Shown: positions 1 to 34,375 of the stretch, in pieces | Numbering within the stretch: the first letter of the stretch is position 1 | How the letters are laid out: every line of letters starts with the position of its first letter | Assembly: GCA_020630295.1 (NCBI GenBank) | Contig: JAHDBR010000022.1 | Span: forward strand, 1-34,375 | DNA length: 34,375 nt | DNA from: Sphingomonadaceae bacterium | Lineage (GTDB): Bacteria > Pseudomonadota > Alphaproteobacteria > Sphingomonadales > Sphingomonadaceae | Direction: 5' to 3' | The notes under the pieces: model-generated | What the model was told of the DNA's origin: nothing | Database searches by the model: none | What the model saw: only the letters and a program-made list of their open reading frames with translations | Program-made: the position numbers and the translations under genes

Positions 1-1188
1 TGGCTGAAGGCCAAAGGCTTCGAGAATGTCGCAGACGAACCGTTTATGATGGAAACGTGGGTTCCCGGTGATGTCCATAAGGCAGAAATCGTCAGCCCGT
101 TCCCGCAACCACTTATCATTCAACCGCTTGGCGGCAGTGCATCGACAGGGCCAGAAGGCATTACGGCAGAAGTGGTTGAGTTCGAGACCGTTGCCGACTT
201 AAGGGCAGCGCCCGAGGGAAGCCTCAACGGCAAAATTGCCTATATCAGCCATTCCATGACCCGCACCCAAGATGGTTCGCAATATGGATTTGCTGGGCCC
301 GCCCGTTGGATTGGGGCTGGAATCGCCAAGAACAAAGGCGCAATTGCGACCGTGATCAAATCGGTTGGGACAGATAATCACCGCAATCCGCACACGGGTG
401 GCACAACATTTCGCCGTCCCGATGGGTCAACCGACGTCGGACGTGTTGTTCCGACACCTGCGGGCGCGCTCTCGCTGCCTGACGCGGCTAATCTGGAGCG
501 TATGTTTGACCGGGCTAATGGCAAACCGATCATGATGAAGCTGACGCTAACCCCGCAAAATCTGGGCATGACACAAAGCGGTAATGTCGTGGGTGAGATT
601 GTCGGACGCGATCCTTCGCTGCCGCCAGTATTGCTCGCATGCCATCTGGACAGCTGGTGGAATGGCACAGGCGCGTTTGATGACGGGGCGGGGTGCGGCA
701 TCGCGGCCGCAGCTGCGTTGCACGTCTCGCACACCGGTCAGCCGCTGCGAACGATCCGCGTGCTCATGGCTGGTGCAGAAGAAGTCGGCTTGCATGGCAG
801 TGTTGCCTATTCCAAAGCCCATATTGACGAGCCAATTGGCGTAGCGTTCGAAAGCGATTTCGGCGCAGACCGGATTTGGCGGTTTGAAAGCAATTTTCGC
901 GAAAGCAATCCAGATCTGCACGCCAAGTTGGCCGCTTCTGTTGCGCGATTCGGCGTAGCTAATTCGGCCATCGTTGCGACTGGCGGGGCAGACATCAATA
1001 TTGCCCGCGACCAGAAAACCGCAATCATTGATTTGCAGCAGGATGGCAGTCGATACTTCGATCTCCATCACACGCCCGATGATACGCTGGACAAAATTGA
1101 TCCTGTGCAGCTGCGCCAGAATGTTGCGGTGTGGACCCAGGTAACCGGCATCCTCGCCAACCATGAAGGCTCGATCAAGGGCGAGTGA
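1..1188 (+). CDS. M28 family metallopeptidase, 3' part (5' end outside window)
   Basis: The reading frame is open from base 1 (W-L-K-A-K-G...), so the N-terminus lies upstream; 395 residues are visible. It resembles M28 zinc aminopeptidases/carboxypeptidases with an inserted PA-like region (about residues 40-190). The two-zinc site can be followed: His in CHLDSWW (about residue 215), Asp in FDDGAGCG (about 227), the Glu pair in GAEEVGLHG (about 260), and a late His in HHTPDDTLD (about 356). The expected role is hydrolysis of peptides, probably in the periplasm as for similar alphaproteobacterial proteins. A signal peptide cannot be checked because the start is missing. It converges on the small gene at 1315-1692. 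The family call is firm; the substrate is unknown. Confidence 0.9.
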   Translation, partial: WLKAKGFENVADEPFMMETWVPGDVHKAEIVSPFPQPLIIQPLGGSASTGPEGITAEVVEFETVADLRAAPEGSLNGKIAYISHSMTRTQDGSQYGFAGPARWIGAGIAKNKGAIATVIKSVGTDNHRNPHTGGTTFRRPDGSTDVGRVVPTPAGALSLPDAANLERMFDRANGKPIMMKLTLTPQNLGMTQSGNVVGEIVGRDPSLPPVLLACHLDSWWNGTGAFDDGAGCGIAAAAALHVSHTGQPLRTIRVLMAGAEEVGLHGSVAYSKAHIDEPIGVAFESDFGADRIWRFESNFRESNPDLHAKLAASVARFGVANSAIVATGGADINIARDQKTAIIDLQQDGSRYFDLHHTPDDTLDKIDPVQLRQNVAVWTQVTGILANHEGSIKGE

Positions 1189-1223
1189 CTTCAGAACGCG
1201 AGAAGTTGAGCTGATAAAGACTT

Positions 1224-1260
1224 AAAAAAATGGCGGCACCGCTAAAGCGGTACCGCCAAT
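1224..1260 (-). terminator. Rho-independent terminator of the small membrane protein gene
   Basis: On the minus strand the sequence GGCGGTACCGC, loop TTTA, GCGGTGCCGCC forms an 11-bp stem with one G-U pair, followed by seven T residues. This is a textbook terminator for the minus-strand gene that ends at 1315. On the plus strand the same stem has a C-A mismatch and no T run, so it should serve the minus strand best. Confidence 0.8.
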
Positions 1261-1265
1261 TTGAT

Positions 1266-1292
1266 GAAGTCCCGCCATTTGGCGGGTCTTCT
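1266..1292. other. second GC-rich hairpin between convergent genes
   Basis: GAAGTCCCGCC, loop ATTT, GGCGGGTCTTC forms an 11-bp stem with one mismatch. It lies between the stop codon at 1315 and the terminator at 1224-1260. No T run follows it on either strand, so it is more likely a 3'-end stabilising structure or part of a two-stem terminator than a terminator on its own. Confidence 0.5.
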
Positions 1293-1314
1293 CCCTTAGC
1301 TGAAGATCCAAAGC

Positions 1315-1692
1315 TTAAGGGGAAGCTGGCACATCATCGTCATTGTCTGTGATGGCAAGAATACCCGCTACAATACCTGCCGCGCCCAACAGGCCGAGAA
1401 GTATTCCGCCGAGGCCAAAGCCGCCCGACTCTTCAGCAACCGCTTCGGTCACTTCCGCAACGGGAGCCTGCGTTACCGGCTGAGGTGTAGGAGTAGTAAC
1501 TGCTGGCTTCACTGGAAGCACGCAGCCGCCCGGCGCGCCAAGGCACATGACCGATGAAGCTACACCGAACATTGATGACACGAAGCCATTAGCTGCTCCG
1601 GCCGAAGCAGACGTTGGGGTGGCGTAAGCGCTGACCGGAGCAACTAACATAGATGCGCTAACAAGCGCAGTGAGGGCAGGTCTTAGAAACAA
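1315..1692 (-). CDS. small exported protein with C-terminal membrane segment, function unknown
   Basis: The product has 125 residues and I do not recognise a named family. The N-terminus is a signal peptide (hydrophobic ALTALVSASMLVAPVSAYA, cleavage likely after AYA). A proline/threonine/valine-rich linker follows (about 60-88). A glycine-rich hydrophobic helix (about 92-114) comes next, with an acidic tail containing DNDDD. The overall design is an export signal, disordered linker and one C-terminal membrane helix, which suggests an envelope-anchored protein. Two cysteines (about 50 and 57) could form a disulfide. The start codon is TTG (1690-1692), chosen because GGGAGA lies about 6 bases upstream and the signal peptide begins there. 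It diverges from the secreted-protein gene at 1973 and ends in a strong terminator. Confidence 0.75.
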   Translation of the reverse strand: MFLRPALTALVSASMLVAPVSAYATPTSASAGAANGFVSSMFGVASSVMCLGAPGGCVLPVKPAVTTPTPQPVTQAPVAEVTEAVAEESGGFGLGGILLGLLGAAGIVAGILAITDNDDDVPASP

Positions 1693-1745
1693 AATAATTC
1701 TCCCGGTTCTGCTTCAAGTTGACAATCAATTATCGATCAAGCAGA

Positions 1746-1892
1746 TATGGTTAACAGTGATGACGTGCTAGATGGTAGTTCCGCGTAAACCAATACCCAG
1801 TTGGTAAAACGACGTAAATTATTGTAAAGTTTACGTATATCGTGCCAGCTTCAGTTTGACTGATGCGGTATATTTCCTCAACTATGGTTAAC
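1746..1892. promoter_or_regulatory. divergent regulatory region with phased GTAAA repeats and a dyad
   Basis: The 280-base gap between the divergent genes starting at 1692 (minus) and 1973 (plus) is A+T-richer than its flanks. GTAAA occurs at 1804, 1814 and 1824, exactly 10 bases apart. The second copy is part of the inverted repeat ACGTAAA (1812-1818) / TTTACGT (1830-1836). TATGGTTAAC occurs twice, at 1746-1755 and 1883-1892. These patterns suggest binding of one or more regulators on one face of the helix. No regulator can be named. Confidence 0.45.
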
Positions 1893-1972
1893 GAAGTGCG
1901 CTCGTTTGGCGGTTTGCATCCGCGTCTTGCGCTCTGACAAAGTGAGATTTGGAATATCAACCGGAGAGTCAA

Positions 1973-2377
1973 ATGAGAAAAACCATTACAGCAGCCGTCG
2001 TCGGAAGCGCGATTGCATTCGCGGCACCGGCAATGGCCCAAATGGCGCCGACAGGTCAGGAATTGCGTGGCCACACTGTTGACGTACTGTTTGCAGATGG
2101 TGCGCGTAACGCGGTGTATTTCGCGCCGAACGGCACGGCGACGATTACTGGCCCATCCGGCGCCCGCGCAGCGGGTACTTGGGCAGTGCGTAACAACAAT
2201 CTGTGTCTTAATGTTTCCGGCGCAACCGAATGCTGGACTTACGCCCGCCGGTTTGAAGCGGGTGATACGATGACGCTGAAGAGCAGCTGCGATGCTGTGT
2301 CCCAGTGGACAGCGCGTTCTGTGAACGCAGCTCCTGCCCCGGCAGCAGCGCCTGTCATGCAGGGCGAACGCGGGTAA
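1973..2377 (+). CDS. small secreted protein, function unknown
   Basis: The product has 134 residues with a clear signal peptide (MRKTITAAVVGSAIAFAAP, cleavage near AMAQ). The mature part looks like a small beta-rich fold (GHTVDVLFADG, VYFAPNGTATITG, GTWAVRNNNLCLNV). It has three cysteines, in LCLNV, ECWTY and SSCDA, and ends in an Ala/Pro-rich tail. I do not recognise a named domain. The start is set at 1973 because GGAG lies six bases upstream and the signal peptide begins there; an upstream in-frame start would add eight non-signal residues. The next gene begins four bases after its stop, so the two are probably co-transcribed and coupled. Confidence 0.8.
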   Translation: MRKTITAAVVGSAIAFAAPAMAQMAPTGQELRGHTVDVLFADGARNAVYFAPNGTATITGPSGARAAGTWAVRNNNLCLNVSGATECWTYARRFEAGDTMTLKSSCDAVSQWTARSVNAAPAPAAAPVMQGERG

Positions 2378-2381
2378 TATC

Positions 2382-3554
2382 TTGCATAAATCTAGTCTGA
2401 CAAAAATAGGAGCGTCGGCCTTCGGGTCGGCGCTCCTGTTGTGTGTGGCGGCTTTGGCAAGTCCAGTTGCAGCACAGGAAGTAGCGGCCGTAGCTGAATC
2501 TGCGGCCGCTGAAGAGGAATGGCCGGAATTAAGTTGGGCGGCGTCGACCGAGAACTTTATCCAGACGCGGTTTTCCAACGCATCAGAACGGTTTGCAGCT
2601 GATTGGGCAGGTTTACCCCAGATGCCCGTGCCCGCTGGCGCCACATTGCGGCAGGGTAGCGCAGGCGCTCGCGTGGCTGCTTTGCGTACCCGGCTGGGTC
2701 TACCAGCAGGAGATCAGTTTGATGCTCAACTTGCTGACCGAATTGCCTATTATCGCTCGGCGCACGGGCTTCCTTCGGGAAAGCAGGCAGATGCGCAATT
2801 GGTGCGATCTCTGAACCGCGGATATAGATATTACCGCGACATAATTGACCGCAACGTCTTCCGCGCAGCAGCTTTGCCAAGCGATCTAGGAGAGCGATTC
2901 GTTCTCGTGGACATTACTGCGCAGCGTTTGCATATGTACGAAGCGGAAAACATTACCGGCTCTATGAATGTGGTCGTCGGCTCGGCCGATCTGCAAACGC
3001 CGCCGCTTAGTAGTAAGATTGATCGAGTCGTATTGCGGCCTTACTGGAATGTGCCGCCTGATCTGACCCAAATGCGCTATGCTGACCGTGTTTTGCGCGG
3101 TGGAAAGCGATATCTGGATACGCGCGGTTTTCAGGCGCTGTCTGACTGGACGGAAAATCCGCGGGTATTGTCTTACGAAGAAGTCGATTGGCTGGCGGTC
3201 AAGCGCGGCGATGTGATGCTGCGATTGAGGCAGGAGCCGGGGCCGGGCAATGGTATGGGTGACATTAAATTTATGTTTCCCAACGCAACCGGCGTTTATC
3301 TACACGACACGCCGAGCAAGAACCTATTCGCAAAGACTGACCGGTTTTTCAGCGCGGGTTGCATTCGCGTGGAGCGCCCTTGGGAGCTGGCCCGATGGTT
3401 ATTCGGACATACTCCGACGGCCGCAGGTACTGCACCGGAACAATCCGTGGCATTGCCCGACGCAGTAGGCGTGCATGTGGTGTATTTCACTGCACTACCT
3501 ACGGAAACCGGCTTTGATTTCCGTGAGGACACATACCGGTTCGACCAAACGTAA
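2382..3554 (+). CDS. L,D-transpeptidase (YkuD domain) with peptidoglycan-binding domain
   Basis: This 390-residue periplasmic enzyme is expected to form 3-3 cross-links in peptidoglycan or attach proteins to it. A signal peptide (cleavage near PVAAQ) is followed by a peptidoglycan-binding-type repeat (about 87-145, with LRQGSAGARVAALRTRLGL). The YkuD catalytic domain runs from about 170 to 370. The catalytic motif is visible as His308 in YLHDTPSK and Cys327 in FFSAGCIRVERPWELA. The layout resembles the larger YcbB/LdtD type more than small Ldts. The start is TTG at 2382, only four bases after the upstream stop, with a weak GGGT ahead of it, so translation may depend on coupling. A 13-bp hairpin lies inside the signal-peptide codons. 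Confidence 0.92.
   Translation: MHKSSLTKIGASAFGSALLLCVAALASPVAAQEVAAVAESAAAEEEWPELSWAASTENFIQTRFSNASERFAADWAGLPQMPVPAGATLRQGSAGARVAALRTRLGLPAGDQFDAQLADRIAYYRSAHGLPSGKQADAQLVRSLNRGYRYYRDIIDRNVFRAAALPSDLGERFVLVDITAQRLHMYEAENITGSMNVVVGSADLQTPPLSSKIDRVVLRPYWNVPPDLTQMRYADRVLRGGKRYLDTRGFQALSDWTENPRVLSYEEVDWLAVKRGDVMLRLRQEPGPGNGMGDIKFMFPNATGVYLHDTPSKNLFAKTDRFFSAGCIRVERPWELARWLFGHTPTAAGTAPEQSVALPDAVGVHVVYFTALPTETGFDFREDTYRFDQT
2408..2437. other. 13-bp hairpin with UUCG loop inside the transpeptidase signal sequence
   Basis: AGGAGCGTCGGCC, loop TTCG, GGTCGGCGCTCCT forms a 13-bp stem with two G-U pairs, closed by the very stable C(UUCG)G tetraloop. It starts 30 bases after the stop of the upstream gene and 26 bases after the transpeptidase start codon. 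On the plus strand no T run follows. On the minus strand the stem is followed by ATTTTTG, so it could stop antisense transcription. Confidence 0.6.
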
Positions 3555-4901
3555 TCAGGCGGCCTGTGAACTGCCAAAACTGTTGCGCACCAGCCGTGGC
3601 AATATGGCTGCTTGCAATGCTGCGCGCGCGATCAGGAACAGTGTGAAGCTGAACCACAGTCCGGAATTACCCATCGGCCATGTGAGCCACAGGGCGACTG
3701 CGTAAACCGCAGCGGCACCCAGCATTGTGCCGAGTAACGCCCGCGTCCAGCTTGCGCCGACGAACACGCCGTCAAACACAAAACCGGCCACGCCTGCGAA
3801 CGGTATAATGACCAGCCAGATGGCATTGCCCCGGGCGGCATCCGCTACTGCCTGAGTTGCAGCAAAACTGTCCAGCACGGGGCCGTAGAACGCCCAGAAA
3901 GCCGCAGCGACCAGCGCTGCTATGCCAAAGCCCCGCAGCATGATGGCGCGGATATACTTTTTAAAACCGTCTTGGTCTTTTGCCCCAAACCGTTCGCCGT
4001 TTATCACCTGCGCGGCATTTTCAAAACCGTCGAGGAGCAGCGCAGTCAGGACGAACATCTGGTACAGGATGCCATTGGCAGCGAGAATGACCGTGCCGCG
4101 CTCCGCGCTCAATCTGGTCAGCGCGGCCAATGCGATCATCAACACAACCGTGCGCAAGAACAGATCGCGATTGACCGATAGGAACGGCCGCATACTCCGC
4201 CAATTCAGAAAAGTAAGCTTGGATAGAACTTTGATCATATCAGCGGCAACTTCGCCGCGAAATACAAACAGCATCACCGCTGCCAGTTTGGCATACTCAG
4301 CGATAAAGCTGGACCACCCGATCCCGGCAATTCCCATATCAAGTTCCAGCACGAACCAGAGTCCAAGCCCGATATTGAGAAAATTATAGGCAATCTCGAA
4401 TAGCAGAACTGCCGTCATCTGCCTGCGTCCGACAAGAAACCCGATTAGGGCCAGATTCAACATAACGCCCGGCGCTGTCCAGTAGCGGATGTCAGCATAA
4501 ATGCGCGCAGCCTCCAATACGTGACCTTGTGCGCCCAGCAGCGACAGCAGAGCTGGAAGAAGCAATGGTTTCAAAGCCAGCAAAAGGGCGGCGATGATCA
4601 CGCCGACTGTCATCCCGCGCACAAGCATGGCGGTTTGCGCTTCGCTACCGGCACGGGTGCCCTCTTGCGCGACAAGGCCAGTAGTGCCGGTTTTGAGGAA
4701 GTTCATTACGGTGAACAGCACAGCAAACAAACGGGCGCCCACATCAACCGCGCCTTGTGCTGCCGGATCTTCCAGCCGCCCGACGATCCACATATCGCCA
4801 AGGCCAATCAGCGCCGTGGCGACATTGGTGACCATTGCGGGCAGGGCGATCGCCCAGATCAACCGGGTGTCTAAAGTTGGTGAGGCTGCTCGCACGGTCA
4901 T
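3555..4901 (-). CDS. MATE family efflux transporter (DinF-like)
   Basis: The 448-residue integral inner-membrane protein has about twelve hydrophobic segments in two similar halves, as expected for MATE cation-coupled drug/sodium antiporters. The N-terminal part (LIWAIALPAMVTNVATALIGLGDMWIVGRL) matches the DinF-like branch. The exported substrates cannot be predicted. I chose the ATG at 4899-4901, preceded by GTGGGAAATA, over a TTG six codons upstream (4919) with a poor ribosome site. It is convergent with the transpeptidase gene (stops are adjacent) and lies downstream of two tRNA genes on the same strand. Confidence 0.9.
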   Translation of the reverse strand: MTVRAASPTLDTRLIWAIALPAMVTNVATALIGLGDMWIVGRLEDPAAQGAVDVGARLFAVLFTVMNFLKTGTTGLVAQEGTRAGSEAQTAMLVRGMTVGVIIAALLLALKPLLLPALLSLLGAQGHVLEAARIYADIRYWTAPGVMLNLALIGFLVGRRQMTAVLLFEIAYNFLNIGLGLWFVLELDMGIAGIGWSSFIAEYAKLAAVMLFVFRGEVAADMIKVLSKLTFLNWRSMRPFLSVNRDLFLRTVVLMIALAALTRLSAERGTVILAANGILYQMFVLTALLLDGFENAAQVINGERFGAKDQDGFKKYIRAIMLRGFGIAALVAAAFWAFYGPVLDSFAATQAVADAARGNAIWLVIIPFAGVAGFVFDGVFVGASWTRALLGTMLGAAAVYAVALWLTWPMGNSGLWFSFTLFLIARAALQAAILPRLVRNSFGSSQAA

Positions 4902-4977
4902 TATTTCCCACTCAGTCAATTCGCCGAGGGAAGTCTAGCCGAACTTTCAGGAATTTTTGCAGATGCTTGAAGTGAGA

Positions 4978-5054
4978 TGGTCGGGGAGACAAGATTCGAA
5001 CTTGCGACCCCCTGTACCCAAAACAGGTGCGCTACCAGGCTGCGCCACTCCCCG
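4978..5054 (-). tRNA. tRNA-Pro (anticodon TGG)
   Basis: On the minus strand a full cloverleaf is present. The acceptor CGGGGAG pairs with CTCCCCG. The anticodon stem CCTGT/ACAGG holds loop TTTGGGT (anticodon TGG), and the T loop is TTCGAAT. Discriminator A and an encoded CCA complete the 3' end. Length is 77 bases. It follows the CAT tRNA on the same strand, 53 bases downstream. Confidence 0.95.
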
Positions 5055-5107
5055 ACTGTCTCACTTTCAACGGCTATACAGACTTTCTGTACCCCGTTGG
5101 CATCCGG

Positions 5108-5181
5108 TGGGCCCGGAGGGACTCGAACCCCCGACCTAGCCGTTATGAGCGGCCAGCTCTAACCAACTGAGCTACAGGCCC
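5108..5181 (-). tRNA. tRNA with CAT anticodon (Ile2 or elongator Met)
   Basis: On the minus strand the acceptor GGGCCTG pairs with CGGGCCC through one T-G wobble. The D arm is GCTC...GAGC, the anticodon stem GGCCG/CGGCT encloses loop CTCATAA, and the T loop is TTCGAGT. Discriminator A is followed by CCG, so CCA is not encoded and must be added by CCA-adding enzyme. No initiator features are seen: three G-C pairs next to the anticodon loop are absent. The anticodon CAT fits either elongator Met or lysidine-modified Ile2. I lean to Ile2 but cannot decide by eye. Confidence 0.9.
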
Positions 5182-5222
5182 GTAGATGCCTAAAGCAATG
5201 CTGCGCGGCAATGCCGATCAGC

Positions 5223-5246
5223 GAAAAAAGCGCCTAGCCGTGCGCT
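5223..5246 (-). terminator. terminator between deacetylase gene and tRNAs
   Basis: On the minus strand AGCGC, an 8-base loop, GCGCT and then TTTTT form a short terminator. It lies 55 bases after the deacetylase stop and about 40 bases before the CAT tRNA. It probably separates the protein gene from the tRNA pair. The stem is only five pairs, so efficiency may be modest. Confidence 0.55.
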
Positions 5247-5301
5247 GCGTGTCTTGCAAGCGCAGTTTGCACCATTTCAGCGTCCAATTGAATTTTGTTG
5301 A

Positions 5302-6303
5302 TCACGCTTGGGCAGATTTGACGATCTGCTCGACCGTGGTTGGTTGGATTCCGCGCATATCGAGATAGGTAAAAATTCGTCTCCACCAATCATACATCCG
5401 GTCCAGATCGTCTTCACTACGCACGTATGGCGTACTGCCTGGAATTAACGATGGACTATGAAAGGATAATACCAATACGGGCAGACCGTCATCAATTGCG
5501 ATATCGATCCCGCGCAAGGCTTCGTCTGCCGACACACCTTCGGGAGTAAGCGGAATTCGTTCGAGCAATCCGGTTTTCGCCAACAGGCTGCGTGCTGCGG
5601 GCCAATCCTGCAATTTGGGATACAGGAAGCGCCCCTGCTTCCGTAACATTCCCCAGAATACTGTGGTGAGCGGTAATTCGAGCAACTTGGTACCGTCCTC
5701 CTCAATCCAGTAAGGTTGTAGGGGGTGTTCACTGTAATCGGGCCCGCCCGCAGCCCGGTAATCGAAATTGCTCCGAACTGACGAGTCTATCGCGAGGCCT
5801 GCACTCTTGAGCATCGCGGCTGTTTCATTTCCGGCGCCGTAGCGGCCTGCGCGATAAATCATCGGTTCAACACCGAAGTTGACGCGAATCTTGTCCAACA
5901 ACTTCCGGAATTTTGCATTTTCCAGCTCATGCGGCAGATTGCCTGCAAAGCTGTTATGGTGGTTCACTTCCTCATCATGTGGAGGATTGACCCACGGGTG
6001 AAGTTGTACGCCGATCTCCGCTTTGCCCTCTGCCAACGGTCCCGACAGGATGTCTTTCGCAAGCGGAGACGACGCAACTGGCCAGTCGATCAGATAGACC
6101 GGGGAGATGCCGATACCTTCACAGAATTGCTGGAATTTGGCGAGACGCGGGATGTGGTCCAGCGAATGACCGCTGGCACTGAATGGCGCATCCCAATCGA
6201 ATTCTTCTTCGGTATCCACCGTCAACAAAACGCGCTGCCCGAAATCGGGCGAGAAACGGACAATGTCCCGCTGTGACGGCGCTTCGATTATGGACCGGGC
6301 CAA
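5302..6303 (-). CDS. polysaccharide deacetylase (NodB/CE4-like, WalW-like)
   Basis: The product has 333 residues. The CE4 metal site is recognisable: LLTVDTEEEFDWD (about 27-39) supplies the Asp pair, and QLHPWVNPP (about 100-108) holds the metal-binding His. YRAGRYG (about 151-157) matches CE4 motif 3, and LSFHSPS (about 280) the late His. No signal peptide is seen, so it may act in the cytoplasm or be a family member with an altered role. Related proteins sit in exopolysaccharide gene sets, where they would trim acetyl groups; here no such set adjoins it. The start is TTG at 6303, supported by GGGGAG nine bases upstream; no in-frame ATG is near. Confidence 0.85.
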   Translation of the reverse strand: MARSIIEAPSQRDIVRFSPDFGQRVLLTVDTEEEFDWDAPFSASGHSLDHIPRLAKFQQFCEGIGISPVYLIDWPVASSPLAKDILSGPLAEGKAEIGVQLHPWVNPPHDEEVNHHNSFAGNLPHELENAKFRKLLDKIRVNFGVEPMIYRAGRYGAGNETAAMLKSAGLAIDSSVRSNFDYRAAGGPDYSEHPLQPYWIEEDGTKLLELPLTTVFWGMLRKQGRFLYPKLQDWPAARSLLAKTGLLERIPLTPEGVSADEALRGIDIAIDDGLPVLVLSFHSPSLIPGSTPYVRSEDDLDRMYDWWRRIFTYLDMRGIQPTTVEQIVKSAQA

Positions 6304-6344
6304 ATGCCGGGACTCCCCTGTTGTTGCGGCTATCGCGCGCTAGC

Positions 6345-8093
6345 CTAAGCCGCGTTGCCTGCGCCTGTTTGGCTAGGTTCGCCTGCACTGTTGGTCAAGA
6401 GCGGCAGTGTCAGAAGAAGCCAATCATCCACTCGTGAAAGATCCCCGCCAGCCATTCTGGCTTCAGCGCGGGCAAGTCTGAGAGAAAAGCCCGAGCCGAA
6501 CATGCCCGCACTGACCGCAGCTTTGCCGCCATGGGCCGAGGCCGCAAACACGTCGTCCGTCGCGGCGAGCGAAAGCGGGAGCGAAGCGGCAAGCCTCAAC
6601 AACCCGCCATGTTCTGCAAGTTCTGCCGAAATGTGTTCGCCTGCACCGACATTGCCAGCCAACGTTGCCAAGATCCGCCATGAGAGACCTTCTGCCTCAG
6701 TCGTATCCAGACCGACCAACGCGACCCCGGCGGTTGTCAGGTCCATCTCGGCTGTTTTCGGTGTGAGAATGCTCTGAAGCTGTTCGACGTGCCGCGTGAC
6801 GATGGAAGCAAAATCGCTTTCGCCGATCTCCATTTCCAACGATGCTGTCTCCAGCCTGGCAAGGCGGTCCAATTCATCAAAGCCGGCAAGCATCCGCGCG
6901 CTATCCCCGGCGATTGTAGCAGCCAAAGCGCGATATTCATGCGGTGTGGGCCCGAAAAGCTGCTGCTGAATGACTTCGGAGAAACCTTGAATGGCGTTTA
7001 CCGGCGTGCGCAATTCGTGGAGCAATTGGCGAAGTCGGTCCGCTTCGCTTGATTGCTCGGCTTCCGGTTGATCTGAAGCATAAGCCTGCGCAGCGCGGCG
7101 AAACATCCCTGCATAGCCATAGAATCGCCCGTCAGGTTTAGTGAAGCGCGGCTGTGCATCGACTATCCAGTCGCCAGCGATGAGATCGCTGCCTACAAGG
7201 GTCTGATGCATCGCGGCGATGGGCTGGCATTTACGCGCGATTGCACCGATTTGACGGTTTAGCAGAGTGCCGACAACCATCGGCGCTACACTCTGTTCTG
7301 CCCAATCGATCCTGCCGCCAACATTGGCAGTGAAGGCGAAGCCGTCCAATTCGGCGCGCTCTCGTTCCTCGGCCTCTTCGCCAAGCGGCAGACGTAGGTC
7401 GGACCCGTTGGCGGAACCGGCTGCGGTAACCGAATCCTTGCGCGCTTGCCGGAATGCATCGATCCGCTTTACCAATGCGCCAATCGCCGTTGTTTCCTCG
7501 ACTAGCTCCTCAGACTCGTCATCCGGCGCATCTGCGGTTGCCCCAGTCAGATCATTTGCGGGTATCGGCGGAGCGACCTTACTGGCGGGTGCTTTGGAGG
7601 CGTTCGCTAACTCGCCCTCGTCTGAGGCGTCGGTATTGATGGGCACGGGCAGGCCGCGATCATGGATACCCAGCTGTTCAAGCAAGTCTTTCGTTTGCGG
7701 AGAGAGATCACGCCGTAGCCTTAAGAAGCCGCGCGCTCTGATCGGAAGGCGGGGGATTAGCGCACCCCAGTCATCCGTGCTGAGATTTGCGGCATTAAGT
7801 GCGGCCAGTGCAACTTCCGGCTCATCCTCCGCCAAATGCGCGGCCAGCTCTGGATTGCGGAAACGCAGACCCGGTTCGCGCAACATTGCGGCACGTTCGG
7901 TAGCTGGAATATTCTCCCCCAAAGCACCAAGGCGCAACCATGCTGCCGCAAGCATTTTCTCGTCCCGTCCGCCTGATGCGCCAGCGGGCTTACTACCCAG
8001 CAGGTCCAGCAATTGCCGGAACTGCGTGCGCGCAGCCCTATCGCCCGACGCTCTATGGCGCAGCACAGTGGCAAGGCGATCATCAAAGTGCAT
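6345..8093 (-). CDS. histidine kinase-like protein with degenerate ATPase domain
   Basis: The 582-residue protein has no clear membrane segment. An N-terminal helical region (about 1-150, possible helical repeats) is followed by an acidic, Ala/Pro-rich linker (about 155-205). A PAS-like stretch covers about 250-330, and a HisKA dimerisation domain holds the phospho-acceptor box LLHELRTPVNAIQGFSEVI (His about 359). The last part should be a HATPase domain. It keeps a G2-like FGSGFSLRLARAEARMAGG, but I see no N box with paired Asn and no DxGxG motif. The kinase may therefore be inactive or act as a phosphotransfer/scaffold protein. The ATG at 8091-8093 was preferred to a TTG nine codons upstream; GGAGAA lies 12 bases ahead of it. 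No response regulator is adjacent. Confidence 0.75.
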   Translation of the reverse strand: MHFDDRLATVLRHRASGDRAARTQFRQLLDLLGSKPAGASGGRDEKMLAAAWLRLGALGENIPATERAAMLREPGLRFRNPELAAHLAEDEPEVALAALNAANLSTDDWGALIPRLPIRARGFLRLRRDLSPQTKDLLEQLGIHDRGLPVPINTDASDEGELANASKAPASKVAPPIPANDLTGATADAPDDESEELVEETTAIGALVKRIDAFRQARKDSVTAAGSANGSDLRLPLGEEAEERERAELDGFAFTANVGGRIDWAEQSVAPMVVGTLLNRQIGAIARKCQPIAAMHQTLVGSDLIAGDWIVDAQPRFTKPDGRFYGYAGMFRRAAQAYASDQPEAEQSSEADRLRQLLHELRTPVNAIQGFSEVIQQQLFGPTPHEYRALAATIAGDSARMLAGFDELDRLARLETASLEMEIGESDFASIVTRHVEQLQSILTPKTAEMDLTTAGVALVGLDTTEAEGLSWRILATLAGNVGAGEHISAELAEHGGLLRLAASLPLSLAATDDVFAASAHGGKAAVSAGMFGSGFSLRLARAEARMAGGDLSRVDDWLLLTLPLLTNSAGEPSQTGAGNAA

Positions 8094-8314
8094 GGTTTTG
8101 GACGATTCTCCGGCAGGCAACGATACTCGGAAACCTCCGAGCGAATATGCCCTATCACCTCCGTGTCCACAGGAAACGCTTAGCCTTCATAACGTTGCAA
8201 AGCGGGACAATTGCTGGCAGGAATAACAATATTAGTTAGATGCGGGCAAAGTTATGGCATTCATTGCTGCAACACGCATAAAACGGTGTGTTAAGCTGAT
8301 ACGGGGACAGTAAA

Positions 8315-8779
8315 ATGGCAAATCTCGATGAGATTGACCGGAGATTACTAGCTGAATTGCAAAGCGAGGGGCGCGTAACCAACGTGGAACTTGCCCAGCG
8401 TGTCGGGCTGACCGCGCCGCCTTGTTTGCGCCGCGTCAGGGCTCTGGAAGATGATGGCGTTATCCGGGGATATCATGCTGATCTGGATGCCTCCCAATTG
8501 GGCTTCGCCATCACGGTTTTTGCTATGGTCAGCCTGAAAAGCCAAGCAGAGGCCGCCTTGCGCGAATTTGAAGACCATATGAACGGCCTCCCTGAAGTGC
8601 GCGAAGTGCATATGCTGAATGGAGAAATCGACTTTATTCTCAAAGTTGTCAGCAAGGATTTGCAGAGTTTTCAAGAGTTTCTGACTAGCAAACTTACGCC
8701 AGCGCCGAATGTCGAAAGCGTGAAGACCTCGCTTACGATTCGGACTGCCAAGCATGAGCCGGGGGTCCCGCTCGAATGA
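8315..8779 (+). CDS. Lrp/AsnC family transcriptional regulator
   Basis: At 154 residues it has the normal family length. The N-terminal winged HTH is clear (IDRRLLAELQSEGRVTNVELAQRVGL, with the recognition helix PPCLRRVRALEDDGVI). The C-terminal RAM/AsnC ligand domain (about 65-145) includes REVHMLNGEIDFILKVV. It probably binds an amino acid and forms octamers that regulate amino-acid metabolism. GGGGAC lies upstream of the ATG. Its TGA overlaps the ATG of the next gene by four bases (ATGA), so the two are translationally coupled. The 190-base upstream gap holds a short hairpin (CTCGG...CCGAG near 8125) but no site I can assign. Confidence 0.93.
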   Translation: MANLDEIDRRLLAELQSEGRVTNVELAQRVGLTAPPCLRRVRALEDDGVIRGYHADLDASQLGFAITVFAMVSLKSQAEAALREFEDHMNGLPEVREVHMLNGEIDFILKVVSKDLQSFQEFLTSKLTPAPNVESVKTSLTIRTAKHEPGVPLE

Positions 8780-9168
8780 AGGTTTGGTTGATCTCTATGG
8801 TCGTCGCTGCCGGTTCGGTGTCGGCTTGTTCACAAGGCGATGACCCTATTATTGATGATGCAGCCTATAAAGGTCAGCAAAGTGCGAGCTTTGACGAACT
8901 GAGCCCGACAGAACATCTGCGCTGCGCCGGATTGATTAGCGCATATAACCGCTTGCTGAATGATGGGTCAGTAGCCGCTGATGTGGAGCGCGAGCCCCGC
9001 TTGCTCGAAACAATGATGTGGCACAATAATGCCTACGCGCTGCCAGCCGGTTTGGATGAGCAAACATCGATGGCGCAATTAAATGAAAGCCGCGAGCAAA
9101 TTCTGGCGAGCGAAGATGCGTCCTCTGTGGCAGCAGAGGCTCAAATTTGTGTCGATATGGTCGACTGA
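8776..9168 (+). CDS. putative lipoprotein, function unknown
   Basis: The product has 130 residues. The N-terminus (MKVWLISMVVAAGSVSAC) fits a lipoprotein signal with Cys18 as the acylation site, although the lipobox VSAC is not the strict consensus. The mature part is acidic and helical (ELSPTEHLRCAGLISAYNRLL), with further cysteines near 50 and 126 that could pair. I recognise no named domain. Its start overlaps the stop of the Lrp/AsnC gene, so the two are made from one message. A role in sensing or envelope function under that regulator is possible, but this is inference. Confidence 0.7.
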   Translation: MKVWLISMVVAAGSVSACSQGDDPIIDDAAYKGQQSASFDELSPTEHLRCAGLISAYNRLLNDGSVAADVEREPRLLETMMWHNNAYALPAGLDEQTSMAQLNESREQILASEDASSVAAEAQICVDMVD

Positions 9169-9197
9169 CACAAAATTCTTGGATTGCGCGGCACAGC

Positions 9198-9428
9198 CTA
9201 TTTGTAATGCGCGCGCCTGCTGCCGAAATCCCGCACACGCTTGCGCCATGCACGATAACTGGACGGCTTAAGCGAGTTGCGCATTAGCTCTTTTACCTGA
9301 CTGTCCGATAGGCCGAACTCCAGCTCGATCGTTGCAAAGCTGGTATGATCGCTCAGCGCCATCTCAATGACCGCGCTGACATCTGCCTCGCTTAGTGGCG
9401 GATAATCTTTGCTGGCGCGCTCCGTCAG
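9198..9428 (-). CDS. DUF2805 / TIGR03643 family small protein, apparent CTG start
   Basis: A 76-residue frame on the minus strand matches this family. Residues 12-20 read LSEADVSAV, then come IEMALSDHTSFATIE, EFGLSDSQVKELMR and the terminal SYRAWRKRVRDFG. The first half is helical and resembles an HTH, and the basic tail suggests nucleic-acid binding, but the function is unknown. No ATG, GTG or TTG occurs in frame between the start of homology and the end of accC. The best start is CTG at 9426-9428, with AAGGATAGG just upstream, the first AAGGA spaced seven bases. That ribosome site overlaps the TAG stop of accC, which suggests translational coupling. The gene is easily missed because of its size and start codon. 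Family assignment is from memory of the motif. Confidence 0.75.
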   Translation of the reverse strand: MTERASKDYPPLSEADVSAVIEMALSDHTSFATIELEFGLSDSQVKELMRNSLKPSSYRAWRKRVRDFGSRRAHYK

Positions 9429-9432
9429 AAAC

Positions 9433-10782
9433 CTATCCTTCGCGCTTGGCCAAATACTCTTCCAGCCATTTAATCGAATAATCGCCGCTCAGGATATCCG
9501 GTTGCTGGATAAGTTCGCGGTGCAGCGGGATCGAGGTTTTGACGCCTTCGACAACCATCTCCTCCAACGCACGGCGCAGTCTCATGATACAGCCTTCGCG
9601 GTTACGGCCATAAACGATCAACTTGGCGATCATCGAATCGTAATAAGGCGGAATACGATATCCCGCATACAGACCGCTATCGACGCGGACATGCATACCG
9701 CCTGCCGCATGGTAGGAGGTCACTTCGCCGGGCGATGGCGCGAAAGTGAAGGGGTCTTCTGCATTGATACGGCATTCGATCGCGTGACCGTTAAATTCAA
9801 TCTCTTCCTGTTTGACCGAGAGCGGCTTTCCATCAGCAACGCGAATCTGCTCGCGAACCAGGTCGACACCGGTAATCATTTCGGTCACCGGATGCTCGAC
9901 TTGCAGACGGGTGTTCATTTCAATGAAATAGAACTCGCCGTCTTCCCAAAGAAATTCGATGGTTCCGGCGCCGCGATAGCCCATGTCGGCCATCGCTTTT
10001 GAGCAAATTTCACCCATACGGTTACGTTCTTCATCAGAAAGAACCGGACTAGGGGCTTCTTCAAAGACCTTTTGGTGGCGGCGCTGCAATGAACAGTCGC
10101 GCTCGCCCAAATGAATTGCATTGCCTTTTCCGTCACCGAACACTTGAAATTCGATGTGGCGAGGATCGCCCAGATACTTTTCGAGGTATACAGTGGCGTC
10201 ACCAAACGCGGATTTGGCTTCATTTCCCGCAGCCTGCATTAACTCAGCCAAGCGGTCTTCGCTTTCGCACACTTTCATGCCGCGTCCGCCGCCGCCGGAT
10301 GCTGCCTTAATAATTACCGGATAGCCGATTTCCTTAGCGATCTTTGCGGCTTCTTCCGGGTCACTAACTGCGCCGGCGGAACCAGGAACAAGAGGAAGAC
10401 CAAGCTCGCCCGCGGTTTTTTTGGCCATGACCTTGTCGCCCATGGTGCGGATATGTTCCGGCTTCGGACCGATCCAGGCGATGTCATGCGCTTCTACGAT
10501 CTCGGCAAATTTCTCGTTTTCAGACAAGAAGCCGTATCCAGGGTGAATCGCATCGCAATGGGCGATTTCAGCGGCCGAAATGATTGCAGCAGTATTCAGG
10601 TAGCTATCGGTAGCAGATGGCGGGCCGATACATACGGCGTGATCAGCCAGCCTTACGTGCATAGCTTCGGCGTCCGCAGTGGAATGAACCGCGACAGTTT
10701 CGATGCCCATCTCATGCGCAGCGCGGTGAATTCGTAATGCGATTTCGCCGCGATTGGCGATCAAAATGCGGGAAATGCCCAT
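9433..10782 (-). CDS. accC: acetyl-CoA carboxylase biotin carboxylase subunit
   Basis: At 449 residues it has the usual AccC length. It carries out ATP-dependent carboxylation of biotin on AccB, the first half-reaction of malonyl-CoA synthesis. The biotin carboxylase N-domain starts with [16 protein letters not shown]. The ATP-grasp domain contains the glycine-rich [11 protein letters not shown] (about 162-172), [15 protein letters not shown] (about 226-240) and [16 protein letters not shown] (about 285-300). The C-domain ends at LAKREG. The start lies six bases after the accB stop and without a strong ribosome site, so it is probably coupled to accB. The DUF2805 frame follows directly. Confidence 0.97.
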
Positions 10783-10788
10783 GAACGA

Positions 10789-11289
10789 TTATCCGATCAC
10801 GACAAGCGGTTGATCGAACTCAACTGGCTGTGCGTTTTCAACCAGAATGGCCTTAATCGTACCGGCCTTGTCTGCAGCGATCGGGTTCATCACCTTCATC
10901 GCTTCAACGATTACCAATGTGTCGCCCTCTTTGACGCTGTCGCCCACGCTTACAAATGGTGCTGCGCCCGGCTCTGCGGACAGATATACAGTTCCGACCA
11001 TTGGCGATTTCATTGCATCAGCATGAGATGCTTCAGCCGCAGGAGCCTCTGGCGAAGCAGGTGCGGTCACAGCTGGCGCAGGGGCCGGAGCTGGAGTAGC
11101 CGGTGCAGCCATCATCTGCTGCGCCGGTGCGGCAACGGCGCCGCGCGAAACACGAACTTTTCGTTCGCCATCTTCCACTTCGATTTCGGTAAGACCGGTT
11201 TCACCCAGCATTTCAGCCAGTTCGCGAACCAGCTTGGTATCAACATTCATGCCGGACTTTTTGCCGGCAGCGCCCTTGGTAGTGGCCAT
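10789..11289 (-). CDS. accB: acetyl-CoA carboxylase biotin carboxyl carrier protein
   Basis: The product has 166 residues. A short N-terminal segment is followed by an Ala/Pro-rich flexible linker (about 57-90). The biotinyl domain (about 90-166) has the biotinylation site EAMKVMN with the acceptor Lys near 132. It carries carboxybiotin between AccC and the carboxyltransferase. GAGG lies five bases upstream of the ATG. It is preceded by aroQ and followed by accC, an order common in alphaproteobacteria. The 84-base leader contains a perfect hairpin. Confidence 0.96.
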
Positions 11290-11327
11290 GCTTGCCTCAT
11301 AATTGTTTTAAGGCTCCGCCTATGCTC

Positions 11328-11345
11328 GCCCTTACGGCGAAGGGC
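11328..11345 (-). promoter_or_regulatory. hairpin in the accB leader
   Basis: GCCCTT, loop of six bases, AAGGGC is a perfect 6-bp stem 39 bases upstream of the accB start. On the mRNA strand the flanks also hold CCGCC (before) and GGCGG (after), which could pair in an alternative fold. There is no T run, so it is not a terminator. It may influence accB expression or reflect aroQ/accB mRNA processing. Confidence 0.35.
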
Positions 11346-11373
11346 AAGGGGTAGGGGCGGTTTTTGGCGGTAT

Positions 11374-11820
11374 TTATAGACGTGCTGCGGCCTCTAGCGC
11401 AGTCACATATCCCTGTGTGCCCTGACCCTGAACGGTCTCTACCGCCGCCATTCCGACATAGGAGATATGTCGAAACTCTTCGCGGGTGGAGGGATCGGAT
11501 ATATGCACTTCAATCACCGGAGTACGGATCGCCTTGATTGCATCGAGCAGCGCAATGGATGTGTGCGTATAGGCAGCTGCGTTCAGGAGAACCGCTTTCG
11601 CGCCTTCTGCTTGCGCCTCGTGCAACCAATCGACCAGCATTCCTTCATGATTGGTTTGACGCATATCGATCTCAAGCCCTAATTCGCGCGCCCGATCCTC
11701 TAGCATGCCGGCGATATCATCCAGCGTATCGGGGCCATAAATTTCCGGCTCTCTCGTGCCGAGAAGGTTCAGGTTCGGTCCGTTTAGAACGTAGATGGTG
11801 TTTGTGCTGCTAGTCATCAT
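11374..11820 (-). CDS. aroQ: type II 3-dehydroquinate dehydratase
   Basis: This 148-residue enzyme dehydrates 3-dehydroquinate to 3-dehydroshikimate in the shikimate pathway and forms dodecamers. Signature residues are visible: NGPNLNLLGTREPEIYG with Arg23 and catalytic Tyr28, QTNHEG (about 55-60), Asn80 in LLNAAAYTHTS, and catalytic His106 in EVHISD. Two ATG codons occur in tandem at the start (11818-11820 and 11815-11817) with no clear ribosome site. It lies upstream of accB in the same direction, 84 bases apart. Confidence 0.96.
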   Translation of the reverse strand: MMTSSTNTIYVLNGPNLNLLGTREPEIYGPDTLDDIAGMLEDRARELGLEIDMRQTNHEGMLVDWLHEAQAEGAKAVLLNAAAYTHTSIALLDAIKAIRTPVIEVHISDPSTREEFRHISYVGMAAVETVQGQGTQGYVTALEAAARL

Positions 11821-11892
11821 TATGATTTAGCGCACACGCGGTTTGCAGCAAGTAGTTTGCGTGTATCAGCAATGATCAAGCACTTTGCTGAT

Positions 11893-12306
11893 TTACCGTT
11901 CCACCCCTTTTACTTTACCCCATTGCCGCGCCGCGGTGTAGCCAAGATAGCCGGTGCCGAAGAGGGCGTAGAGCGGTTCAGGTAGCCCGGCGAGATAGGC
12001 GTTCATCCCGCTTGCAATATCTTTTGCTGTTACCGGACTGAACGCAGCAAGCACGCCCATAGGTAATGCGGTCAGCAGCAGCACATACATTACATACAGA
12101 AAACTGGGACGGGCCCGGCTGGTCCAAGGATCTTTGGAGTTTGCTTCCGCGACAATCGCGGCAAGGCGGGCCTCAATGGCTTTGAGTTCCTGCGTGCCTT
12201 CAAGAGCAATCAATTCCAGCTTAGCCTTTGCGCGCGCCTCTTTGTCCGGGATCAGCTTGTCGATTAGCGATGCGATCGGGCCGATGAGTGATTCGAGTAG
12301 TGCCAT
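11893..12306 (-). CDS. holin of the gene-transfer-agent type (GTA_holin_3TM-like)
   Basis: The product has 137 residues. An amphipathic N-terminus (LLESLIGPIASLIDKLIPDK) is followed by a charged helical stretch (about 20-60), then DPWTSRARPSFLYVMYVLLL. A membrane segment spans about 69-90 and a second about 108-124 (PLYALFGTGYLGYTAARQWG). The order and the DPWTSRARP motif match the family of three-TM holins linked to gene transfer agent release. Such a protein would make inner-membrane holes that let a lysin reach the wall. No capsid, terminase, tail or lysin gene is in this window. AAAGGA lies eight bases before the ATG, but both the ribosome site and the start codon fall in a 9-bp hairpin. 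Confidence 0.8.
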   Translation of the reverse strand: MALLESLIGPIASLIDKLIPDKEARAKAKLELIALEGTQELKAIEARLAAIVAEANSKDPWTSRARPSFLYVMYVLLLTALPMGVLAAFSPVTAKDIASGMNAYLAGLPEPLYALFGTGYLGYTAARQWGKVKGVER

Positions 12307-12334
12307 AAGCGAAATCCTTTGGTGATTCGCTTAT
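12304..12334 (-). promoter_or_regulatory. hairpin enclosing the holin ribosome site and start codon
   Basis: On the mRNA strand ATAAGCGAA (12334 to 12326), a 12-base loop TCACCAAAGGAT, and TTCGCTTAT (12313 to 12305) form a perfect 9-bp stem. The AAAGGA ribosome site is in the loop. The first two bases of the start codon are in the 3' arm. The fold would hide the start site, so it may gate translation; as DNA the dyad could also be an operator. Confidence 0.55.
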
Positions 12335-12382
12335 GAACTAACCAAATGGGATAAAGTAGGAAAATAATTATGCTAATTGGTA

Positions 12383-13264
12383 CTACAGATCGGCGCTGTC
12401 TATCATCGCCTTCGCTAATGCCAAGTGCGGACGATCAAGCATTGCGCCGTCAAGGCCGACTGTGCCGGCGCCCGGATTTGCGTCAAATGCTGCGATGATG
12501 GCCCGTGCATGGGCAATCTCTTGCGCGGTTGGAGTAAAGGCCTCGTTTATTATCGGTACCTGAGCAGGATGGATTGCGAGCATCCCGCGATAGCCTTGGC
12601 TACGGACCAGCAGCGCGCGATCCTTCAAACCTTCAAGATCGCGAAAATCGGCCTGTATAGTTTCAACAGGTGCTACTCCGGCGGCCACTGCGCCAAGTAG
12701 GCACAGACTTCGCGCCAGTTCGAAGGTAGGCATATAGCCGCCATTGTCGTTAAATTGCACGCGCGCACCAAGGGCAGACGATAAGTCTTCAGCACCCCAG
12801 CTCATCGCAACGAGGCGAGGCGCGCCTTCGTAATCGCCCGTCGTAAACATTGAGCGGGGTGTTTCCGTAACAAGTGCAGCAACCTTGGTAGCCCCTGATT
12901 CAATGCCGTGTAGTTTTTCGCGCGTTGTTAGCATCGCATCCAGCGCATCCATATCAGGTCGGCCTTCTGCCTTGGGCAAGAACAGTCCGCCCGGAGCAGC
13001 TGGCATAATAGCGTCTAAATCCGCCTCAATGTCGCCGCTCGATAACGGATTAACGCGTACCCAGAGCCGGTGCCGGTCATCGCGCGACGCGAGGAAGTTA
13101 TGTACCATCTCACGAGCGGCAGGTTTGCTTTCCGGCATAACCGAATCTTCTAGATCCAGCAGGACAATATCCGCCTGGCCATCGGCGGCCTTAGCCATCT
13201 TTTTCTCGCTATCTCCGGGGGCAAACAGCCAGGATCGCATTTTTGCAGGGTTACTTTGCGGCAT
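12383..13264 (-). CDS. CitE-like HpcH/HpaI aldolase family lyase
   Basis: The 293-residue protein belongs to the CoA-ester lyase group (citrate lyase beta-like, malyl-CoA/citramalyl-CoA lyases). Family motifs are RSWLFAPGDSEKKMAKA near the N-terminus, LLDLEDSV (metal-binding Glu/Asp region, about 37-44), LWVRVNPL, FLPKAEG and MSWGAEDLSSALG. No alpha or gamma citrate lyase subunit is nearby, so it probably acts alone on a malyl-CoA-type substrate. The exact substrate is not shown. The start at 13264 was chosen because AGGAG lies eight bases upstream; a TTG 16 codons earlier has no such site. Confidence 0.88.
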   Translation of the reverse strand: MPQSNPAKMRSWLFAPGDSEKKMAKAADGQADIVLLDLEDSVMPESKPAAREMVHNFLASRDDRHRLWVRVNPLSSGDIEADLDAIMPAAPGGLFLPKAEGRPDMDALDAMLTTREKLHGIESGATKVAALVTETPRSMFTTGDYEGAPRLVAMSWGAEDLSSALGARVQFNDNGGYMPTFELARSLCLLGAVAAGVAPVETIQADFRDLEGLKDRALLVRSQGYRGMLAIHPAQVPIINEAFTPTAQEIAHARAIIAAFDANPGAGTVGLDGAMLDRPHLALAKAMIDSADL

Positions 13265-13369
13265 TGTCACGTCTCCTGCCAAAGCGTTAAGCGCGTTCAC
13301 AATGCCGTGCAACTACTGAAAATTGCGAACAAAATTTCTGGACTGACGTAATATTGAGTGTGGATATCC

Positions 13370-13385
13370 TGTGAAAAGTTTCACA
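13370..13385. promoter_or_regulatory. perfect CRP-type palindrome
   Basis: TGTGA-AAAGTT-TCACA fits the CRP/CAP consensus TGTGA-N6-TCACA exactly and is symmetrical out to TGTGAAA/TTTCACA. It lies 84 bases before the small membrane protein ATG at 13470. A class II arrangement (site near -41) would put a start point near 13419, with TGTTAC at 13407 as a poor -10. It is also 106 bases upstream of the minus-strand CitE gene. Which gene it controls is not known. Confidence 0.55.
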
Positions 13386-13469
13386 ATGTTACGCATCGTG
13401 ACAGGCTGTTACATCGGAATTTTCTCGTACCAGTGTATCCAATACCGGGGCTACAGAAAGGGTGATGAC

Positions 13470-13745
13470 ATGCTGCAGTTTTTTGTGAGTTCCGTAATCT
13501 TCATTGGATCAATTGCTGTCATTTGCAGCGTAATGCACTCGGTTATCCAAGGCGCTTCGAAGTTCAAAAATCTGTCTGCTATTGCTAAGGGGCAAACGCT
13601 AACTACGGCACGTTTTCAAGTGGATGTTTCAATAGGCAATCCACAGCCTGTTCTTGGTCATGTTATCCGCCCAAAGGTTTTTGAAACCACCCGTCATAAC
13701 ATCCGATCTCACACACGAATTGAAAGCCTGTCCGAAGCGGCCTGA
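13470..13745 (+). CDS. small membrane protein, function unknown
   Basis: The product has 91 residues. One N-terminal membrane helix (FFVSSVIFIGSIAVICSVMH, residues 3-22) is followed by a mostly polar region (about 30-91) with the stretch ARFQVDVSIGNPQPVLGHV. I recognise no family. The ATG at 13470 is preceded by AAGGG at eight bases' spacing. The frame extends upstream to 13371, but the GTG there falls inside the CRP-type palindrome and lacks a ribosome site. The gene is flanked by that palindrome and by tRNA-Pro. A real gene is likely from the clean ribosome site and helix, but it is not proved. Confidence 0.55.
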   Translation: MLQFFVSSVIFIGSIAVICSVMHSVIQGASKFKNLSAIAKGQTLTTARFQVDVSIGNPQPVLGHVIRPKVFETTRHNIRSHTRIESLSEAA

Positions 13746-13786
13746 CCGAATTCAACTGCGGCAAAACTATAAGGGTGATATTCCAC

Positions 13787-13863
13787 TGGTCGGGACGATA
13801 GGATTCGAACCTACGGCCCCTACACCCCCAGTGTAGTGCGCTACCAGACTGCGCCACGTCCCG
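13787..13863 (-). tRNA. tRNA-Pro (anticodon GGG)
   Basis: On the minus strand acceptor CGGGACG pairs with CGTCCCG, followed by discriminator A and an encoded CCA. The anticodon stem CTACA/TGTAG holds the loop CTGGGGG (anticodon GGG). The T loop is TTCGAAT. Length is 77 bases. It stands alone, between the small membrane protein gene and yajC, and is a second proline tRNA in the window. Confidence 0.95.
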
Positions 13864-14067
13864 ATCAGTGGAGGCGCGCCTATAAGGCGGCCATTTGCCG
13901 AACGCAATATCTGTTGCACCAATCCTACACTTGACCAGTTGCTGCGTTGCTCTGCTCTTGCATTGCTGCTAGTCGCGCCCACTTACTGCCAAAGGGCGCT
14001 GGGGGGTGCATAACTGTCTCTCCGCAAAGCCCGTGGTACCAATGGTTTACTTTAAGGTATTTGCGAC

Positions 14068-14391
14068 GTGATGTTCGATCTTCTTACTGCAGCGGCCGGC
14101 GCGGAAGCTCCGCCGGCATGGGTCCAGTTTTTGCCTCTGGTGGGCATGGGCCTGATTTTCTGGTTTCTGATTATCCGCCCGCAAATGAAACGGCAGAAAG
14201 AACACGCGGCCAAGATCGCTTCTGTAAAGAAGGGCGATAAGATCGTCACCGCTGGCGGGCTGATTGGCAAGGTCATCAAGGTTGATGACGACTACGCCGA
14301 TATCGAGCTGGCGCAAGGCGTCCGCGTAAAGGCGGTTAAAGCGACCATCGGTGATATTGTGCCGCCTGCTGGTAAAGCCGCAAACGATTAA
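14068..14391 (+). CDS. yajC: Sec translocase accessory subunit YajC
   Basis: The product has 107 residues. A single N-terminal membrane helix (about 16-36, FLPLVGMGLIFWFLIIRPQMKRQKEH) is followed by the typical beta-rich cytoplasmic domain (IASVKKGDKIVTAGGLIGKV, then YADIELAQGVRVKAVKATIGDIV). It associates with SecD and SecF at the Sec channel. The start may be GTG at 14068 or the adjoining ATG at 14071; AAGG lies about ten bases before the GTG. It is the first gene of the yajC-secD-secF operon. The 200-base gap upstream has a TTGACC (13931) but no convincing -10. Confidence 0.95.
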   Translation: MMFDLLTAAAGAEAPPAWVQFLPLVGMGLIFWFLIIRPQMKRQKEHAAKIASVKKGDKIVTAGGLIGKVIKVDDDYADIELAQGVRVKAVKATIGDIVPPAGKAAND

Positions 14392-14430
14392 ACTTCAAAG
14401 CCTGACGGCTTAGAATACGGGACTTCCCAT

Positions 14431-16029
14431 ATGCTTGAATTTCCACGCTGGCGAAAGATTTGGCTCTGGGGTGTGACCCTGATCGCGATGTTCGCTGCAT
14501 TGCCATCGGTTTTCGCCGTGGCAAACCTGCAATGGCCCGAAGCGTTGCCCGATCAAACGGTCAATTTGGGGTTGGACCTTGCCGGTGGTAGCCATCTCCT
14601 GCTGGAAGCCGAGCCTGATCAAGTGGCTGAACAGCGTTTGGAAAATATGGAGGAGGCAGTTCGTGCCGCCCTTCGCGGGGCAGAGCCGCGCATCCGGTTT
14701 GGCGATATGTCAGCGCAAAATGGGCGCTTGAGTTTTATTCTGGAAAGTTCCGGTGACGTAGACCGTGCGCGTGAAGAAATACTTCCGCTGATGAACGGAA
14801 CAGGCATCGTCACTGAGTGGACCTTGGAAGTCGTTGACGAAACACGCTTTGTCCTGACCCAGACTGAGGAGGGCGCGGAAAACGCTGTCACACAGGCGAT
14901 GGATAGCGCGACTGAAGTCGTTCGTAAGCGTATTGATGCCTTGGGCACGCGCGAGCCCACAATTATTCGCCAAGGTGATACGCGGATTGTCGTCCAGGTA
15001 CCCGGTCTGCAAGATCCTGATCAGTTGAAAGAACTGCTGGGTCAGACCGCCAAGCTTGAATTCAAGCTGGTCGACCAGAATGCTCTGCCGACTGAAGTCG
15101 CCGCGGGTATTGCACCAGCAGGTAGCCAGATATTCCCATATGCCGCGGGTACACCCTTTGAAGGGCAGTCGCTCGCAGTAAGGCGCCTCAGCGGTATCAA
15201 AGGCGACAATCTTACCAACGCGCAGCAAAGCTTCGATCCGCAGACGAATGAAGCTGTTGTGTCGATTACTTTTGACCAACAGGGCGGGGCACGATTTGCG
15301 AACCTGACCCGTGAGAACGTGAACAAGCCGTTCGCGATTATTCTGGACGGAGAGGTTCTTTCCGCTCCGAATATCAACGAACCAATTCTGGGCGGAAGCG
15401 CGCAGATTTCAGGCAGCTTTACCACAGAGACTGCGAACCAGTTGGCAATTTCGCTTCGCTCTGGCGCTTTGCCGGTAGATCTTACCGTCGTAGAAGAACG
15501 CACCGTTGGGCCGGATCTTGGCGCGGACTCGATCAAGCGCGGTTTGATTGCAATGATGATTGGTTCGGTTGCTGTGATCGCACTGATGGTGGCCAGCTAT
15601 GGCCGGTTCGGCGTCTACGCAACGATAGCGTTGGTGATCAATGTTTTGATGCTGCTCGGCATTATGGCTGGGCTCAATACCACGCTGACCTTGCCAGGTA
15701 TCGCAGGCTTCGTGCTGACAGTAGGTGCGGCGGTTGATGCCAACGTGCTAATTAACGAACGAATACGCGAAGAGCGAAAGCGGGGAAGGCGGGTCATCAC
15801 TGCCATCGAAAACGGCTATAAAGAGGCCAGCCGCGCAATTTATGATGCCAACATCACAAATTTCATCGCAGGTGTGCTGCTGTTCCTGTTTGGCTCCGGT
15901 CCGGTGCGCGGCTTCGCCGTGGTGCTGATTATCGGCCTTGCGACTAGCGTGTTCACCGCTCTTACTCTGACCCGTATGTGGGTCGCTGGATGGGTTCGCA
16001 AAACGCGCCCTTCGGATTTGAACATTTAA
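14431..16029 (+). CDS. secD: protein translocase subunit SecD
   Basis: The 532-residue inner-membrane protein uses the proton gradient to complete protein export with SecF. One N-terminal helix (about 8-28) is followed by the D1 motif (LGLDLAGGSHLLLE, about 46-60). A large periplasmic domain covers about 60-345. Five further membrane helices follow (about 370-520), with the family motifs GPDLGADSIKRG and GAAVDANVLINERIREE. Length and order are normal. It lies 39 bases after yajC and 13 bases before secF, so the three form one operon. Confidence 0.97.
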   Translation: MLEFPRWRKIWLWGVTLIAMFAALPSVFAVANLQWPEALPDQTVNLGLDLAGGSHLLLEAEPDQVAEQRLENMEEAVRAALRGAEPRIRFGDMSAQNGRLSFILESSGDVDRAREEILPLMNGTGIVTEWTLEVVDETRFVLTQTEEGAENAVTQAMDSATEVVRKRIDALGTREPTIIRQGDTRIVVQVPGLQDPDQLKELLGQTAKLEFKLVDQNALPTEVAAGIAPAGSQIFPYAAGTPFEGQSLAVRRLSGIKGDNLTNAQQSFDPQTNEAVVSITFDQQGGARFANLTRENVNKPFAIILDGEVLSAPNINEPILGGSAQISGSFTTETANQLAISLRSGALPVDLTVVEERTVGPDLGADSIKRGLIAMMIGSVAVIALMVASYGRFGVYATIALVINVLMLLGIMAGLNTTLTLPGIAGFVLTVGAAVDANVLINERIREERKRGRRVITAIENGYKEASRAIYDANITNFIAGVLLFLFGSGPVRGFAVVLIIGLATSVFTALTLTRMWVAGWVRKTRPSDLNI

Positions 16030-16042
16030 GGGAGACTGGAAA

Positions 16043-17020
16043 ATGCGATTGCTCAAACTTGTCCCCGAAGACACCAATATCAAGTTCCTGCGTTGGCGGG
16101 TTCCATTCTACGTTGTCAGTGTATTGCTGATGATTGCGAGCTGGGGCTTGGTCTATACTCAGGGACTTAATTACGGCGTTGACTTCGCAGGCGGCCAAGA
16201 AGTCCGCCTGACATTCGAAGACCTTGAAGAAGCTCCGATTGCGTCTTTGCGCGAACAGATTTCCGGTCTTGGCTATGGCGAACCTGTTATCCAGCGCTTC
16301 GGCGAAGAAAATCAGGTTTCGATCCGTGTTCGCCTGCCTGAAGAAGTTGAGGAACAGGCGGGAGCGGCCACCGCAATCGGTGATCAAGTCATCGCGTCAA
16401 TCGAGAGCCAATACGAGAATGTACGCCGTGACGGTAACGACACCGTCTCTGGCAAGGTCGCTGGCGAATTCCGTGAGAAAGCGGTGTACGCGCTGCTTGC
16501 TGCAATGCTGGCGATTGCGCTCTATATCTGGATCCGGTTCGAGTGGCAGTTCGGTGTTGGTGCATTGTTTGCGCTGGCGCATGACGTATCGCTGACACTA
16601 GGCTTCTTTGCCCTGTTCCAGCTGGAGTTCAGCCTTCAGATTATCGCGGCTATCTTGGCAATAATCGGTTACTCATTGAACGATACAATCGTCGTCTACG
16701 ACCGGATCAGAGAAAATCTGAAGAAGTATCGCAAGATGCCGCTGCCGGAACTTCTCGATCTGTCTGTCAACGAGACCCTGGCGCGTACAGTTATGACATC
16801 GCTGACGCTGCTCGTTGCCCTGTTGCCACTGCTTTTCTACGGCCCCGACAGCTTGTTCGGTTTGGTTGCAGCGATCACGCTGGGTCTGTTCATCGGTACT
16901 TATAGCTCGGTCTATATGGCTGCGCCGATCCTGATCTGGCTTGGTGTCGACTCGAACAGCTTCGTCCCGGAAGAGACCGTTGCCGACCGTCAAGAAAAGC
17001 TGGCCCGCGGCGAGATGTAA
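16043..17020 (+). CDS. secF: protein translocase subunit SecF
   Basis: The 325-residue partner of SecD has six predicted membrane helices. Visible motifs are GLNYGVDFAGGQEVRLTF near residue 40, IAAILAIIGYSLNDTIVVYD (about 199-218) with the following RIRENLKKYRK, and NETLARTVMTSLTLL. GGGAGA lies about eight bases before the ATG. It ends the operon and converges on the glycosyltransferase gene. The 43-base gap after it contains only a weak dyad (GCTGG...CCAGC), not a convincing terminator. Confidence 0.97.
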   Translation: MRLLKLVPEDTNIKFLRWRVPFYVVSVLLMIASWGLVYTQGLNYGVDFAGGQEVRLTFEDLEEAPIASLREQISGLGYGEPVIQRFGEENQVSIRVRLPEEVEEQAGAATAIGDQVIASIESQYENVRRDGNDTVSGKVAGEFREKAVYALLAAMLAIALYIWIRFEWQFGVGALFALAHDVSLTLGFFALFQLEFSLQIIAAILAIIGYSLNDTIVVYDRIRENLKKYRKMPLPELLDLSVNETLARTVMTSLTLLVALLPLLFYGPDSLFGLVAAITLGLFIGTYSSVYMAAPILIWLGVDSNSFVPEETVADRQEKLARGEM

Positions 17021-17063
17021 TTAGAAGCTGGCCTTTGACCGGTCCGGTTCCAGCGAAGCACCT

Positions 17064-18278
17064 TTACCCGTCTAGCGGCGTAACCAGTTTAGTGTAGTAC
17101 GCTGCGAGCAATTCTGCGTGGTGTGCCCAGCTGAAATGCTCTGCGGTTGCGGCAACGGCTTGCGGCGACAAGTTTTTCGCGAGCACCTGCTTCACACCAG
17201 CTGACACGGCGTCGGGCGTACGCGCGACTATTAGTCCTGCATCCGGGGAACTGACCAGTTCCTTGGCGCCGCCTGCGTCAGAGATGACCAAAGGCGTCCC
17301 GCAGGCCAGAGCCTCCACCCAAGCATTCGCGAGACCTTCGCTTGCGGAGGGCAAAACCATCGCATCTGATGCGGACAGGATAACCGGCAGCAAATCATGA
17401 TCAACAGAGCCAAGAAAATGAACTCGGTCTTCAAGCCGCAAGTCCTTTACCAGCCCGCGCAGGTGCTTCTCGTCCGGACCCGTTCCAATCAGCATCAGAT
17501 GCGCGTCTGGAATGTCCGGTAGTGCGCCGATCACCAAATCCTGTCCCTTACGATGGACCATTGCGCCTACGGTCGAAAGTAGCGGCGCATTGACCGGCAG
17601 GTTTACACCCAGTGTTTGGCCGAGCTTGGTTCGCAACCCTGAATGCGCCAGAGGCCGAAATCTGTCTCTGTCCAATCCAGTGTAGTGAACTGTAATTTTG
17701 GAAAATGGCAGGCCGATGTCTGACATCTCTTTTGCCAGAGCTTTTGATACTGCTAGAATCCCAGTGCAATGCTCACCCGCTTCCAGGATTTGCTCCTGTG
17801 AAAAAGGTTTCTGACCCCATATGCTGATGTCGGAGCCGCGCGCCTTTATCGAGCAAGGTAGCCCGAGCTCGCGCGCTATCCATGCGGCCGCAGGTCCATC
17901 GGGATAGAAGAACTGAGCATCCACCAGATCGAACGGGTTTTGTTGGTGTAACGTCTTCGCCAGAGGCAGAATTTTGCGCGCAATAACGCTTGGGTTTATC
18001 CGTGCACCAATACTCGGGATCAATGTGAATTTAGGCCGATGGACGCTGATGCCGTTTTCGAAACCATCTATAGCAGCTGCGGATAATGGACGGTATTTGC
18101 CGAAAGCGATCGGCGGGATCCCAATGGGATTGATGACCGTAACATCCCACTCGCCATGTGCCGCCAAAGCCTCAAGACTGCGCGCCACGAATGTCCCGAA
18201 CCTTGGAACGTGCGCATTGGGAAACAGCGTTGAAATAGATAGAATGCGTTTTTTGGCCAAAGGTGCGGTTTCGCTCAT
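17064..18278 (-). CDS. glycosyltransferase family 4-like protein
   Basis: The 404-residue enzyme has the two-domain GT-B fold. The N-domain carries a glycine/proline-rich start (ISTLFPNAHVPRFGTFVARSLEALA). The C-domain has the GT4 signatures LSTVGAMVHRKGQDLVIGAL and PSASEGLANAWVEALACGTPLV, where the Glu in SEGLANAWVE is the usual nucleotide-sugar contact. It should transfer a sugar from a nucleotide donor to an envelope or exopolysaccharide acceptor; the specificity is unknown. Its ATG overlaps the TGA of the upstream XRE-type regulator (ATGA), so the pair is probably coupled. Confidence 0.9.
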   Translation of the reverse strand: MSETAPLAKKRILSISTLFPNAHVPRFGTFVARSLEALAAHGEWDVTVINPIGIPPIAFGKYRPLSAAAIDGFENGISVHRPKFTLIPSIGARINPSVIARKILPLAKTLHQQNPFDLVDAQFFYPDGPAAAWIARELGLPCSIKARGSDISIWGQKPFSQEQILEAGEHCTGILAVSKALAKEMSDIGLPFSKITVHYTGLDRDRFRPLAHSGLRTKLGQTLGVNLPVNAPLLSTVGAMVHRKGQDLVIGALPDIPDAHLMLIGTGPDEKHLRGLVKDLRLEDRVHFLGSVDHDLLPVILSASDAMVLPSASEGLANAWVEALACGTPLVISDAGGAKELVSSPDAGLIVARTPDAVSAGVKQVLAKNLSPQAVAATAEHFSWAHHAELLAAYYTKLVTPLDG

Positions 18279-18847
18279 AGTGCGCGCACCAGCATCTCTG
18301 CCACGCCGATCCAGGCAGGTTTGTCTACGACCTGCTGCTTCTGGCCCAAACCTGGCGGTAAAATGCCCACTAATGTACCCTGCCGGTCAATCAGACGTCC
18401 AAAATAGAACCTACCTCCGGAACGCGGGACCAGAACATCGCGATTGATCGCGCGCGCTGCATCCTCAGGATCGATCTGCCGCAGCCATAATTGATCGCCT
18501 GCACGATATTCACCAGCGCTGGCTTTCACAGCCAAAACCAATTGCGTGCCCCCAATATTGAGCTCGGTTGGCAAAACAGCATCGGCTGGTTTGCGCAGCG
18601 CCTCCGGTCCGCTTTCTGTCAGCGCGGCGATTACGTGTGGCACAGCTTTTTCATCCGAACGGACAAGGCTTTGCGGGTCGACCTCCAGGGCTGCGCCAAT
18701 CCGGTCCATCCATTTGATCGACAGGTTTCGCATTCCCGTTTCCAACCGTCCGATAGTTTGCGCGGTTGTGGGTGGGGCACATGCCTCCGCCAAATCGGCC
18801 AGGGTCCAGCCTTTTGCTTTGCGGATGTCACGGATGCGGTTGATCAT
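18275..18847 (-). CDS. XRE-family regulator with S24-like C-terminal domain
   Basis: The product has 190 residues. The Cro/C1-type HTH is near the N-terminus (IRDIRKAKGWTLADLAEAC, then IGRLETGMRNLS). The C-terminal half (about 95-185) has the beta-rich look of LexA/S24-like domains (AGEYRAGDQLWLRQIDPEDA, VLVPRSGGRFYFGRLIDRQGTLVGILP). I cannot identify a catalytic Ser-Lys pair, so self-cleavage is unlikely or at least not supported. It overlaps the glycosyltransferase start by four bases. Its own promoter region holds repeated CCAAAT sites that could be its operator. Confidence 0.85.
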   Translation of the reverse strand: MINRIRDIRKAKGWTLADLAEACAPPTTAQTIGRLETGMRNLSIKWMDRIGAALEVDPQSLVRSDEKAVPHVIAALTESGPEALRKPADAVLPTELNIGGTQLVLAVKASAGEYRAGDQLWLRQIDPEDAARAINRDVLVPRSGGRFYFGRLIDRQGTLVGILPPGLGQKQQVVDKPAWIGVAEMLVRAL

Positions 18848-18855
18848 AAATTATT

Positions 18856-18903
18856 CCAAATAACCAAATCGGTTTTTTCTTTCCTACAAATAGTCCGGTT
18901 TGG
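18856..18903. promoter_or_regulatory. repeated CCAAA half-sites between divergent genes
   Basis: CCAAAT occurs at 18856 (CCAAATAA) and again at 18864 (CCAAATCG), eight bases apart. The inverted form CCGGTTTGG lies at 18895-18903. AACCAAATCGGTT (18862-18874) is itself a small dyad. The region lies between the divergent XRE gene and DUF6456 gene, so it may be the XRE operator. This is pattern-based only. Confidence 0.4.
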
Positions 18904-18939
18904 CAAGTGACCATTTTCAAAACTAGCGAGGGAATCTTT

Positions 18940-19416
18940 ATGCATCGTCAACTGGCTGAGCGTGAATTAACACAATACGGGCCGAAACGCGGGAAGAGCG
19001 TGGGTGCGAAGCGGCGAAGCGCCACTGTCAATCTGGGCGAGTCGCCGCTGACTTGGCTTCATTCGCGCGGTCATCTGGATGACCGGCTATTGGACGCTGG
19101 CGAACGGTTACGCGCGGATTACGAGCGTGCGCAACTAGGCGCGAGCATTACGATGAGCTGGGATCCGGTCCGCATCAAGGGGCGGGGGAATGACGCAGGA
19201 TTGTCCCCGGGGGAGCGACAGATCGCTGCAAAGGCCCGTTTCGATGGAGCCATAGCCGAGGCGGGTAGCGGTCTTTCTGATATTCTCTGGAGGGTAGTGT
19301 GCGCGGGCGAAGGCCTGCCGGACGCCGAGAAAGCGCTCGCATGGCCCTCTCGCAGCGGAAAGCTGGTATTGAAACTTGCATTGGACCGTGTGGCCAATTT
19401 TTACCGCATTAGTTGA
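18940..19416 (+). CDS. DUF6456 domain protein, function unknown
   Basis: The 158-residue product is basic at the N-terminus (RELTQYGPKRGKSVGAKRR). It carries a DUF6456-like C-terminal domain (about 65-155: LDAGERLRADYERAQLGA, ARFDGAIAEAGSGLSDILWR, VVCAGEGLPDAEKAL, LKLALDRVANFY). The family is found in alphaproteobacteria; a DNA-related role has been suspected by layout, but none is shown here. The start at 18940 is supported by GAGGGA seven bases upstream; a GTG 11 codons earlier lacks a site. Its 3' end overlaps the uracil-DNA glycosylase gene tail-to-tail by eight bases. Confidence 0.75.
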   Translation: MHRQLAERELTQYGPKRGKSVGAKRRSATVNLGESPLTWLHSRGHLDDRLLDAGERLRADYERAQLGASITMSWDPVRIKGRGNDAGLSPGERQIAAKARFDGAIAEAGSGLSDILWRVVCAGEGLPDAEKALAWPSRSGKLVLKLALDRVANFYRIS

Positions 19417-19981
19417 GCAATCTGCCAATTCGATCCCGTAGCATCGGAAGAACGTCTTCCGCGAACCATGGGTTTTTGCCCATCCATATACGGCTGCGCC
19501 AGGCTGGATGAGGTAATGCAATTATATCTGGCGCCAGAATTTCATGGGCTTTCACGCGCTCGGTCAGGGTCATTTTCCGCATGTCGGGCAGATAATATGC
19601 CTGCGCGTAGGTCCCGATCAGCAAAGTGAGTCTGCTTTGCGGCAGTTCGGACAAGATTTCCTGATGCCACTCGGGTGCGCATTCTTTTCGGGGAGGCTTG
19701 TCGCCGCCGCTTGCTTTGCCGGGATAGCAAAAGCCCATTGGGACAATGGCAACATTATCGGGATCGTAAAACTGATCTTTGCTTAGTCCGGTCCAATCGC
19801 GCAGGCGGTCGCCGCTATCATCATCCCAAGGAATGCCGCTCGCATGAACTTTTGAACCGGGTGCCTGACCGATGATCAGGATTTTGGACGATGGGGAAAA
19901 TTGGACAATCGGGCGAACGCCGTGAGGAAGATGTTTCTCGCAGATCGTACACGCTGCGATACGATCATGCAGATTGGTCAT
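19409..19981 (-). CDS. uracil-DNA glycosylase family protein (Fe-S type)
   Basis: The 190-residue protein has motif GQAPGSKVHASGIPWDD (about 38-54) and the late motif HPAWR (about 156-160), as in the UDG superfamily. Four cysteines follow the pattern of family 4 enzymes: Cys11 and Cys14 (CTIC), then Cys85 and Cys101 separated by 15 residues. These would hold a 4Fe-4S cluster. Its expected job is removal of uracil or a similar base from DNA. The Gln in GQAPG differs from the Glu of classical family 4 (GEAPG), so activity may differ. Its ATG overlaps the stop of the ABC-F gene (ATGA), suggesting coupled expression. Confidence 0.82.
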   Translation of the reverse strand: MTNLHDRIAACTICEKHLPHGVRPIVQFSPSSKILIIGQAPGSKVHASGIPWDDDSGDRLRDWTGLSKDQFYDPDNVAIVPMGFCYPGKASGGDKPPRKECAPEWHQEILSELPQSRLTLLIGTYAQAYYLPDMRKMTLTERVKAHEILAPDIIALPHPAWRSRIWMGKNPWFAEDVLPMLRDRIGRLLN

Positions 19982-21801
19982 CCCTCGACCTTTTCGGCCA
20001 GCTCCAGCCAGCGTTCTTCGGCTGCGTTCTTTTCGCTCCGGGCATTTTCGATGCCTTGCGAAATGTCGGTAAACTTCTGCGGATCTTTGGAATATAGCTC
20101 TGGGTCAGACAGAATTTTCTCTCCGCGAAGGATGGCCGCTTCTAGCTTTTCTATCCGCTCTGGCAGCAATTCGTAATCTCGCTGGTCCTTGTAACTCAGT
20201 TTGGTGCTGGGAGACTTCGAGGGAGTATGCGTGGCTGGCGCTGGCGAGGGGGCCTGGGCTTGAGGTTTTGGCTTCTTTTGCTTGCCCGCAGAATTTCTTT
20301 GCGTTCGCTTGGCCTCCCAATCTTCGTAACCGCCAGCAACAATGTCGACGAAGCCGCTGCCATCAAGACCGAGCGTCAGAGTGACGGTCTTGTCGAGAAA
20401 GTCGCGATCATGGCTCACGATCAAAACCGTGCCTTCATAATCCGCGATTACTTCCTGCAGTAGATCGAGCGTTTCCAGATCAAGATCATTAGTCGGCTCA
20501 TCTAGCACCAAAAGGTTCGATTTGCGGGCGAATTCGCGCGCCAGCAGCAAACGGGATCGTTCTCCGCCGGACATTGTGCCGACTTTGGTATCGATCAGGC
20601 CCGGATCGAACAGAAACTCTTTCAAGTAGCCTTGCACGTGTTTGCGGGTCCCTCGGACATCCACCCAGTCACCGCCCTCGGCCAGAACTTCGCGCACGGA
20701 TTTGTCGGGCGTCATCAATGCGCGCTGCTGGTCGATCATGACGCCTGTCAGCGATTTGGCGATCGTAATCGAGCCTTCATCGGGCTCCATTTCGCCCGTA
20801 AGCATCTTCAGCAGGGTTGTCTTACCGGCCCCGTTGGAACCGACCACGCCGATGCGGTCCCCGCGCTGGATACGCAGCGAGAAATCGCGGATAATCTTCC
20901 GGTCACCAAAACTTTTGTGAACCTTGTCTGCGACAATGACGGATTTCGACTTGTTATCCTCGTCAACCGCCAGCCCCAGTTTCGCCGAGCCTGTGGGATT
21001 GATCATGGCGGCGCGCTGCGCCCGCATCTGCCACAGTTTCTCCAGCCGCCCCTGATTGCGTTTTCGCCGCGCGGTTACACCGCGTTCCAGCCAATGCGCT
21101 TCCAGCTTAAGCTTGGCATCGAGCTTTTCAGTCGCGCGGGCTTCCTCGGCATAGACTGCCTCTTCCCATGCGTCATAGCCGCCAAAACCCACATCTTTGC
21201 GGCGCAATCCGCCGCGGTCCAGCCAGATCGTGGAACGGGTAAGTCGCTTCAAAAAAGTACGGTCGTGACTGATGACAACGAAGGCACCTTTATACCGGTC
21301 GAGCCAACTTTCCAGCCAGTCAATCGCCGCCAGGTCGAGGTGGTTCGTAGGCTCGTCCATCAGCAGCAGGTCAGGATCCTGAGCCAGCGCACGGGCAATG
21401 GCGGCGCGCCGTTTTTCGCCGCCGCTTGCACCCTTGCACGGGGTGCTCATGTCGATGCCAAGCTGTCCGGCGATGGATTCGACCTCATATTCCTCTGGGG
21501 GGTGCTCGCCATCCAAAGCGAAGTCCATCAACGTTTCGTAGGACGAAAAGTCCGGCTCTTGCTCCAGCACGACGATACGTGTGCCGGGCTTTACTTTTCG
21601 AATGCCGCGATCAGCCTCGATCTGATCATTGATCAGACGGAACAATGTGGTTTTGCCAGCACCGTTGCGGCCAATCAGCGCCAAGCGGTCGCGCGGGCCG
21701 ATATGCAAGTCCAGCCCGTCAGTGTCCGGCCCGCCAAATAGCCAGCGTCCGCCTTGTTGCAGGCCGAGGCCTTCCCAGCTGAGGATCGGTGGTTGCGCCA
21801 T
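19978..21801 (-). CDS. ABC-F family ATPase (Uup-like)
   Basis: The 607-residue cytoplasmic protein has two ABC domains and no membrane segment. Walker A motifs are GRNGAGKTT (about 43-51) and GSNGAGKTT (about 313-321). Signatures are ASGGEKRR and MSGGERSR, and Walker B regions LLLMDEPTNHLD and LLVLDEPTNDLD. A linker rich in Arg lies between them (RGVTARRKRNQGRLEKLW). The C-terminal part has a Lys/Pro-rich stretch, then a coiled coil typical of Uup (SYKDQRDYELLPERIEKLEAAI). It probably acts on ribosomes or DNA intermediates, as suggested for Uup. It has no clear ribosome site. Confidence 0.93.
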   Translation of the reverse strand: MAQPPILSWEGLGLQQGGRWLFGGPDTDGLDLHIGPRDRLALIGRNGAGKTTLFRLINDQIEADRGIRKVKPGTRIVVLEQEPDFSSYETLMDFALDGEHPPEEYEVESIAGQLGIDMSTPCKGASGGEKRRAAIARALAQDPDLLLMDEPTNHLDLAAIDWLESWLDRYKGAFVVISHDRTFLKRLTRSTIWLDRGGLRRKDVGFGGYDAWEEAVYAEEARATEKLDAKLKLEAHWLERGVTARRKRNQGRLEKLWQMRAQRAAMINPTGSAKLGLAVDEDNKSKSVIVADKVHKSFGDRKIIRDFSLRIQRGDRIGVVGSNGAGKTTLLKMLTGEMEPDEGSITIAKSLTGVMIDQQRALMTPDKSVREVLAEGGDWVDVRGTRKHVQGYLKEFLFDPGLIDTKVGTMSGGERSRLLLAREFARKSNLLVLDEPTNDLDLETLDLLQEVIADYEGTVLIVSHDRDFLDKTVTLTLGLDGSGFVDIVAGGYEDWEAKRTQRNSAGKQKKPKPQAQAPSPAPATHTPSKSPSTKLSYKDQRDYELLPERIEKLEAAILRGEKILSDPELYSKDPQKFTDISQGIENARSEKNAAEERWLELAEKVEG

Positions 21802-21861
21802 AGGAAGCGCGCGTTAGGTCAGTCGCGCTGTTCCGGCAAGCGGGTTCTCGGCGCAGAGACG

Positions 21862-23421
21862 CTATCTCTGTTGCTGCGCATCGACCATTGCAGCAACATC
21901 GGCGAGTAATTCAGGCGCATCATAGACAATGCCGTCTTTCACAGTCCAGCGCACACCGCCCACACGCTCCAGCACATTGGTTTCGCGGTTCAAACGGACA
22001 TGACCGGTGCCGTAAAGCGTTTTGAAATTAGCAAGCGGGTTTTCAGGTACGATAACCAGATCGGCAAGCTTTCCGGCTTTGATCGTTCCAAATGGAGCCG
22101 CGCGGCCTTTGGCCTGATAGATTTCGTCTGCGCCATTCATGGTGGCCGCCTGAATTACTTCCATCGGGGTAAAGCCGGCTTCCTGAAGCATTTCGAACTC
22201 GCCGATATAGGCGAAACCCCATGTTTGGTAGATATAGCCTGGATCGGACCCTACAGTGACGCGGCCGCCTTTGTTCTTGAACTCGTTGGTTAGCTGCATC
22301 CAAGGTGCATAAAAACGCCGCCATGCGACTTCGTCTCCGGTTGACCAGTCATGATAATAGGACCCGTGATTAGTCAGGCTCGGCTCATAAAAATTCATCA
22401 GTGAGGGCAGAGTGTATTTTGCGTGCCATTCTGCCGTTCGGGCGCGCATCACATCGCGCGATGCGGAGTAGATATTAAAGGTCGGGCTGAGCGTGACTCC
22501 GCTATCGACCAGAAAATCGACGTACTCGTCCCATTCTTCGCTCCCCGGTTCGACAATTTGTTCAGCCAATCGCGCAACTTCGGAGAAACGCGATTGCTCG
22601 TCGAGATAATTGTAGTCCGCCGGATAATTGGGCAACGCTCCTTGGTGCAGCAGCGACTCCATGTGGCCGTAAAAATGGGTGACACCGTCAAGGCCTAGCT
22701 CGACCGCCTTGCGGGCATTTACCTGAGCCACACCGCGCTGCCCCAAATGTGCAACTGTGCCCAGATTTTGCGTTTCCGCCTCATCTAGCGCAGCAGCCAG
22801 CACATCGGGCGCATCCGTATTGAAGAACTTGATCCCGTCATATCCCGCGTTCGCGGCCCAGCGGACCCATTCACGTGCTTTGGCCGGGGTCGTAACCGCA
22901 CCGTTTGGCCATTTGTCGCCGAAAACCGCATAGGCAAACAAGCGAGGCGCCACTATCGTGTTGGCGGCGCTGCGGCGTTTATGGTTCAGATCAATACTGT
23001 CCGGCCCGAAATCGAATGAAACGCCGCGCACGCTGGTCACGCCATGGGCCAGCCACAGGCGATAGCCATAATCGGGGTTGGGCGCCTTGCGCGGGTCACC
23101 ATTATGGCCATGCGTATCGACAAACCCAGGCATGACATACATTCCGGCCGCTTCGATAATCCGGTCAGCTTGCGCATAAACGTCTGCGGGCGATCCGCCG
23201 CGATTAACAGATACGATCCGGTTGTTGGCCACCACAATATCGACGGGACCCTCTGGCGGAGCGCCCGTGCCATCAATCATAGTCGCGCCCTTGATTACTA
23301 ATGAGCCATAGGGGCCGCCGCCTTCTCCGGATTGACGCGCTGGAACCGGCTCGAGCCCGCTTTGGGCCGCAGCTCCCGTTGCGATAAACGAGGACAGAAG
23401 GATAATAATATGTCGGAACAT
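21862..23421 (-). CDS. secreted amidohydrolase family protein
   Basis: The 519-residue protein starts with a signal peptide (MFRHIIILLSSFIATGAAAQ), so it is periplasmic or exported. The amidohydrolase fold is shown by the metal-binding FVDTHGHNGD (about 100-109, HxH), a later His in VAHLGQRG and HFYGHMES, and the Asp in VGSDPGYIYQTWG. The C-terminal KAGKLADLVIVPENPLANF is typical of imidazolonepropionase-like and related dipeptidase-like members. The substrate is unknown. It diverges from the SIMPL gene across a 137-base region. Confidence 0.9.
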   Translation of the reverse strand: MFRHIIILLSSFIATGAAAQSGLEPVPARQSGEGGGPYGSLVIKGATMIDGTGAPPEGPVDIVVANNRIVSVNRGGSPADVYAQADRIIEAAGMYVMPGFVDTHGHNGDPRKAPNPDYGYRLWLAHGVTSVRGVSFDFGPDSIDLNHKRRSAANTIVAPRLFAYAVFGDKWPNGAVTTPAKAREWVRWAANAGYDGIKFFNTDAPDVLAAALDEAETQNLGTVAHLGQRGVAQVNARKAVELGLDGVTHFYGHMESLLHQGALPNYPADYNYLDEQSRFSEVARLAEQIVEPGSEEWDEYVDFLVDSGVTLSPTFNIYSASRDVMRARTAEWHAKYTLPSLMNFYEPSLTNHGSYYHDWSTGDEVAWRRFYAPWMQLTNEFKNKGGRVTVGSDPGYIYQTWGFAYIGEFEMLQEAGFTPMEVIQAATMNGADEIYQAKGRAAPFGTIKAGKLADLVIVPENPLANFKTLYGTGHVRLNRETNVLERVGGVRWTVKDGIVYDAPELLADVAAMVDAQQQR

Positions 23422-23443
23422 TGCAGCGCGTACCTCATAAATT

Positions 23444-23456
23444 GGTCAAGATGACC
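23444..23456. promoter_or_regulatory. GGTCA-AGA-TGACC palindrome between divergent genes
   Basis: A perfect 5-bp inverted repeat with 3-base spacer lies 23 bases upstream of the amidohydrolase ATG and 103 bases upstream of the SIMPL gene. Its placement would suit a repressor site for the amidohydrolase. A short palindrome such as this can occur by chance. Confidence 0.3.
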
Positions 23457-23558
23457 TAATCGCTTTATGTCCGGCTGTGAAGCTGACGCAGAGCGCATGT
23501 TCACTGCGCCGCAATGCTGGCTCGAATAAGCCGTCATGAAAGTTCAGGAGAGAAAACA

Positions 23559-24284
23559 ATGATCCGTCCTATTGCTTCCGCCGCTGCCGTTACTGCAGCA
23601 CTTGTCGCAGCTCCGCTGGCTGCTGCTGAGGTTCAAATTCAGGCGACCGGACCGGTCATCGAACTCAGCATCACCGAGACTGTGAAAGCGGAGCCGGACA
23701 TTGCGGGTATCTCTGCTGGAGTAAGCACCGAAGCGCGCACTGCGGTGGAAGCCATGCGAATGAATGCGCGTGAGATGACTGCCGTTATCGCGCGGATCAA
23801 GGCGCTGGGTATTGACGAGAAAGACATTCAGACAACCGGCATCAATTTGAATGCGCGTTACGATTATGATCGCACCAGCCAGCGCCAGATATTCCGTGGA
23901 TATCAGGTCTCCAACAGGGTGAGCGTGAAACTGCGCGGAGTTGAGCGGACCGGCGAAGTTCTGGATGCTCTGGTCGCGGCAGGTGCCACCGATATTAACG
24001 GCCCGAACTTTTCGGTTGATGATGACACTGCTGCAAAGGCGCAGGCACGCAAGGCCGCAATGGAAACCGCGCGCGAGCGGGCGATGGAATATGCCTCTTG
24101 GTCCGGATATTCAGGCCTGCGATTGCTAGAGATTAACGAATCCGTGCGCTCCAGTCAGCCGCGCCCTATGATGCGCGCCATGGCTGCCGATGCGGAAGCG
24201 ATTGAGGTCCAGTCGACACCGGTGCAGCCCGGCATGGTCGCAACCGGTGTTACGGTGTCGGTCAAATATGAAATGACGCGTTAA
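23559..24284 (+). CDS. SIMPL domain (DUF541) protein
   Basis: The 241-residue protein has a signal peptide (MIRPIASAAAVTAALVAAPLAAA, cleavage near AAE). The SIMPL domain follows (about 30-240): ISITETVKAEPDIAGISAGVS-like start, GIDEKDIQTTGINLNARYDY, FRGYQVSNRVSVKLR and the end VTVSVKYEM. Family members are periplasmic or outer-membrane proteins, some linked to oxidative stress; the role here is not shown. The start at 23559 is set by CAGGAGAG upstream; an earlier in-frame start would add 15 residues before the signal. A hairpin follows its stop. Confidence 0.88.
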   Translation: MIRPIASAAAVTAALVAAPLAAAEVQIQATGPVIELSITETVKAEPDIAGISAGVSTEARTAVEAMRMNAREMTAVIARIKALGIDEKDIQTTGINLNARYDYDRTSQRQIFRGYQVSNRVSVKLRGVERTGEVLDALVAAGATDINGPNFSVDDDTAAKAQARKAAMETARERAMEYASWSGYSGLRLLEINESVRSSQPRPMMRAMAADAEAIEVQSTPVQPGMVATGVTVSVKYEMTR

Positions 24285-24286
24285 CA

Positions 24287-24325
24287 GTCTGAACCGTCTG
24301 CAACGGTCGCATTCAGACCTTGTTC
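24287..24325 (+). terminator. possible terminator after the SIMPL gene
   Basis: GTCTGAA, CCGT, loop CTGCA, ACGG, a five-base bulge, TTCAGAC forms a two-part stem starting two bases after the stop codon. CTTGTT follows, a weak T tract. It may terminate or only stabilise the message; the downstream PepSY gene starts 37 bases later and could still be read through. Confidence 0.4.
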
Positions 24326-24354
24326 AATGGCAATGCTTCAGTAACATAGGCACG

Positions 24355-24660
24355 ATGAAAAAGACCCTTGTGATCTCTGTAGCCGCAGCTTTGCTGGCAT
24401 CCGGTTTCGTTTCCGCTCCTGCGGCTGCGCAATCCCGCTCTGACCAGAGTGAGGCACGCAAGGAAATGCGGGCTGGCAACATCCTGCGTTCGCATGAGAT
24501 TGAGCGGCGAGTTTTGCCTACGATGCGCAATTCTGAATATCTCGGCTTCGCCTATGATTCGACTGCCTTGGCCTACCGGTTGAAGTTTATCCGTGATGGG
24601 CGCGTGACATTCGTTGACGTGGATGCACGCACGGGACGGATATTGCGGCGGTCGCGCTGA
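24355..24660 (+). CDS. small PepSY-like periplasmic protein
   Basis: The 101-residue product has a signal peptide (MKKTLVISVAAALLASGFV, cleavage after AAAQ). A single PepSY-like domain follows, with ARKEMRAGNILRSHEIERRV, YRLKFIRDGRVTFVDVDARTGRILRR. Such small proteins are often encoded next to PhoP/PhoQ-type regulators and may act as inhibitors or sensors in the periplasm. Here it lies upstream of a response regulator and sensor kinase in the same direction, with a 137-base gap that may hold the regulator's own promoter. Confidence 0.82.
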   Translation: MKKTLVISVAAALLASGFVSAPAAAQSRSDQSEARKEMRAGNILRSHEIERRVLPTMRNSEYLGFAYDSTALAYRLKFIRDGRVTFVDVDARTGRILRRSR

Positions 24661-24797
24661 TCGCTGCACTCAACACAAATCTAAGCGCCTGACATTGAAA
24701 CCATGGCCGAGTTGACGCATTTGCAACAAAAGACCAATTAGCAAATGTATATTCCGCTCTGCACAACCCAGGGCCAGATTCAGGGGAAAACATCCGT

Positions 24798-25478
24798 ATG
24801 CGTATTCTGATTGTCGAGGACGAGCCAACACTCGGCCAGCAACTGAAATCCACGCTCGAACAGAATGGCTATGCAGTGGACTTGTCCACCGATGGCGAAG
24901 ACGGGCATTTCCTGGGCAGCACCGAAGATTACGACGCAGTCATTCTCGATCTCGGCTTGCCCGAAATCGATGGCCTGACCGTGCTGGGTATGTGGCGCAA
25001 GGAAGGGCGCGAGTTTCCTGTGCTGGTGTTGACCGCGCGCGACAGCTGGTCGGACAAAGTAGCCGGGCTGGATGCAGGCGCTGACGATTATCTCGCCAAG
25101 CCGTTTCAGACAGAAGAACTCATTGCGCGCCTGCGGGCTTTGATTCGCCGCGCATCGGGGAACACATCCTCCGAACTTACCGCCGGAGAAGTGCGTCTTG
25201 ATACGCGCTCTGGCCGTGTCACCCGTGCAGGTGAGCCGGTGAAACTGACGGCTCAAGAGTATAAGCTGCTTAGCTACCTGATGCACCACAAGGGCAAGGT
25301 GGTCAGCCGGACGGAATTGATCGAACATATTTACGATCAGGATTTCGACCGGGACTCCAACACAATCGAAGTGTTCGTGACGCGTATTCGCAAGAAACTG
25401 GGCGCCGAAGTGATCACAACAATCCGCGGCCTTGGATACTCGCTGGATGATCCGGCAGAGGCTCCGCGCGCGCAATGA
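24798..25478 (+). CDS. OmpR/PhoP-type response regulator
   Basis: The 226-residue cytoplasmic regulator has a receiver domain (1-120) with the acidic pair in ILIVEDEP, phosphorylatable Asp51 in VILDLGLPEIDG, Thr near 81 (LTARDSW) and Lys near 101 (LAKPFQ). A winged-helix DNA-binding domain follows (about 130-220), with the OmpR-type LTAQEYKLLSYLM and NTIEVFVTRIRKKLG. The upstream AGGGGAAAA is 12 bases before the ATG. The sensor kinase gene starts 17 bases after its stop, so they are one operon. PhoP-like from context; targets unknown. Confidence 0.94.
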   Translation: MRILIVEDEPTLGQQLKSTLEQNGYAVDLSTDGEDGHFLGSTEDYDAVILDLGLPEIDGLTVLGMWRKEGREFPVLVLTARDSWSDKVAGLDAGADDYLAKPFQTEELIARLRALIRRASGNTSSELTAGEVRLDTRSGRVTRAGEPVKLTAQEYKLLSYLMHHKGKVVSRTELIEHIYDQDFDRDSNTIEVFVTRIRKKLGAEVITTIRGLGYSLDDPAEAPRAQ

Positions 25479-25495
25479 GTTTCCGGAACTGAATT

Positions 25496-26953
25496 ATGAG
25501 TACGCCTGATGCCCCAGCGGCGACTGACGGGCGTGCTCTATCCGCGTCGGATGAACTGTTGGCGGTAGCTAGCGGCGAAACGCATATACCGCATACTGGC
25601 AGTCTCCGCCGAAGGCTGATTGTCATCGCGGCGGGTTGGATTTTGGTGCTGCTATTAGCTGGCGGTTTTGCGCTCGACCGCGCTCTGACCAATCTGGTCG
25701 AGGATAATTTCGACGAGCAGCTGGAATATATGCTGACCGCCATGGTCGCTTCTGGTGAAATCGGACCGGACGGAGAGGTCCTGTTTTATCGTGCGCTTGG
25801 CGACCAGCGTTTTCTGGAACCGAATAGCGGTTTGTATTGGCAGATAAGCGGCGACGGGCACGAGCCTTGGCCATCGCGCAGCTTGTGGGACCGAACACTG
25901 GATCTGCGTGCAGATCATGTCGACAATGATGTGCATTTTTATGATAGCGACCAGTTTGGGGACGAGCCACTGCGCGTTGTCGAACGGACCGTCATTCTGC
26001 CGGAAAGCGATACACGCTGGACCTTTGCTGTCGCCTCGGCGCGCGATGAACTGGACGCGCAAATCGCGCGCATTCGTTCAATTCTGGTCTGGTCTTTTGC
26101 GGTGCTCGGGCTTGGCTTGTTTATCATGGCGGCGTTGCAGAGCTATTTGGGCCTGCGCCCGCTGGCGCGTATTCGCATGGCAATCCAGCGCATTCGCACC
26201 ACCGGAACCAACCGTGTGACCGATCCGCTTCCGTTGGAGGTGCAACCGCTGGTGCAAGAGCTCAATATGCTGCTCGACCATTCCGAGAAACAGGCGGAGG
26301 AAGCGCGCATGCATGCGGGCAATCTGGCGCACGCGCTGAAGACCCCGCTGACGGTCCTAGTAAACGCAGCGACCGCGCGCGACCCGCAGCTTTCCTCACT
26401 GGTCCACCGTGAAACGCGGACAATGCAGCGTCAGGTGGAGCACCATCTGGCGAGGGCGCGGGCAATCGGCCGGCGTGCCGCGGGCCTGAGCCGCGCTGAT
26501 GTTTGGCCAAGCGCGGAATCTGTGCTGCGTGCCGTCACGCGCTTGTACGAAAATGCGCGACTTGACCTTGCCGGTGACAGATCGGCGCAGGTGGCTATCG
26601 AACGACAGGACCTAGATGAAATACTCGGCAATCTGATCGAAAACGCGGCGAAATATGGCGGCGGCAGCGTGTTCGTGACGGTCGATGCGGAGCCAGATAG
26701 CGATCAGTGCGTGATTTGGGTCGAAGATGACGGCATGGGAATACCGGCAGAAGAACGCACACGTATCTTCGACCGCGGTGCGCGGCTGGATACCGGAAAA
26801 CCAGGGACGGGTCTGGGGTTGGCGATTGTTCGCGATGTAGCAGAAATTTACGGCGGCGATGTAGAGCTTGAAGAAAGCGAAGATCTGGGCGGCTTGCTGG
26901 TTAAATTAAGCCTGCCCAGAACAGCAAAGGCTGATCAGCTAATCGACAGCTGA
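25496..26953 (+). CDS. sensor histidine kinase of the PhoQ type
   Basis: The 485-residue inner-membrane kinase has two membrane segments (about 41-60 and 197-215) flanking a periplasmic domain of about 135 residues, rich in Asp/Glu (e.g. DLRADHVDNDVHFYDSDQ). HAMP-like residues follow (220-260). The phospho-acceptor is His279 in HAGNLAHALKTPLTVL. The HATPase domain has the N box NLIENAAKYGG, the G1 box WVEDDGMGIP and the G2 box GTGLGLAIVRDVAEIYGG. All active-site boxes are intact. It should phosphorylate the adjoining regulator; an acidic sensor domain is compatible with divalent-cation or peptide sensing but does not prove it. It converges on the chorismate mutase gene. Confidence 0.93.
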   Translation: MSTPDAPAATDGRALSASDELLAVASGETHIPHTGSLRRRLIVIAAGWILVLLLAGGFALDRALTNLVEDNFDEQLEYMLTAMVASGEIGPDGEVLFYRALGDQRFLEPNSGLYWQISGDGHEPWPSRSLWDRTLDLRADHVDNDVHFYDSDQFGDEPLRVVERTVILPESDTRWTFAVASARDELDAQIARIRSILVWSFAVLGLGLFIMAALQSYLGLRPLARIRMAIQRIRTTGTNRVTDPLPLEVQPLVQELNMLLDHSEKQAEEARMHAGNLAHALKTPLTVLVNAATARDPQLSSLVHRETRTMQRQVEHHLARARAIGRRAAGLSRADVWPSAESVLRAVTRLYENARLDLAGDRSAQVAIERQDLDEILGNLIENAAKYGGGSVFVTVDAEPDSDQCVIWVEDDGMGIPAEERTRIFDRGARLDTGKPGTGLGLAIVRDVAEIYGGDVELEESEDLGGLLVKLSLPRTAKADQLIDS

Positions 26954-26959
26954 CGGCGA

Positions 26960-27277
26960 TTATTTGCCATATTTTGCTGCGGCTGCCTTTTCGTGGTGAC
27001 GGATCACTTCCTCGATAATGAAGCGCAAGAATTTCTCGGAGAACTCAGGGTCCAGATGGGCGTCCTCTGCCAAACGGCGCAAACGGGCGATCTGGCGTTC
27101 TTCGCGATCAGGGTCCGCTGGCGGCAAAGTAACTTGCGCCTTATACTCGCCAACCGCCTTGGTGATGTTAAATCGCTCCGCGAGCATATGGATAATCGCG
27201 GCATCGATATTGTCGATGCTGCGGCGAAATTTAGCCAATTGCGGGTCTGCAGCGGTGTCGTGATCTGTGTTGCTCAT
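26960..27277 (-). CDS. chorismate mutase (AroQ class)
   Basis: The 105-residue all-helical enzyme converts chorismate to prephenate for phenylalanine and tyrosine. The family pattern is visible: FRRSIDNIDAAIIHMLAERFNITKAVGEYK with its Arg residues and Lys, DREERQIARLRRLAEDAHL, and the C-terminal FIIEEVIRHHEKAAAAKYGK. It is a free-standing small mutase, with no prephenate dehydratase part. Three ATG codons (27277, 27289, 27298) are in frame, none with a clear ribosome site. I used 27277, so the true start is uncertain. The window has two shikimate-pathway genes, aroQ and this one. Confidence 0.9.
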   Translation of the reverse strand: MSNTDHDTAADPQLAKFRRSIDNIDAAIIHMLAERFNITKAVGEYKAQVTLPPADPDREERQIARLRRLAEDAHLDPEFSEKFLRFIIEEVIRHHEKAAAAKYGK

Positions 27278-27361
27278 TGCGCATGACATACCACGCATTT
27301 TGCAACGTTTCTACGCCGCTTCGCACTTGCAAAGACAGTTTCTGCCCGCCATGTGACTGTC

Positions 27362-28372
27362 ATGTCTGCTGAAGTCGTCCCAATCCCGCGCAAGCGCCCT
27401 ACGCTTGACCCGATGCTGGCGCTGACAGCGCAAGGTATGAATTCCGTGAATGCGGTCATTCTGGACCGGATGCAGAGCGAAATTCCTCTGATTCCTGCGC
27501 TTGCCGGGCATCTCATTTCGGGTGGCGGGAAACGGCTGCGTCCGATGCTAACGCTCGCCGGGGCGGAATTGGTGGGGTATAGCGGCAACCGCCATCACAA
27601 GCTGGCCGCAGCAGTCGAATTTATCCACACTGCAACGTTGCTGCATGATGATGTCGTGGACGGAAGCGACCTAAGGCGCGGTAAGGCTGCTGCGAATATC
27701 ATTTACGGAAACCCTGCAACGGTTCTGGTTGGCGATTTTCTGTTTAGCCGTTCGTTTGAATTGATGACCGAGGATGGCAGCTTGAAAGTGCTCAAAATCC
27801 TTTCGGGTGCCAGTGCGATCATTGCCGAGGGGGAAGTCGATCAGCTGACTGCGCAGCGCCAAATTGAAACGAGCGAAGAACGCTATCTCAATATCATCGG
27901 CGCGAAGACCGCTGCCTTGTTTGCTGCAGCAAGCCGTATCGCGGCGGTGGTTGCGGAATGTGACGAGACTCAAGAGCGCGCTCTGGATGATTATGGCCGA
28001 AATCTGGGTGTCGCATTCCAATTGGTCGATGATGCGATTGATTACGATTCCGATGCTGCTGAAATGGGCAAGGATCAGGGCGACGACTTCCGCGAAGGAA
28101 AAATGACGCTGCCGGTGATCTTGGCCTATTCACGCGGGACAGAGACAGAGCGCAAGTTTTGGCAAGAAGCTATCTCCGGTATTCGGAGCGACGCTGCAGC
28201 GTTGGATCAGGCTATCGAACTGATTGCAAAATACGATGCTGTGGAAGCGACCCGGGAACGCGCCCGTCATTTCGCCGCACGGGCAGTCGATGCGATTTCG
28301 ATTTTCCCGGACAGTACTGCACGTCAGGCCATGGCAGAAGCTGCCCATTTTGCTGTGGCTCGCGGATACTGA
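27362..28372 (+). CDS. polyprenyl diphosphate synthase (IspB-like)
   Basis: The 336-residue trans-prenyl transferase probably makes the C40-C50 side chain of ubiquinone. The first aspartate-rich motif LLHDDVVDGSDLRRG (about 94-108) and the second QLVDDAIDYDSD are both intact, and GGGKRLRPML (about 54-63) supplies the diphosphate-binding Lys-Arg. The product length is not readable from sequence. The start may be this ATG or the GTG three codons earlier. It diverges from the chorismate mutase gene and lies 47 bases upstream of the hrpB-like gene. Confidence 0.92.
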   Translation: MSAEVVPIPRKRPTLDPMLALTAQGMNSVNAVILDRMQSEIPLIPALAGHLISGGGKRLRPMLTLAGAELVGYSGNRHHKLAAAVEFIHTATLLHDDVVDGSDLRRGKAAANIIYGNPATVLVGDFLFSRSFELMTEDGSLKVLKILSGASAIIAEGEVDQLTAQRQIETSEERYLNIIGAKTAALFAAASRIAAVVAECDETQERALDDYGRNLGVAFQLVDDAIDYDSDAAEMGKDQGDDFREGKMTLPVILAYSRGTETERKFWQEAISGIRSDAAALDQAIELIAKYDAVEATRERARHFAARAVDAISIFPDSTARQAMAEAAHFAVARGY

Positions 28373-28419
28373 TCCGCGCTGCCGCTGATCTTCCGTTCAG
28401 CAGGCGATCCGGCTAAGCG

Positions 28420-30879
28420 GTGCCGGTGCAGCAATTACCCATTCAAGATGTCTTGCCGGACCTGCTGGCGGCGCTCGATAGCAGCGGTGCTTGCGTTTTA
28501 ATTGCGCCTCCGGGGGCAGGTAAGACCACCGCAGTAGCACCGGCGTTGCTCGATCAGAAATGGTGCAGCGGTCAGATTATCCTGCTCAGCCCGCGGCGGG
28601 TCGCCGCGCGCGCAGCTGCCGAAAGGATGGCGGAAATGCTCGGCGAAAAGGCCGGAGAAACCGTCGGCTATTTGACCCGGCTCGACAGCAAGAGCTCAGC
28701 AAGAACGCGCATTCTGGTGATGACAGAAGCTATTTTCGTAAACCGCATTGTCGCTGATGCCGAATTGACTGGAGTAAGCGCGGTGCTGTTTGATGAAGCG
28801 CACGAGCGCCATTTGGACAGCGATCTGGGATTGGCTCTGGCGCTGGAAAGCCGTGCAATTCTTCGAGAAGATCTGCGCATTTGCGTAATGTCTGCGACAA
28901 TAGACGGAGAACGGTTTGGCAGACTGCTAGGTGACGATACGCCAACTATCGAAAGCGAAGGCAAGGCGTACCCACTACGATTGGAATGGCTGGGTGCGCG
29001 CGCTGAGCAGCGTATCGAAGACCAGATGACCTCCGCCATTTTAACTGCCTGGAAAGATGAGGATGGCGATTTGCTCGCTTTCTTGCCGGGTGTGCGGGAA
29101 ATAGAGCGGGTACGGGAGCGGCTGGAACCGAAACTGCCAAATATTCCGATCCTGCCGCTGCACGGTCAAGTTGACCCCGCGGCCCAGCGCGCTGCGATCC
29201 GCAAAGATAAAAACGGCAAGCGACGGATTGTTTTGGCCACGGCAATCGCAGAGACATCTCTGACGCTGGATGGCGTTTCCGTGGTCGTTGATAGCGGGCT
29301 GTCGCGCCGTGCAGAGTTTGATCGCGGTGCAGGAACGACACATCTGGTAACGGTGCAATCGAGTCAGGCCTCCGCCGCTCAGCGTGCAGGCCGCGCAGCT
29401 CGGCTTGGCCCCGGTGTCGCTTATCGTCTTTGGAACGAGGCAAGCCACACCGGGCGGCCCGCCTTCGATCCACCGGAAATGGAAATCGCCGATCTGGCAC
29501 CGTTGCTGTTATCGCTGGCCAAATGGGGCACTGCCAATCCTGCATCTTTGCAATGGATTGATACGCCGCCCGATGCGTCGATAGCATCCGCGCGAAGAAG
29601 GTTGGAAAAGCTGGGTGCGCTGGACGCAAATGGTGCGATCACGCCGTGGGGGCATCAGGTTGCGTCTCTGCCAATGTCGCCGGTGCAGGGGGCTGCTGTT
29701 CTCTTTGGTGCAGAAGTAAGTCAGGCGGGCGATGCAGCAAAGCTGGCGCTTTTGTTACAAGAACGCGGATTGGGCGGCCGCGGAGAAGATTTGATGCAAC
29801 GTCTGGTGCGCTGGAACAGTGACAGATCGCCACGCGCGCAATCATCGCGCAAGCTGGCCGAGCGATGGGCCCGTAGCGCCGAGCGGCTGATTTCAGGCGC
29901 TGAGCCGGAGCCAGTCAATCCCGCATTATTTTTGGCTCATGCCGCGCCGGACAATATTGCTCGCCGCCGTGATGCAGCGGGTGAACAATGGATTTCTGCT
30001 GGCGGACGCGGATATTTTCTCGATCCGGCTTCGTCACTCGCGCGTGTAGAATGGCTAATTATAGGCGACGCACAGGGGCAGGCTAAGGGTGCTCGGATTA
30101 CTGCTGCCGCAGAATTGACCGCCGCCGAGGTGGATGAGCATCTTGGCCATATGATTGAGAGTCGGTCAGTCCTGAACTGGAACGCGAAAGAAGACCGGGT
30201 GGAGGCCCGGCTGGAAAGACGGCTTGGCGCGATTACTCTGGCGAGCGGCCCTGACCCAGACCCGGATGATGAGGCGATTACTGCACTGCTTGTGGACAAG
30301 GCTGTTGGCAAGATTGTGGATGGCTCCGGTGATTTCCTACCGTCTGCGCTTATGGCGCGGGGACGCTTTGCGGGAATTGCAGGTCTGGCCCCTGAAGCGC
30401 TTGCTGAAAGCGCCGCGATATGGCTCGGCCCATTGCTCGCGGGCAGACGTAATTTGGCGATATCTCCAGCGAGAATAGCCGATGCTGTTTTGGAAATGTT
30501 GGACTGGAATGAGCGGCAGTTGCTCGACCGGACTGCCCCGCGCGAATTCACCAGCGCCGCGGGCACGCATCACAAAATTGATTATGCCGGTGAGGGCGCT
30601 CCATCGGTTGAGGTTCGGGTGCAGGCTTTGTTCGGGCTGGATTCGCATCCGATGATTGGCTCCACTCCCTTGCTACTCAACCTCACCAGTCCGGCAGGCA
30701 GACCCATCCAGACCACCCGTGATCTTCCGGGCTTCTGGCGCGGCAGTTGGAAAGATGTGGCCAAAGATATGAAGGGGAGATACCCCAAACATCGCTGGCC
30801 GGACGAGCCATGGACAGAAAAGCCCAGCCTCAAGACAAAGAATGCGTTCGCGAAGGGCTTTTCACCGACGCAAAGCTGA
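28420..30879 (+). CDS. hrpB: ATP-dependent helicase HrpB
   Basis: The 819-residue DEAH-box RNA helicase-like protein has Walker A APPGAGKTT (about 29-37), DEAH box LFDEAHERH (about 124-132) and motif III SATIDGERFG. The C-terminal helicase half has LATAIAETSLTLDGVSVVVD and QRAGRAARLGPGVAYRLW. A long C-terminal region with an HrpB-type end (LPGFWRGSWKDVAKDMKG, then YPKHRWPDEPW) follows. Length is normal for HrpB. The start GTG at 28420 is the first codon in frame after the gap. Its cellular role is not well defined in the family. Confidence 0.94.
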   Translation: MPVQQLPIQDVLPDLLAALDSSGACVLIAPPGAGKTTAVAPALLDQKWCSGQIILLSPRRVAARAAAERMAEMLGEKAGETVGYLTRLDSKSSARTRILVMTEAIFVNRIVADAELTGVSAVLFDEAHERHLDSDLGLALALESRAILREDLRICVMSATIDGERFGRLLGDDTPTIESEGKAYPLRLEWLGARAEQRIEDQMTSAILTAWKDEDGDLLAFLPGVREIERVRERLEPKLPNIPILPLHGQVDPAAQRAAIRKDKNGKRRIVLATAIAETSLTLDGVSVVVDSGLSRRAEFDRGAGTTHLVTVQSSQASAAQRAGRAARLGPGVAYRLWNEASHTGRPAFDPPEMEIADLAPLLLSLAKWGTANPASLQWIDTPPDASIASARRRLEKLGALDANGAITPWGHQVASLPMSPVQGAAVLFGAEVSQAGDAAKLALLLQERGLGGRGEDLMQRLVRWNSDRSPRAQSSRKLAERWARSAERLISGAEPEPVNPALFLAHAAPDNIARRRDAAGEQWISAGGRGYFLDPASSLARVEWLIIGDAQGQAKGARITAAAELTAAEVDEHLGHMIESRSVLNWNAKEDRVEARLERRLGAITLASGPDPDPDDEAITALLVDKAVGKIVDGSGDFLPSALMARGRFAGIAGLAPEALAESAAIWLGPLLAGRRNLAISPARIADAVLEMLDWNERQLLDRTAPREFTSAAGTHHKIDYAGEGAPSVEVRVQALFGLDSHPMIGSTPLLLNLTSPAGRPIQTTRDLPGFWRGSWKDVAKDMKGRYPKHRWPDEPWTEKPSLKTKNAFAKGFSPTQS

Positions 30880-30894
30880 ATTAAAGGACCCGCC

Positions 30895-31173
30895 ATGGCA
30901 GCACGTATTTATCAAGTTCCGAAAAGCGCAATGCAATCTGGCAAAGCCAAGGTTGATACCTGGCTGTTGGAGTTCGAGCAGTCGGAAGCGCGTACCGCGG
31001 ACCCGCTGATGGGCTGGACTGGCAGCAGCGATACGCAGGCGCAGGTACAGCTAAAATTCGGCAGCAAAGAAGATGCGAAAGCCTATGCTGAAAAGCATGG
31101 CATCGCGGCACGTGTCCACGCCACGCCGCCAAAGTCGCTCAAATTACAGGCTTACGCGGATAACTTCCGGTAA
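30895..31173 (+). CDS. NDUFS4-like complex I accessory subunit (ETC complex I conserved region)
   Basis: The 92-residue protein matches the alphaproteobacterial/mitochondrial NDUFS4 family: ARIYQVPKSAMQSGKAK, TWLLEFE, DPLMGWTGSSDTQAQVQLKF, and the C-terminal PKSLKLQAYADNFR. It is an accessory subunit of NADH dehydrogenase, located on the peripheral arm near the N module. AAAGGA lies seven bases before the ATG. It stands alone from any nuo genes here, which is common in alphaproteobacteria. It precedes the SRP RNA. Confidence 0.92.
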   Translation: MAARIYQVPKSAMQSGKAKVDTWLLEFEQSEARTADPLMGWTGSSDTQAQVQLKFGSKEDAKAYAEKHGIAARVHATPPKSLKLQAYADNFR

Positions 31174-31227
31174 AGTGTTAGCTGGGCAATCCCACTAGAC
31201 AAATCACTTTGACATCACCATATGGCC

Positions 31228-31323
31228 GCACGGGAGTCGGGTGGACGTTTGCGTTCGCCAACCTGGTCAGGTCCGGAAGGAAGCAGCCACAACGAGTTGC
31301 GACGGGTCGCTCGGCTCCTTTTT
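31228..31323 (+). ncRNA. ffs: signal recognition particle RNA (4.5S-type, small)
   Basis: The conserved domain IV core GGTCCGGAAGGAAGCAGC is present at about 31270-31287. The flanking arms pair: GGAGTCG at 31233-31239 with CGGCTCC at 31312-31318 (one G-U pair), and the stem is closed by the GGAA tetraloop. A TTTTTC tract ends the gene. It binds Ffh and directs membrane proteins to the Sec channel. CTAGAC (31195) and CATATG (31219), 18 bases apart, could be its promoter. It lies immediately upstream of dnaX, a usual alphaproteobacterial neighbour. Exact ends are estimated. Confidence 0.92.
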
Positions 31324-31384
31324 CATCACATTTTCGTGCGTAACCTGCATGACAATCGCTGTCGCTGCGCCTACCACATGGTGC

Positions 31385-33202
31385 ATGGGTGATTCACCGG
31401 ATAATTCAGAAACCCCACCATGGGATACCGAAGAGGCAGAGTCTGGCCCGAGCGCGGCGGAATTAGAGGCTGCCGGTCAGAACTCTATGTTTGGTGACGC
31501 GCCTGCGGAGAAAGCTCCAAGCGAGACACCTGCTTCGGTCGAGGTAGAGGCTCCAGCTGAGCCTGCTCCGGCAAAAGCCACTGCGGAAGAGGTTGCCGAC
31601 CAGCCTTATCGCGTGCTGGCGCGCAAATACCGGCCGCAAACTTTTGCCGAGCTAATCGGTCAGGAACCGATGGTGCGCACGTTGGCGAATGCGATTGAGC
31701 GTGACCGGCTGGCCCATGCGTTTTTGATGACCGGTGTTCGCGGAGTGGGTAAAACCTCAACCGCGCGGCTGATTGCCAAGGCGCTAAATTGCATCGGAGC
31801 GGACGGGCAGGGCGGGCCTACAATTGATCCCTGCGGCCAGTGCGAGCCTTGCGTGGCGATTGCAGAAGGTCGCCACATCGATGTCATCGAAATGGATGCA
31901 GCATCGCATACCGGCGTGGATGATGTGCGCGAGATTATCGAGGCTGTGCGCTATGCTGCGGTCAGCGCGCGTTATAAAATCTACATTATTGACGAAGTCC
32001 ATATGCTGTCGCGCAACGCCTTTAATGCGCTACTGAAAACGCTGGAAGAACCGCCTGCGCATGTGAAATTCCTGTTTGCGACCACAGAAGTCGACAAACT
32101 GCCAGTAACGGTCCTCAGCCGCACACAAAGGTTCGATCTGCGGCGCATCACCTCCGAACTTCTCCAGACCCACTTTGGCAAGATTTGCACGCTGGAAGGT
32201 GTCGAAGCCGAGGATGAGGCGCTGCATATGATAGCTGCCTCGGCCGAAGGCTCTGTGCGCGATGGTCTATCCATTTTGGATCAAGCAATTGCCCATGCTG
32301 ATCTGGGCGGTGAGGGTAAAGTTACCGCTGCGCGGGTGCGCGATATGCTGGGCCTGTCTGACAAAGGCGCGCAGCGTGATCTGCTGCGCTTTCTGCTGGA
32401 AGGCGATGCCCCTGCAATGCTGAAAGCGATGGGCGATCAATATGCGCTGGGCGTGGAACCGCTGGCGTTGATGCGCGGCCTGATGGATCTGGTCCATAAA
32501 ATTACCATTGCGCAGATTGGCGGAAATGAGCCGGTTGCGCCTACTGCAGAAGAACGTGCTGCGCTGAGCGATTGGGCCGGGCGGCTTTCCACCGGACAGT
32601 TACACCGCTTGTGGCAATTGCTCCTCAAGGGATATGACGAGGTTAGGCAGGCACCCGATCCGCTGGTATCCGCGCAAATGGCACTGCTGCGCGCACTGCA
32701 CGCTGCCGATTTGCCCGATCCTGGAAAACTTGCGAAAAAGCTGGAGCATCTCGCGACAAACGGCGTCGCGGCCGCTGCGGATTCCGGCGGCAATGCGGCG
32801 GGATCAGCACCGACTGCGCGCGTCGATTGGGAACAATTGGTCGCTCAAGTGGAGGCTAATGGGAATCACCTCGCCGCCAGCATCATGAAATTGCAAGTCC
32901 GTCCGGTATCGCTGGAGCCGGGGGCGTTCCGCTTTTCCCGCCCGCCGCAATTCAAGGACGATATCTGCCCTCAATTGCGCGATGCCTTGATGGGCGCGAC
33001 CGGCGAACGCTGGACGGTGGAAGAATGCGGCGAAGAAGGGGAGCCTTCAATTGTCGAGAAGCAGGAGGCGCAGCAGCAATCCGCCTTGGAAAAACTGAAA
33101 CAACACCCACTTGTAGAAGCGACCATGGCCGCATTCCCCGACGCGGAAATGGTCGAAGATGATAGCGCTCCGGCCCAAAGCAAACGCGCTTGGGGCCGCT
33201 AG
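31385..33202 (+). CDS. dnaX: DNA polymerase III subunit gamma/tau
   Basis: This 605-residue clamp-loader ATPase loads the sliding clamp at the replisome. An acidic N-terminal extension (about 1-75, rich in Glu/Ala/Pro) precedes the AAA+ core that starts near RKYRPQTFAELIGQE. Walker A is GVRGVGKTS (about 117-125), zinc-binding cysteines are in DPCGQCEPC, Walker B is YIIDEVHMLS, and a sensor 1 region LFATTEVDKLP follows. The C-terminal part includes a tau-like domain and a basic end. I start at ATG 31385; the frame is open further upstream but there it runs through the SRP RNA gene. No strong ribosome site is seen, so the start is uncertain. Confidence 0.93.
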   Translation: MGDSPDNSETPPWDTEEAESGPSAAELEAAGQNSMFGDAPAEKAPSETPASVEVEAPAEPAPAKATAEEVADQPYRVLARKYRPQTFAELIGQEPMVRTLANAIERDRLAHAFLMTGVRGVGKTSTARLIAKALNCIGADGQGGPTIDPCGQCEPCVAIAEGRHIDVIEMDAASHTGVDDVREIIEAVRYAAVSARYKIYIIDEVHMLSRNAFNALLKTLEEPPAHVKFLFATTEVDKLPVTVLSRTQRFDLRRITSELLQTHFGKICTLEGVEAEDEALHMIAASAEGSVRDGLSILDQAIAHADLGGEGKVTAARVRDMLGLSDKGAQRDLLRFLLEGDAPAMLKAMGDQYALGVEPLALMRGLMDLVHKITIAQIGGNEPVAPTAEERAALSDWAGRLSTGQLHRLWQLLLKGYDEVRQAPDPLVSAQMALLRALHAADLPDPGKLAKKLEHLATNGVAAAADSGGNAAGSAPTARVDWEQLVAQVEANGNHLAASIMKLQVRPVSLEPGAFRFSRPPQFKDDICPQLRDALMGATGERWTVEECGEEGEPSIVEKQEAQQQSALEKLKQHPLVEATMAAFPDAEMVEDDSAPAQSKRAWGR

Positions 33203-33223
33203 ATAGATTTTGAGGATATCACG

Positions 33224-33565
33224 ATGAAATCGATGGAAGAGATGATTCAGGCTGCGCAGAAGGCGGCTGAAACAATCCAGACCCAAATGAATGACGTGCA
33301 GGCGAAGCTGGACTCAATCGAAGTCACCGGCGAAGCTGGCGGCGGCTTGGTCAAAGTGCGGGCCAGTGCAAAGGGCCGCATTCTTGGTGTGACCATTGAT
33401 GACAGTCTGATGAAGCTGGAAGAAAAACAGATGGTGGAAGATCTGGTCGCGGCTGCATTTAACGATGCACGGGGCAAGGCGGACCGGGTTTCCGAAGAAG
33501 AAATGAAAAATATCCAAGACGGTATGGGCCTGCCGCCGGGCTTCAATATGCCGGGTATGGGATAA
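33224..33565 (+). CDS. ybaB: YbaB/EbfC family nucleoid-associated protein
   Basis: The 113-residue protein has the family's length and sequence: EEMIQAAQKAAETIQTQMND, then VKVRASAKGRILGVTIDDSLM, MVEDLVAAAFNDARGKADRVS, and a glycine/methionine-rich end. It forms dimers that bind DNA, affecting nucleoid shape and expression. A GAGGATATCACG sequence is ahead of the ATG. It follows dnaX by 21 bases as usual; recR, the common next gene, is absent here. Confidence 0.95.
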   Translation: MKSMEEMIQAAQKAAETIQTQMNDVQAKLDSIEVTGEAGGGLVKVRASAKGRILGVTIDDSLMKLEEKQMVEDLVAAAFNDARGKADRVSEEEMKNIQDGMGLPPGFNMPGMG

Positions 33566-33626
33566 ACCCGTTCTGTGTTAAACGCCGATGATAAGGCGAT
33601 TGATTGAGGTTTGAGGAGAGACGACG

Positions 33627-34375
33627 ATGGCAACCGTAATGAACGATAATGGCAGCGGTTCTGATGCGGATGTCCGTTCGCAGGTCAGCGAAGAGGAATG
33701 GGCCGTTCGGGTCGATCTCGCAGCAGCTTACCGCTTGGTGGCGCTGTATGGCTGGGATGATCTGATCTTCACCCATCTCTCTGCACGTGTGCCGGGGCCG
33801 GAACATCACTTTCTGATCAATCCCTACGACATGATGTTTGAGGAGATTACCGCCTCCAGCCTGGTCAAAATCGACGTTGACGGGCAGCCGGTTATCCCGA
33901 CCTCGCACCCGGTCAATCCGGCTGGTTTCACCATCCATTCGGCGCTGCATATGAACTGCGATGCAGCCCATTCCGTGATGCATTTGCATACTCCGGCGGG
34001 CCAAGCTGTCAGCGCGATGACAGACGGCCTGATGGAACATACGCAGACGGGCATGATCGCCCGTAGCGACATCGCGTACCACGAGTATGAAGGCATCGCG
34101 ACCGACCTTGAAGAACGCGACCGTCTGGTTGAGGATATGGGTGACAAACACGCCATGATCCTGCGCAATCACGGCACTTTGGCCATCGGTAACAGTGTGG
34201 CTGAATGCTTCCTGCGGCTGTATTTCATCGAACGCGCCTGCGACGCACAGGTGAAGATGCTCTCCGCTGGCCGTGAGAACCTCAACAATCCGCCGCAAGG
34301 CACACCGGAAAAAGTAAAAGCACAAACCCCGCCAGCCGGTATCGGCATGGTCGCAAACGGCCTCGCATGGCCCGC
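33627..34375 (+). CDS. class II aldolase/adducin family protein, 5' part (runs off window)
   Basis: The frame is open from ATG 33627 to the last base, so the 3' end is missing; 249 full codons are visible. The ribosome site GAGGAG lies eight bases upstream. Family features are LAAAYRLVALYGWDDLIFTH (about 33-52), the zinc-binding pair in MHLHTPAGQAV and the third His in LRNHGTLAIG. It is related to fuculose-phosphate aldolases and to adducin-like proteins; the substrate is unknown. An Asp/Ser/Glu-rich head of about 25 residues precedes the domain. Confidence 0.9.
   Translation, partial: MATVMNDNGSGSDADVRSQVSEEEWAVRVDLAAAYRLVALYGWDDLIFTHLSARVPGPEHHFLINPYDMMFEEITASSLVKIDVDGQPVIPTSHPVNPAGFTIHSALHMNCDAAHSVMHLHTPAGQAVSAMTDGLMEHTQTGMIARSDIAYHEYEGIATDLEERDRLVEDMGDKHAMILRNHGTLAIGNSVAECFLRLYFIERACDAQVKMLSAGRENLNNPPQGTPEKVKAQTPPAGIGMVANGLAWP

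Follow-up and report, generated by a model that had tools for sequence, protein, structure and literature searches.

A hairpin over the start codon of a Sphingomonadaceae GTA holin gene and its probable role as a fold-back lock on read-through RNA

In the transposase genes of IS10 and IS50, read-through RNA hides the ribosome site, and the element's own promoter starts transcription inside the hairpin; there the fold-back guards the transposase of a mobile element, as opposed to the GTA lysis gene considered here. At the phage lambda holin gene S, a start-site stem-loop tunes two start codons. The holin gene described below, which lies in a 34,375-nucleotide stretch of Sphingomonadaceae DNA (the window, meaning the whole stretch that was analysed), likewise carries a stem-loop at its start, but there is no second methionine close to the start of its product (MALLESLIG...).

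In phage T4, long transcripts derived from upstream fold the Shine-Dalgarno sequence and/or the AUG of gene e (lysozyme), soc, 49 and I-TevI into a helix. RNAs initiated at a nearby promoter on the upstream side are missing the helix's 5' strand and undergo translation; the fold-back keeps the lysozyme gene silent early, an effect of roughly 100-fold (PMC3014915). The window's holin gene resembles gene e in being a lysis gene with a helix that hides the Shine-Dalgarno/AUG region in the folded long transcript, the fold being computed in our case. It differs in that its regulon is that of a domesticated GTA in a bacterium and its promoter is another one, and in that the T4 work is experimental whereas ours is an analysis of sequence. 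Moreover, unlike in T4, the lock is found across genes of three kinds (holin, endolysin and TerS-like) that lie dispersed between housekeeping genes; its arms have been remade in differing sequences, and the lock is mostly absent where read-through is not expected. The kind of lock is already known from T4; what would be new is its spread through a GTA regulon and its tuning by the direction of the neighbouring gene. A search of the open-access literature found no paper that describes this box or a lock on GTA lysis genes.

A central question of GTA biology is how a host prevents a lysis gene from firing when no GTA is being produced. In many genomes the holin gene stands some 10-20 nt behind a housekeeping gene, and some accidental transcription therefore seems unavoidable. 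A lock that acts on read-through RNA only would explain how a holin is tolerated in such a place.

The holin gene and its start-site hairpin

The features of the locus, all on the minus strand, are as follows.
11893..12306, minus strand: holin gene, 137 aa, PF11351 GTA_holin_3TM (open reading frame and profile match).
12304..12313, minus strand: 3' hairpin arm, TTCGCTTATG, with the start codon inside it (inverted-repeat search).
12314..12325, minus strand: loop, TCACCAAAGGAT (sequence and inverted-repeat search).
12315..12320, minus strand: Shine-Dalgarno sequence AAAGGA, inside the loop (sequence).
12326..12335, minus strand: 5' arm, CATAAGCGAA, corresponding to box+4 to box+13 of the numbering introduced below (inverted-repeat search).
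12383..13312, minus strand: citE-like gene of the HpcH/HpaI aldolase/citrate lyase family, PF03328, co-oriented with the holin gene (open reading frame and profile match).

By profile the gene, a GTA-type holin in the earlier note, belongs to family PF11351 (E 6.6e-30; 104.6 bits against a curated cut-off of 24.8), and its function as a holin is predicted. That note had described a perfect 9-bp hairpin at the start site. The hairpin is present at that place, with a stem of 10 bp in which 12304-12313 pairs with 12326-12335 around a loop of 12 nt; the minus-strand sequence of this part of the leader is CATAAGCGAA-TCACCAAAGGAT-TTCGCTTATG. The 12-base loop does hold the AAAGGA motif, and the start codon does lie in the second arm, where not just two of its bases but the whole ATG (complement of 12304-12306) is paired.

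The 133-nt holin leader folds with a z of -2.98, only 1/200 shuffles folding equally well, and in the computed fold of the long transcript the probability that the AUG is unpaired is 0.0. Opening the region from the Shine-Dalgarno sequence to the AUG was calculated to cost 15.1 kcal/mol in the read-through RNA and 4.1 kcal/mol in an RNA beginning at box+11. The Shine-Dalgarno sequence, being part of the loop, takes little energy to open (1.7 kcal/mol); the locked part consists of the spacer and the AUG only.

The window's own genome carries a GTA-like cluster (G000:C18) comprising genes for terminase, capsid and a non-contractile tail. The genus genomes gave 0/8 matches to GTA_TIM (PF13547), and its absence had prompted the idea of an orphan holin that outlived its GTA; this was dropped in view of that cluster and of the matches to PF09343, which were seen in 7/8 genus genomes, 6 of them above the cut-off.

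A promoter-like box upstream of GTA lysis genes

Upstream of the hairpin, and overlapping it, lie four further features.
12339..12363, minus strand: 25-nt promoter-like box, TTTCCTACTTTATCCCATTTGGTTA, homologous to the box before Sphingomonadaceae GTA holin, endolysin and TerS-like genes.
12358..12363, minus strand: predicted -35, TTTCCT, 17 nt from the predicted -10 (from the box layout and the genus GTA-cluster promoter).
12335..12340, minus strand: predicted -10, TAGTTC, overlapping the first base of the 5' arm (same basis).
12326..12330, minus strand: predicted start of transcription from the box promoter, most likely 12328, i.e. box+11, inside the 5' arm.

Holin homologues have in common a 25-nt box, TTTCCTACnnnnACCnAnnTGGTTA, just upstream of the gene; in most of 88 loci with close holin relatives (a few of which are one sequence fetched twice), the block TTTCCTACnnnAACCnAtnTGGTTA stands 30-40 nt 5' of the ATG. 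With one mismatch allowed, the box pattern was found in 108/298 genomes of the family and 45/96 genera, mostly as a single copy per genome, against 1/298 for a reversed-pattern control; across the class it was found in 3/385 genomes, two of these in the family, with 2 for the control. Being at background elsewhere in the class, the box belongs to Sphingomonadaceae in the broad sense, and named loci include those of Erythrobacter, Pontixanthobacter, Aurantiacibacter and their kin. The copy in the window's genome has one mismatch to the pattern; the 3 other matches in that genome, each with 3 mismatches, equalled the number in the reversed control (3) and were treated as chance. Of these matches, those at L090 and L092 fall within or at the edge of open reading frames.

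Among 169 unique box sites, 140 precede a holin gene, 7 an endolysin, 11 a TerS-like and 5 a small tail-fibre-like gene, and 6 are without a gene label; this sample is skewed to holins because many loci were gathered by way of the holin itself. One member of the lysozyme-like endolysins was profiled and matched Glyco_hydro_108 and PG_binding_3, while TerS-like and tail-fibre-like are our own labels, members of these groups having given no Pfam match when profiled. From this distribution, the box looks like the mark of a GTA regulon and would represent a new promoter motif for such a regulon in a large bacterial family.

Eleven holin loci have no recognisable box (L013, L016, L017, L019, L022, L024, L025, L042, L073, L086, L087). 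They retain fragments (CCTAC, GCGA(A/C)TC), but not the AACC-N5-GGTT dyad described below, and their leaders, from which the hairpin is absent, fold at -4.1 kcal/mol as against -10.2 kcal/mol for the other 77 loci (a few duplicates among them). A GTA tail gene is present in 8/11 of the genomes concerned.

The layout of the box is promoter-like, consisting of TTTCCT, a 17-nt spacer and TAnnnn, and T and G are over-represented at positions box+3 and box+4. Five genomes of the genus show the same arrangement ahead of their GTA cluster, where TTGACA occupies the place of the -35, the spacer is again 17 nt and ends in TTTGGT, TAG(A/T)(G/A/C)A follows, and TTTGGTTAG is also present. Between the predicted -35 and -10, the box consensus contains the inverted repeat AACC-N5-GGTT, whose left half reads ATCC in the window's genome. 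In Caulobacter, the gtaT promoter, which is activated by GafY/GafZ, has a GafZ dyad, GCGCCCG-CTGGCGC, between -35 and -10, a -10 of TATCTTT and a long leader with the ATG at +251 (PMC11150451). A dyad lies between -35 and -10 in both cases, with different letters and with these elements predicted in ours, and the gtaT -10 resembles the TATnTG at the end of our box.

At three TerS-like genes (L118, L208, L209) the ATG stands at box+12 or box+13; judging from this spacing, their RNAs are apparently leaderless and start near box+11. Three considerations place the start near box+11 (here 12328), namely the position of the -10, these TerS-like start codons and the loss of covariation from box+11 onward (see below). 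We infer that the box is a promoter from which transcription starts near box+11, i.e. at 12328 in the window.

Arm covariation in read-through and own-promoter RNAs

In an arm-swap test, the 5' half of one leader was folded with the 3' half of another and 5000 permutations were run. The 6 box sites without a gene label were left out of the 169, as were leaders whose start codon had not been snapped or whose length fell outside the limits used, and 152 leaders remained for the arm-swap test and 150 for pairing positions; some start codons were snapped wrongly (e.g. at L211) and dropped out by length. Removal of leaders fewer than 10 edits from a kept one left 108 for the position and start-shift tests, 109 for opening cost and 111 for orientation; L146, with a misplaced start, was removed from the orientation set of 111.

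Native leaders folded at -9.97 kcal/mol and swapped ones at -7.38 kcal/mol (n=152; z -13.8; 0/5000 permutations). The effect was retained among leaders at least 15 edits apart (n=36; z -8.7; 0/5000), among holin leaders only (n=34; z -7.6; 0/5000) and among non-holin leaders (n=14; z -4.8; 0/5000), whereas control regions of the same loci showed none, with z -1.1 upstream of aroQ (n=48) and z +1.0 upstream of accB (n=31). Paired changes in both arms among homologues, which the earlier note had proposed looking for, are therefore seen, at z from -4.8 to -13.8. The surplus pairing fell in two stretches, one running from box+4 to box+14 and the other from -13 to -1 relative to the ATG; since the latter ends at -1, the pairing of the start codon itself in the window exceeds what is generally kept.

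The letters of the arms vary by locus yet remain complementary (CATAAGCGAA in the window, CGGCTCC at L178, GCCTT at L201), and neither loop nor arm showed sequence conservation among homologues. Stems that differ in sequence and still pair favour RNA pairing over a DNA-reading protein. As judged by this covariation, the start-site hairpin is under selection; with the arms covarying and the region from Shine-Dalgarno to AUG buried in the computed fold, the proposal that the holin is under a translational lock is strongly supported.

The covariation depended on where the folded RNA began. With the fold starting at box+1, +4, +7, +8, +9 and +10, z was -12.0, -11.4, -9.3, -7.1, -6.2 and -2.7, respectively, and with starts at box+11, +12, +13 and +14 it was +1.4, +2.7, +2.9 and +2.5 (108 leaders); RNAs from the predicted start were, if anything, less folded than swaps. 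Because covariation vanishes from box+11, the paired bases lie mostly 5' of the predicted start. Any hairpin weakens when its 5' arm is cut; the telling point is that the effect ends where the predicted start falls.

The cost of opening the Shine-Dalgarno to AUG region was on average 3.8 kcal/mol higher in read-through than in own-start RNA (109 leaders). This gain was at least 3 kcal/mol in 64/109 leaders, compared with 19% of swapped leaders; it was below 3 kcal/mol in 45/109 overall and 18/46 of those linked to citE, and below 1 kcal/mol in 22/109. For many of the holins, an own-start RNA would still contain the portion of the stem (CTC/GAG) that is located downstream of box+11, and a holin RNA beginning at or before box+4 would hold the whole stem in the gene's own message.

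We reasoned that the hairpin acts as a fold-back lock on read-through RNA, and that RNA from the box promoter starts inside the 5' arm and stays open (probability roughly 0.68). RNA polymerase arriving from the co-oriented citE-like gene, the proposed source of read-through, whose stop codon lies 19 nt from the box, would yield an RNA with both arms; this RNA would form the 10-bp stem holding the start codon and spacer, so that the lysis pore would not be made. Once the GTA regulon is switched on, transcription would proceed from the box promoter. The predicted start near 12328 falls on base eight of the 5' arm; the gene's own RNA would therefore lack most of that arm, form no stem and be translated. 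The earlier note had counted a start inside the 5' arm against the lock; such a start is what we predict here, and it belongs to the mechanism rather than contradicting it. The switch is most likely the choice of promoter, not temperature or a ligand.

Upstream gene orientation and alternative readings

Gene orientation offers a natural experiment on selection against accidental translation, and the test was written down before it was run. Direction called from open-reading-frame length alone was discarded as too ambiguous in GC-rich DNA; classes were instead assigned from matches to citE, from a search for tRNA genes and from a score of GC by codon position. This last heuristic mislabels some loci (of 78 citE rows it called 3 divergent and 41 unclear), and the citE match overrode it. 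A co-oriented citE lies upstream at 78/140 holin sites, with a median of 10 nt from its stop codon to the box, too short a gap to hold a terminator. At 24 holin or endolysin sites (e.g. L037, L117, L143, L205), a co-oriented tRNA-Pro(GGG) ends 32-219 nt before the box, and at none of these 24 is it on the other strand; it is possibly the old integration site of an ancestral phage.

A gain of at least 3 kcal/mol was found in 28/46 leaders behind citE, 16/20 behind tRNA-Pro, 10/14 behind other co-oriented genes, 8/14 of unclear class and 3/17 beside divergent genes. The lock was thus present in 54/80 co-oriented and 3/17 divergent leaders (Mann-Whitney p 2.5e-5; Fisher 2.3e-4), p values that overstate independence because the loci are related and the 17 divergent leaders represent about eight upstream contexts. 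For arm covariation, z was -7.0, -5.7 and -5.5 behind citE, tRNA-Pro and other co-oriented genes, respectively, against -1.0 (757/5000) for 16 divergent leaders; L147, whose class is doubtful since its neighbour has no Pfam match, was left out of this comparison, which makes the lock present in 3/16. The three divergent loci that keep it are L123, L124 and L185. Among the neighbour proteins of the divergent class, 8/10 of those scanned match Pfam (E up to 0.001) in the divergent frame, one of them, to DUF885, below the cut-off; the neighbours at L167 and L147 gave no match. At the boxless holin loci the neighbour is divergent in 10/11 (by eye). The orientation pattern is not accounted for by kinship of loci or by the heuristic classes, although both make the p values weaker.

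We regard as evenly balanced the broader proposal that the Sphingomonadaceae GTA regulon uses promoters starting inside a hairpin as a safety catch, re-evolved in new letters behind co-oriented genes or tRNA and lost beside divergent ones. If it is true, presence of the lock would be predictable from the direction of the neighbouring gene, and lethal phage genes would be safe to keep within host operons.

The same results bear on other readings of the hairpin. A regulated translational lock in the gene's own mRNA, in the form of a thermosensor, a riboswitch or the target of an antisense RNA or protein, would account for a stable stem over the start codon and for its conservation by covariation. 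It is nevertheless unlikely, since covariation is absent in RNAs from the predicted start onward, the structure is largely missing where the upstream gene is divergent despite the same box and gene, and the letters of loop and arms are unconserved between homologues; for a thermometer or riboswitch in particular, Rfam gave no match in window positions 11800-13400 at E up to 1. The triggers suggested in the earlier note (temperature, an RNA or a protein) accordingly find no support, the lock requiring bases upstream of the predicted start and being mostly absent beside divergent genes.

Somewhat less likely again is a hairpin at the 5' end of an mRNA starting a few bases after the box, where it would protect against decay or serve a Q-like antiterminator of the GafZ type. 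Covariation beginning near box+4 agrees with such a start, and the AACC-N5-GGTT repeat between the predicted -35 and -10 is placed like the Caulobacter GafZ element (PMC11150451); orientation of the upstream gene should not matter to a hairpin of this kind, however, and the three TerS-like genes with their ATG at box+12 or box+13 leave no room for it.

That the window's repeat arose by chance is very unlikely. Finding one perfect 10-bp repeat within 34 kb is no rarity by itself, because block shuffles of the window contained one of at least 10 bp in 4/10 cases and none in 6/10 (about 0.4 per shuffle), and the outer five pairs of the stem are private to the window's genome and absent from its relatives in the genus. 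No other inverted repeat in the window is perfect over 10 bp or more with a loop of 3-20 nt, and the exact arms of this one occur there once. What gives the repeat meaning is its position on the start site together with the covarying arms of its homologues, and the inner stem is already disfavoured as chance. Least probable of all is the alternative named in the earlier note, a DNA operator with dyad symmetry, which would be bound by a repressor near the transcript start: the palindrome does overlap the predicted start site, but its arms differ widely among orthologues and genes with pairing kept, where a sequence-reading protein would need fixed letters, and no link to upstream gene orientation would be expected.

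The fold-back lock on read-through RNA remains our preferred reading. Several smaller observations were made at box sites. Behind the box at L132, L141, L145 and L168 stands a small, unassigned protein family (L.TALA.L..S.SSL.W or similar), possibly one more protein with a part in lysis; by eye, 3/4 of these sites have a hairpin at the start site, again in new letters. Two related uncultured viral contigs from IMG/VR (L215, L216) carry an exact copy of the box, and the next long frame comes after a leader of at least about 105 nt, a hint at a possible phage source of the GTA promoter. In the 5' arm of many holin leaders (uncounted) a GCGANTC motif was noticed, and 12322-12326 of the window reads GAATC; GANTC, the CcrM methylation site, could be a cell-cycle input or merely part of the stem. 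Upstream of the GTA cluster (L100 67-160, from G000:C18, and the same place in L101-L104), about 40 nt past the promoter of TTGACA-17-TAGAGA type, comes a strong terminator-like hairpin (GGCAGCC/GGCTGCC in L100) and then a TerS-like gene, a layout that resembles lambda pR' and would need an antiterminator.
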